Assembly (NCBI GenBank): GCA_007122455.1 | Contig: SKTU01000023.1 | Span: 1-41,633 of the forward strand | DNA from: Haloarculaceae archaeon | Lineage (GTDB): Archaea > Halobacteriota > Halobacteria > Halobacteriales > Haloarculaceae | Direction: 5' to 3' | DNA length: 41,633 nucleotides | Shown here: positions 1-41,633 of the stretch, in pieces | Layout of the letters: every line of letters starts with the position of its first letter | Numbering within the stretch: the first letter of the stretch is position 1 | Notes under the pieces: model-generated | Databases searched by the model: none | The model's input: only the letters and a program-made list of their open reading frames with translations | What the model was told of the DNA's origin: nothing | Program-made: the position numbers and the translations under genes

Positions 1-66
1 ACGGCGGCGTCGACGAGCGCTGAACAGCGGCAACCGCAGCTCGAACGTCAGTCCCGCGTCTGACAA
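1..66 (-). other. Left-edge open stretch, possible partial gene
   Basis: On the minus strand a TTG at 66 opens a 22-codon frame that runs off the left edge (begins MSDAGLTFELRLPLF). An AT-rich element at about 94-101 could be its TATA box. On the plus strand another frame ends in a stop at 61-63. Neither is long enough to identify. I would not call a gene without the sequence to the left. Confidence 0.15.
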
Positions 67-69
67 ACG

Positions 70-77
70 CTTATATT
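70..77 (+). promoter_or_regulatory. TATA-like element for the HalOD1 gene
   Basis: The element CTTATATT is centred 27 nt before the ATG at 100. This is the spacing expected when archaeal transcription starts at the start codon, so it supports a leaderless mRNA beginning at 100. There is no Shine-Dalgarno sequence before that ATG. Confidence 0.5.
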
Positions 78-99
78 GTCATGGAATGTGTCATGATAT

Positions 100-387
100 A
101 TGTCAACGGCGGATACGAAGCCATCAAACGCTAAAGCGGGCGATCACTCCGACCGTTCGGGGACGACGTCGTCTCCGGTGCTCGGAATTATCGACGCCTT
201 GGCATCCAAGAGGGGGGTCGACGCGACCGAGATCGACGTTTCGCTCTACGAATCGATCGATCCGGAGGCACTCGAGCTCATCTACCGTCACGCCCAGCGG
301 ACGGAGACGGCGTCGTGGACGCTCGAGCTGACCGTCGAGGGGGACGGGATAACGATCGACAGCGACGGTCGAATCACGGTGCAGTGA
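100..387 (+). CDS. HalOD1 output domain-containing protein
   Basis: This 95-residue acidic protein matches the haloarchaeal output domain 1 (HalOD1) pattern: a variable N-terminal tail (residues 1-28), then a segment beginning SPVLGIIDALASKRGVDATE, a central LYESIDPEALE and a C-terminal beta-hairpin ending SDGRITVQ. HalOD1 proteins are small, soluble and thought to be outputs of haloarchaeal signalling; the biochemical role is unknown. The ATG at 100 is preferred over an upstream ATG at 86 in another frame because a TATA-like element lies 27 nt before it. The winged-helix gene follows after 24 nt on the same strand, suggesting a two-gene unit. The family assignment rests on recognised sequence pattern only. 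Confidence 0.7.
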   Translation: MSTADTKPSNAKAGDHSDRSGTTSSPVLGIIDALASKRGVDATEIDVSLYESIDPEALELIYRHAQRTETASWTLELTVEGDGITIDSDGRITVQ

Positions 388-411
388 TCGATCGACAGCT
401 GGAGACCGACC

Positions 412-738
412 GTGACTAGCGACGGATTCCCGACGCGGCGATCGAACGGAGAGACCCGACTGGCGTCGACGGCCGAACTCGATCGAGCGTTCGACGCGCT
501 CGGCGATCCGACGCGACGAGCGATCCTGCTCTCGTTGCTGGACGGACCGACGACGATCGAACTCGACGGGGGCAACAGGGTCGAACTGCGGCACAACCAC
601 CTCCCGAGGCTAACGGACGCGGGGTACGTCGAGTGGGATTCGGGCGAAAAACAGCTCTCGAGGGGTCCCGCCTTCGAGGAGATCGAACCGCTGCTTCGGA
701 CGACGGCGGCGATCGCCGAGGGAGCGACGTCGGAGTAG
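412..738 (+). CDS. ArsR-like winged-helix regulator
   Basis: The 108-residue protein has an N-terminal linker, then a winged-helix core of ArsR/DUF7344 style: FDALGDPTRRAILLSLL (helices 1-2) and LRHNHLPRLTDAGYVEWD (recognition helix and wing). A C-terminal helix (EEIEPLLRTTAAIAEG) could dimerise. No metal-binding cysteines or receiver domain are present, so the signal is not evident. The start is GTG at 412, with GGAG at 401-404 as a Shine-Dalgarno sequence 7 nt upstream, unlike the leaderless gene before it. This fits translation from a shared mRNA with the HalOD1 gene. It may regulate its own operon; the targets are unknown. Confidence 0.72.
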   Translation: MTSDGFPTRRSNGETRLASTAELDRAFDALGDPTRRAILLSLLDGPTTIELDGGNRVELRHNHLPRLTDAGYVEWDSGEKQLSRGPAFEEIEPLLRTTAAIAEGATSE

Positions 739-739
739 C

Positions 740-1348
740 TCAGGCCAGTCGCGCGAACGCGAGTTGGCCGCTCGTGTTCTCGATGTAGATCTCGACCACG
801 TCGCCCTCTTCGGCACCGGGGACGAAGATCGTGTAGTTACCGCGGTGAGCGACGCCGTCGCCCTTCCGTCCCGTGTCGGTCACCTCGACGGTGTACGTTT
901 TGCCGGCCTCGACCGCGTCGGGCTGGGAGCTCGTCGACTGCTTGCGACGCTTCTGGATCGGTCGGAAGGCACCGCAGGCGTCGCACCGAAGCATCGTGTT
1001 CCGGTTCTCCTGGACGAGACGGGTGTCGGGGAGGCCGCACTCCGAACAGCGGACGTACTCCTCGGTGTAGTCGTCGATGGCGGCCTCGAACTCGCGTGCT
1101 GAGAACTCGCCGTTGTACCGGCCGACGCCGTCGACGAACTGACCGCTCGTCGCGAGGGCACGCTGGACGAACCGGTGGAGGTGTTCGGCGTCGCGACTCA
1201 GTGCCTCCGCGACGGCCTGAAGGTTGGTGAATCGGGTGAAAGCGCCGTCGGGTTGAGCGACGGCGTCGGGGACCGAGAGACGGTCGCCGCCCGAACCGAT
1301 ATCCGGGACCGCTTCGAGCGCGCGGTCGAGACTGGCTTCGTATTCCAT
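740..1348 (-). CDS. aIF2-beta-like protein with C-terminal TRAM domain
   Basis: The 202-residue protein combines the eIF5/eIF2-beta fold (about residues 35-130), whose C-terminal C4 zinc ribbon uses Cys101, Cys104, Cys122 and Cys125, with a TRAM domain at 144-202. TRAM is an RNA-binding OB-like fold known from tRNA-modifying enzymes; a small linker joins the two (KKRRK-type basic run near 133). Haloarchaea are known to carry such a TRAM form besides the canonical aIF2-beta of about 135 residues, so this is probably not the main initiation factor subunit. The ATG at 1348 was chosen over upstream ATGs because it gives the conserved N-terminus MEYEASLDRALE and lies about 27 nt downstream of a TATA-like element near 1372. 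It is divergent from mptD and its stop lies 2 nt beyond the end of the convergent regulator gene. Confidence 0.85.
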   Translation of the reverse strand: MEYEASLDRALEAVPDIGSGGDRLSVPDAVAQPDGAFTRFTNLQAVAEALSRDAEHLHRFVQRALATSGQFVDGVGRYNGEFSAREFEAAIDDYTEEYVRCSECGLPDTRLVQENRNTMLRCDACGAFRPIQKRRKQSTSSQPDAVEAGKTYTVEVTDTGRKGDGVAHRGNYTIFVPGAEEGDVVEIYIENTSGQLAFARLA

Positions 1349-1427
1349 ACGAACGGGAGGGGCGAGCGACCTAAATGCGTTCCGAGTGCGGCCGAAACCA
1401 CTTATCGGACCCCGACCACCGTCCGAC

Positions 1428-1781
1428 ATGGAGCCGACGACACCGCAGGAGGCCTGCTTCGAGGCGGGCATCAAGTTCGGTACACTCTACCACCAGTTCG
1501 CCGGCACGCCCGTCTCGCCGGCGAGTGCTGGGAGCCTGGCCCGTGCAATCGAGGAGGCGATCGAGAACCAGCCGTTCTGCCGGCGCGTATCGGTCGAGAT
1601 CCGCACCGAGCAGCTCGAGGCAGCGATCGCCGAACAGTCGGTGGAGTACGTCGAACTGACGGGGCGGTTCATGGAGGTCGAACTCGTCGTCGACTACGAC
1701 GGGACGGAGGTCGTCGCCTCGATGTCGATGGAGGACGACTACCCGCGGATGCGACTCGACTCGGTCGGAGGAGCCGACTAA
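1428..1781 (+). CDS. mptD: Archaeal dihydroneopterin aldolase MptD
   Basis: At 117 residues this has the usual length of archaeal MptD, which cleaves 7,8-dihydroneopterin to 6-hydroxymethyl-7,8-dihydropterin and glycolaldehyde in pterin/folate synthesis. It is not homologous to bacterial FolB. The N-terminal core (EACFEAGIKFGTLYHQFAGTPVSP) and the central LARAIEEAIENQPFCRRVSVEI are typical. The ATG at 1428 lies 27 nt after a TATA-like element (CTTATC near 1400), supporting a leaderless message. It is divergent from the aIF2-beta-like gene with only 79 bp between starts. It matters for this window because a possible pterin-related operon lies at 35-38 kb. Confidence 0.82.
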   Translation: MEPTTPQEACFEAGIKFGTLYHQFAGTPVSPASAGSLARAIEEAIENQPFCRRVSVEIRTEQLEAAIAEQSVEYVELTGRFMEVELVVDYDGTEVVASMSMEDDYPRMRLDSVGGAD

Positions 1782-1810
1782 CTCGCGATTTCACTTTCGC
1801 TTTCCGGCGT

Positions 1811-1820
1811 GTTTTTAATT
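1811..1820 (+). promoter_or_regulatory. TATA-like element before the DUF5790-type gene
   Basis: The T/A-rich element GTTTTTAATT is centred about 27 nt before the ATG at 1843 in otherwise GC-rich DNA. This predicts transcription starting at or next to the start codon. Confidence 0.5.
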
Positions 1821-1842
1821 CACACGGTCGTCTACTCGGGGT

Positions 1843-2235
1843 ATGAGCCAAGCGACGTTCGAGGACGACGACCTGTTCGGCGAGGCCGCGACCGAGATGC
1901 GCGCCGACGTCGAGGAACATCTCGAGGCGGCGAGGGAGTCCCTCCCCGACGCCGACGCCCTCTGGGAGACCGAGGCCGACAACAGCCTCGGCGTACTGAA
2001 CGGTCTGAAAGGTGCACTCGACACCGGCGACGCCGAGGAACACCTTCGGGACGCCAAGAAGTGGTACACGGTGGGACAGAGAGCCGACGCCTTCGAGGAC
2101 GCCGACGACCTCGAGGCCGAGATCGAAGCCCTCGAGGAGCTACTCGAGAAGATCGTCGAGGCTCACGCGCAGGTGAGCGAACTGGCGAGCACGATCCCCG
2201 AACTGAGAGGCGCACTCGAGAGCGACGACGAGTAG
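1843..2235 (+). CDS. DUF5790-like acidic coiled-coil protein
   Basis: This is a 130-residue, strongly acidic, almost entirely helical protein with no membrane segment or cysteine. It matches a haloarchaea-specific family I recall as DUF5790, with features such as DDDLFGEAATEMRADVEEHL, the WETEADNSLGVLNGLK turn and the conserved HLRDAKKWYTVGQRADAF segment. The C-terminal half (about 75-125) has heptad-like Leu/Glu spacing and probably forms a coiled coil. Function is unknown. The creatininase gene ends directly next to it on the other strand (2236), so the two are convergent with no spacer. Confidence 0.72.
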   Translation: MSQATFEDDDLFGEAATEMRADVEEHLEAARESLPDADALWETEADNSLGVLNGLKGALDTGDAEEHLRDAKKWYTVGQRADAFEDADDLEAEIEALEELLEKIVEAHAQVSELASTIPELRGALESDDE

Positions 2236-2943
2236 TCAGCGACGCTCGACCGCCTCGAGGAGGTCGACGAGCGCGTCGGCCGCCTCCGCCAGCAGCGTCT
2301 CTCCCAGCTGTTCGCTCCCGTTTCGGGGATCGCCGACGACGCCGCTATCGGTGAACTCCGCGGAGTCGTACGCGAGGTTCGTCCCGTGGAGCCACTCACC
2401 CCACCCGTCGGCGGCGCCGTCGGCCGCGGCCTCGAGCCGATCGTCGTTTATAAGTGACGGGTGGAGTCGCCGCAGCAGCGCCGTCTCCGCGGGACCGCCG
2501 TGGCCGAGTTCGTCGGTCTCGACCGCGTCGAACCACGTGTACGGAACGGCGTAACCGTCCGTATCGCGGCTGAACCGCCCGCAACACTCACGGAGCGCGT
2601 CGACGTTGCCGCCGTGACCGTTGACGACGACGATCCGGTCGAAGCCGTGAAACGCCAGGCTCTCGATCGTCTCTCGGACGTACGACCGGAACGTCTCCTC
2701 GCGAACCCACAGCGTCCCGTCGAAGGCGCGGTGTTCCTCGGCGACGCCGACGGGGATCGTCGGACCGACGACGACGTCGCCGTCGTACCGATCGGCACCC
2801 TCGGCGGCGATCCCCTCGGCGGTGAACGAATCGAGCCCGAGCGGGGCGTGCGGGCCGTGCTGTTCGGTGCTTCCGACCGGGAGCGCTGCGACGTTCGTCT
2901 CGGCGTCACGGACGTCGGTCCACGTGGCCTCGGCGAGCTGCAT
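2236..2943 (-). CDS. arfB: Creatininase-family amidohydrolase, probable ArfB
   Basis: The 235-residue enzyme has creatininase-family metal-binding features: Glu27, His29 and Asp38 in STEQHGPHAPLGLDSF, His110 in VVNGHGGN, and Glu153 in GHGGPAETALL. In archaea this family includes ArfB, which deformylates 2-amino-5-formylamino-6-ribosylaminopyrimidinone 5'-phosphate in riboflavin and F420 synthesis; haloarchaeal members of this size are often annotated that way. Creatininine or another amide as substrate cannot be excluded. The ATG at 2943 is 27 nt downstream of a clear TATA-like element (minus-strand CTTATATAC, 2966-2974), so longer upstream frames are rejected. Confidence 0.75.
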   Translation of the reverse strand: MQLAEATWTDVRDAETNVAALPVGSTEQHGPHAPLGLDSFTAEGIAAEGADRYDGDVVVGPTIPVGVAEEHRAFDGTLWVREETFRSYVRETIESLAFHGFDRIVVVNGHGGNVDALRECCGRFSRDTDGYAVPYTWFDAVETDELGHGGPAETALLRRLHPSLINDDRLEAAADGAADGWGEWLHGTNLAYDSAEFTDSGVVGDPRNGSEQLGETLLAEAADALVDLLEAVERR

Positions 2944-2965
2944 ACCGGCTCTGGTGGTCGTGAGC

Positions 2966-2974
2966 GTATATAAG
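2966..2974 (-). promoter_or_regulatory. TATA-like element of the creatininase-family gene
   Basis: On the minus strand this reads CTTATATAC, one of the best TATA matches in the window. Its centre is 27 nt from the ATG at 2943, which fixes that start and predicts a leaderless mRNA. Confidence 0.55.
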
Positions 2975-3020
2975 GTGGCGACTACGGAGTCGGAAGCGCG
3001 AAAGAACGAGTGCCCGCCTC

Positions 3021-3554
3021 TCAGGCGATCAGCAGTTCCTCGCCGCGCTCGACCTTGATCGTGGCGGGCGGCGAGATCTTGTTGTAGGCGCGCCGGAAGG
3101 CGTCCTTCGCGACGTCGGCGTCCTCGGGGTGACACCAGATGGTGAAGAGCTGGTCGCCCTTCCGCATCCGGGCGGCGGTACCGACGATCTTGCCGAACGA
3201 CTGTCGCATTCCGTCGGAGACACGGTCGGCGCCGGCGCCGGTCGCCTGCTTGTTCTCCCGAAGTACCTGATGGGGGAACTTCCGGAGGATCATCTTGTAG
3301 TCGCCGTTCTCGCCGAGCTCCTTGAGCATCCGACGGTTCGCCGACAGGCGTGCAGCCTCGAGGGAACCGTGACGGATCTGGACGTCCTCGTCGACGATCA
3401 GGCTGATCTGGACCTCGTAGTCCTCGGGTTCCGCGTCGAAGTTACCCATCTTGTACTGGGCGATCTTCGAGCCCGGGATGCCCGTGATGTACTCTCGTCG
3501 CGTGTACGCGGGCTTGTCGATGTCCCGGTACATTGAGGCGGGCTTGTCACTCAT
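3021..3554 (-). CDS. rpl10e: Ribosomal protein L10e (uL16 family)
   Basis: This 177-residue protein is the archaeal large-subunit protein L10e, equivalent to bacterial L16, which sits near the peptidyl-transferase centre and the A-site tRNA. Typical segments are [34 protein letters not shown], the loop-flanking [31 protein letters not shown] (given by position: about 92-122) and the C-terminal half KGDQLFTIW. Length and ends agree with the family. The ATG at 3554 replaces an upstream ATG of a longer frame because the conserved protein starts here and an AT-rich element (GGATAAAG, 3581-3588) lies at promoter distance. It is transcribed alone; the neighbouring genes are unrelated in function. 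Confidence 0.95.
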
Positions 3555-3635
3555 AGTACGTCGAAAATAGGTGAGTCGGCGGATAAAGCCTTCGAAGCGG
3601 CGCGTTCGTGTCACATCGTATCTCGGAGTCGCAGA

Positions 3636-5273
3636 TCAGTTCGTCTCGGGAGGATCGACCAACACGCCGGGATTCAACACCCACGCCGGATCGAGCACCC
3701 CTTTGACCGCCTGGAGCGACTCGCCGTAGTTTTCCGGAATCTGCTGGGCGTACCACTCCTTGTGGTCCCGTCCGACTGCGTGGTGGTGTGTCGGCGTGAG
3801 ATCGTACGCCATCACGGTGTCGAGCCCGGCGCGTTTGATCCGCTGCCACTGCTCGATGCGCCGGTCCGGATCCGGGTCCCCCGGTGCGCGGAACGTGTAG
3901 TACACCGCCGGTCCGTCGGGGTAGACGTGGGTGAACCGCGTCGAAACGTGACCCATCCCGCATTCGGCTTCGACGGCGTCCCCGAAATTCTCGAGCATCG
4001 TCCCGTGAAACTCGGGGAATCGATCCCACGTGACGGCCGTCTCGACGGTGCCACCGACGACACAGAGCGGGAGGTCGGTATCGACCGAACCGCTCATCTG
4101 GAACGCCCGCCCCCACCGCGCCACGTCGCTGTCCTCGGGACGCTCACGCCCGTATCCGGGACCGTAGTTGTCCGGGCCGTCAGGACACCGGCCGCCCTCC
4201 TGGTCGCAGATCTCCAGCGCGTGTTCGAGGTCGTCGTCGGTCGGTCGCTCCGTCGACTCGAAGCCGAGGATCACGAGCTCCTCGTCGATGTCGTCGAGCC
4301 CGTAGAGGCTCGTCTCGACGCGATCGTGGAGCCGGCAGTTCGCCGGATAGAGCTTCGCCTGAACGATCCGGCGGATCGCCTCCGCAGCCTCCAGTACGCC
4401 GTCGAAGTAGACCGCCGCGTCCGACCGGTAGACGGGCCGCGGTTCGACCTGCATCCACGCCCGCGTGATTACGCCGAGGATCCCTTCGGAGCCACAGACC
4501 AGCCGGTTTGCGTCCGGACCCGCCCCGTGAGCCGGAAGTCGTTGGGTTTCGAAAACGCCGGCCGGTGCGACCATGCGAACACTCTCGACCAACTCGTCGA
4601 TGTGGGTGTACCGCGTCGCGTAGTGACCACCCGATCGGGTGGCGATCCAGCCACCGAGTCCCGACAGCGCGTACGACTGGGGATAATGTCGGAGATGGAG
4701 ATCGTGCGCAGCCAACTGATCGTTGATGTCGGGACCGAGCGTCCCGCCCTCGATCAGCGCCGCGCGGGACTGCTCGTCCACCTCCAGTACCTCGTTCAGT
4801 TCCTTCAGATCGAGCGCGAGCGTCCCCGCGTATTTCGCCCGGAGGTCGCCGTCCGGGGGCCCGGTTCCACCCGCGATACCGGTGCCGCCGGTAACGGGGC
4901 TGACGGCGACGTTCGCCTCGGAGGCCCACGCGAGCGTTTCGACGACCTCCGCTTCGGTCCGCGGCACGGCGACGGCGTCCGGTGCGGGTTCGAAATCGCC
5001 GTGGAACGCGCGGATGTTCTCCGGGCGCGCCATGCCGTACGTTCGCCGGGCGCGAGTCGCGCGATCCGTCGTACAGAACTCCGCGAGCCGCTCGGGAACC
5101 TCGATCGAGGGCTCGGGAACGGTTGCCTCCGCGAGCGGAACCGGATCGAGGACCGGACGTTCCGGAAAGCCGAGCTCGTCCTCCAGGAACGCCTTCCGAT
5201 CGGCGATCGCCTCCTCGTCGATCATCTCGCCGGCGAACCCCCATCCCCACCGGCTACGCGGTTTGGAGCTCAT
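3636..5273 (-). CDS. FAD-binding oxidase related to alkyl-DHAP synthase
   Basis: The 545-residue flavoprotein belongs to the vanillyl-alcohol-oxidase/FAD-linked oxidase family. An N-terminal MSSKPRSRWGWGF start resembles the opening of alkylglycerone-phosphate synthase (AGPS). A FAD-binding PP-loop follows (VSPVTGGTGIAGGTG, about 145-160), then LPQSYALSGLGGWIATRSGGHYATRYTHI-type FAD contacts (about 210-240) and, near residue 505, the three-histidine motif of the AGPS active site in LTPTHHHAVGRDHKEWY. AGPS swaps an acyl for an alkyl chain on DHAP in eukaryotes and some bacteria. Archaeal ether lipids are made by another route, so the substrate here is uncertain; a D-lactate or glycolate dehydrogenase-like role is an alternative. 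The ATG at 5273 gives the AGPS-like N-terminus. Confidence 0.8.
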   Translation of the reverse strand: MSSKPRSRWGWGFAGEMIDEEAIADRKAFLEDELGFPERPVLDPVPLAEATVPEPSIEVPERLAEFCTTDRATRARRTYGMARPENIRAFHGDFEPAPDAVAVPRTEAEVVETLAWASEANVAVSPVTGGTGIAGGTGPPDGDLRAKYAGTLALDLKELNEVLEVDEQSRAALIEGGTLGPDINDQLAAHDLHLRHYPQSYALSGLGGWIATRSGGHYATRYTHIDELVESVRMVAPAGVFETQRLPAHGAGPDANRLVCGSEGILGVITRAWMQVEPRPVYRSDAAVYFDGVLEAAEAIRRIVQAKLYPANCRLHDRVETSLYGLDDIDEELVILGFESTERPTDDDLEHALEICDQEGGRCPDGPDNYGPGYGRERPEDSDVARWGRAFQMSGSVDTDLPLCVVGGTVETAVTWDRFPEFHGTMLENFGDAVEAECGMGHVSTRFTHVYPDGPAVYYTFRAPGDPDPDRRIEQWQRIKRAGLDTVMAYDLTPTHHHAVGRDHKEWYAQQIPENYGESLQAVKGVLDPAWVLNPGVLVDPPETN

Positions 5274-5442
5274 CGAGGAGCCCTCCGCGAACGGCTACGG
5301 TGTGCGTATCGGTCTGTGTTATCAAACGACATAGCTCGGCGATAGATCGTGCCGGTACAAAAAACCGACCGATACCCAGGAGTCCAGTGTGGCGCTCATC
5401 ACGGCGTTTTCGTAACTTTTGGGCGCAACTGGTCCTACTGAC

Positions 5443-6345
5443 TCACTCGCCGGTGCATTCGTCGGGAATCTCGATTTCGAACGCCTGATCGAAACTATGC
5501 CGGTAATATTCGATGGTGATCTCCGCCGGATCGTCGTGAGCTCCAGTCCGATACCATCCCTCGTATCCGACGAAGTACCCGCTCTCGACGCCAACGTACA
5601 TCTGCATCGCCCCGTCGATGGCCTCGAAGGTTGGTTCGAGATCGAACTCCCACACGTGGACGGGTTCGTCTACCCAGGCGACCGTTGTCGTGTCCCCGTA
5701 GGTAATATTCTCAGCGTCCGTGTCGGTCTCGTCGGGGCGTGGTCGTTCGAAACCACCTGGATTCTCCGTGTGAATCATGATTGTCGCTTCGTCGCTCGAT
5801 GTGCAGGTGCCGTCGGGGAGGATTTGATACGCCTCGCCGTCGACGAGATAATGCTCAAACGTCCCTGGCGCACCTCCTTCCCCCATCATTTCGAACTGTT
5901 GATACAGCCGTTCGTTCGCGACGTCAGTCTCGCGATACACGCGCTGCGTCCACTCCTCGTCCGGCCCTTCGTGCGTAATCTCCATCTCGAGGATGTACGA
6001 TTCAAAGTCCTCGCGAACGTCGAGTGACTCCTCGGGCGCCTCGTCGCTGTCGTCGGATGAATCATCGGTAGAATCGTCCGCGTCCTCGGTGGATTCATCG
6101 TCGTCCGCCGGGGGAGCCCCATCATCCGATCTACTGTCCGCAGCATCTGCTTGACTGTCATCATCACCTACGCAACCAGCCACCACTGCGAGTGCGGCAC
6201 TCACGACCAGATAGCGACGACGTGTGATCGAAGTGCTGTTCGAACACGTCCGACTGTACCCCTTATCGTCCGAAACTTCGGGACCCGTCCCCAGTACACG
6301 ACCGTCCATGCAAAGCTGGAATCGGAATCTGTCAAAAGTATACAT
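5443..6345 (-). CDS. Tat-exported lipoprotein of unknown function
   Basis: The 300-residue protein has a twin-arginine signal ending in a lipobox: TRRRYLVVSAALAVVAGC near residues 41-58. The cysteine is followed by a low-complexity Asp/Ser/Glu-rich linker (about 59-110) and a beta-rich domain of about 190 residues that I do not recognise. Haloarchaeal Tat lipoproteins are anchored outside the cytoplasmic membrane. The 40-residue extension before the Arg pair is unusually long; nevertheless the ATG at 6345 lies where a leaderless start is expected after the AT-rich element at 6371-6386. A later start at 6309 (second ATG) remains possible. The base composition is visibly less GC-rich than the flanking genes, which could mean recent acquisition. 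Confidence 0.7.
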   Translation of the reverse strand: MYTFDRFRFQLCMDGRVLGTGPEVSDDKGYSRTCSNSTSITRRRYLVVSAALAVVAGCVGDDDSQADAADSRSDDGAPPADDDESTEDADDSTDDSSDDSDEAPEESLDVREDFESYILEMEITHEGPDEEWTQRVYRETDVANERLYQQFEMMGEGGAPGTFEHYLVDGEAYQILPDGTCTSSDEATIMIHTENPGGFERPRPDETDTDAENITYGDTTTVAWVDEPVHVWEFDLEPTFEAIDGAMQMYVGVESGYFVGYEGWYRTGAHDDPAEITIEYYRHSFDQAFEIEIPDECTGE

Positions 6346-6370
6346 TTCATAATTCGTTATGTTTGTTTAT

Positions 6371-6386
6371 TGATATATGTTAAACG
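6371..6386 (-). promoter_or_regulatory. TATA-like element of the Tat lipoprotein gene
   Basis: The minus strand reads TTTAACATATATCA here, centred about 30 nt before the ATG at 6345. The surrounding 80 bases are the most AT-rich of the region. It supports the longer start of the lipoprotein gene. Confidence 0.45.
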
Positions 6387-6449
6387 GGGCTTAAGAAGGA
6401 CTTTTGACTGCGGGATGAGCTACTCGCGAGTCCACGCTTGCGAGCGCAC

Positions 6450-7343
6450 TCAGTTCCGTTCGATCTCGTGACGGCCGAACCCGTAGCGCAGCCGGTTGGC
6501 GAGCCGGCGGGAGAACTTCGCGTCGGTTCGAGAGTCGAACCGCTCGGCCAGCGCCTGGTAGATGAGCGGTACCGCGACCTCCCGCTCGAGCGCCTCCTGA
6601 ACCGTCCACGTACCGGTCGAACCGCCGGAAACGTGGTCCGCGACGCTTCCGAGATCGCCCCCTTCCTCGCGGAACGCCTCCTCGCAGAGTTCGAGGAGCC
6701 ACGACCGGATCACCGCCCCGTTGTTCCACGTTCGGGCGACGGCTTCGAGGTCGAGGTCGTAGCGGCCTTCGAAGAGCAGCTCGAACCCCTCACCGTAGGC
6801 CTGCATCAGTGCGTACTCGACGCCGTTGTGGATCATCTTCACGTAGTGACCCGAACCGGTCGGTCCCATCCGATCGTGACCGTCCGGGCCGGTCGCGACC
6901 GCGTCGAAGACGGGGATCATCGCCTCGTAGGCGGGTTTGGGGCCGCCGACCATGAGCGAAAAGCCGAGTTCGGCACCGGCCGGGCCACCGCTCGTCCCGC
7001 AGTCGAGGTAGGCGGCCTCGATCGATTCGGCGCGTTCGATCGACTGTTCGAAGTGGGAGTTACCGCCGTCGACGACGACGTCGTCGTCGTCCAGCAGCGG
7101 GTCGAGCTCCTCGAGGGTCGCGTCGACCGCCGGACCGGCCGGAACCATGAGCCAGATCCGCTTTTCCTCCGGAAGACGGCCGACGAGGTCGGCGATCGAG
7201 TCGGCCGGCTCGGCCCCCGCGTCGGCGGCAGCCGCGACCGCGTCGGCGTCGAGGTCGTAGGCGACGACCTCGTGGCCCGCGGCGAGCGTTCGATCGACGA
7301 CGATGCGTCCCATCCGACCGAGACCGATCACACCCAGTTGCAT
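6450..7343 (-). CDS. gnd: 6-phosphogluconate dehydrogenase (decarboxylating)
   Basis: The 297-residue enzyme oxidises and decarboxylates 6-phosphogluconate to ribulose 5-phosphate. It belongs to the short (GndA/YqeC-like) class of about 300 residues rather than the 470-residue bacterial class. Visible features are the dinucleotide-binding GLGRMG at 7-12, Asp30 at the end of the second strand (AYDLD, usually NAD preference), the substrate motif VVDGGNSHF near 90, GTSGGPAGAE near 116, and the catalytic GHYVKMIHNGVEYA near 165. In haloarchaea the oxidative pentose phosphate pathway uses this enzyme to make ribulose 5-phosphate and reduced cofactor. It stands alone, divergent from the valS leader region; there is no adjacent glucose-6-phosphate dehydrogenase. 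Confidence 0.93.
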   Translation of the reverse strand: MQLGVIGLGRMGRIVVDRTLAAGHEVVAYDLDADAVAAAADAGAEPADSIADLVGRLPEEKRIWLMVPAGPAVDATLEELDPLLDDDDVVVDGGNSHFEQSIERAESIEAAYLDCGTSGGPAGAELGFSLMVGGPKPAYEAMIPVFDAVATGPDGHDRMGPTGSGHYVKMIHNGVEYALMQAYGEGFELLFEGRYDLDLEAVARTWNNGAVIRSWLLELCEEAFREEGGDLGSVADHVSGGSTGTWTVQEALEREVAVPLIYQALAERFDSRTDAKFSRRLANRLRYGFGRHEIERN

Positions 7344-7460
7344 ACCGGAACGTCGACGAGGCGGCTAGTGAGGGTTGTGGTTCCGGGGGCGGTCCGGAAT
7401 CGACGGCTCCGAGGATCGGGCGCACGGATCGAGACGGTCGCCGCGACCGCGGACGCCAAG

Positions 7461-7467
7461 CTTTAAG
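7461..7467 (+). promoter_or_regulatory. Probable valS promoter (TATA element)
   Basis: CTTTAAG at 7461-7467 is the only convincing TATA-like element between gnd and valS. Its centre is 28 nt before the ATG of the small ORF at 7492, not of valS at 7591. The valS mRNA therefore probably carries a leader of about 100 nt, unlike most genes in this window. Confidence 0.5.
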
Positions 7468-7491
7468 CGACCGACGGGATACAGTTCGGAT

Positions 7492-7527
7492 ATGAGCGCG
7501 CTCCAGTCGGTAGTACGTGGACTGTAA
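7492..7527 (+). CDS. Putative leader peptide MSALQSVVRGL upstream of valS
   Basis: This 11-codon ORF starts at the expected transcription start of valS and ends 63 nt before the valS ATG. It has two adjacent valine codons, both GTA, which is uncommon in such GC-rich DNA. It is followed by an inverted repeat (7531-7537 with 7549-7555). The order of leader ORF with codons for the cognate amino acid, hairpin and aminoacyl-tRNA synthetase is like bacterial attenuators. No such attenuation has to my knowledge been shown for archaeal valS. The ORF is short enough to be chance, so confidence is limited. Confidence 0.35.
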   Translation: MSALQSVVRGL

Positions 7528-7530
7528 TCG

Positions 7531-7555
7531 CGCGTTCTTCTACCGCGCGAACGCG
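7531..7555 (+). promoter_or_regulatory. Inverted repeat in the valS leader
   Basis: CGCGTTC at 7531-7537 is complementary to GAACGCG at 7549-7555, giving a 7-bp stem with an 11-nt loop, 4 nt after the stop of the leader ORF. No T-run follows, so it is not an ordinary terminator. It could be a regulatory hairpin or a chance repeat in GC-rich DNA. Confidence 0.3.
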
Positions 7556-7590
7556 AATCGCCTACCGGCTGGTCCCCGCGACAGCAAACC

Positions 7591-10209
7591 ATGAGCGAGG
7601 TTCCAGACAACTACGATCCCGAAGCGGCCGAACAGAAGTGGCGCGAGGAGTGGCAACGGTCGGACGTCTACAGCTACGCCGACGACGACGAGCGCCCGGA
7701 CTACATCATCGACACGCCACCGCCGTACCCGACCGGAAATCTTCACATCGGGAACGCGCTGGGGTGGTGTTACATGGATTTCGCCGCCCGCTATCACCGC
7801 CTGCAGGGCGACGACGTCCTCTTCCCGCAGGGGTGGGACTGCCACGGGCTCCCGACCGAAGTGAAGGTCGAGGAGAACCGGGAGATCCACCGTACCGACG
7901 TCTCCCGCGAGCAGTTCCGCGAGTGGTGTATCGAACACACCGACGAGCAGATCGGCGCGATGAAGGAGACGATGCTGACGCTCGGCTTCTCGCAGGACTG
8001 GGACCACGAGTACCGAACGATGGATCCCGACTACTGGGGGAAGACCCAGCACTCCTTCGTCGAGATGGCCGAGAAGGGGTACGTCTACCAGGACGAACAC
8101 CCGGTCAATTGGTGTCCACGGTGCGAGACGGCGATCGCCGACGCCGAAGTCGAAGCCGAGGACCGGGAGGGAACGCTCTACTACGTCACGTTCGACGGCG
8201 TCGGCAACGACGACATCGAGATCGCGACGACCCGGCCCGAACTGCTCGCTGCCTGCGTCTCGATGGCCGTCGATCCGGACGACGAGCGGTTCGAGGATCG
8301 GATCGGCGACCGCTTCGAGGTGCCGCTCTTCGGGCAGGAGATCGAACTCATCGCCGACGAGGACGTCGACAGCGAGTTCGGAACCGGCGCCGTGATGATC
8401 TGTACGTTCGGCGACAAACAGGACGTCGACTGGTGGGCCGAACACGACCTCGATCTCCGGGCGGTGTTCACCGAGGACGGCCACCTCAACGAGCTCGCCG
8501 GCGAGTTCGAAGGGCTCCCGATCGACGAGGCGAAGCCCGAGATCGCGGCCGCACTCGACGACGCTGGCTATCTCAACGCCGAGGAGCCCACCGAGCAGTC
8601 CGTCGGCTGCTGTTGGCGCTGCGATACGCCGATCGAGATCCTCTCGAAGGAGCAGTGGTTCGTCCGCGTCGATCAGGAGGAGATTCTCTCGACGGCCCAG
8701 GAGATCGAGTGGATTCCCGAGCACATGTACACCCGTCTCGAGGAGTGGACAGAGGGGATGGAGTGGGACTGGGTGATCTCCAGACAGCGCGTCTTCGCGA
8801 CGCCGATTCCCGCCTGGGAGTGTGCCGACTGCGGCCACGTCCACATCGCCGAGAGCGACGAACTGCCGGTCGACCCCAACAGCGACGAGCCCGCCATCGA
8901 CGCCTGTGGCGAATGCGGCGGCGACACGTGGATCGGCGAAACCGACGTGATGGACACGTGGATGGACTCCTCGATCTCGCCGCTCTACGTTGCCGGCTGG
9001 CCGGACGAGGCGTTCGAACCGGTCCAGCTCCGCGAGCAGGGCCACGACATCATCCGGACGTGGGCGTTCTACACGATCCTCCGGACGGCCGCGATCGAGG
9101 AGACGATCCCGTGGGAGCAGGCGCTCATCAACGGGATGGTGTTCGGCGAGGACGGCAACAAGATGTCGAAGTCGCGCGGAAACTTCGTCCAGCCCGAGGA
9201 GGTCGTCGACGAGTATGGCGCCGACGCCTTCCGCCAATCGATCGCGCTGGGCGGACAGCCGGGATCCGACATCCAGTTCCAGTGGAAGGAGGTCACCTCC
9301 GCAAGCCGATTCCAGACGAAGCTCTGGAACATCACGAAGTTCGCGACCGGCCACCTCGAGGAGTCGACGGCGGAGATCGAGGCCCCGGCCTACCGCGACG
9401 TCGACAAGTGGATCCTCTCGAAGTGTGCGCGGGTCGCCGAGTCGGTCGCCGCCGAGATGGACGAGTACCGCTTCGACAGCGCGCTCCGGGAACTGCGCGA
9501 GTTCGTCTGGCACGATCTGGCCGACGACTACCTCGAACTCGTGAAGGGACGGCTCTACGAGGGGCGACCCGGTGAGCGCGACGCAGCCCGCCACGCGCTC
9601 TACACCGCGCTGTCGGCGTCGCTTCGGATGCTCTCGCCGTTCGCCCCGTTTATCGCCGAGGAGGCGTGGGACCAGCTGCCGACCGACGGGAGCGTCCACG
9701 GCACCGACTGGCCGACGCTTCCGGAGACCGACGCCGATGCCGAGGCACGGGGGGAGCTGATCGCGTCGGTCGCCGCCGAGATCCGTAGCTGGAAATCCGA
9801 GAGCGGAATCGCGCTGAACGCCGAGCTGGACCGCATCGAGATCTACCTCGAAGAGGAGCGACCGATCGACACGTACGACCTGGCCGGCGCGGTGAACGGC
9901 CCAGTGTACATCGAGACGGGGACGCCGAACGTCGAGATGGCACCCGTCGGCGTCGACATCGACCACAGCGAACTCGGACCGGTGTTCCGGGAGAACGCCG
10001 GCGCCGTCGTCGGTCGGCTGGAGGCGGCCGACCCCGCGGAGCTGCGGGCCGAGCTGAACACGTCGGGACACGTCGAACTCGACGTCGACGGCGAGACGGT
10101 CACCGTCGAGTCGGAGATGTTCGACATCGTCGAACAGCAGCACGCCGAGAGCGGCGAGGAGGTCGTCGTTCTCGAAGCCGAAACGGCGACCGTACTCGTC
10201 TTCGAGTAG
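7591..10209 (+). CDS. valS: Valyl-tRNA synthetase
   Basis: At 872 residues this is a class Ia synthetase that charges tRNA-Val. It shows the HIGH signature as HIGN (52-55) within [17 protein letters not shown], the KMSKS signature at 524-528 ([10 protein letters not shown]), and the editing domain CP1 between them (about 170-360, including [18 protein letters not shown]) that removes misactivated threonine. Archaeal-type CxxC zinc knuckles occur (WCPRC, CWRC, CADC, CGEC). The C-terminal anticodon-binding region starts near 610. The protein is strongly acidic, as in haloarchaea. There is no Shine-Dalgarno sequence directly before the ATG at 7591 and the likely promoter is 125 nt upstream, so translation may depend on the leader described above. 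It ends 6 nt from the convergent DedA gene. Confidence 0.97.
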
Positions 10210-10215
10210 CGTCGA

Positions 10216-10776
10216 CTACGGCGTCGGGAGAAACCGGATCGTCGAAACGAGGCCCTTGGCCACCGCGACGAGCAGCAACACGTAGAGCGCGTTGCCGACG
10301 GTCGAAAAGAGCAGAAACCGGCCGACTGGATAGCGGCTTAGTCCGGCGGGGATGCTCATCAGACAGCGAACGAGCGGGACGGCGTTGGTAACGCAGAGGC
10401 CGGCACCGCCGAACCGCTGGAACGTCCGGGTGACGAACTTCATTCGGCGCTTGCCGACGCGCTTTCGAACGTAGTTCGGGAGCCGCCGGAGATACGGTAC
10501 CCGTCGACGGATCCCGATGAACTCGGGGCGCTCCTCGTTGAACGCCCGATACAGCGTCCACTGACCGAGCGTCGAGGCGACGACACTCCCCGCACAGACC
10601 AAAAGCAGCGACCACCCGGACGGGGAGAGGACAGCGACGTAGCCGACGAACAGCGCACCGGGAGGCGTGAACTTCCCCACGACCATTCCGTCGAAGTAGA
10701 ACAGCACCAACAGAAGTGGCACGACTACCACCGGCAGGAGTGAGAGAACCACACTGACGAGGTCGATCCCGAGCAC
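10216..10776 (-). CDS. DedA/VTT-domain membrane protein
   Basis: The 186-residue integral membrane protein fits the DedA (SNARE-associated, VTT) family, which is linked to lipid flipping and proton-dependent membrane homeostasis. Hydrophobic segments lie near the N-terminus (VVLSLLPVVVVPLLLVLFYF), at about 45-75, and as a C-terminal pair. The family region FGGAGLCVTNAVPLVRCLMSIPAG with its re-entrant Pro/Arg motif and the following GNALYVLLLVAVA are visible; a basic stretch (RKRVGKRRMKF) precedes it. I chose GTG at 10776 because the minus-strand TATA-like TTTAAGT at 10801-10807 is 28 nt before it. A GTG at 10800 would add 8 residues but lies next to the TATA element. The gene is divergent from the DUF6360-like gene. 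Confidence 0.75.
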   Translation of the reverse strand: MLGIDLVSVVLSLLPVVVVPLLLVLFYFDGMVVGKFTPPGALFVGYVAVLSPSGWSLLLVCAGSVVASTLGQWTLYRAFNEERPEFIGIRRRVPYLRRLPNYVRKRVGKRRMKFVTRTFQRFGGAGLCVTNAVPLVRCLMSIPAGLSRYPVGRFLLFSTVGNALYVLLLVAVAKGLVSTIRFLPTP

Positions 10777-10800
10777 CGATACGGTAATTGAGCCGATCAC

Positions 10801-10807
10801 ACTTAAA
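10801..10807 (-). promoter_or_regulatory. TATA-like element of the DedA gene
   Basis: The minus strand reads TTTAAGT here. Its distance of 28 nt to the GTG at 10776 decides between that start and the earlier GTG at 10800. Confidence 0.45.
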
Positions 10808-10855
10808 CCGATTCGCGGGCGTCACCCTTAGGCCGATTCGACGCCACGTCTCCGT

Positions 10856-11134
10856 ATGGCTGACCGAATCCTACCGGTCAACGCGTACACGACGCTGGAT
10901 CTACTCGAGGGGCGCGCGGAGGGACACGGCTTCGAGGAGGAGGCCTACGCCGTGTTGAACGTCACCTCGTCACGGGACAACCCCGACCACGTGAAACTCC
11001 AGCTCGAACTCGACAACACGGAACTGGAACGGCTTCAGCCGCACGCCGACACGGTTCGGCTGTCGGCCGCAGAAGCGCGTAAGCTGGCCGCAGCGCTGGA
11101 AGAACACGCCGAGAACGTCGAGAGGGAGGCGTGA
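10856..11134 (+). CDS. DUF6360-like small haloarchaeal protein
   Basis: The 92-residue soluble protein resembles a haloarchaea-only family I recall as DUF6360. Characteristic stretches are NAYTTLDLLEGRAEGHGFEEE, AVLNVTSSRDNPDHVKLQLELDN and a C-terminal helix LSAAEARKLAAALEEHAENVE. There are no cysteines, membrane segments or known catalytic motifs. The compact alternation of beta-strand and helix suggests a small alpha/beta fold, but the function is unknown. It is followed after 22 nt by the CPCC protein gene on the same strand, so the two may be cotranscribed. Confidence 0.65.
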   Translation: MADRILPVNAYTTLDLLEGRAEGHGFEEEAYAVLNVTSSRDNPDHVKLQLELDNTELERLQPHADTVRLSAAEARKLAAALEEHAENVEREA

Positions 11135-11156
11135 GCGACGTCGCGACACCGAACGA

Positions 11157-11459
11157 ATGAGTCCCCAGAGATCCGACCGAGACGGGAGTCCCGTCTCCCG
11201 CGAACTCGGCTGCTGCCCCTGCTGTGGCTATCGGACGCTGTCGCCCGGACGGCCGGGGTCCTACGAGACGTGCCCCGTCTGCGGGTGGCTCGACGACATG
11301 TACGGCTTCTACTATCCGAACGCCGAAAGCGACTACAACTACGTGTCGCTCGTCGAGGCTCGCGAGAACGTCGCGCGGTTCGGCGCGTGCGCTCCCGACG
11401 CGGTCGAGGAGACGCGCGAGCCCGACGAACCGCGCGATCCGAACCACCCGTACCAGTAG
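11157..11459 (+). CDS. Cysteine-rich CPCC domain protein
   Basis: The 100-residue protein contains the CPCC module (PF14206-like): GCCPCCGYRTLSPGRPGSYETCPVCGW, here at about residues 20-46 (two Cys pairs forming a zinc ribbon). It is followed by an aromatic acidic segment DDMYGFYYPNAESDYNYVSLVEARENVARFG. CPCC proteins occur sporadically in bacteria and a few archaea, often next to toxin or phage-like loci, and their role is unknown. Here the neighbours are ordinary chromosomal genes. The start ATG at 11157 is 22 nt after the DUF6360-like stop, without an obvious Shine-Dalgarno sequence. The C-terminal 25 residues are acidic and proline-containing and probably disordered. Confidence 0.75.
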   Translation: MSPQRSDRDGSPVSRELGCCPCCGYRTLSPGRPGSYETCPVCGWLDDMYGFYYPNAESDYNYVSLVEARENVARFGACAPDAVEETREPDEPRDPNHPYQ

Positions 11460-11498
11460 TCGTCGCGACCCGACGCCTCCGTCGATCACGGAGCGCGT

Positions 11499-11978
11499 TC
11501 AGTTCACCCGGCGCCGTTCGACGATCGCCTCCATCTCCGAGAGTGCGGCCCTCGCTTCGCGACGGTTCGCCTCAAGCTCCATCACCGTCTCGTCCGACAG
11601 TTCGAGGTCGGTGGCCAGGAGCAGCAGCCTATCGAGAACCGTTATCTCGAACCGCTCGTTCAACATCCCGGTACTCAACACGTCCAGGTCGCGCAGTTCG
11701 GACGGTCCGTCGGTCACGAGCGCGTCCTTTTCGGCGAGGATCCCCTCCATAACGGGGCTCCCGTCGGCCCGCGGCGGTTCGTCCAGTTGCTCGAAGATCC
11801 GCTCGATTCGGTGTATCTGTTCGACGGTGTCCTCCTTGTGGCCCGTGAACAGCGCCGCCACCTCCTCGCTCGCCGCCGCTGCTGCGAGATCGGAGTGGAG
11901 ATCGAGGATCTCGAGCTCCGCGTGGTAGAGCTTCCGCAGTTCGCGCTCGAACACGTCCGCCGGCGTCGTCTCGGTCAT
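11499..11978 (-). CDS. DUF892-type ferritin-like protein
   Basis: The 159-residue all-helical protein resembles the DUF892/YciE-YciF ferritin-like family. The core begins DVFERELRKLYHAELEILDLH (helix 1), with helix 2 containing LFTGHKEDTVEQIHRIERIFEQL. The spaced Glu/His residues (YHAE, HKED, EQIHRIE) match the first half of a diiron four-helix bundle; the second half (about 95-155) has fewer obvious ligands, so metal binding is not certain. Members are linked to stress responses. The ATG at 11978 overlaps the stop of the upstream gene (11975) by 4 nt, so the two are almost surely translationally coupled. The pair is divergent from the chromate transporter. Confidence 0.6.
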   Translation of the reverse strand: MTETTPADVFERELRKLYHAELEILDLHSDLAAAAASEEVAALFTGHKEDTVEQIHRIERIFEQLDEPPRADGSPVMEGILAEKDALVTDGPSELRDLDVLSTGMLNERFEITVLDRLLLLATDLELSDETVMELEANRREARAALSEMEAIVERRRVN

Positions 11979-12553
11979 CGGCCGTCCTCGAGCAGCATCG
12001 CTCGAAGCTGCTCCTGAATCGCCCGAGTGTCGACCTCGTCGCTCTCCAGCAGTAGCCGGATCTCCCTCGGAGAGAGTTCGTTCCCCGCCTCGAGATCCGC
12101 CAGGAGCGACGACCGGGGAAGATTCACGGCGTCGATCTCGAGATCGACGGTGTCGACGAGAATCCCGTCCGTCCGACCGGCCCGGTAGAGGGCTTCCGTG
12201 AGTAGCCACTCCGCCGGGACGGGGGCGCAGTCGGTGGACTCGTCCATCAGTGCGGTGACGCCGGTGCTGTAGAGCAGAAACGCGAGGGCGTCTCGGACGC
12301 CGTCGGCGAGCGCACGATCCTCGTCGATCGGTTGCCACCCGTCGTCGCGGGCGCCGAACAGCTTCCGTCGCTCGTCCGCCTCGAGATGTTCGAAGAGGAT
12401 CGGGAAGTCGAGCAGCGAGTTGTACACCCGCTCGCGGATGTCCCGGCGCCGCTGGTAGCGTTGCTGTTTCGCGTGCTCACCCTCGTAGGCCTTCTCGCCG
12501 GTCAGCCATCGGCGGTCCTCCGACGTCAGCATCGCGTTCTTCCGACTGGTCAT
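11975..12553 (-). CDS. Haloarchaeal protein of unknown function
   Basis: The 192-residue soluble protein starts with a segment I have seen repeatedly in haloarchaeal proteins of unknown function: LTSEDRRWLTGEKAYEGEHA followed by KQQRYQRRRDIRERVYNSLLDF (about residues 9-50). The rest is helical and acidic, with no cysteines other than one and no membrane segment. The basic block RRRDIRER could bind nucleic acid, but this is only inference. The ATG at 12553 is 28 nt downstream of a TATA-like element (minus TTTAC, 12579-12583); an internal ATG at 12532 would also keep the conserved region. It overlaps the ferritin-like gene by 4 nt and shares the divergent promoter region with chrA. Confidence 0.65.
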   Translation of the reverse strand: MTSRKNAMLTSEDRRWLTGEKAYEGEHAKQQRYQRRRDIRERVYNSLLDFPILFEHLEADERRKLFGARDDGWQPIDEDRALADGVRDALAFLLYSTGVTALMDESTDCAPVPAEWLLTEALYRAGRTDGILVDTVDLEIDAVNLPRSSLLADLEAGNELSPREIRLLLESDEVDTRAIQEQLRAMLLEDGR

Positions 12554-12618
12554 ACTCGTCGTAGAGGTCCTGACCCACGTAAACGCGGCGATAGTATACA
12601 TCTATACATATACGGTAT

Positions 12619-12636
12619 GGGTAAATCTATTTACCC
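12619..12636. promoter_or_regulatory. Perfect inverted repeat over the chrA promoter
   Basis: GGGTAAATCTATTTACCC is a perfect 8-bp inverted repeat with a 2-nt centre. Its right half contains CTATTTA (12627-12633), which lies 27 nt before the ATG at 12657 and is the best TATA candidate for that strand. A dimeric repressor bound here would block TBP. Its location in the divergent region makes it a good candidate operator for chrA, perhaps also for the minus-strand pair. Confidence 0.5.
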
Positions 12637-12656
12637 CTGTGAACGGATGGGAGGCC

Positions 12657-12764
12657 ATGACAGCGGAAACTGAGCTGCCCCTCGTGAATCCGGGGTCGTC
12701 CTCGTGGGGCTACTCGACCGACGGAGAGTTCTTGCGAAACCAGCCGCCCGTCCGGGGGGGGTGA
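12657..12764 (+). CDS. 35-codon ORF preceding or belonging to chrA
   Basis: This ORF begins at the ATG predicted to be the leaderless start (27 nt from CTATTTA) and reads MTAETELPLVNPGSSSWGYS and so on, ending PPVRGG-stop. Its codons mostly end in G or C, as real genes here do, while the competing chrA frame over the same bases does not. It ends at TGA 12762-12764 straight after a run of eight G. One extra G would fuse it in frame to the transporter. Alternatively it is a true leader peptide, because its stop overlaps a GTG start of chrA (GTGA, 12761-12764), an arrangement used in translational coupling. Confidence 0.45.
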   Translation: MTAETELPLVNPGSSSWGYSTDGEFLRNQPPVRGG

Positions 12765-14122
12765 GGGTGGCCGAGTCGACAGCGGACGCCGTCGAATCGT
12801 ATCGCGGGGAGCCGACGCGCTCGAAGCTCGTCGAGATCGCGAAATACTACCTGTTCATCGGGATCGTCGGATTCGGGGGGCCGCTCGTCCACATCGCCAT
12901 GATGGAGGACGACCTGGTAGGCGAGGGGAGTCGCGAGTGGACGGACGAATCCACCTTCATGGAGGGGTTGGCGATCTGCAACATGCTTCCAGGTCCCGCA
13001 TCGACGCAACTCGGGATATTCATGGGCTGGATTCGTGCCGGAAAACTGGGGGCGCTCGTCGCCGGTTTCTTCTTCATGCTGCCGACGTTCGTTCTCGTCG
13101 TCTTCTTCTCGTGGCTCTACTTCGCCTACCAGGAGGTTCCGAGCGTCGAAGCGGCCTTTTACGGCATCAATCCCGTCGTCATCGGATTGATCGTCGGTGC
13201 CGCCTGGTCGATGGCGCAGACTGCCTTCGCGGGCGGAAGAGACCACGTCGAGATCACCGTCCTCGGCGAGGAGTGGTCGATCGACTTCCTGCTCGTCGCT
13301 CTTTTGGCCGCGGCGATCGTCGCGACGGCGACGCTCGGCTCGAACCCCGTCGTTCAGTTCGTCGTCGCGGGCGTCGTCGCGGTCGCAGTGTACCGCTCGT
13401 CGTGGGTACGCGAGAACGTTCGGACCGTGACGCTGTGGGCGATCGTCGCCGCGATCGCCGTCACGGTGTTCGCTCTCCGGGATCGGCTGTTGGATCTGCT
13501 CGGTCCGTCAGCTCGAGCCGCCCTGGAAGCCAGTCCGATCTGGGAGGTTCTGGTCGTGACGTGGGCGAATCCGTGGATCCAGCTGTTCGCGTTCATGGTG
13601 TACACCGGATCGTTCATCTACGGCGGCGGCCTGGTGCTCATCCCGTTTATCGAGCTGTACGTCGTACAGGAGTTCGGCTGGATGACCGGCCGCGAGTTCG
13701 TCGACGGGATCGCCATCGGTCAGCTCTCGCCGGGACCGGTCGTGATGACGACCGCCTTCGTCGGCTACAAGCTACTGCTCGACGTCTCGGGTGGGTTGAT
13801 CTGGATCGCCGTGCTCGGAGCGCTCGTCGCGACGATCGGCGCGTTCGGTCCCTCCTTCGTGTTCATCATGGGCTTTTTCCCGTACTTCGCGAAGGTTCGG
13901 GAGAACGACGTCGTCCAGACCGCCCTGATCGGCGTCAACGCGGCGGTCGTCGGGGCGATCCTCGGCGCGACCGTAACGCTCGCCGCGGAGTCGTTCGTCG
14001 ACGCGTTCACCGTCGCGCTCGCGGTCGTGACGTTCGGGCTGTTCCACCGCGGCGTTCACGCCGCGTATCTCATCCTCGGCGGCGGCGCCGTCGGGATGAC
14101 GTGGTTCTTCCTCGTGCTGTGA
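12761..14122 (+). CDS. chrA: Chromate transporter, CHR family (two-domain)
   Basis: The protein (453 residues from GTG 12761) is a long-chain ChrA, an inner-membrane transporter for chromate efflux. It consists of two homologous CHR domains of about 180 residues. The first has FIGIVGFGGPLVHIAMM and CNMLPGPASTQLGIFMGW. The second has YTGSFIYGGGLVLIPFIE and GQLSPGPVVMTTAFVGYK. About 10-11 hydrophobic segments are visible. The N-terminus is unclear: GTG codons at 12704, 12761 and 12767 are possible, or the real start is ATG 12657 with a frameshift at the G run 12754-12761. The conserved CHR domain begins only at about residue 20 of this model, so the core is intact. Sulfate or another oxyanion as substrate cannot be excluded. 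Confidence 0.88.
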   Translation: MRVAESTADAVESYRGEPTRSKLVEIAKYYLFIGIVGFGGPLVHIAMMEDDLVGEGSREWTDESTFMEGLAICNMLPGPASTQLGIFMGWIRAGKLGALVAGFFFMLPTFVLVVFFSWLYFAYQEVPSVEAAFYGINPVVIGLIVGAAWSMAQTAFAGGRDHVEITVLGEEWSIDFLLVALLAAAIVATATLGSNPVVQFVVAGVVAVAVYRSSWVRENVRTVTLWAIVAAIAVTVFALRDRLLDLLGPSARAALEASPIWEVLVVTWANPWIQLFAFMVYTGSFIYGGGLVLIPFIELYVVQEFGWMTGREFVDGIAIGQLSPGPVVMTTAFVGYKLLLDVSGGLIWIAVLGALVATIGAFGPSFVFIMGFFPYFAKVRENDVVQTALIGVNAAVVGAILGATVTLAAESFVDAFTVALAVVTFGLFHRGVHAAYLILGGGAVGMTWFFLVL

Positions 14123-14150
14123 ATGCTGCCCGAATCCCCGTCGCCGACGG

Positions 14151-14726
14151 CTACGACTCCGCGCCGAAGATCGTCCTGACGTCGGCCCACGAGTCGGCGA
14201 CGTGAGCCCCGCGACAGGCGGACGGGTCGCTGTACGGATGCCGCATCAGGACCCCTTCCTTGCCCGCCGAGAGGGCGTTGGCGACGTTGCCGTGGTAGTC
14301 GTCGACGAGCGCGTCGCCGGGGAGTGTACCCTTGTCGGCGGGGACCTCCTCGTGGAAGCCGTCGTAGTGAATACCGTGTTCGTCGAGCCACGCCTTCGAG
14401 ATCTCGTGGGTGTCGGGCCAGCGGTGGGTGGCGATCTCGATCCGGTAGTCGTCCGCGAGCGCGGCGAGGGCGTCGTCGACTCCCGGGCGAGGATCCATGC
14501 CGCCGAAATACCACGCCGGCCGGTCGGCCATCAGCTCGTTTATCACGTCCCCGATGTGGACGTCGTGGTCCGGGATCGGAAACGACCAGTCGTCGACGGC
14601 GTCGGGGGCGATCGAAACGCCGTAGGCGTCCTCGAGGTGGGTACAGAGCCGCGGCATCTGCTCGGCGACGACGCCGTCGAGATCGACGAGCAGCGTCGAG
14701 CCGCGAGGGAGGGGGCGGTCGGTCAT
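14151..14726 (-). CDS. HAD-family 5'-nucleotidase-like phosphatase
   Basis: The 191-residue protein has a HAD phosphatase layout like the 5'(3')-deoxyribonucleotidase (NT5C) group. Motif I is LLVDLDGVVAEQMP (nucleophile Asp15 and Asp17), motif II is the Thr in IEIATHRWP, the Lys candidate is KAWLDEHG or KGTL, and motif III is the acidic pair in DALVDDYHGN. It probably removes phosphate from a nucleotide or sugar phosphate. The ATG at 14726 is 27 nt from TTAA in a 12-bp palindrome (14748-14759), which supports a leaderless start. A shorter paralogue with the same order of motifs lies at 15532-16083, with an MBL hydrolase between them. Confidence 0.75.
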   Translation of the reverse strand: MTDRPLPRGSTLLVDLDGVVAEQMPRLCTHLEDAYGVSIAPDAVDDWSFPIPDHDVHIGDVINELMADRPAWYFGGMDPRPGVDDALAALADDYRIEIATHRWPDTHEISKAWLDEHGIHYDGFHEEVPADKGTLPGDALVDDYHGNVANALSAGKEGVLMRHPYSDPSACRGAHVADSWADVRTIFGAES

Positions 14727-14747
14727 CGTCGGCTGTAAGCGTCGATT

Positions 14748-14759
14748 CCCCTTAAGGGG
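14748..14759. promoter_or_regulatory. Palindromic TATA region before the HAD gene
   Basis: CCCCTTAAGGGG is a perfect 12-bp palindrome whose TTAA centre is 27 nt upstream of the minus-strand ATG at 14726. It is probably the promoter of that gene; its symmetry might also serve as a regulator site. Confidence 0.35.
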
Positions 14760-14826
14760 CGCTCTCGTCTTCGAATACAGCTATCACACCACACAGTATT
14801 ACTGGCCAGTCGTCGTAGAGCCGACC

Positions 14827-15501
14827 ATGTCGCTTCCGGACGGTGTACACGCGTTCACGCAGACGGTCGAACAGGACGGCGTCGAGAACACGATCCACCC
14901 CTCAGCGGTCGAGACGCCGAAGGGATTGCTGCTCGTCGACGTTGGATACCGTGGATCCGAGGCACAGATCGAGGCGAACCTCGAGTCGGCCGGCTTCGAG
15001 TGGGACGACGTTCGCGCGGTCGTGTTGACTCATCAGGACGGCGACCACGCGGGAGCGCTGTCGACGATCGTCGACCGGACGAATGCGGTCGTGTACGCTC
15101 ACGAGCGCTGCACCCCGTACGTCGACGGACGGATGCACCCGATCAAGATGGCCGACGGCGACCGCTACGAGCCGGTCGACGTCGACGTCGAACTCGTCGG
15201 CGGCGTCTCGTTCCGGACCGAGGCCGGCCCGATGGAGGTCGTCTTCACGCCCGGACACACGCCGGGACACGTCGTACTGTATCTCTCGGAGGCACGGTCG
15301 CTTCTCGCGGGCGACGCGCTCACCGCCGACGAATCGGGGCTACTTGGCCCGAGCGAACAGTACACCCTCGAGATGGAGGAGGCGCTCGACTCGGCGGCGG
15401 AGCTGGCGACGCGGGAGATCGAGACGGTGCTCTGTCACCACGGCGGAGTCGTCGAGGCCGACGGCGATCGGATCCGCGAGATCGTCGACTCGATGCGATA
15501 G
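14827..15501 (+). CDS. MBL-fold metallo-hydrolase
   Basis: The 224-residue protein is a one-domain metallo-beta-lactamase-fold hydrolase. Metal ligands are visible in LTHQDGDHAGAL (the HxxxDH-type motif with Gln/Asp, near 69-76), in FTPGHTPGHVVLY (His near 143), in LLAGDALT (Asp near 161) and in VLCHHGG near 204. The first motif has H-Q-D-G-D-H, as in many glyoxalase-II-like and quorum-lactonase-like proteins. The substrate is unknown. The ATG at 14827 is about 28 nt from an AT-rich GTATTACT. The HAD paralogue gene begins 30 nt downstream on the same strand, probably in the same transcript. Confidence 0.82.
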   Translation: MSLPDGVHAFTQTVEQDGVENTIHPSAVETPKGLLLVDVGYRGSEAQIEANLESAGFEWDDVRAVVLTHQDGDHAGALSTIVDRTNAVVYAHERCTPYVDGRMHPIKMADGDRYEPVDVDVELVGGVSFRTEAGPMEVVFTPGHTPGHVVLYLSEARSLLAGDALTADESGLLGPSEQYTLEMEEALDSAAELATREIETVLCHHGGVVEADGDRIREIVDSMR

Positions 15502-15531
15502 CGATTTTCCGCGGCGGCACCAACGGCAGCT

Positions 15532-16083
15532 ATGCGGATCGCCGTAGACGTCGACGGGGTGCTCGCGGCACGGGTCCCTGCGCTCCTCGAGTTGGCCGCC
15601 GATCGCCACGGTACCGAGATCGGCGTCGAGGAAGTCACCGACTGGACCGTGACGGTTCCGGACACCGGCCGATCGCTCCGGGAGTTCTTCGCCGAAACCG
15701 ACGAGGACCCCGAACATCTGCTGGCGCTCTCGACGGTTCCCGGCGCCGTCGAGGGAATGAAACGGCTCGCCGCCGACCACACCGTCTACATCGCGACCTA
15801 CCGGAAAGCCGTCGCTCGGGAACCGACGGAGCGGTGGCTCCGGGCTCACGACATCCCGTTCGACGGCTACGTTCGGGAGGTCGGCGACGGGAAGCGCGAG
15901 GTGCCCGCGGAGCTACTCGTCGACGACAGTTCTCGGACGGCCGCCACCTTCGCCGACCACCGGGGGAGGGCGCTGCTGTTCAGACGACCGTGGAACGCCG
16001 GCTCGACGCCGGAGAACGTCACGCCGGTCGACGGCTGGAAGGACGTTCTCGATCGCGTGTCGGCGATCGACGACTCCGGGTAG
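15532..16083 (+). CDS. HAD-family phosphatase, paralogue of the 14.2-kb gene
   Basis: The 183-residue protein shows the HAD pattern MRIAVDVDGVLAARVPALLE (nucleophile Asp6, Asp8), motif II in YIATYRKAV, and motif III in ELLVDDSSRTA. Like the gene at 14151-14726 it has an LxELxxDRHGxEIGVEEVTDWTV-type cap region and the same size, so both belong to the NT5C-like nucleotidase group. It may act on a nucleotide or sugar phosphate. It follows the MBL gene after 30 nt. The final codons are at 16081-16083; antisense to its 3' part a remnant frame from the next region continues without a stop. Confidence 0.75.
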   Translation: MRIAVDVDGVLAARVPALLELAADRHGTEIGVEEVTDWTVTVPDTGRSLREFFAETDEDPEHLLALSTVPGAVEGMKRLAADHTVYIATYRKAVAREPTERWLRAHDIPFDGYVREVGDGKREVPAELLVDDSSRTAATFADHRGRALLFRRPWNAGSTPENVTPVDGWKDVLDRVSAIDDSG

Positions 16084-16250
16084 CCGCGCCGGATCGGCGT
16101 CGTCGTGTAGTGAACCTCGCCGGTACCGCTGGTCAGCGCGGCGTCGGCGGCCTCGGCGGAGAGTGCCTCGCGGGCGAGTTCGTTCAACGCGTCGGCCGCG
16201 GCGCGTGGAGTCGAACGGCCGAGAGCGGCTCCCACTCGGCGTGGTCTGAC
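16084..16250 (-). pseudogene. Possible decayed short gene
   Basis: On the minus strand an ATG at 16250 starts MSDHAEWEPLSAVRLHAPRP and soon stops (16184). A frame shifted by one base, overlapping its end, continues ADALNELAREALSAEAADAA and then LTSGTGEVHYTTTPIRRG with G/C-ending codons like a real gene, and runs without a stop into the antisense of the HAD gene. The joined reading would be one short protein broken by a single-base indel in a GC-rich run and lacking its own end. I do not recognise it. A sequencing error would give the same picture at the indel, but not at the missing stop. Confidence 0.3.
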
Positions 16251-16292
16251 ATCGTACGTCTCTCGCGGGGCGACGAAAATGGCGGCTTCAGC

Positions 16293-17522
16293 TCACACCG
16301 AAACCGTCTCGCCGAACGCGGGCGCGTCGGCGTCGTAGCCGTCACCACGAAGCGCCTCCGCGAACCGTTCGGCACGGTCGCCGTGGTTGACGAGCACCGT
16401 CGCCCCCGAGTACGCCGCGAGAAACGCCCGGAGCCCGTCCCGATCGGCGTGAGCGGAAAAGTCGTAGGCGTCGACAGTCGCGCTGACCTGGACGTGGCGG
16501 CCGCCCAGTTCGGCACTCCCGCGATCGAGAATCTCCCTTCCTGGCGTTCCCTCGACCTGATGTCCGGTGAAGCAAAGCGAGTTGACCGGATTGCCGGCGA
16601 TCGCCGGCACGTACGTCATCGCTGGACCGCCGCTCAGCATGCCGGCAGTGGTGATGATCACCGTCGGCTCGTCGGCGATACGGCGCCGCTGTCCGTCTCG
16701 GCCGGTCACGACGCGCGCGTTCGACGCCGCCCGCTGGAGTGCGTCGGGATCGCGGAGGTAGTCGGGGTAGCGCCGGAGCATCTCCGTGATCTCGGTCCCC
16801 ATCCCGTCGACGTAGCAGTCGATGTCGTGGGCCGCACAGACGAGCATCAGCTCCTGGGTTCGACCGATGGCGAAGGCGGGGACGACGACGGTTCCGCCCT
16901 CCCACAGCGTCGTTCGAGCGCGCTCGACGAACCGGGATTCGACGACCGCCCGGTCGTCGTGGACCGAATCGGCGTACGTCGACTCGACGACGACCGCGTC
17001 GGCGTCGGGTCGGTCGGACGTGGCCGAGACGAGACGCTGGTCGGCGGTGTGGAAATCACCCGTGTACAGCAGCCGCGTTTCGCCGTCGTCGACGAGGACG
17101 TGGGCGCTCCCGGGGATGTGTCCGGCGTCGAAGAGGGTCACGCGATGGCCGGCAGCCTCGAACGGCTCGCGGTAACCGTGGATCAGGCTGCACTCGGTGA
17201 CGCGGCGGAGTTCCTCGTGGGTGAACGGACAGTTGAGCGTTCCGCCGTGGAGCTTCAGCGTGTCGCGAGCGAGGCGCATCGTCAGTTCGCGCGTCGGCGG
17301 CGTCCAGTGAATCGGCGGCCGACCGTCGCCGGAGAGAAGCGACGGGATCGCGCCGACGTGGTCGAGGTGGCCGTGGCTGACGACGACCGCGTCTGGATCG
17401 CAGTCGATCGGGTACTGTGGCGGTGTCGCGTTCTTGCTGCCGAAGTCGACGAGTAGCGCGTCGTTTATCAGAAGCGCACTGCGACCGATTTCGCGGGCAC
17501 CGCCGAGGAACCGGAGCTTCAC
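16293..17522 (-). CDS. Beta-CASP MBL-fold RNA-processing nuclease
   Basis: The 409-residue protein carries an MBL domain split by a beta-CASP insert, as in CPSF73-like and RNase J-like nucleases. Motifs: VVVSHGHLDHVGAIPSL (HxHxDH, near 58), DAGHIPGSAHVL and LLYTGDFH (further metal ligands), beta-CASP motif A in VVVESTYAD, the KH-less core near 225-330, motif B in TGHQVEGTPGREIL, and motif C His in DFSAHADRDGLRAFL. No KH domains are present, so it is not the archaeal CPSF1 type. Such enzymes are exonucleases or endonucleases acting in mRNA decay or rRNA maturation. The start is GTG at 17522 (VKLRFLGGAREIG); longer upstream frames are rejected. The DUF5786-like gene ends 49 nt upstream on the same strand. 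Confidence 0.9.
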   Translation of the reverse strand: MKLRFLGGAREIGRSALLINDALLVDFGSKNATPPQYPIDCDPDAVVVSHGHLDHVGAIPSLLSGDGRPPIHWTPPTRELTMRLARDTLKLHGGTLNCPFTHEELRRVTECSLIHGYREPFEAAGHRVTLFDAGHIPGSAHVLVDDGETRLLYTGDFHTADQRLVSATSDRPDADAVVVESTYADSVHDDRAVVESRFVERARTTLWEGGTVVVPAFAIGRTQELMLVCAAHDIDCYVDGMGTEITEMLRRYPDYLRDPDALQRAASNARVVTGRDGQRRRIADEPTVIITTAGMLSGGPAMTYVPAIAGNPVNSLCFTGHQVEGTPGREILDRGSAELGGRHVQVSATVDAYDFSAHADRDGLRAFLAAYSGATVLVNHGDRAERFAEALRGDGYDADAPAFGETVSV

Positions 17523-17571
17523 TGCCGACCGGTAGTGGCGCCGTCCGTTTGCCTCCGTCGGTTCGGTGGCG

Positions 17572-17745
17572 CTACTCCTCGTCGCGCATCTCCTGGAGCC
17601 GGTCGATGAGCGATTCCTCGGAGGAGTCGAACTCGAACTCGACGCTGCCGTCGTGGTCGTTGGCGTGGACGTCGACTGCGTTACCGTCGTCCGTCTCGAT
17701 GCTCTGATCCGTCTGCTCTGACTCGTCGTAGCTTCCGAATCCCAT
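17572..17745 (-). CDS. DUF5786-like small acidic protein
   Basis: This 57-residue ORF reads MGFGSYDESEQTDQS, then a VDVHANDHDGSVEFEFD centre and a C-terminal SLIDRLQEMRDEE helix. It matches a very short haloarchaeal family I recall as DUF5786. It is acidic, soluble and of unknown function. The ATG at 17745 has an AT-rich element (minus CCTTTTCC near 17768) at promoter distance. The beta-CASP nuclease gene follows on the same strand after 49 nt, so this small protein may be cotranscribed with it. Confidence 0.72.
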   Translation of the reverse strand: MGFGSYDESEQTDQSIETDDGNAVDVHANDHDGSVEFEFDSSEESLIDRLQEMRDEE

Positions 17746-17784
17746 ACCGATAGAAGGGACGCCGGACGGAAAAGGGCCGTGGGC

Positions 17785-18063
17785 TCAGTCGGTCCGGTAG
17801 CGCCGAACCTGAAACGTCGCGTAGCCGCCGTAGGCGATCTCGAGGGCACCGAGCCACCAGTTCCACCGATCCGCGGGACCGCCGCTCGGGGCGTCCGCCA
17901 GTTCGTCGATCAGGAACTCATTCGAGAGTTCGACGCCGGCGTCCGTTCGATACCGATCGCTGTCGGCGAGGTCGCGAGCCTGCCGGGCGACGGCTCGGCG
18001 CTCGGCCGGCGATCCTCCGAACCGCTCGAGCGCCTCCGTCAACGTCTCCGGATCGACGGACAT
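17785..18063 (-). CDS. Conserved haloarchaeal protein of unknown function
   Basis: The 92-residue protein has an N-terminal helical, acidic part (about 1-60) with SDRYRTDAGVELSNEFLIDELADAP and a C-terminal aromatic stretch DRWNWWLGALEIAYGGYATFQ ending in basic VRRYR. The hydrophobic C-terminal region is too short and charged to be a clear membrane helix. There is no family I recognise. The ATG at 18063 gives an ordinary start; the next gene toward 18.1 kb lies on the same strand but 76 nt away, and the DUF5786-like gene starts 39 nt downstream of this one. Confidence 0.6.
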   Translation of the reverse strand: MSVDPETLTEALERFGGSPAERRAVARQARDLADSDRYRTDAGVELSNEFLIDELADAPSGGPADRWNWWLGALEIAYGGYATFQVRRYRTD

Positions 18064-18139
18064 GGCTGAAGTTGGGAACCGGACGGCTTGAGTGACTCGC
18101 CGGATGCGAGCGGCTGCGCCCCACTGAGATCACCGACGC

Positions 18140-18712
18140 CTACTCGAACTGCACGTCGGCTCGCTCGTGGAGCTCCCCGAAGAGCCACCCGGCGTGTTCG
18201 AGGGCGTACTCGCGGTGGGACTCCTCGATGTAACCGATGGCGTCCTCCAGCAGGATCGGCCGATAATCCCGCAACCCGGCGCTGCCGGCCGTGTGGAGGA
18301 CGCAAACGTTCGCGAGCGTTCCACAGAGCAGCAGGTCGTCGACGCCGTGACTCTCGAGATACCCTTCGAGTCCGGTTCGGTAGAAGGCGTCGTAGCTGTG
18401 TTTTTCCACCACGAGCTCGTCGTCGCGGGGCGCGAGCTCCTCGACGATTTCGGCGTCCCAGCTCCCCTCGAGAACGTGTTCACCCCACCGGTCGAACTCG
18501 TCGTAGTAGTGGTTCCCCTCGAACTGTTCGGGCGGATGGACGTCACGGGTGAAGACGACGTGTGCGTCGGCGTCACGGGCGTCCTCAAGCGTCGCCGCGA
18601 TGGGCTCGATCGCCCGTTCGCTCCCGGGGGCGTACAGCGAACCCTCGGGATGACAGAAGCCGTTCTGCATGTCGACGATCACGAGTGCGGTGCTGTCGGG
18701 ATCGAACTGCAT
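18140..18712 (-). CDS. pncA: Isochorismatase-family nicotinamidase
   Basis: The 190-residue cysteine hydrolase has the catalytic triad of nicotinamidases: Asp14 in LVIVDMQNGFCHP, Lys104 in VVEKHSYDAF and Cys137 in GTLANVCVLHTA, with the cis-peptide before Cys. The metal site DxH is seen as Asp57 and His59 (TRDVHPPEQ), and a further His79. The DxH metal site favours nicotinamidase (nicotinamide to nicotinate) over plain isochorismatase. The ATG at 18712 is 27 nt from a minus-strand TTTTGG element near 18738. The nicotinate phosphoribosyltransferase gene at 20.3 kb would use its product, so the two may form a NAD salvage route although separated by one gene. Confidence 0.78.
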   Translation of the reverse strand: MQFDPDSTALVIVDMQNGFCHPEGSLYAPGSERAIEPIAATLEDARDADAHVVFTRDVHPPEQFEGNHYYDEFDRWGEHVLEGSWDAEIVEELAPRDDELVVEKHSYDAFYRTGLEGYLESHGVDDLLLCGTLANVCVLHTAGSAGLRDYRPILLEDAIGYIEESHREYALEHAGWLFGELHERADVQFE

Positions 18713-18791
18713 ACGTGACGTTCGGGTCGAAGCCCAAAACGGTTCGCCCACGTCGAGTAGGTTTTTGCCGACGCGAACTGATGGGTGGATA

Positions 18792-20231
18792 ATGCGTTCG
18801 CGTCCCCTCACAGCAGTTTCGATCGCCCTTCTCCTCTGTCTGGCCGGCTGCACCGTCGGCTACCAGGGCGAACCGGCGATCGAACAGACGCCGGACCATC
18901 TCGATCCGGATCGAGACGCCCTCGGCTACGTCGACGGCTACTGGTACGACGACGAACTCGACATCGACCCGTCCGACGGACTCACCGACACCGAGCAGGA
19001 GGCGATCGTCTCACGGGCGATGGCGCGGGTACAGCTGCTCCGGGGAGCGGAGTTCGATCGACGGGTGCCGGTGGAGCTTGTGACCCGCGAGGAGTTCCGC
19101 GAGCAGTATCCGCGAATCGGCGAGCGGAACGTCAGCGACGCCGCCAACAGGCTCGACAACGTCGAACACGAGGCGCTACTTCTGGTCGGGCCGCAACGGG
19201 ACGTCTCCGACGTTCGCGCTGGCAACCGTGGGGACAACGTGCTCGGCTTCTACAGCCCGAGTCAGGAGCGGATCGTCGTCGTCAGCGAGCGGGAACCCGC
19301 CACCTTCGACGACGAGCTGACGCTGGCCCACGAACTGCTGCACGCGCTGCAGGATCAACAGTTCGGCCTCGAGTCGCCGGGGGGGCCGACGACCGACGGG
19401 ACGAACGCTCGAAACGGGTTGATCGAGGGAGAGGCCGTGCTGGTCGAGCAACGGTACGAGCGGTACTGTGAGACCGAGGAGTGGCAGTGCGTCGGCGACG
19501 ACACCGGATCGACGGGCAGCATCGGCCCGGAGTTCCACTTCGGCGTCTACTTCCTCGGGTTCTTCCCGTACGCCGAGGGTCCGTCGTTCGTCGAGTACCA
19601 CGAACAGCGCCACGGCTGGGAGGCGATCGACGAGATGCACGCCGTACCGCCGACACGATCGAGCGAAATCGTCTACCCCGCGACGTACGGCGAGGCGCGG
19701 ACCGACGTGACGATCGAGGACCGAAACGGGAGCTTCGAACGCATCGAACCGTCGGACACCATAGAGTACGCCTCCGTGGGACAGGCGGGCGTGACGACGA
19801 TGTTCGTCTATACGCTGTACGACGGGTACAACGAGTCGGCCGTCGTCGACTCGAGGGAGTTCTTCAACGTCGACGAGAGCGGCGATCTGGACGACCGGCG
19901 ACCGTTCACCTACGATATCGGCTACGCGGAGGGTATCGAACACGACCGGCTCCACGCCTACGCCGACGACGGGGGGACCGGTTACGTCTGGCGTCTCGGC
20001 TGGAACGACCGGGCGAACGCGACGCAGTTCGCCGACGGCTACGACGAGCTGATCGCACACTGGGGCGGCGACGTCGTCGCGGAGGGCGACAGAACGGTGT
20101 TCGAAATCGAGGCGGGAAGTCCGTTCGCCGGTGCCGTGTGGATCGATGTCGACGGGACGGAGGTGACGATCGTCGGGGCGCCGACCGTCGAGGAGCTCGG
20201 CGAGGTGTACGCGCCGGCCGCGAACGCGTAG
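18792..20231 (+). CDS. Hvo_1808-type surface lipoprotein with HExxH-like motif
   Basis: The 479-residue protein has a signal ending in a lipobox, ALLLCLAGC near residue 18, but no Arg pair in the usual Tat position, so export by Sec or an atypical Tat signal. It is acidic throughout. The motif LAHELLHALQDQQFG (near residue 180) is a HExxH zinc site and is followed by EGEAVLVEQRYER near 218, whose Glu could be the third ligand as in gluzincin-like peptidases. The family is known in haloarchaea as Hvo_1808-type surface proteins. It is therefore possibly an exported metalloprotease, not proven. The ATG at 18792 is 28 nt from a TTTTTG element (18761-18767). It is divergent from the nicotinamidase gene. 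Confidence 0.8.
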   Translation: MRSRPLTAVSIALLLCLAGCTVGYQGEPAIEQTPDHLDPDRDALGYVDGYWYDDELDIDPSDGLTDTEQEAIVSRAMARVQLLRGAEFDRRVPVELVTREEFREQYPRIGERNVSDAANRLDNVEHEALLLVGPQRDVSDVRAGNRGDNVLGFYSPSQERIVVVSEREPATFDDELTLAHELLHALQDQQFGLESPGGPTTDGTNARNGLIEGEAVLVEQRYERYCETEEWQCVGDDTGSTGSIGPEFHFGVYFLGFFPYAEGPSFVEYHEQRHGWEAIDEMHAVPPTRSSEIVYPATYGEARTDVTIEDRNGSFERIEPSDTIEYASVGQAGVTTMFVYTLYDGYNESAVVDSREFFNVDESGDLDDRRPFTYDIGYAEGIEHDRLHAYADDGGTGYVWRLGWNDRANATQFADGYDELIAHWGGDVVAEGDRTVFEIEAGSPFAGAVWIDVDGTEVTIVGAPTVEELGEVYAPAANA

Positions 20232-20261
20232 CTTTTTCGAGTCGCCGCGTAACTCTCCGAT

Positions 20262-21407
20262 ATGTTCGACGTCGTTTCCGAGGACGCCATCGCCGAAGGG
20301 CGGGCGACCGACGCGTACTTTCTCCGCACCGAGGAGGCACTGGAGGCAGCCGGTCGCAACCCCCACGTCGTCGCTGAGGTGACCGCCGACCAGTTCCCGA
20401 CGGGCGAGTTCGAACTGTTCGCGGGCGTGAAAGACGCCGCCACGTTGCTCGCGGGACGGGACGTCGACGTCGACGCCATCCCGGAGGGGACGCTGTTCGA
20501 CGGTGGGCCTGTGATGCGGATCGAGGGACCGTATCTGGAGTTCTGTCGGCTGGAGACGTCGCTCCTCGGCTTTCTCTCCCATCCGTCGGGGATCGCGACC
20601 GCGGCGCTGGAGACGCGACACGCTGCCCCCGACACGCCGATTCTGAGCTTCGGCGCTCGCCACGTTCACCCCTCGATGGCGGGGATCGTCGACCGAAGCG
20701 CGGTGCTGGCCGGGATAGACGGCTTCTCGCACGTCGCCGCCGGCGATCTCATCGGCAGGGACGCCTCCGGAACGATGCCGCACGCACTCATGATCTGTTT
20801 CGGTCCCGGAAACCAGGAGGACGCCTGGCGGGCCTTCGACGAGGCAGCGCCGGCCGACGTTCCGAGAGTGGCGCTCTGTGACACCTACGACGACGAGGTC
20901 GACGAGGCCGTCCGGGCCGCGGAGTTGGGGTTCGACAGCGTCCGACTCGACACGACCGGATCCAGACGCGGCGACTTCCGGCACATCGTCCGCGAGGTCC
21001 GCTGGAAGCTAGACGTCGCGGGACACGGCGACGTCGACATCTTCGTCAGCGGCGGTCTGCGACCGGCGGATCTCCTGGAGCTTCGGGACGTCGTCGACGG
21101 CTTCGGCGTCGGGTCGACGATCTCGAACGCCGAGCCGGTCGACTTCGCGCTGGACATCGTCGAGGTCGAGGGGACGCCCGCCGCGAAGCGCGGAAAGCTC
21201 TCCGGCAAGAAGGACGTCTACCGAACGCCCGACGGTGGCCACCACGTCGCGCTGGCGGATGGCCCGAAACCCGAAGACGGGGAGGCGCTTCTCGAACCGG
21301 TCGTTCGGGACGGGGAGATCGTCGCCGACTTCGATCTCGAGACCGCCGCGGAGCGAGTCGTCGCCGATGCCGAGCGGATCGGGTTCCGGAACAGTCAGCA
21401 GTGGTGA
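20262..21407 (+). CDS. pncB: Nicotinate phosphoribosyltransferase
   Basis: At 381 residues this fits the archaeal (Thermoplasma-like) nicotinate phosphoribosyltransferase, which makes nicotinate mononucleotide from nicotinate and PRPP in NAD salvage. Visible are FDVVSEDAIAEGRATDAYFLRTEE (substrate binding N-terminus), FGARHVHPSMAGIVDRSAVLAGIDGF (given here as positions about 127-152), SGTMPHALM with the phosphoribosyl-binding His, and the barrel loops SVRLDTTGSRRGD and DIFVSGGL and GVGSTISNAEPVDF. A T-run TTTTT at 20233-20237 sits 27 nt before the ATG and probably serves as TATA element. The C-terminus carries an archaeal metal-binding-like tail without Cys. The RNase P RNA gene starts 43 nt after it on the same strand. 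Confidence 0.93.
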   Translation: MFDVVSEDAIAEGRATDAYFLRTEEALEAAGRNPHVVAEVTADQFPTGEFELFAGVKDAATLLAGRDVDVDAIPEGTLFDGGPVMRIEGPYLEFCRLETSLLGFLSHPSGIATAALETRHAAPDTPILSFGARHVHPSMAGIVDRSAVLAGIDGFSHVAAGDLIGRDASGTMPHALMICFGPGNQEDAWRAFDEAAPADVPRVALCDTYDDEVDEAVRAAELGFDSVRLDTTGSRRGDFRHIVREVRWKLDVAGHGDVDIFVSGGLRPADLLELRDVVDGFGVGSTISNAEPVDFALDIVEVEGTPAAKRGKLSGKKDVYRTPDGGHHVALADGPKPEDGEALLEPVVRDGEIVADFDLETAAERVVADAERIGFRNSQQW

Positions 21408-21420
21408 ACCGACCGAACGG

Positions 21421-21426
21421 CTTAAC
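21421..21426 (+). promoter_or_regulatory. TATA-like element of the RNase P RNA gene
   Basis: CTTAAC is centred 27 nt before the first base of the P1 helix (21451), which fits transcription starting at the 5' end of the RNA without processing. Confidence 0.5.
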
Positions 21427-21450
21427 CCCCGTCACCGGATAAAAACCGAT

Positions 21451-21820
21451 GGCAGAGGGTGCCCGGTCCCCGTGGACACAGTCCATGAGGAAAGTCCCCC
21501 CACCGTCCGGGCAGGTGACCGGGCGCAAGCCCGGAGCGGGAGACCGCTGGCTCTGGAACAGAAACGAGACCCCTCCGCGTGACCGATGAGGCGTGCGAAC
21601 CGACCCGCAAGGGAAGGGAGATAACCCGCCGAGGGCCGCGCGGCCGCAAGGCCGCGGTTCGAGCGAGCGGCAGTACGCCGCGAGCCACGCAGCGCGGAGA
21701 ACGGATGGAACGGCGAATCCTCACCGGTGCAAGCCCGTCGCAACTGGTAGCCCGGACACGCGACGGGTGCTCAGCCGAATGCCGGGTGTAAACAGAAGGG
21801 GGCTTACTACCCTCAGCCGA
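21451..21820 (+). ncRNA. rnpB: RNase P RNA (archaeal type A)
   Basis: This is the catalytic RNA that cuts the 5' leader from pre-tRNA. The universal segment GAGGAAAGTCC is at 21486-21496 and the distal AACAGAAGGGGGCTTAC is at 21791-21807; these form P4 and the catalytic core. P1 is closed by GGCAGAGGG (21451-21459) pairing with CCCTCAGCC (21810-21818) with one A-A mismatch. Inner hairpins such as GTCCGGGCAGGTGACCGGGC-type repeats at about 21505-21535 and the GCGCGGCCGCAAGGCCGCG hairpin near 21635-21657 are visible. Total length of about 370 nt is usual for haloarchaea. The 3' end is within a few bases of 21820. The histidine kinase gene converges from the other strand, ending at 21860. Confidence 0.95.
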
Positions 21821-21859
21821 CTTTCGTGACGAGCGGAGCGGCCGCCGGACGGCGTACGT

Positions 21860-23374
21860 TCACGGAAGCTCAGCTCCGACGATTTCGAACCGCGCACCGC
21901 CACAGCGCCCCTCACACAGACGGATCTCCCACCCGTGATCGTCGACGACCCGCTGGACGATCGCCAGACCGAGCCCCGTCCCGCCGGCGGCAGTCGAGTA
22001 GCCGCTTTCAAAGATCCGATCGCGGGCCTCGGATGCGACGCCCGGACCGTCGTCGGCGACGTAGAACCCCGGCTCGTCGTCGAGTTTGCCGACGGTAACG
22101 GTCACCGCCCCACCTCCGTGTTCGACCGCGTTCCGGAACAGGTTCTCGAACAGCTGCCGTAGCTGACTCCGGTTCGCTCGGATCGACAGGTCGCTCTCGA
22201 CGACGAGCGTCGCGTCGACCGTCTCGACGGTGCGCCAGCAGCGATCGGCGACCGTCGCGAGCGCGACCGACTCGACGCTGTCGCCCGACGTCCCCTCGCG
22301 AGTGAGCGCCAGGAGCTCCTCGAGCAACGTCTCTATTCGAGAGAGTGCCCGATCGACGTCCGCCAGGTGCTCGCTGGAGCACTCCTCGCGAGCGAGCTCC
22401 AACCGCCCCATCGCAACACCGAGAGGGTTCCGGAGATCGTGGCTCACGACGCTCGTGAACTCCTCGAGCCGCTCGTTCTTCCGCGTCAACTCCCGCTCCC
22501 GGTCGAGCTGTTCGAGTGCGACAACGACGTTTCTCGCCAGAACCCCGCCGAGCGCCACGTCGTGCTCGTCGAATACACTCGGCTCGGTCGAGCCGACGAC
22601 CAGGATCCCATGGTCGTCGAGGGGGAGATTGAGCTGGCTGCGGATTGTCGTCTCCTCGTTGTGAACGTTGGGGTCGTCGCGAACGTCGTCGATCGCCCCT
22701 GCCACCCCTCGTTCGTAGGCGCGCCACGTGATGCTCTCGCCGCGCGTGTACGTCGGCGGCGCGCCGGCGAGATCGATCGCCGCCTCGGTCGAGGCGACCG
22801 GTACCAGTGCGGCCTCGGCATCGTCGTAGAGATAGACCGTCCCGCCCTTCAGGCCGAGGACATCGTTCGCCGCCTCGACGCCGATCGACGCGACGGCCGC
22901 ACGATCGTCGGCCGTCAGCAGCGCCCGCATCGAGGTGTGTAGCGCTTCGAGCTGGCGTTCGCGCTCCTCGCGCGCCGTGGAGCGGTCGGCGCAGCACCCG
23001 TCGACGGCGTCGGCGATCCGTGCTGCGAGCAGTTCGAACCCGAATCGCTTCGGGAGACACTCAGTCACGCCGGCGTCGAGCGCGTCGGCCGCCGTCGCGC
23101 CGGTTCCCCGATCCGTATACAGGGCGAGCGGGATCGCGACGTCGTCGTGGAGCTCCCCGAGAAACGAGATTCCGTCTTCGTCCGGCAGCTCGTAGCCGGA
23201 GACGGCGCAGTCGAACTCGTCGGTGGCGAGGCGGTCGCGTCCTCCCTGAGCGCTCGTCGCCGTGACGACCTCGAAGCGGTCGTCCTCGTCCTCGAGACGC
23301 TTCCTCGCTTCGTCGGCGAACTCCGGATCGGCATCGACGTGGAGGATTCGGACGGTCTCCCTCGTGGCGTTCAT
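21860..23374 (-). CDS. Hybrid histidine kinase with degenerate receiver
   Basis: The 504-residue soluble protein contains an N-terminal receiver fold (5-125), a GAF domain (about 145-290), a HisKA dimerisation helix with the phospho-acceptor His312 in FTSVVSHDLRNPLG, and a HATPase domain with Asn415 in LFRNAVEHGGG, the G1 box YVADDGPGV and the G2 box TGLGLAIV. In the receiver the acidic pair (Asp14, Asp16), Thr87 and Lys109 are kept, but the phosphorylated Asp is Gly60 (CAVSGYELP, codon GGC at 23195-23197). The receiver therefore cannot be phosphorylated in the usual way. There is no membrane segment, so it senses cytoplasmic cues. The ATG at 23374 is used because a minus-strand AT-rich element lies near 23410. 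It has no cognate response regulator next to it. Confidence 0.9.
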   Translation of the reverse strand: MNATRETVRILHVDADPEFADEARKRLEDEDDRFEVVTATSAQGGRDRLATDEFDCAVSGYELPDEDGISFLGELHDDVAIPLALYTDRGTGATAADALDAGVTECLPKRFGFELLAARIADAVDGCCADRSTAREERERQLEALHTSMRALLTADDRAAVASIGVEAANDVLGLKGGTVYLYDDAEAALVPVASTEAAIDLAGAPPTYTRGESITWRAYERGVAGAIDDVRDDPNVHNEETTIRSQLNLPLDDHGILVVGSTEPSVFDEHDVALGGVLARNVVVALEQLDRERELTRKNERLEEFTSVVSHDLRNPLGVAMGRLELAREECSSEHLADVDRALSRIETLLEELLALTREGTSGDSVESVALATVADRCWRTVETVDATLVVESDLSIRANRSQLRQLFENLFRNAVEHGGGAVTVTVGKLDDEPGFYVADDGPGVASEARDRIFESGYSTAAGGTGLGLAIVQRVVDDHGWEIRLCEGRCGGARFEIVGAELP

Positions 23375-23461
23375 TCGGATCGGTAGTGAGAGTACGATGC
23401 TATGGAGGCCTAATAACCGTACGGGTCCCCCAGTCGCCACCGCCTCGAACGGACCGGGACG

Positions 23462-25018
23462 CTACGCCCGACTGCTCTCCATGCGGATGTCCAGCTCCTC
23501 GAGCAGCTCTCGGGCCTCCTCGCGCTTCTCGTGGTGCTCTTCGAGGAACGCCCGCATCAGCTCGGCGGCCTGCTCCTTGCAGTCGCCGCAGAGCCGCTCG
23601 CCACCGACACACTCCTCGTACACCTGGGCGGCGAACTCGTCGTCGTCGTTCGCGAGGAGATAGGCGTACAGCTCGTACACCGGACAGTCGTCGGCCTCGC
23701 CGCCGAGCTCCCGCTGCGCTTCGGCGGTCTCCCGGCCACCGGTCGTGGCGGCTCTCACCTTCTCGTAGCCGTCCTCGGGGTCGTCCAGAAGCGAAATGTG
23801 CGACGCCGGGATCGAGGAGGACATCTTCCCGCCGGTGAGCCCGGACATGAACCGGTGGTAGATCGACGACGGTGCGATGAAGCCGTATCCGCCGTGGTCG
23901 AGTTCGATCTCCCGGGCGAGCTCCTCGGCCGCCTCGCGGTCGAGCTCGAAGCTGTCGATGTGGCCCTCGTAGACGCGTTTTTCGCCGTCGATCGCCTCGA
24001 TGAGCGCCTCGAACGCGCCGTCCGTCGCGTTGCGATCGAAGAACCGGACCCGCGGACGAAGCGGCTCCTTGCCGCCCGCTTCGAGCGTCTCGATCGTCGA
24101 TTCGCGGGCGGGCGACTCCAGTTCTGACTCGCGGAGCCACGCGGCTGCGGCCTCGGATCGGACGTCGTCGTCGGTCGAGAGCGCCTCGTAGGCTCGCCGG
24201 ACCAGCGCCCGCTCGTCGTCGTCGAGCTCGAAGCTCGCGTACGCCTCGGTGACCTTGAAATAGCGCGTTCGGGCCGCGAGATCCCTGGCGAGCCGAACGT
24301 GCGGGTCCTGATCCGGGCCGACGGGGATCACCGTCGGTTTCGGCTCCTCGAGCTGCGGGTAGAGGATGTCGGCCATCTGCGTGACCACCGACTGCATGTG
24401 GGAGACGCTCGTCTCGCCGTCGAATCCGTATATGCCCTGAAACTCCGAGAACCTCGCCTTGGCGCCGAGCTCGAACGCGAGGTTCTGAACGTCTATGTTC
24501 TCGGATTGACGGTAGAGCGTTCCCGCCTCCGGATCGAAGCCGAGCGCCAACAGTGAAAGCAGGTAGTTCCTGGCGTGTTCGTCGATCTCGTCCCAGCTCA
24601 ACCCGCGGGCGGCGTTGGCTTCGAGGTCGGCGATCAGTCCGTAGGCGTCCCCACCCTGCTGTTGGTGCCAGATCAACTCGTCGAAGACGAGCTTGTGACC
24701 GATGTGGGGATCGCCGGTCGGCATGAACCCCGACAGCGCGGCGAACGGCTCGCCGTCCCGCATCGCCTCGGCGACGGGGCGGTAGTCCCGGTGACCGAAG
24801 ATGACGCCGCGGCGCATCAGATAGTGTGGCGACGGGACGTCGGCGAGCAGGTCGTCGAACTCCTCGATGCCGAACTCCTCGAAGAGCTTCCGGTAGTCGG
24901 CGACCGTCGAGGATCCCCACGGGTCCAGAGCGACGTCGTCGACCGACCCGCCGTCGGCTATCGGTTCGTCCGTACCGCCTTCGGCGTCGTCGTTCGCCGG
25001 GGGGAGCTCCTCGCTCAT
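23462..25018 (-). CDS. trpS: Tryptophanyl-tRNA synthetase
   Basis: The 518-residue class Ic synthetase has the HIGH-type PTGDPHIGHKLVFDE, KMSKS-type GGKMSSSIPASH (near 395), and between them the archaeal/eukaryotic Trp-binding core. It is longer than eukaryal catalytic cores because of an acidic, poorly conserved N-terminal extension (about 1-40) and an inserted helical stretch. It charges tRNA-Trp. A C-terminal cysteine group, CVGGERLCGDCKEQ, is present. The start ATG at 25018 has an AAAAAC-complement TTTTTGGG element centred 28 nt upstream (25044-25048), so trpS probably has its own promoter besides readthrough from endA, which ends 49 nt before it. Confidence 0.95.
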   Translation of the reverse strand: MSEELPPANDDAEGGTDEPIADGGSVDDVALDPWGSSTVADYRKLFEEFGIEEFDDLLADVPSPHYLMRRGVIFGHRDYRPVAEAMRDGEPFAALSGFMPTGDPHIGHKLVFDELIWHQQQGGDAYGLIADLEANAARGLSWDEIDEHARNYLLSLLALGFDPEAGTLYRQSENIDVQNLAFELGAKARFSEFQGIYGFDGETSVSHMQSVVTQMADILYPQLEEPKPTVIPVGPDQDPHVRLARDLAARTRYFKVTEAYASFELDDDERALVRRAYEALSTDDDVRSEAAAAWLRESELESPARESTIETLEAGGKEPLRPRVRFFDRNATDGAFEALIEAIDGEKRVYEGHIDSFELDREAAEELAREIELDHGGYGFIAPSSIYHRFMSGLTGGKMSSSIPASHISLLDDPEDGYEKVRAATTGGRETAEAQRELGGEADDCPVYELYAYLLANDDDEFAAQVYEECVGGERLCGDCKEQAAELMRAFLEEHHEKREEARELLEELDIRMESSRA

Positions 25019-25043
25019 GGGCGTACGTGAGGTGGGTCGGCCC

Positions 25044-25048
25044 AAAAA
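25044..25048 (-). promoter_or_regulatory. Internal TATA-like element of trpS
   Basis: The minus strand reads GTTTTTGGG with T-run 25044-25048, centred 28 nt before the trpS ATG at 25018 and within the 49-nt endA-trpS spacer. It could act both as promoter of trpS and as a weak T-rich terminator of endA; the sequence does not tell which. Confidence 0.4.
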
Positions 25049-25067
25049 CGGTTCGCTCCGAGGCGGT

Positions 25068-26075
25068 TCACGGCGTGAGCCGGGCGACCGACAGCCACCG
25101 GACTCGCTCGCCGTCGACGAGCGCGAACACCATCCGCTTGCGAACGCCGTGGGCCAACCGAACGTCGAGCGCCAGCTCGCTGGGAGCGAACACCCGATCG
25201 ACGGGGACAACCCGGACGAGCAGCTCGGAGTGGCCCAGCGACGAGACGTCCTCGACCGCCTCGTACGTGCGGAAGTCGGTGCCGAACTTCAGCCCTGTTT
25301 TCGGTACCACCCCGCGCTCGCGAAGCTCACGATAGGCGACCAGCCGCCGGTCGAACCGGTCGGCCTCGTCCGCTCGAGCGCGGGCTCGAAGCCGTTCGGC
25401 GCCGCCGTCGACCTCGAGACACCCGGTTTCGGCGAGATACACCGCCTCCAGGAGCGACAGCTGGAGCGGTCCGTCCTCCCCGGAGAGCGGTTGCCCGTAA
25501 AAGCCGCGTCGGTAGATCGCCTCGGGGGGGTCCCAGCAGAGCACCCGATCGCCGAGGACGGTGCCGTCGACGGGGGCGTCGAGCGAAAACGAACTCGAAC
25601 CGGAGATCTCGACCGACTCGGTTTCGAGGTAGGTGATCTCGCTTTCCTCGTCGACGACGGCGACGACGGCGTCCCCGATCGAACTCGCCGGGACGTCAGT
25701 CCGCTCGCTGACGACGCGGATCCGGTGTTCGACCTCCCCGTCCCACGGTCCGGTACCCCGCGGATGCACGACGAAATCGATACCCTCCGGCTCCTCGACC
25801 CACCCGTTCCGGGCGGGCGAGAGGTAGAATCCCCGATCCCGGAGGTCCTTGTAGACGACGAACGGGACGAGGATCTCGTCGTTGGCGGCGAGGAAGGCTC
25901 CGAAGTCGCTGCCGTCGACCGCGTCGAGATCCCCCCGATAGAGCAGGTGAGCCGCCTCGACGCGGGAGAGAACGACTCCGTCGCCACGCGGCCGGCCGTA
26001 GCCGCGCGCGTCGTAGAACCGTTCCCGCCCGTTCGCGCCGACCTCGACGATCCCGTCGACGAGCGTTCCCTCCAT
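25068..26075 (-). CDS. endA: tRNA-splicing endonuclease EndA (duplicated form)
   Basis: The 335-residue protein is the haloarchaeal EndA, a tandem duplication of the about 170-residue unit, acting as a dimer. The N-terminal repeat (1-165) is degenerate; the C-terminal repeat (about 175-335) keeps the catalytic residues: Tyr in KFGTDFRTY, His in LGHSELLV and Lys in VRKRMVFALV. The enzyme cuts bulge-helix-bulge introns, including those of tRNA-Trp and tRNA-Met in haloarchaea, and intron-bearing rRNA. The ATG at 26075 was chosen because it begins with the family N-terminus MEGTLVDGIVEVGANGRERF. The order NucS-like gene, endA, trpS is on one strand with short spacers, so an operon is likely. Confidence 0.93.
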   Translation of the reverse strand: MEGTLVDGIVEVGANGRERFYDARGYGRPRGDGVVLSRVEAAHLLYRGDLDAVDGSDFGAFLAANDEILVPFVVYKDLRDRGFYLSPARNGWVEEPEGIDFVVHPRGTGPWDGEVEHRIRVVSERTDVPASSIGDAVVAVVDEESEITYLETESVEISGSSSFSLDAPVDGTVLGDRVLCWDPPEAIYRRGFYGQPLSGEDGPLQLSLLEAVYLAETGCLEVDGGAERLRARARADEADRFDRRLVAYRELRERGVVPKTGLKFGTDFRTYEAVEDVSSLGHSELLVRVVPVDRVFAPSELALDVRLAHGVRKRMVFALVDGERVRWLSVARLTP

Positions 26076-26113
26076 GAGACCACATGGCGGCTGCGGTGGC
26101 ATAGCCGCTACGA

Positions 26114-26815
26114 TCAGTAGCGCTCGCAGGTCGCGTCGAGACAGCGACGGCCCGACTCCGTCTCGAACGCCGGCAAACCGCAGTCGCACTCCCCGTCGAC
26201 TGTCCCCGTCGGGACGACGAACGCCGCATCGCAGTCGGAGGCGCCCTCACAGCTCGCGACCAGGGTCCGTCGACGCTCGATCCCCAGCGTGCCGCTGCAG
26301 TCGGGGCAGTCCCAGACGTCGTCGAACCGCTCGGCGACCGCGTCGTCCAGCGACGCACAGTCGCGATCGAGACAGAGCTCGAAGACGTCGCCGCGCTCCA
26401 CCCGAAAGTGAGGGAGTCCGCACGCAGACGTGCTGTCGAGGACGGTCGCGTCCCCGGGGAGCGGGAACTGTTCGCCACAGTCCAGACAGACGACGCCGTT
26501 CGATCGAACGAGCTCTCCGCCGCAGCGACACGTTCCGACCGGCTGGCCCGCGACCGTGGCGTCGAGAGTCCGGACGGTGGCGTCCTCGAACTCGACGGAG
26601 AGCGTCTGTTCGCCCTCGGTCGCGAGCACGCGAGTCGGCTCCCGCGTCAGCGCCAACGACGCCGGACGGGTGAGCCACGCGACCGGCTGGTAACCGTCGA
26701 CGTCGTGGACGAGCACCGTGTCGTCGGGTTTTATCACCACGAGGAGACGACCGCGGAGCCGGCGCGTTCGCTTGCCATCGAACCGAACCGCACAGTCGCC
26801 GAATATCGTTCGCAC
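26114..26815 (-). CDS. NucS N-terminal-like domain with topoisomerase-type zinc fingers
   Basis: The 233-residue protein begins with a domain (1-90) like the DNA-binding N-terminal part of the DUF91 endonuclease NucS: ARTIFGD-type start, then LLVVIKPDDTVLVHDVDGYQP and a beta-rich core. Instead of the nuclease domain it has four short C4-type zinc fingers, as in the C-terminal part of topoisomerase I: Cys96/98/110/113, Cys132/148/153, Cys170/173/189/195 and Cys210/212/225/230. It is likely to bind nucleic acid but lacks a visible catalytic site. The start is GTG at 26815, 27 nt from a minus-strand element near 26842. The endA gene follows 38 nt downstream on the same strand, linking it to tRNA or DNA processing by context only. 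Confidence 0.8.
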   Translation of the reverse strand: MRTIFGDCAVRFDGKRTRRLRGRLLVVIKPDDTVLVHDVDGYQPVAWLTRPASLALTREPTRVLATEGEQTLSVEFEDATVRTLDATVAGQPVGTCRCGGELVRSNGVVCLDCGEQFPLPGDATVLDSTSACGLPHFRVERGDVFELCLDRDCASLDDAVAERFDDVWDCPDCSGTLGIERRRTLVASCEGASDCDAAFVVPTGTVDGECDCGLPAFETESGRRCLDATCERY

Positions 26816-26872
26816 ACCACCGATGGTCCCGTTTTGGTACTTAGCTTCGAGGGAGCGTGATCGACAGCGATC

Positions 26873-28285
26873 CTACGCGGTTCGTCGGCGTCGACGTCGG
26901 CGAACCGCGACGCCGATGGCGGCGACGAGGAGAGCGATTCCGGTGAGTGCGACGACCGAGTAGCCCGCGGCGACTACGGCGAGGTCGGGGGTGCGACGCC
27001 ACGCGATGGTGCCGACGCCGCGGAGGAATCGGAGCGCCATTACGACGAGGAGAACGGTCGGAACGACGTATTTCACGAGCGGAACGACGATCGACGTGCC
27101 GAGCTGTTCGCGGACCGTCGCCGTGGGCTGATACCACGCGAAGATCGCGACGAGGGCGATCGCCGAGAGCGGTAATCCCAGCGTACCGACCGTCGAGTCG
27201 ATCACGTCGAGGAACGGGCGTCCGAGGACGGCGAGCTCGAACGCGCTGTAGCTGAGTGCCGACGGCAGCCCAGCCAGCAGGATCAGGCCGGTGACGACGA
27301 CACTCGCCGTCCGGCGCGACCAGTCGGTCGTCCGCAGCGCCGCGGCGACGCCCACCTCGAGCATCGAGACGGACGGCGCGATGGCGGCGACGAACAGCAG
27401 TCCGAAGAAGAGCAGCCCGACGGCGGTTCCGAACGGCATCGCCTCGAAGGCGGCGGGCAGCGTCACGAACGCCAGTTCGGTCCCCATCGTCGGCTCCAGT
27501 CCGAACGAAAAGACGATGCCAAAGATAACCAGACCGGCCAGCATCGCCACGGCGAGGTCGGCGACTGCGATCATCACCGAAGCCCGGGGGACGCTCTCGT
27601 GGGCGCCGAGGTAGCTCCCGTAGGTCAACAGCACGCCCATGCCGACGGAAAACGAGAAGAACACCTGACCGAAGGCGGCGCTCCACAGCAGCGGATCGGT
27701 GAGGACGGAGAGATCCGGGGTGAGGAAGAACCGAACGCCGTCTGAGAATCCCGGAAGCGTCGCCACGTAGACGAGCATCCCGACGAGGATGACGAAGACG
27801 AGCGGCACCAGCAGTTTCGCCATCCGTTCGATCCCCGACGTCACGCCGAGGGAGACGATCGCGCCGACCACGAGCGTCGTGACGAGGAAGAACGCGAGCG
27901 GCCGGTACGTCGAAGTGAGACCCTCGAACGTCGTCGCTGAGCCGGTCGCCGTCCCCGCGAGGAAGGCGAGCACCCAGCCGGCGATGACGAGATAGTAGCT
28001 CAACACGGCGAGAACCGAACCGCCGACGAGCCAGCCGATGACCTCGAACCGTTCGTCGACCTGTCTGCAGGCCGTGACGACGTCCGCGCGGAGCGACCGA
28101 CCGACGGATATCTCCATGATCATGAGGGGAACGGCGAGCGTGAACGCCGCGATGAGATACGGAACGAGGTAGGCGCCGCCGCCGTTCGAGCCGACGACGG
28201 CCGGAAAGCGCCAGACGTTCCCGAGTCCCACCGCAGCACCGATCGCCGCCAAGAGGAAACCGAGACGGGACGACCACTGCTCCAT
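26873..28285 (-). CDS. Sodium-dependent NSS-family transporter
   Basis: The 470-residue membrane protein belongs to the neurotransmitter:sodium symporter family (LeuT fold). The N-terminal MEQWSSRLGFLLAAIGAAVGLGNVWRFP with the unwound first helix, followed by VVGSNGGGAYLVPYLIAAF, is typical. About 11-12 membrane segments follow, and the sixth helix region SFSVGMGVLLTYGSYL and the GLEPTMGTELAFVTLPAAF extracellular region are visible. It probably imports an amino acid or small amine with Na+; the substrate is unknown. The protein ends in a run of arginines (residues 461-468), a strong inside-positive cap. The ATG at 28285 gives the family start; a longer frame was rejected. There is no neighbour in the same direction within 118 bp. 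Confidence 0.88.
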   Translation of the reverse strand: MEQWSSRLGFLLAAIGAAVGLGNVWRFPAVVGSNGGGAYLVPYLIAAFTLAVPLMIMEISVGRSLRADVVTACRQVDERFEVIGWLVGGSVLAVLSYYLVIAGWVLAFLAGTATGSATTFEGLTSTYRPLAFFLVTTLVVGAIVSLGVTSGIERMAKLLVPLVFVILVGMLVYVATLPGFSDGVRFFLTPDLSVLTDPLLWSAAFGQVFFSFSVGMGVLLTYGSYLGAHESVPRASVMIAVADLAVAMLAGLVIFGIVFSFGLEPTMGTELAFVTLPAAFEAMPFGTAVGLLFFGLLFVAAIAPSVSMLEVGVAAALRTTDWSRRTASVVVTGLILLAGLPSALSYSAFELAVLGRPFLDVIDSTVGTLGLPLSAIALVAIFAWYQPTATVREQLGTSIVVPLVKYVVPTVLLVVMALRFLRGVGTIAWRRTPDLAVVAAGYSVVALTGIALLVAAIGVAVRRRRRRRTA

Positions 28286-28403
28286 AGAGAGCCCCTCACG
28301 GAGGAGCGAAAAGAAGCTTTGCTCGGAGGCGCCGCTCGCCAGAAGCGTTCCCGGAAGCGGCACTCACCGTCTCACGCTGAGGACCGGAAGAAAAGAGTCG
28401 AGA

Positions 28404-28973
28404 TCAGCCGAGAACGTATTCGAGCTTCGGGTACCGGTCGACGAGTGCCTGGCCGTCGATCTCGTAGTTCTCGATGTAGGCGTCGAGCCCGAGGATGCGA
28501 CCGGCGCCGAAGGCCGCGACCGCGAGGAAGACGAGCATGTACGCGAAGTCGCCGTTGATCAGCCCGTGGGCGACGTCCCAGTTGGCGAGGTAGAACGTCG
28601 CCATCATCGTGGCGCCGAAGAACGCCGCGAGGCGAACGGCGGCACCGATGATGAGGCCGAGGCCGATCGCGAGTTGGCCGAACGGGACCGCGACGTCGAT
28701 GAACGCCAGCGCCGCCGGCGTGCCGGCGATCCAGAGGAACTGATCGACGAGCGGACCGCCGTTCTCCGGCACCGCGTGCGCCAGATAGCCGTACGCGCTG
28801 AAGCCGCCGCCGAGCAGTTTGTCGAGACCCGCGTTCAGGAACGCGACACCCATCATGAGTCGAAGCGCGAGGACGAACCACGCGCTGAGCCCGTGGGCTC
28901 TTCCCGTGACGGTGATACCACCGAGTTTGCTTTCGAAGACGTTCGGACCGAAACCGCGGTTTTCTATCGCCAT
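28404..28973 (-). CDS. DoxX-family membrane protein
   Basis: The 189-residue protein has four hydrophobic segments in DoxX order: ALRLMMGVAFLNAGLDKLLGGG, ALAFIDVAVPFGQLAIGLGLIIGAAVRLAAFFG (given by position about 92-125), FGATMMATFYLANW and FAYMLVFLAVAAFGAGRIL. The N-terminal LGGITVTGRAHGLSAWF is soluble, and a C-terminal tail after residue 160 ends at LEYVLG. DoxX proteins occur with thiosulfate:quinone oxidoreductase or in redox stress complexes; here no partner is adjacent, so a membrane redox or stress role is only inferred. Start ATG 28973 follows AGAGG, an acceptable Shine-Dalgarno, and a TATA element TTTTATATC at 29012-29020 predicts a 15-nt leader. Confidence 0.85.
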   Translation of the reverse strand: MAIENRGFGPNVFESKLGGITVTGRAHGLSAWFVLALRLMMGVAFLNAGLDKLLGGGFSAYGYLAHAVPENGGPLVDQFLWIAGTPAALAFIDVAVPFGQLAIGLGLIIGAAVRLAAFFGATMMATFYLANWDVAHGLINGDFAYMLVFLAVAAFGAGRILGLDAYIENYEIDGQALVDRYPKLEYVLG

Positions 28974-29011
28974 ATATATCCTCTCACATTCGTGTAAACG
29001 AAGCGGAAGGT

Positions 29012-29020
29012 GATATAAAA
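29012..29020 (-). promoter_or_regulatory. TATA element of the doxX gene
   Basis: The minus strand reads TTTTATATC, a strong archaeal TATA element about 27 nt before a start site near 28988. It gives a 15-nt leader with a GAGAGG ribosome-binding site before the ATG at 28973, so this is one of the few led transcripts here. Confidence 0.55.
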
Positions 29021-29031
29021 GGAGGCGCGTT

Positions 29032-29043
29032 CCAGAATTCTGG
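29032..29043. promoter_or_regulatory. Perfect 12-bp palindrome upstream of the doxX promoter
   Basis: CCAGAATTCTGG is a perfect palindrome, flanked by TT on the left and GAA on the right. It lies 12 bp upstream of the doxX TATA element on the same face, where an archaeal activator or a TFB-contacting regulator would bind. It is not explained by any gene. Confidence 0.35.
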
Positions 29044-29171
29044 GAAAGCGACGTTTCGAACCGTTCCGAGCGAGAATTGTCGGGATCATCCCGTCGACGT
29101 ATCATTGATAAATGGTGCCAAGCGACGTAGCTGTCGGACGAACTAAGAGCGCACCGGTCGAGACGACGGGT

Positions 29172-29837
29172 ATGTCGATGCTACACACGCCGCAGACGGA
29201 ACGGTTGCTCGAACTGACGACGCCCGACGGCGACGAACTGCTCCGGGAGATGGAGGCTCGCGCCGATCGAGAGGGGTTTCCGATCGTCGGTGCGGAAGTC
29301 GGCGCCGTCCTCCGCCTGTTGGCACGGACGACCGGCGCCGAATCGGTGTTCGAGTTCGGCTCCGGCTTCGGCTACTCGGCGTACTGGATCGCCCCCGCCG
29401 TCGGACCGGACGGGCTGATCGTCCTCACGGAGGTCGACGCCGACGAGCTCGACGACGCGCGGACGTACTTCGAGCGAGGCGGTTACGACGATCGAGCCAG
29501 CTTCGAACTCGGCGACGCGATGGAGATCGTCGAGCGCTACGACGGGCCGTTCGAGATGGTGCTGCTCGATCACATGAACGCGGACTACGTCGACGCCTTC
29601 GAGATCGTTCGCGAGAAAGTCCCGGAGGGCGGCGTCGTGATCGCCGACAACGTCCTCAAATCCTCGGAGACGCTTCCCGAGGACATCGAGACGTACATGC
29701 GCGGTGGCGACCCCGCCCGCGGTGGGACGACGCCGGCCGAACTGACCGACTACTTCCGACACGTCCGCGACGACCCCGACTTCGAGACGACGCCGATCCC
29801 GGTCGGCGACGGGCTGTTCGTCTCGGTCCGGATCTGA
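29172..29837 (+). CDS. O-methyltransferase (family 3, COMT-like)
   Basis: The 221-residue SAM-dependent O-methyltransferase shows motif I as VFEFGSGFGYSAYWIAPAVG, acidic loop LTEVDADELDDARTYFERGG, the metal-binding Asp in LDHMNADYVDAFEIV (Asp near 136) and Asp-Asn in VIADNVLKSS (Asp-Asn pair near 159). This is the catechol/caffeoyl-CoA O-methyltransferase-like family with a divalent metal site. The acceptor is unknown. I chose ATG 29172 over an in-frame ATG at 29112: the conserved part starts with MLHTPQTERLLEL. It is divergent from doxX with a 198-bp region between the starts. The old-yellow-enzyme gene follows after 41 nt. Confidence 0.85.
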   Translation: MSMLHTPQTERLLELTTPDGDELLREMEARADREGFPIVGAEVGAVLRLLARTTGAESVFEFGSGFGYSAYWIAPAVGPDGLIVLTEVDADELDDARTYFERGGYDDRASFELGDAMEIVERYDGPFEMVLLDHMNADYVDAFEIVREKVPEGGVVIADNVLKSSETLPEDIETYMRGGDPARGGTTPAELTDYFRHVRDDPDFETTPIPVGDGLFVSVRI

Positions 29838-29878
29838 GCGGGGATGCGTTCTTTGCCGCTCGCGCGTAACACCGTCCG

Positions 29879-31180
29879 ATGGCGACGCTTCCGGAACCAG
29901 TGTCGATCGGCGGGCTGGAGCTCCCCAACCGGCTCTATCGGGCGCCGCTGCTCGAATGCGCCGGTAACGACGCCGAGACGGTCGACCGGCTGATCGCCGA
30001 ACTCGAACCGGCCGCTGCGTCGGGGGCGGGACTCGTCTGTCAGGGCGCGACGATCGTCCGCGGCGAGGGGGGGTGTGCGGCACCGAGGATGACCCGCGTT
30101 CACGATCCGGAGTTCGTCGCCCGCCTCGAGAAGCTGACCGACCGAATCCACGACCATGGCACCGGGATTGTCATCCAGCTCGAACACGGCGGACTCAGGA
30201 GCATGGAGACGTGGCACGCCGGCTACCGTCGCGAGCGGCCCGGGCTCGAACAGCTCGCCGTCTCCCGGCCGCCGCTCCAGCTCCGAGCGCTCGACCGCCT
30301 CGGACTGCTCGATCTGTCGCCGCGAGTGCTGTCGACGGACGACGTCTACGGGCTGGCCGCGGATTTCGGTCGAGCCGCCGAACGGGCGGTCTCTGCCGGC
30401 TACGACGGGGTCCACCTGGCCGGAGCGAACATGGGCATCGTCCAGCAGTTCCTCTCGCCGTTTTACAACCGCCGCGACGACGAGTTCGGCGGGGGCCTCC
30501 TCGATCGACTCCGGTTTCTCGAACTCGTCCACGACGAGATCCGCGAGCGAGCCGGCGGCGTTCCGCTCATGACGAAGGTGCCGTCCGAGACGGTCGCCCC
30601 GCGGTTCGTTCGCCGGCATCTCACCGACGAGGACGCGGTGACGATAGCCGTCGAGCTCGAATCGATCGGCTTCGACGCCGTCGTCCCGGTTCGAACGTCG
30701 ACGTTCTGGGACATGAGTATCGTTCGCGGCGAGTTCCCGGCTCGCGCGTGGAGCGACGATCGGTTCGAGGACGGCTACGCAGCGGCGTTCGGCTACCGCC
30801 GAAAAGGGATCACCCTTTTAAACCGACTGCAGGCGCGACGGTTCCCGACCGAGCACGGCTGGAACGCCGACCTCTGTCGAGCGGTGAGGGCCGAACTCGA
30901 CATCCCGGTTCTGCTCGAAGGGGGAGTTCGAGAGCGGGCACGGATGGATTCGCTGCTCGGTGACGCCTGCGATCTGGTCGGGATGGCCCGGCCCTTTTAC
31001 GCGGAGCCGCGGCTCCCAGCGCGCCTGCTCGGGGAGGGTGACGCCGAGGCGCTCTGTGAGAGCTGCAACAACTGTACGGTGCCGCAGATCACCGGCGCGG
31101 ACGGAGTCTGTCGGACGCCGAGCGTGCTCGCACGGCGAGGATCGCTCGAACGGCGCGGCGCATACCGACGCGAGCGGTGA
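29879..31180 (+). CDS. Old-yellow-enzyme-type NADH:flavin oxidoreductase
   Basis: The 433-residue FMN protein has the OYE TIM-barrel pattern: LPNRLYRAPLLECAGN, IVIQLEHGGLRS (the His/Gln-type FMN contact), DGVHLAGANMGIVQQFLSPFYNRRDDEFGGG, and GGVRERARMDSLL with LVGMARPFYAEP at the C-terminus. It ends with the cysteine set Cys393, Cys396, Cys399 and Cys411 (CESCNNCTVPQ and a later Cys), which in 2,4-dienoyl-CoA reductase-type relatives binds a 4Fe-4S cluster. Those enzymes normally continue into a NAD(P)H-binding half of about 250 residues, which is absent here. So it is a single-domain OYE with a cluster site, reducing an activated double bond, substrate unknown. Start ATG at 29879; no other good start nearby. 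Confidence 0.85.
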   Translation: MATLPEPVSIGGLELPNRLYRAPLLECAGNDAETVDRLIAELEPAAASGAGLVCQGATIVRGEGGCAAPRMTRVHDPEFVARLEKLTDRIHDHGTGIVIQLEHGGLRSMETWHAGYRRERPGLEQLAVSRPPLQLRALDRLGLLDLSPRVLSTDDVYGLAADFGRAAERAVSAGYDGVHLAGANMGIVQQFLSPFYNRRDDEFGGGLLDRLRFLELVHDEIRERAGGVPLMTKVPSETVAPRFVRRHLTDEDAVTIAVELESIGFDAVVPVRTSTFWDMSIVRGEFPARAWSDDRFEDGYAAAFGYRRKGITLLNRLQARRFPTEHGWNADLCRAVRAELDIPVLLEGGVRERARMDSLLGDACDLVGMARPFYAEPRLPARLLGEGDAEALCESCNNCTVPQITGADGVCRTPSVLARRGSLERRGAYRRER

Positions 31181-31301
31181 GCGCTGCGCGATCGCCCCAC
31201 TCATAGGAAGTACGTAGCCGACCGGATATTTCGTGGTCGTCGATTCGGTTCCGTCTCTCAGAGTTGGATTCCGATTCTACGAACCTCTAGGACACTCCCT
31301 A

Positions 31302-31616
31302 TCAGTCCCGACGTTCGAACCGATGGCGGACGACCTCGGCGCCGTCGTCCCACTCGAAACTCCCGTGGGCGCGCTGGAGGATCTCCCTGTACTGCTCGAG
31401 GTCGCGCGCGCCCTCTGCGCGGGCGTCGGCGTCGGTGAGATCACCGAGCGTCCGACTCTCGACGGCGGTCACCTCGAAGGTCGAATCCTCGATCGTGAAT
31501 CGGTCCCCGACGTCCGCGTAACGTTGCCCACGGTGGATCTGCGTCACCTTGCCGTCGAGGGCCTGCGTTCGCATCCGCTCGCTCGGCAACAGCGTATCGG
31601 GATCGAGATCGGACAT
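31302..31616 (-). CDS. ASCH-domain protein
   Basis: The 104-residue protein is a stand-alone ASCH domain: a beta-barrel with QALDGKVTQIHRGQRYADVGDRFTIEDSTFEVTAVESRTLGDLTD, i.e. residues about 18-62, containing the family GxKxxE-like signature as GKVTQIHRGQRYADVGDRF, and a C-terminal helix. ASCH proteins bind RNA and act as transcription or translation factors, and some are amidohydrolases or nucleases. Which applies here is not visible. The ATG at 31616 is about 27 nt from a minus-strand TTTTCC element near 31643. It converges with the OYE gene (121 nt of apparently empty DNA at 31181-31301) and is divergent from larE. Confidence 0.8.
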   Translation of the reverse strand: MSDLDPDTLLPSERMRTQALDGKVTQIHRGQRYADVGDRFTIEDSTFEVTAVESRTLGDLTDADARAEGARDLEQYREILQRAHGSFEWDDGAEVVRHRFERRD

Positions 31617-31734
31617 ACCGATCGAACGGACCGAACGGGGAAAACGGTTCGTGCCGAAGCGGCGCACGGACCGAGGGTCGCTCGCGAACGCCCGACGACG
31701 CTGGGCTTTTCTACACGGCCCACGACGAACAGGT

Positions 31735-32586
31735 ATGAGCACCGTCGAGGAGAAGCGGGACGCCGCGCGCGAGGATCTGGCAACGCTCGACGGCGTCGTC
31801 GTCGCCTTCTCCGGCGGGGTCGACTCGTCCGTCGTCGCGGCGCTCGCCCGCGACGCCCTGGGCGCCGACGCCGTCGCCTGCACCGCAAAGAGCGAAACGC
31901 TGCCGGCCGCCGAACTGGACGACGCCAGCCGCGTCGCCGAGGAGATCGGGATCCGCCACGAGATCGTCGAGTTCTCCGAGCTGGAGAGCGACGCGTTCGT
32001 CGAGAACGACGACGAGCGCTGCTATCACTGCCGAACGATGCGGCTCGGAAAGATGTTCGAGACGGCCCGAAAGCTGGGGATCGACACCGTCTGCGACGGG
32101 ACGAACGCCTCCGATCCCGGCGAGGGACACCGACCGGGGCTCCGTGCCGTCGAGGAGCTGAACGCCTACTCGCCGCTACTCGAGCACGGGATCACGAAGG
32201 AGGAGGTTCGAGAGATCGCCCGCAGCTACGGCCTCTCCGTCGCGGATAAACCGTCGATGGCGTGTCTCTCCTCGCGAATCCCGACCGGTCTCGCGGTGAC
32301 CGAGGAGCGGCTCAGTCGGGTCGAGAAGGCCGAGGAACTGCTCCGAACGTGGGGGTTCGACCAGTTCCGCGTCCGGGACCACGACGGGTTGGCCCGGATC
32401 GAGATCGGCGCCGACGAACTGCCCGCGGCGCTGACGCCGGAGTTCGCCGCGACGGCGCGGGATCACTTCGACGACCTCGGCTTCGATCACGTCACGCTGG
32501 ATCTGGAGGGGTACCGAACCGGCAGCGTCTCGCCGGCGTCCGAATCCGTCGCGGACGTTCTCGACGCCGAATACCCGACCGACTAG
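31735..32586 (+). CDS. larE: LarE-type sulfur transferase (three-cysteine form)
   Basis: The 283-residue protein is an ATP pyrophosphatase of the LarE group: SGGVDSSV (25-32) is the PP-loop that adenylates the pyridinium carboxylate of the nickel-pincer cofactor precursor. The catalytic sulfur-donating Cys is Cys177 in MACLSSRIP, and two more occur as CYHC (Cys96, Cys99). Single-Cys LarE (as in Lactiplantibacillus) is consumed in the reaction, while three-Cys forms are known to hold a 4Fe-4S cluster, so this is probably of the cluster type. LarB and LarC are not in this window. ATG 31735 is 27 nt from a CTTTTC element. It overlaps the phosphatase stop by 4 nt (convergent). Confidence 0.88.
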   Translation: MSTVEEKRDAAREDLATLDGVVVAFSGGVDSSVVAALARDALGADAVACTAKSETLPAAELDDASRVAEEIGIRHEIVEFSELESDAFVENDDERCYHCRTMRLGKMFETARKLGIDTVCDGTNASDPGEGHRPGLRAVEELNAYSPLLEHGITKEEVREIARSYGLSVADKPSMACLSSRIPTGLAVTEERLSRVEKAEELLRTWGFDQFRVRDHDGLARIEIGADELPAALTPEFAATARDHFDDLGFDHVTLDLEGYRTGSVSPASESVADVLDAEYPTD

Positions 32587-33212
32587 AGCCAGTCGGTCGC
32601 GTTCTCGCGAACCACGTCGATTCGCCCGTCGGAGACCTCGAACTCGTTGACTGCGCAGTTGTTCTGGCTGTGTTCGGTGAGCGCCTCCGGAATCGACATT
32701 CCCTTGGCGTGGCCGAGCAGGAGGTGGAGCGGGCCCCCGTGGGTGACGACGAGCATCGTCTCGCCGCGGTAGTCGTCGACGATCTCGGAGAACCGGCGAG
32801 TGACGCGATCGGCCATGTCGGCGTAGGACTCGCCGCCCTCGGGGACAGTGTGGGGGTTCCGGCGCGCCCGTTCGCTCAGACCGTAGTCGGGGAACCGGTC
32901 GTCGACCTCCCCGTAGGTGAGTCCCTGATAGACGCCGAGGTTCCGCTCGCGCCAGTCGGGTTCGTGGCTGACGGGTGCCGACGACGTCGGCGTTCCGTCG
33001 GCAGCCTCGAGGACGATGTCGGCGGTCTCGATCGTCCGGGTGAGATCGGAGACGAAGACGCGATCGAAGCTGTACGCGTCGGCGAGCCACTCGCCTGCTG
33101 CCGCGGCCTGCTCGCGGCCACGCTCGTTCAGCGGTACCGGCGCCCATCCCTGTAATCGTTCGGTCCGGTTCCATTCGGTTTCACCGTGCCTGACGGCGAC
33201 GACGCGGGTCAT
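32583..33212 (-). CDS. Histidine phosphatase (phosphoglycerate-mutase-like)
   Basis: The 209-residue enzyme has the RHGE signature at the N-terminus (VVAVRHGETEWN), the second His in VVTHGGPLHLLLG (near 162), and the conserved Arg (SDLTRTIETADIV) and Glu (WRERNLGVYQG). This is the branch 1 histidine phosphatase fold, which includes cofactor-dependent phosphoglycerate mutases, alpha-ribazole phosphatase-like CobC and general sugar phosphatases. The substrate cannot be read from sequence; the group found in haloarchaea is usually annotated only as histidine phosphatase family. The ATG at 33212 lies in a palindrome ATGGATATCCAT (33211-33222). Its stop overlaps larE's by 4 nt. Confidence 0.9.
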   Translation of the reverse strand: MTRVVAVRHGETEWNRTERLQGWAPVPLNERGREQAAAAGEWLADAYSFDRVFVSDLTRTIETADIVLEAADGTPTSSAPVSHEPDWRERNLGVYQGLTYGEVDDRFPDYGLSERARRNPHTVPEGGESYADMADRVTRRFSEIVDDYRGETMLVVTHGGPLHLLLGHAKGMSIPEALTEHSQNNCAVNEFEVSDGRIDVVRENATDWL

Positions 33213-33289
33213 GGATATCCATATTTCATCTCGACGTATCAGCCTTCCCCAACCCGAACACCGAACACCCAGCGAGCCGAACTGGGGGT

Positions 33290-34054
33290 ATGGCGACGAC
33301 CGACGGCGTGGACCTCCCGCGACGGCTCCGCGTGGAACTCCTCGGCGTCGCTACGCTCGTCGGCGTCGGCCTCGCAGTCGGTACCGCCGTGGTGGCCGTC
33401 GAACCGCGTCGGTGGGCGGTCGGTGCTGCCGCCGCGACCGTCGTCCTCTTCGTCGCCGTTCGGGCCGGGCTTCCGCGGAACCACTCGCCGAGCGGTGGCG
33501 AGATTCGACCGACGATCGGGAGCGCGAACGCGGTGACGCTCCTCCGCGGCGGCGCGATCTGCGCCGTCGCCGGCTTCGTCCTCGCCGAACCCGCGATCGC
33601 GTGGCTCCCCGCCGCGCTGTACGCCGTGGCGGTGGGACTCGACGCCGTCGACGGGGCGATCGCCCGGCGAACCGAGCGAACGGTGCTGGGAGCGCGGCTC
33701 GACGGAGGCGTCGACGCGTACGGGGTCGCGGTCGGTGGTGCAGCTGCAGTGGCGCTCGGCGGGGTTCCGGCGTGGTATCTCCTCGCCGGTGCCGCGTGGC
33801 CGATCTACGCGGGAGCGCTGTGGATTCGACGTCGACGCGGACGGCCGCTGTACGAACTGCCGCCGAGCCGCCTGCGTGGACCGATCGGTGCAGCGCAGAT
33901 GCTCGTGATCGTTGCCGCGCTCGCACCGGGCGTCGACGGCCGCCCCGTCGCCGTCGCGGCCGCGATCGCGCTGGTTCCGCTCCTCGTCGGATTCGGCCGC
34001 GACTGGGCGGCGGCGCCGGGGCGGTGGCCGGTTCACGGCCCGCGACGGGAGTGA
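33290..34054 (+). CDS. CDP-alcohol phosphatidyltransferase family protein
   Basis: The 254-residue membrane enzyme transfers a phosphoalcohol from or to a CDP-linked lipid. It shows the signature DxxDGxxAR followed by GxxxDxxxD: GLDAVDGAIARRTERTVLGA-RLDGGVD. Six hydrophobic segments are visible around it. Between AR and G there are 7 residues instead of the usual 8, so the loop is one residue shorter than in characterised enzymes. In haloarchaea such proteins add inositol-, serine- or glycerol-phosphate head groups to archaetidyl lipids; which is unknown. The ATG at 33290 is the first start after the 78-bp region shared with the histidine phosphatase. Its 3' end overlaps the convergent ParB-like gene by 22 nt. 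Confidence 0.82.
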   Translation: MATTDGVDLPRRLRVELLGVATLVGVGLAVGTAVVAVEPRRWAVGAAAATVVLFVAVRAGLPRNHSPSGGEIRPTIGSANAVTLLRGGAICAVAGFVLAEPAIAWLPAALYAVAVGLDAVDGAIARRTERTVLGARLDGGVDAYGVAVGGAAAVALGGVPAWYLLAGAAWPIYAGALWIRRRRGRPLYELPPSRLRGPIGAAQMLVIVAALAPGVDGRPVAVAAAIALVPLLVGFGRDWAAAPGRWPVHGPRRE

Positions 34055-34770
34055 CAGTCGACCAGGTCCGGATGGTCGGGGCGTTCGACCGGATCGCCGC
34101 GACGGGCCGCCTCGCGGGTCGCCTGCCAGCCCCGGTGGCGCCGGTGAACGAGTACCGGAACGGCGTCGAGATCGAGCACGCGAGCGATGGCGAGTCGGTG
34201 TTGACCGTAACACCGCCAGTAGAGACCGCCGTCGGGACCGACGTCGACGTTTATCTCGTCGAGAACCGTCGCCGAGCGGTGGTAGCCGTTCTCCCGGATC
34301 GAGTCGTACAGCCAATCGATCTCCGCGGCTCGCGCCTCGAAGCCGTCCATCGAGGTGTATCCCCACGCGTTGCCGAACCGCCGGAGCTGATCGGCGAACG
34401 CCTCCCGAAGCGGCGTCTCCTCCCACGGTCGTCCGTCCGTGAATCGGGCGACGATCGCCAGCGGGACTCGTCGATCGGCGAACCGCTCCCCGGATCGGTA
34501 CCACTCACCGCCCTCGACGCGCCCCCACTGCGGGTAGCTCGGAGCCGATTCGAGGAGACTCCACTCGACAGCCGTCGGATCGATCCACCGAACTGCGAAC
34601 GGATCGGCGTCCGTCCACCGCGTTGCGTCGATCGAACGAACCCCACGGTGAACGGTACGGTAGGCGTCGACCGGAAACCGACGCCGAAGCGGCTCGGTGA
34701 GAACCCGTCGAACCGCGACGACGGCTCGCCCACGAAGCCGCGTCAGCGAACCGGGGCCTTGCTCGGTCAC
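34033..34770 (-). CDS. ParB-like domain protein of unknown role
   Basis: The 245-residue protein contains, near its C-terminus, a ParB/sulfiredoxin-like motif: LYWRCYGQHRLAIARVLDLDAVPVLVHRRHR, with the typical GQHR box and the IPV-like follow-up (about 190-222). The N-terminal 120 residues are basic-acidic mixed and contain PVDAYRTVHRGVRSID. The C-terminal 25 residues are rich in Arg and Asp. In ParB/Srx folds this motif forms a nucleotide-binding site; there is no HTH, so it is not a chromosome-partition ParB. It starts with GTG at 34770 overlapping the stop of the upstream membrane protein gene by 4 nt, so the two are translated together. Conserved only in haloarchaea as far as I can tell. 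Confidence 0.6.
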   Translation of the reverse strand: MTEQGPGSLTRLRGRAVVAVRRVLTEPLRRRFPVDAYRTVHRGVRSIDATRWTDADPFAVRWIDPTAVEWSLLESAPSYPQWGRVEGGEWYRSGERFADRRVPLAIVARFTDGRPWEETPLREAFADQLRRFGNAWGYTSMDGFEARAAEIDWLYDSIRENGYHRSATVLDEINVDVGPDGGLYWRCYGQHRLAIARVLDLDAVPVLVHRRHRGWQATREAARRGDPVERPDHPDLVDCHSRRGP

Positions 34771-35111
34771 TCTCGACGAAGGAGCGCGATCAGGACGACG
34801 ACGAGTACCACCTGTGCGAGTTTGTCGACGGCGTGGAGCGTCGGTACCGGTGGAACGTCGTTGAGGAGATACCAGAGCACGATCTGGCCGGCGGTGAAGG
34901 GAACGCCGAGCGTGTAGACGAGCCGCCGGCGGTAGTCGACGAGAACGGCGACGATACCGCCGGCGAAACCTGCGGCCGCGAACAGAAACGCGATGCCGAA
35001 GCCGCCGGGGAAGTCGGCGATCCCGAGCCAGAGATGTATCGCCCCGGTGACGGCCGCCGCGACGATCCCGAGCCAGCACAGCGAGGATATCGATTCCGTC
35101 TCTACGTTCAT
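34767..35111 (-). CDS. Small four-helix membrane protein
   Basis: The 114-residue protein has four hydrophobic segments: LCWLGIVAAAVTGAIHLWLGIA, GIAFLFAAAGFAGGIVAVLV, YTLGVPFTAGQIVLWYLL and LAQVVLVVVLIALL, with basic loops (DYRRRL). It has no recognised catalytic residue. Many haloarchaea have similar small membrane proteins of the DUF7475 type; I cannot confirm the family. Its ATG is at 35111 and its stop overlaps the start of the ParB-like gene, so the membrane protein and the ParB-like protein probably work together. The 151-bp region to the right is shared with the operon at 35263 on the other strand. Confidence 0.7.
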   Translation of the reverse strand: MNVETESISSLCWLGIVAAAVTGAIHLWLGIADFPGGFGIAFLFAAAGFAGGIVAVLVDYRRRLVYTLGVPFTAGQIVLWYLLNDVPPVPTLHAVDKLAQVVLVVVLIALLRRE

Positions 35112-35153
35112 GCAGTCGACAACGGGCCGTTACGTGTTATCTGTTGTCAAAGA

Positions 35154-35170
35154 TCTCCGACTCCCGGAGA
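35154..35170. repeat. Inverted repeat in the divergent intergenic region
   Basis: TCTCCG and CGGAGA are separated by 5 bases in the 151-bp space between the membrane protein gene and the four-gene operon. It could be a hairpin or an operator for one of the two divergent units. Confidence 0.3.
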
Positions 35171-35262
35171 GTTTCGTGTGACTGGCAAACAACCATATGG
35201 GATCGGACCGTTTACTCCGCCGTGAGAGGGCACACGGATACCCCGCGGGCGAAGGGTAATCG

Positions 35263-36285
35263 ATGAGTGCCGTGGGGGGAGCAGCGGTACGGTTTGTCGC
35301 CCCGAACGAAGTGGAGGTTGTCGACCACGGTGCGGCCGAACCGACAGCCGGGGAGGTCACCGTCGAGACGCGTTGCTCCGCGATCAGCGCCGGCACCGAA
35401 CTGCTCGTCTACCGCGGCGAAGTCGATGGCTCGATGGCGGCCGACGAGAAGCTGCCGGGGCTCGGCGGAACGCTGTCGTACCCGCTCCGCTACGGCTACG
35501 CCGCCGTCGGTGACGTCGTCGACGTCGGGTCGGGCGTCGACCCGACGTGGATCGGGCGCCCGGTCTTCGGGTTCAATCCCCACGAGAGTTCCTTTACCGC
35601 CCGTCCCGAGGACCTGGTTGCAGTCCCCGATGGGATCTCCTACGAGCGGGCGGCGCTGCTCGCGAACGCCGAGACCGCGGTGAACTTCAACCTCGACGCC
35701 GCCCCTCGCATCGGAGAACGGATCGCGGTCTTCGGTCAGGGCGTCGTCGGGCTGCTGACGACGGCACTGCTCGCGGAAGCGCCGATCGAGACGCTCGTCG
35801 CCGTCGAGCCGAACCCGAAGCGACGATCGCTCGCCGCGACGATGGGCGCCGACCGGGTCGTCGACCCGAGCACGGAGGATCCGGTCGCCGCCGTACGCGA
35901 CGCAACCGGAGGCGTCGACATCGCGATCGAGGTGAGCGGCCGTCCTTCGACGCTGGAAACGGCCGTCGAGTCGACCCGCTACGACGGTCGCGTCGTCGTC
36001 GGCTCGTGGTACGGAACGAAGCGCGAACCGGTCGCGCTGGGGGGGCGGTTTCACCGCGGTCGGGTCGACATCGAGTCGAGCCAGGTGAGCACGATCGACC
36101 CCTCGCTCCGCGGCCGGTGGGACCGACAACGCCGTCACAGCGTCGCGTGGAACCGGCTCACGTCGATCAACGTCGACGCACTGATCACCCACCGCCTCCC
36201 GGTCGCGGAAGCGCCGTCGGCCTACCGGCTGCTCGGCGACGACCGGACGGACGCCGTCCAGATACTCCTCACCTACGAGCCATGA
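35263..36285 (+). CDS. Medium-chain dehydrogenase without zinc-ligand motif
   Basis: The 340-residue protein is a medium-chain dehydrogenase/reductase. The N-terminal GroES-like domain includes CSAISAGTELLVYRGEVDG and LSYPLRYGYAAVGDVVDVGSG; here the GHE box that brings the catalytic zinc in alcohol dehydrogenases is absent. This resembles the bacteriochlorophyllide (BchC-like) branch, which also lacks it. The Rossmann part is IAVFGQGVVGLLTTALLAEA with Glu-Pro-Asn (VEPNPKRR) at the end of the second strand, suggesting NAD or NADP with unclear preference. The product is unknown. It is the first gene of a four-gene operon; its stop overlaps the next ATG by 4 nt (ATGA). Confidence 0.82.
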   Translation: MSAVGGAAVRFVAPNEVEVVDHGAAEPTAGEVTVETRCSAISAGTELLVYRGEVDGSMAADEKLPGLGGTLSYPLRYGYAAVGDVVDVGSGVDPTWIGRPVFGFNPHESSFTARPEDLVAVPDGISYERAALLANAETAVNFNLDAAPRIGERIAVFGQGVVGLLTTALLAEAPIETLVAVEPNPKRRSLAATMGADRVVDPSTEDPVAAVRDATGGVDIAIEVSGRPSTLETAVESTRYDGRVVVGSWYGTKREPVALGGRFHRGRVDIESSQVSTIDPSLRGRWDRQRRHSVAWNRLTSINVDALITHRLPVAEAPSAYRLLGDDRTDAVQILLTYEP

Positions 36286-36653
36286 GCTACGAACTCACCG
36301 TCACCGAACCGTTCGTTGCACAGCATTTCCTCACGGTTCCGGATCCGGGACCGGAAGGGACGCTCCACTCGCACTCCTTCGAGGCGATCGCGACGTTTCG
36401 CGGACCGGAGCTCGGCGAGTACGGCTATCTGCTGGACATCGACGCCGCCATCGCGGCGGTGTCTGCGGCCGTCGGCGGCTACCGCGACGAGACGCTCAAC
36501 GACCGCCTGCCGGGGAATCCGAGCTGTGAGCGCCTCGCAGCGGCGCTACACGCCGACGTCGCCGAGCGCGTGACGGCACCGGCAGTCGAGGAACTGGAGC
36601 TCACCGTCCGCGAGGACGACACTGCGACGGTCAGTTACACCGCGCCGCTCTGA
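36282..36653 (+). CDS. PTPS/QueD-fold protein lacking the catalytic residues
   Basis: The 123-residue protein has the 6-pyruvoyl-tetrahydropterin synthase fold. The zinc ligands are kept (His15 in FVAQHFLTV, His29 and His31 in TLHSHSFEA), as are the NPSCERLA helix and a C-terminal Glu (about 111) in place of the pterin-anchoring Glu. The catalytic Cys that precedes the HxH pair is missing (PEGTLHSH), and the usual LDH with the catalytic His is LND (ETLNDRLPG). It therefore should not do the PTPS or QueD reaction as known; a binding role or a different lyase reaction is possible. It overlaps the dehydrogenase by 4 nt and the glycosyltransferase start by 1 nt. Confidence 0.82.
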   Translation: MSYELTVTEPFVAQHFLTVPDPGPEGTLHSHSFEAIATFRGPELGEYGYLLDIDAAIAAVSAAVGGYRDETLNDRLPGNPSCERLAAALHADVAERVTAPAVEELELTVREDDTATVSYTAPL

Positions 36654-37687
36654 TGCGCGTCGCGCTCGTCGTCGCCGGGGAACTCTCAACGACGTCCGGG
36701 GGGTATCTCTACGATCGGCGGCTTCTCGAGCGGCTCATCGAACGGGGCCACGACGTCGAGGTGATCTCGATCCCGCATCGTAGCTACGGCGGCCGCCTGC
36801 TCGAGAACGTACGCACGCGAGCCGTCCCCTCGTCTGACGTCGACGTCGTCGTCGAGGACGGCCTCGCACATCCCGCGCTCCTGCGGACGAACCGACAGCT
36901 CGATCGGCCGATCGTCGCGCTACTGCACATGGTCGCGAGCGCGACCGTCGACGGGATCCGACGTCGGGCCGTCGGCGCCGTCGAGCGACGATTCCTGCGC
37001 AGCGTCGACGCGGCGATCCACAACAGCGTCGACACCGAAAAGCGAGCGTGCCGTCTCGGTGCACCCGAACGGAGCGTGGTCATCCCACCTGCCGGCGACC
37101 GGTTCGACCCCGAAATCAGCCCGGCGGCGATCGGGCGCCGTGCCCACGAGGGGGCGCTCGAAATCGCCTTTCTCGGAAACGTCGTCGAGCGGAAGGGGCT
37201 TCGACCGCTCGTCGACGGACTGGCGCGGACGGAACTCGACTGGCGGTTGACGGTCGTCGGCGATCCGACAGTCGAACCCAGGTACGTCGAGCGCGTCCGC
37301 GAGCGCGTGCATTCGGCGGGAGTCGGGGACCGGATCGAGTGGGCCGGACGGCGCTCCGACGAGTCAGTCGCCGAAATCCTCCGAGCCACGGACGTCCTCG
37401 CGGTCCCGTCGAGCTACGAACCGTTCGGGATCGTCTATCTGGAAGCGATGGGGTTCGGGTGCGTTCCGATCGCTGCCCGAAACGGCGGCGCCGACGAGTT
37501 CGTCCGTGACGGCGAAACCGGGTACACCGTCCCCTCGGAGCCGGCTGTCATCGCGGACCGGATCGGTCGGCTCGCCGACCGTGATCGGCTCGAGCGGATG
37601 GGGATCGCCGCTCGCGGGGCGTACGGTCGACAGCCAGGGTGGGAACAGCGCCTCGACCGTGCCGTCGACTTCCTGGAGGCGATATGA
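36653..37687 (+). CDS. GT4-type glycosyltransferase
   Basis: The 344-residue enzyme has two Rossmann-like halves of the GT-B fold. The N-terminal GELSTTSGGYLYDRRLLERL binds the acceptor. The C-terminal half has IAFLGNVVERKGLRPLVDGL (start of donor-binding domain) and the E-x7-E motif in SSYEPFGIVYLEAMGFGCVP and the GGADEFV stretch. It belongs to family GT4, which retains anomeric configuration and uses a nucleotide sugar. The acceptor is not known. It sits in the tight operon between the PTPS-fold protein and a methyltransferase; its start shares one base with the PTPS-fold stop, and its end overlaps the next ATG by 4 nt. Confidence 0.88.
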   Translation: MRVALVVAGELSTTSGGYLYDRRLLERLIERGHDVEVISIPHRSYGGRLLENVRTRAVPSSDVDVVVEDGLAHPALLRTNRQLDRPIVALLHMVASATVDGIRRRAVGAVERRFLRSVDAAIHNSVDTEKRACRLGAPERSVVIPPAGDRFDPEISPAAIGRRAHEGALEIAFLGNVVERKGLRPLVDGLARTELDWRLTVVGDPTVEPRYVERVRERVHSAGVGDRIEWAGRRSDESVAEILRATDVLAVPSSYEPFGIVYLEAMGFGCVPIAARNGGADEFVRDGETGYTVPSEPAVIADRIGRLADRDRLERMGIAARGAYGRQPGWEQRLDRAVDFLEAI

Positions 37688-38484
37688 ACCACGTCGCCTA
37701 CCTCGAGGCGAAGCGGACGGTCGACGACCGCGCGATCGACCGGGAGACGCTGGCGGCGGTCGTCGACGGACTGCCGCCGAATCCGCGCGTTCTAGAGCTC
37801 GGGGCGGGAACGGTGACCATGGTCGAGCGCTGCTACGATCGACGGCTGCTCGACGAAGGGGAGTGGCTCGCCGTCGACCGCTGTCGCGCGGCACTCCAGC
37901 GAGGGAGGGATCGGCTCGCCGAACGGCCCGAGTCGACCGTCGAGGGCGACCGCGTCGAACTCGGTTCACTCACCGTTCGGTTCCTCGCCGAGGACGCCTT
38001 CGCCTCCGCGACACGTCTGGCAGCGGCGGGCGAGAGCTTCGATCTCCTGGTCGGCTGTGCGTTCTTCGATCTGGTCGACGTCGATCGGCTGTCGACGTTC
38101 GAACCACTGAGCGATCGGCTGTACGCGCCGATCACCTACGACGGGGTGACGGCGTTCTCCCCGTCGGATCCGGACGACGAGCTCGTGCTCTCGACGTATC
38201 GGGAGCACATGGAAACGTGTCGTCCCGGTACTCCGGACGGCGGCGCTCGGCTCTGCGAACGTCTCGCGTCGATCGAGCGGGTCGCTCCCTCGCCGTGGGT
38301 GATCGCCCCACCGTACACGACCGACGAATCGCGGGTGGTCGAACACGTGCTGAAGACCATCGAGGCGTCGCTCGCGGAGCTGGGAGTCGACGCGACGGCG
38401 TGGACGAACCGACGCCGCGGCCAGCTCGAATCCGGGTCGCTCGGCTACCGGGCCGAAAACGTCGACGTCTACGGACGGCTCTAG
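37684..38484 (+). CDS. SAM-dependent methyltransferase
   Basis: The 266-residue class I methyltransferase has motif I as RVLELGAGTVTMVERCYDR and the acidic end of the second strand in WLAVDRCRAALQ. Motif IV is DLLVGCAFFDLVDVDRL, and motif post-I is visible as VRFLAEDAF. A longer C-terminal part (about 150-266) carries AFSPSDPDDELVLSTYREHM and a region of substrate-binding type. The methyl acceptor is unknown. It is the last gene of the four-gene operon, overlapping the glycosyltransferase stop by 4 nt. Its stop lies a few bases from the convergent tatC end (38481), with 4-nt overlap. Start ATG 37684 is the overlap-type start. Confidence 0.85.
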   Translation: MNHVAYLEAKRTVDDRAIDRETLAAVVDGLPPNPRVLELGAGTVTMVERCYDRRLLDEGEWLAVDRCRAALQRGRDRLAERPESTVEGDRVELGSLTVRFLAEDAFASATRLAAAGESFDLLVGCAFFDLVDVDRLSTFEPLSDRLYAPITYDGVTAFSPSDPDDELVLSTYREHMETCRPGTPDGGARLCERLASIERVAPSPWVIAPPYTTDESRVVEHVLKTIEASLAELGVDATAWTNRRRGQLESGSLGYRAENVDVYGRL

Positions 38485-39254
38485 CGCCGCACCCACTTCA
38501 GGACCAGAAGCGTCGCCTCGAAGAGCCCGATCATCGTCGCCGCGACGATGATCGGTGCCATCCCCGTCGGGTCGGGACTGAAGAGGAACGCGATCCCGAG
38601 GAACGCACCCCAGAAGTAGAGCCGCTTGTCGGCGAGCCACTGGCGAGTCGTCAGTCCCATCATGATCGCGAGCATGATGAAGAGCGGGATCTGGAAGACC
38701 GCGGCGAAGAGACCCAGCATCAGCACGATGAGGTCGAACGTCTCGGTGAGCCCGAAGGCGATGGCTGCGGCGTCCTGAGAGTAGTAGAGGAAGTACGTGA
38801 AGATCGCGGGCAGGACGAGGAAATACGCGAAGAGAACGCCGAACGTCGCGAGGACGAGACTCGCCGGCACGGAGGCGAGATAGTAGCGACGCTCGTGGGG
38901 GTAGAGTCCCGGACGCATGAAGAGATACGTCTGGTAGACGAAGACGGGGAGTGCGACGACGAATCCCGCGAGCGTCGCCACCTTCAGCCGCGCGAGGATG
39001 AGCGCGAGCGGGTGGTAGACCCGTGGGTCGGCCGTACCGTCGGCCGGCAGCATCGAGTACCACAGGAACGTGATAATGCGGTCGCCGAACGGGAAGGCGA
39101 TTCCGGAGACCACCGCCATCGCGACGAGGACGATACCCAGCCGGCGAACCATCTCCTCTATGTGGTCCGCGAGCGGCATCTCCTCGTCCGACTCGGGGCC
39201 GTCACCGAGGAGACCCTCGTCGGCGTCGTAGGCCCCGTCGGCAGTCTCGGACAT
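38481..39254 (-). CDS. tatC: Tat translocase subunit TatC (single, TatCo-type)
   Basis: The 257-residue membrane protein is TatC, the receptor for twin-arginine signal peptides. Six membrane segments are predicted. The N-terminal cytoplasmic region is acidic and extended (about 40 residues), followed by MPLADHIEEMVRRLGIV, the conserved entrance to helix 1. The conserved Pro/Glu loop regions VFVYQTYLFMRPGLYPHERR and the FLFSPDPTGMAPIIVA end are visible. Haloarchaea have two TatC proteins; this is the usual single-domain one (TatCo). ATG 39254 lies 27 nt from a minus-strand AAGCTTACA element near 39282. It is divergent from the fused TatCt. Confidence 0.93.
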   Translation of the reverse strand: MSETADGAYDADEGLLGDGPESDEEMPLADHIEEMVRRLGIVLVAMAVVSGIAFPFGDRIITFLWYSMLPADGTADPRVYHPLALILARLKVATLAGFVVALPVFVYQTYLFMRPGLYPHERRYYLASVPASLVLATFGVLFAYFLVLPAIFTYFLYYSQDAAAIAFGLTETFDLIVLMLGLFAAVFQIPLFIMLAIMMGLTTRQWLADKRLYFWGAFLGIAFLFSPDPTGMAPIIVAATMIGLFEATLLVLKWVRR

Positions 39255-39384
39255 GTGGAATCGTCGGTACGCAGCGTTTGTAAGCTTTCTTCTATCCCAG
39301 GGGCCGACGTTCGCCTTCCCGCGTGCGATTCGCCAGGACGGCGAACGGAAAAGGTTGATAATTGCGAGTAGAGTATTCACGCAC

Positions 39385-41589
39385 GTGTCTAGTGCTGTCG
39401 ACGACGACGTTGCCCGGACGGTTTCGGAGGGGCGCGAACACATCGGCTCGATGCTGTCGGCCGCTCAGACCCATCTTCAGAAGGTCTTCATCATCTTCGT
39501 AATCGGATTCATCGGGACGTTCTCGATCCTCCGTACGTTCGTCTGGAGCCGCCTGAAAGCGGATCTCAACGCCCATCCGGACATCGTCGTCGTCGCGATC
39601 ACCCCGTTCGAGGTGATCCTCCTGCAGGCGAAGATCGGACTCGTCGCGGGCGTTCTGCTCGCGATCCCGCCGCTGATCTACTACTCGCGCGACTCGCTGA
39701 AGCGGCGCGGGCGCTGGCCGACCGGCCTGCCGCGGTGGAAGGCAGCCGCGTTCGCGCTCGTCTCGCTACTCCTGCTCGTCGGCGGCGTCGTCTACGCCTA
39801 CCGGCTCTTCTTCCCCCTGATGTTCCGGTTCCTCGCCGGCAACGCAGTCAGCGCCGGCTTTCAGCCCACCTACTCGATCTCGATGTGGGCGCAGTTCATC
39901 TTCCTCCTGTCGCTGTCGTTCGGGCTCGCCGCCCAGCTGCCGCTGCTGATGAGCACGCTGGCCTACACGGAGATCGTCGCCTACGAGACGTTCCGCGACA
40001 AGTGGAAGTACGCGGTCGTCGCCATCTTCGCGTTCGGAGCACTGTTCTCGCCGCCGGACCCGTTCACGCAGGTGATGTGGGCGATCCCGCTCGTGACGCT
40101 GTACGGCGTCTCGCTGTATCTCACGAAGATCGTCGTCACGGCGAAGCGCTCCAGCGACGGTCTCGACCTCACCGGCGCCGCCCGTGCACGGTGGAACCTG
40201 CTCGCCGGATTATTTGTCGTCGGACTCGCGGCCGTCTATCTCTACTACACCGCGGGCGGCGTCGAGGCGACCAACGACCTGCTCGCGGCACTCGGTAGCG
40301 ACTACCGCGTGCTGGCGGCGGGCGACGGGTTCGGTTCGGGAGTCGGTCCGACGGCGGTCGTCGGTCTCTACGGCGCGATCACCGGGGCCGTCCTCGCGAC
40401 GTTCGGGCTCGGTTACGTCGTCTACGCCGCACTGGACGGACCGGCTGACCCGTACGCGGTCGCCGGAGGCACCGCCGGGACGCCCGAGGACATCGATCTC
40501 TCACAGCTCGACGAGGCCGGGATCGACGCCGCGCCGGAGGCGGCGTTCGCCGCACTGAGCGAGGAGGAGGCGCTCTCTTTGGCGAGCGAAGCGATGGCCG
40601 ACGACGATCCCGATCGCGCACAGGCGGTTCTCGACCGATACGACGCAGCTCAGGAGGACGCCGGGGCGGACGCTGACGCGAACGAAGCCGGCGGTGAACA
40701 ACCCGACACCGGGACTGGTGGTGGTACGGACGAGGAGGATGACGGTCTCCTCGCACGGCGAAGCGCTGGCGTGTTGAGCGCCTTTTCGGAGGACGAGATC
40801 GACGAGGACGACGTCGGGGGGTACGCGTACGACATCGCCTTCGTCGCCGAGAGTCTCACTTCGAAGTCGTTCCGACTCGTCGGACTCGGGATGGCCGTGA
40901 TGGCGCTCACGTTCGTCGCGCTGTATCAGGGCGGAATCGGCTGGCTCAACGAGCAGTTCGTCAGCCGGATGCCGGACCAGTTCGCCGCGAGCCAGGTCGG
41001 GATCGTCACGCTGCATCCAGTCGAAGCACTCATCTTCATGGTGAAGGTGTCGGTGATCTTCGGCATCGCCGCGATCCTGCCGCTGTTGCTCTACTACGCG
41101 TGGCCGGCGCTCGAAGAACGCGGGCTCGCCCGTGGTGATCGGCGCGTACTGTTGGTCTGGGGTGGGACGCTACTGGTCGGGATGGCCGTCGGCAGCGTCG
41201 TCGGCTTCATCTACGTCGCGCCGGCGGTCATCTCGTGGCTCGCGGCCGACGTACTGCGGGCCGGGATGATCATCGCCTACCGGATCAACAACTACGGCTG
41301 GCTGATCTTCTTCACCACGGTCGGCATCGGGCTCCTCGCGATGATCCCCGTCACGATGGTGATGTTCCACCGAGGCGGCATCGTCGCCTATCGGACGATG
41401 CGGAGCCGGTGGCGGGAGGTCGCCATCGCCATCCTCGCGATCGCCGCGATCGGCTCACCGCGCGGGATCTTCACGATGTTCCTGCTCGGCATCCCGATCG
41501 TCGCCACGTACCTCTTCGGGCTCGGCGTGCTGTGGATCTACACGCTCGGTGGGCGGCGGCAGCCCCACCGTGGCGAAGCCGCGGACTGA
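39385..41589 (+). CDS. tatC: Fused double TatC (TatCt-type)
   Basis: This 734-residue protein has two TatC domains in tandem joined by an acidic linker: the first from about 20 to 340 with the entry MLSAAQTHLQKVFIIFVIGF, the second from about 480 to 734 with SLTSKSFRLVGLGMAVMALTFVALYQGG. Two extra hydrophobic segments near 270-350 connect them, giving about 14 in total. The linker (about 355-470) is rich in Asp, Glu and Ala. This fused form is known only from haloarchaea, where Tat is the main export route. The start is GTG at 39385 (VSSAVDDDVART), about 28 nt from an AT-rich element near 39355; upstream codons in the frame do not look coding. After its stop at 41589 the remaining 44 bases hold nothing I recognise. 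Confidence 0.93.
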   Translation: MSSAVDDDVARTVSEGREHIGSMLSAAQTHLQKVFIIFVIGFIGTFSILRTFVWSRLKADLNAHPDIVVVAITPFEVILLQAKIGLVAGVLLAIPPLIYYSRDSLKRRGRWPTGLPRWKAAAFALVSLLLLVGGVVYAYRLFFPLMFRFLAGNAVSAGFQPTYSISMWAQFIFLLSLSFGLAAQLPLLMSTLAYTEIVAYETFRDKWKYAVVAIFAFGALFSPPDPFTQVMWAIPLVTLYGVSLYLTKIVVTAKRSSDGLDLTGAARARWNLLAGLFVVGLAAVYLYYTAGGVEATNDLLAALGSDYRVLAAGDGFGSGVGPTAVVGLYGAITGAVLATFGLGYVVYAALDGPADPYAVAGGTAGTPEDIDLSQLDEAGIDAAPEAAFAALSEEEALSLASEAMADDDPDRAQAVLDRYDAAQEDAGADADANEAGGEQPDTGTGGGTDEEDDGLLARRSAGVLSAFSEDEIDEDDVGGYAYDIAFVAESLTSKSFRLVGLGMAVMALTFVALYQGGIGWLNEQFVSRMPDQFAASQVGIVTLHPVEALIFMVKVSVIFGIAAILPLLLYYAWPALEERGLARGDRRVLLVWGGTLLVGMAVGSVVGFIYVAPAVISWLAADVLRAGMIIAYRINNYGWLIFFTTVGIGLLAMIPVTMVMFHRGGIVAYRTMRSRWREVAIAILAIAAIGSPRGIFTMFLLGIPIVATYLFGLGVLWIYTLGGRRQPHRGEAAD

Positions 41590-41633
41590 GTCGAACTCCG
41601 TTCCGATGCGTTGTCCCACAACGATCGTTTTAG

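Follow-up and report, generated by a model that had tools for sequence, protein, structure and literature searches.

Our analysis suggests that four overlapping genes in a haloarchaeal genome belong to a family of gene clusters that form a dedicated GTP-derived pathway, entered through GTP cyclohydrolase III in haloarchaea and through GTP cyclohydrolase II in bacteria and at two non-haloarchaeal archaeal loci, a reading to which we assign a probability of roughly 0.6. The gene set probably builds a sugar-bearing small molecule from GTP, most likely a glycosylated, methylated compound of the pterin or pyrimidine type that is perhaps lipid-linked, and we infer both this product and the individual reactions. 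We favor the GTP-derived pathway because gene order and co-occurrence are conserved, because of the distribution of cyclohydrolases II and III and the arrangement of two archaeal loci (L203 and L207), and because bacterial profiles for two of the enzymes pick the corresponding window proteins. It also draws on the retained ring-binding and histidine residues of the PTPS-fold protein, whose model lies nearest to SCO6650, on the few cluster cyclohydrolase II and RibD proteins tested, which lack the domains DHBP synthase and deaminase, and on the multiple cyclohydrolase III copies in most genomes with a cluster copy.

A gene set common to haloarchaea and bacteria

The window, by which we mean the whole analyzed stretch of 41,633 nucleotides from a Haloarculaceae archaeon, carries the four genes on one strand (35263-38484), with overlaps of 4 nt between the MDR-family dehydrogenase and PTPS genes, 1 nt between PTPS and GT4, and 4 nt between GT4 and the methyltransferase gene (Table 1). 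Gene calls and gene families were made with our own scripts. The initial annotation had described this layout correctly, and Pfam confirms its naming of the first three proteins; the methyltransferase, with its weak Pfam match, is borne out by a predicted structure that matches class I methyltransferases. The CDP-alcohol phosphatidyltransferase and DUF7475 genes had been overlooked as conserved neighbors, as had the GTP cyclohydrolase III or II that is added to the cluster in relatives.

Table 1. Genes of the cluster, its neighbors and MptD in the window, with Pfam or other support.
Feature	Protein	Position	Strand	Support
CDP-alcohol phosphatidyltransferase	P0005	33290-34054	+	PF01066 2.3e-11
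DUF7475 membrane protein	P0006	34767-35111	-	PF24287 1.2e-10
MDR-family dehydrogenase, BchC-like	P0001	35263-36285	+	ADH_zinc_N 7.8e-19
PTPS-fold protein, putative archaeal counterpart of PTPS-IV	P0002	36282-36653	+	PF01242 1.7e-17
GT4 glycosyltransferase	P0003	36653-37687	+	Glycos_transf_1 7.2e-28
Divergent class I SAM-dependent methyltransferase	P0004	37684-38484	+	Methyltransf_25 0.0079 (below cut-off), predicted fold
MptD		1428-1781		PF04038 5.2e-38

The PTPS gene occurs in 65 and the methyltransferase in 64 of the 146 genomes of one haloarchaeal family. We compared 67 haloarchaeal stretches, of which four without a called PTPS gene (L047, L077, L089, L092) stand outside the counts of 63; these include one record twice (L033 and L043), and counts of 61 omit the window and L043. 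The genes stay together in the neighborhood comparison that had been suggested earlier, with MDR directly upstream of PTPS in 56 of the 63 stretches, and this recurrence in relatives bears out the idea of one functional unit. Among the 61 other stretches, MDR and the methyltransferase each recur in 57, the CDP-alcohol transferase in 47, DUF7475 in 43 and the first GT4 family in 37, while nine other window genes called from 28.4 kb onward recur in only 0-6; the recurrence of the PTPS-linked families is more than chance. The GT4 family of the window follows PTPS in 38 of 63 stretches, and a second GT4 family, without overlap with the first, occurs in 20 others. MDR and PTPS are the near-constant core, to which, besides the other two of the four genes, the CDP-alcohol phosphatidyltransferase, DUF7475, a Gfo/Idh oxidoreductase and GTP cyclohydrolase III belong as a wider set. 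The TatC genes downstream were rejected as members (present in just 4 and 6 of 61 stretches). A haloarchaeal 'sulfatase-like' family is weakly supported (21 bits, Pfam cut-off 25), and the bacterial 'sulfatase-like' query gave no Pfam match at 0.01.

The same core gene set is common to haloarchaea and many bacteria. At least 579 stretches were confirmed, the best 80 of which, those nearest to one query, are all bacterial by title, and eight bacterial records among 22 plasmid records complete the listed loci. As plasmid-search queries, the window PTPS and GT4 returned haloarchaeal records only, and a fragment of SCO6650 was needed to reach bacteria. Counted as best tblastn matches within at most 20 kb, which may include paralogues in a few loci, MDR is present in 87 of the 88 listed bacterial loci, GT4 in 84, the methyltransferase in 81, the CDP-alcohol transferase in 75 and the flippase-like LPG_synthase_TM in 54, and many loci end at contig edges. 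The bacterial order MDR-PTPS-GT4-MT is that of the window, and GTP cyclohydrolase II, a RibD_C reductase and a creatininase are also carried. All but one of the 88 bacterial PTPS genes fall in the called-gene family, and the plasmid locus L098 has a PTPS gene without the cluster. Cluster genera include Halomonas, Salinicola and Variovorax. In the non-haloarchaeal archaeal locus L203, the methyltransferase, GTP cyclohydrolase II, MDR, PTPS and GT4 genes are consecutive with a creatininase nearby, and in a second such locus, L207, GTP cyclohydrolase II and MDR share one 577-codon reading frame that is followed by PTPS and GT4. PTPS matches at L199-L201, L208 and L209, found in the phylum search with no further cluster gene, were taken as other subfamilies.

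The frequent CDP-alcohol transferase and LPG_synthase_TM genes in bacteria, together with PAP2 and second GT4 genes that recur around haloarchaeal clusters, would also suit a pathway to polar lipids or surface glycans: a glycophospholipid would arise through the CDP-alcohol transferase and GT4, with the PTPS-fold protein recruited to other chemistry. We consider this quite unlikely, since it leaves the cyclohydrolases II and III, RibD_C, the creatininase and the fused frame unexplained.

The PTPS-fold protein and its partner enzymes

Sequence and model comparisons indicate that the window PTPS-fold protein is an archaeal counterpart of subfamily PTPS-IV. Its closest solved relative by sequence search is SCO6650 (PDB 3d7j; 8.7e-05, against 0.18 for QueD), which likewise has no catalytic Cys, and its confidently predicted structure (pLDDT 97.3) compares with 3d7j at TM 0.92 and with QueD at TM 0.81. 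As had been noticed at the outset, the protein deviates from its family: the position of the QueD catalytic Cys holds Glu in 63/63 haloarchaeal and Ala in 87/87 bacterial cluster proteins, the QueD catalytic Asp-His is also replaced in the window protein, and its score against the QueD/PTPS-I equivalog TIGR03367 (21.8 bits) is below the cut-off of 89.25. The ring-binding Glu111 is retained in 62 of 63 haloarchaeal and all 87 bacterial proteins, and the three zinc histidines are retained in the haloarchaeal proteins, whereas the third is Ala in all 87 bacterial ones. The PTPS families with the motifs CxxxHGH, CxxxxxHGH and ExxHGH, as listed in PMC5041015, share the tunnel fold, the histidines and the C-terminal Glu, but the motifs themselves are missing here; CxxxHGH of QueD/PTPS-I is absent from all 150 cluster proteins compared, and in place of the PTPS-III motif ExxHGH we find ExxxHSH, with Glu one position farther from the His pair. 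The bacterial PTPS-IV motif FGPAQxLHGAT corresponds to GPEGxxHSH in haloarchaea; the window protein has PGPEG instead of FGPAQ, the PTPS-IV signature in PMC5445326, and FGPE in the archaeal loci L202, L205 and L206 is intermediate between the two. A queuosine-like base, offered earlier as an alternative product, is unlikely and was set aside, as 150 of 150 proteins have another residue in place of the Cys of the QueD motif.

An involvement of PTPS-IV in coenzyme F420 synthesis is asserted in PMC5041015 on unpublished grounds, and the neighboring RibD_C and cyclohydrolase II would agree with such a role. Even so, we regard F420 or a related deazaflavin as a very improbable product. We know of no F420 role for GT4, the methyltransferase or the CDP-alcohol transferase, nor are Halomonas, Salinicola or Variovorax, which have the clusters, known to us as F420 makers.

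The partner enzymes link the two domains to different degrees. The window MDR and bacterial cluster MDRs align with 31-35% identity, and a profile of seven of the latter finds the window MDR at E 1.5e-67, the next MDR in the genome scoring 46 bits. In a tree built from 58 haloarchaeal MDRs, every second bacterial MDR (37 sequences) and 5 from other archaea, without the L204 MDR that was found in two pieces, the joint cluster clade has a support of just 0.563. The closest NCBIfam model, bacteriochlorophyllide dehydrogenase BchC (TIGR01202, 1e-24), is matched with 87.2 bits, yet 291.25 are needed; BchC identity was rejected, as was threonine dehydrogenase, also below its NCBIfam cut-off. In an alignment read by eye, Ser and Tyr occupy what we take to be zinc-ligand positions, and the enzyme apparently lacks the catalytic zinc ligands. 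The earlier remark that it departs from its family is supported. The bacterial CDP-alcohol transferase profile has a single match in the window genome, the window protein (2.7e-21), for which solved structures gave two weak choline/ethanolamine phosphotransferase matches (0.0019 and 0.031). The predicted methyltransferase structure (pLDDT 96.7) has general class I matches only, the 50 matches listed reaching no more than TM 0.61, and the protein is 19-24% identical to its bacterial cluster counterparts.

A probable entry from GTP and a possible pathway

Unrelated cyclohydrolases are swapped within the same cluster across domains: GTP cyclohydrolase III is found in 37/67 haloarchaeal stretches and type II in 0/67, while type II is found in 48/88 listed bacterial loci and type III in 0/88. 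Genomes with a cluster cyclohydrolase III hold at least two copies in 28 of 32 cases (hand count). Because the cluster enzymes are of these types, the precursor is most likely a formamido- or diaminopyrimidine ribotide, and the sequences point to a riboflavin-type pyrimidine as the likely entry, not dihydroneopterin triphosphate.

The latter had been assumed by the initial annotation, whose glycosylated, methylated pterin-like molecule otherwise stands in part, in that a GTP-derived molecule is likely and the addition of sugar and methyl groups fits. Cyanopterin-like cyanobacterial pterin glycosides, which carry sugars, one of them methylated, resemble the proposed product and are made from GTP cyclohydrolase I products; we know of no CDP-alcohol transferase for them. 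A comparable product from dihydroneopterin triphosphate would agree with the PTPS fold, GT4 and methyltransferase, the retained Glu111 and three histidines, and an MptD gene in the window. We judge it unlikely and put this substrate aside, since the cyclohydrolases found in the clusters are of type II or III, one of them fused to MDR, and the QueD catalytic residues are replaced. MptD, earlier named as precursor source, is real, but 33 kb separate it from the four genes and none of the 66 other haloarchaeal stretches contains a relative, so that nothing links it to the gene set.

Riboflavin routes include cyclohydrolases II and III, RibD_C and creatininase, and an operon for extra riboflavin supply with unrelated passengers would account for these enzymes. 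Such an operon seems hardly probable at all, given that none of three cluster cyclohydrolase II proteins tested has a DHBP synthase domain, neither of two RibD proteins tested has a deaminase domain, and the genes that stay nearly constant are those for MDR and PTPS.

In the pathway that we favor, GTP cyclohydrolase III or II would yield a 2-amino-4-oxo pyrimidine ribotide, supplied in the window organism by the only GTP cyclohydrolase III found there, on contig C79. MDR may oxidize the ribose-derived chain at an early stage, and the PTPS-fold protein would use its conserved C-terminal Glu to hold the 2-amino-4-oxo ring, while its metal site may close a ring or act on the side chain on the way to a pterin-type product. 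GT4 would then attach a sugar, the methyltransferase would cap the product and the CDP-alcohol transferase would form a phosphodiester, probably to a lipid. A bolder version, which we think possible but rather doubtful, is that the clusters make pterins without GTP cyclohydrolase I: RibD_C would reduce C1' and MDR oxidize C2' of the pyrimidine ribotide from cyclohydrolase II or III, jointly equaling the Amadori step of cyclohydrolase I, a rewired PTPS-fold protein would complete either the ring or the side chain, and the CDP-alcohol transferase would tie the glycosylated, methylated product to a membrane lipid. If true, this would be a new class of pterin lipid common to bacteria and archaea.

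Several observations were counted against the GTP-derived pathway. A cyclohydrolase III gene is missing from the window and from 28/63 haloarchaeal stretches, and RibD_C and LPG_synthase_TM are each found in 0/67, so that these stretches encode neither the reductase nor the flippase-like step. The bacterial methyltransferase profile, which puts the cluster methyltransferase first in 10/14 PTPS-bearing genomes, misses the window protein, and the bacterial PTPS profile matches its counterpart weakly (1.2e-4). Neither GT4 family occurs in 5/63 stretches, the archaeal locus L217 gave no MDR match, and the fused frame is known from one genome, which is 61% complete. Finally, the cluster cyclohydrolase is the sole copy found in G051, G053, G055 and G074, where it may therefore also serve riboflavin.

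Significance and comparison with known systems

With the set in 65/146 genomes of one haloarchaeal family and in a large bacterial group, the clusters point to a widespread metabolite, and the swapped cyclohydrolases and the fused cyclohydrolase II-MDR frame indicate where its pathway starts. With this starting point, the orphan PTPS-IV family becomes open to direct tests, Streptomyces being one organism in which to run them.

The bacterial side of this neighborhood is partly in print: PTPS-IV genes with RibD_C and PF00925 neighbors are noted in PMC5445326, and the literature searched held no product for the gene set and no haloarchaeal counterpart. PTPS-IV bacteria and haloarchaea share the MDR-PTPS-GT4-MT order and the CDP-alcohol transferase, but the former use cyclohydrolase II and RibD_C and the latter cyclohydrolase III; PF00925, like RibD_C, is found in 0/67 haloarchaeal stretches, and is present in L203 and L207. 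The entry into riboflavin synthesis, through GTP cyclohydrolase II or III, the creatininase-type deformylase ArfB and RibD_C, employs the same enzyme families as the clusters, which differ in the DHBP synthase and deaminase domains missing from the proteins tested and which, unlike that entry, join these families to PTPS, MDR, GT4, a methyltransferase and a CDP-alcohol transferase.

Conservation of the gene set in haloarchaea

The MDR dehydrogenase, PTPS-fold, GT4 and methyltransferase genes lie where the initial annotation had placed them, all on the forward strand and each overlapping the next (by 4, 1 and 4 nt), and they belong to a conserved gene set that is wider than was described there. 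Pfam matches to the window proteins back the first three identities; the methyltransferase is divergent in sequence, with a Pfam match (0.0079) below the cut-off, and its predicted structure (pLDDT 96.7) matches class I methyltransferases in a fold search. Within the 146 genomes of the window's family, PTPS relatives occur in 65 and methyltransferase relatives in 64, with both together in 63; the PTPS stands alone in G106 and G129 (52% and 67% complete) and the methyltransferase in G102.

We grouped genes into families across 67 haloarchaeal stretches (60 from genomes, six plasmid loci and the window). The gene-neighbourhood comparison that had been suggested as a check bears out the linkage: among the 63 stretches with a called PTPS gene, on which the order counts are based, MDR lies directly upstream of PTPS on the same strand in 56, and the gene directly downstream belongs to the first GT4 family in 38 and to the methyltransferase family in 22. 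The two GT4 families are mutually exclusive (first in 38, second in 20, both in none and neither in 5 of the 63). When the window and one duplicate are omitted, the MDR and methyltransferase families each recur in 57 of 61 stretches, and the nine remaining window genes called from 28.4 kb onward in 0 to 6. MDR is also present in eight of nine stretches from other families of the window's order (L210-L218), the search finding none in L217. A phylum-wide search of 392 genomes matched 67, and six stretches from beyond that order (L202 to L207) have an MDR match adjoining PTPS. L203 carries methyltransferase, GTP cyclohydrolase II, MDR, PTPS and GT4 in a row, with a creatininase farther along, and the PTPS motif of L202, L205 and L206, FGPE, is intermediate.

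In the window, the CDP-alcohol transferase and DUF7475 genes lie upstream of the core genes; the protein called between them has no Pfam match, and no relative of it was found among the other haloarchaeal stretches. The Gfo/Idh member of L031 has 656 codons and is annotated as an aldo/keto reductase, features that point to a fused protein. Two stretches, L086 (genome G128) and L088 (G125), hold a second cluster type of cyclohydrolase III, MDR, PTPS and a small protein (family c49), with neither GT4 nor methyltransferase directly after, and both genomes hold another PTPS copy. The PTPS match of L092 is split in two pieces with a TGA within, and is possibly a decayed copy.

Positions of features and counts of recurrent families. 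Haloarchaeal counts are from gene-family grouping, with names from a Pfam search of representatives unless stated; bacterial counts are from tblastn in 8 plasmid loci plus the best 80 of at least 579 confirmed stretches
Feature	Position (strand)	Haloarchaeal, of 67	Bacterial, of 88
MDR	35263-36285 (+)		87
PTPS	36282-36653 (+)		88
GT4	36653-37687 (+)		84
Methyltransferase	37684-38484 (+)		81
CDP-alcohol phosphatidyltransferase	33290-34054 (+)	52	75
Called protein	34033-34770 (-)		
DUF7475	34767-35111 (-)	48	
Creatininase family (window copy PF02633, 2.5e-66)	2236-2943 (-)		41
Gfo/Idh oxidoreductase		48	
GTP cyclohydrolase III		36 (37 by query search)	
Weakly sulfatase-like family		29	
Family without Pfam match		28	
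Second GT4 family		21	
PAP2 phosphatase (name from record annotation)		18	
LPG_synthase_TM			54
RibD_C			52
GTP cyclohydrolase II			48
Annotated sulfatase			23
Joined reading frame	L207:1990-3723		
128-codon protein	L066:10260-10646		
Gfo/Idh member	L031:4916-6886		
Split PTPS match	G020:C7:104292-104656 (L092)		

Correspondence with bacterial loci

The closest solved relative of the window PTPS is SCO6650 of Streptomyces (3d7j), which is also the best fold match of its model (pLDDT 97.3; TM 0.92, and 0.81 for QueD). Bacterial relatives on plasmids and in genomes share the gene order of the haloarchaeal set, except in locus L098. In our bacterial sample, whose counts are not frequencies across all bacteria (8 plasmid loci plus the best 80 of at least 579), MDR lies directly upstream of PTPS in 85 of 88 loci, 74 loci carry one or more of cyclohydrolase II, RibD_C and creatininase, and tblastn found GTP cyclohydrolase III in none.

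A profile of seven bacterial cluster MDRs matched the window MDR at 1.5e-67, with the genome's next MDR at 46 bits, and a profile of four bacterial CDP-alcohol transferases had the window gene as its sole match in the window genome (2.7e-21). The bacterial PTPS-IV profile likewise matched only the window PTPS there, weakly (1.2e-4); it matched 14 of 21 genomes, with E values down to 6.6e-15 outside the window genome. The bacterial methyltransferase profile missed the window methyltransferase when the window genome was searched; in 10 of these 14 genomes the cluster methyltransferase was its top match. The MDR tree places an archaeal clade (0.992) next to a bacterial one (0.998), and the clade uniting them has a support of 0.563.

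His15, His29 and His31 of the PTPS, which we take to be the metal ligands, occur in 62, 62 and 63 of the 63 haloarchaeal proteins; the third His position is Ala in all 87 bacterial proteins from the same sample (8 plasmid plus best 80 of at least 579). Glu111, the expected ring-binding Glu, is found in 62 of 63 haloarchaeal and 87 of 87 sampled bacterial proteins. Where QueD has its catalytic Cys, all 63 haloarchaeal proteins have Glu and all 87 sampled bacterial ones Ala, and the QueD Asp-His pair aligns with Arg68-Asp69 of the window PTPS, Asp69 being present in all 63 haloarchaeal proteins. In an alignment read by eye, the window MDR has Ser and Tyr at the positions presumably occupied by the catalytic zinc ligands in zinc alcohol dehydrogenases. 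The best solved matches of the MDR alignment profile include butanediol, sorbitol and xylitol dehydrogenases, aligned mainly over the cofactor domain.

GTP cyclohydrolases and the proposed pathway

The window stretch itself lacks a cyclohydrolase, and a single GTP cyclohydrolase III match, located on contig C79, was found in the window genome (87% complete). By hand counts that include fragments (e.g. in genome G068), at least two cyclohydrolase III copies occur in 28 of 32 genomes with a cluster cyclohydrolase III, and in 36 of 65 genomes with PTPS versus 7 of 81 without. The queries used on the bacterial loci found no cyclohydrolase II, RibD_C or LPG_synthase_TM in the 67 haloarchaeal stretches; creatininase occurs in five, namely L031, L064, L092, L093 and the window, whose copy lies 32 kb from the PTPS gene. 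As a separate case, the 128-codon protein of L066, of a family shared with L071, is flanked by the CDP-alcohol transferase and MDR genes and partially matches GTP cyclohydrolase III (2e-15); in a cyclohydrolase III search, four genomes (G070-G073) belonging to the same genus gave no match.

In L207, a single 577-codon reading frame joins GTP cyclohydrolase II (residues 14-178, 3.2e-66) to MDR and is followed by PTPS and GT4; it comes from one genome only, 61% complete, and could contain an assembly error. Together with the unrelated cyclohydrolases of bacteria and haloarchaea, this frame is the best evidence for the putative entry point. The DHBP synthase domain is absent from all three cluster cyclohydrolase II proteins examined, and both cluster RibD proteins examined have the reductase domain only.

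Judged by enzyme class, the steps beyond the cyclohydrolase would begin with its pyrimidine ribotide, which MDR and PTPS chemistry may convert into a pterin- or pyrimidine-type compound; this would then be glycosylated and methylated, and a phosphodiester would join it, probably to a lipid. We place MDR early because of the L207 joined frame and the polyol-dehydrogenase-like matches. The product is expected to retain the 2-amino group, as pterins do. Should the substrate be the ribityl form, a reductase encoded elsewhere in the genome would be required in haloarchaea. The initial annotation had proposed a glycosylated, methylated pterin-like product made from dihydroneopterin triphosphate, or a queuosine-like base; it anticipated the kind of pathway, and its precursor is probably wrong.

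Relation to published systems

The literature searched, with most subscription papers outside it, yielded neither the product nor a haloarchaeal counterpart. PMC5445326 gives PTPS-IV, the subfamily of SCO6650, an FGPAQ signature and RibD_C and PF00925 as neighbours, and labels PF00925 FolE2, whereas this family is GTP cyclohydrolase II in Pfam. In PMC5041015, PTPS-IV is said, as unpublished work, to take part in F420 synthesis, and the role of PTPS-V is called unclear. SCO6655, a GTP cyclohydrolase II, is tabulated in PMC2853524 among S. coelicolor genes that mostly go up in stationary phase; from the gene numbering and locus L097, we infer that SCO6649-SCO6655 is the bacterial form of the gene set. 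The bacterial neighbourhood of PTPS-IV is already partly in print.
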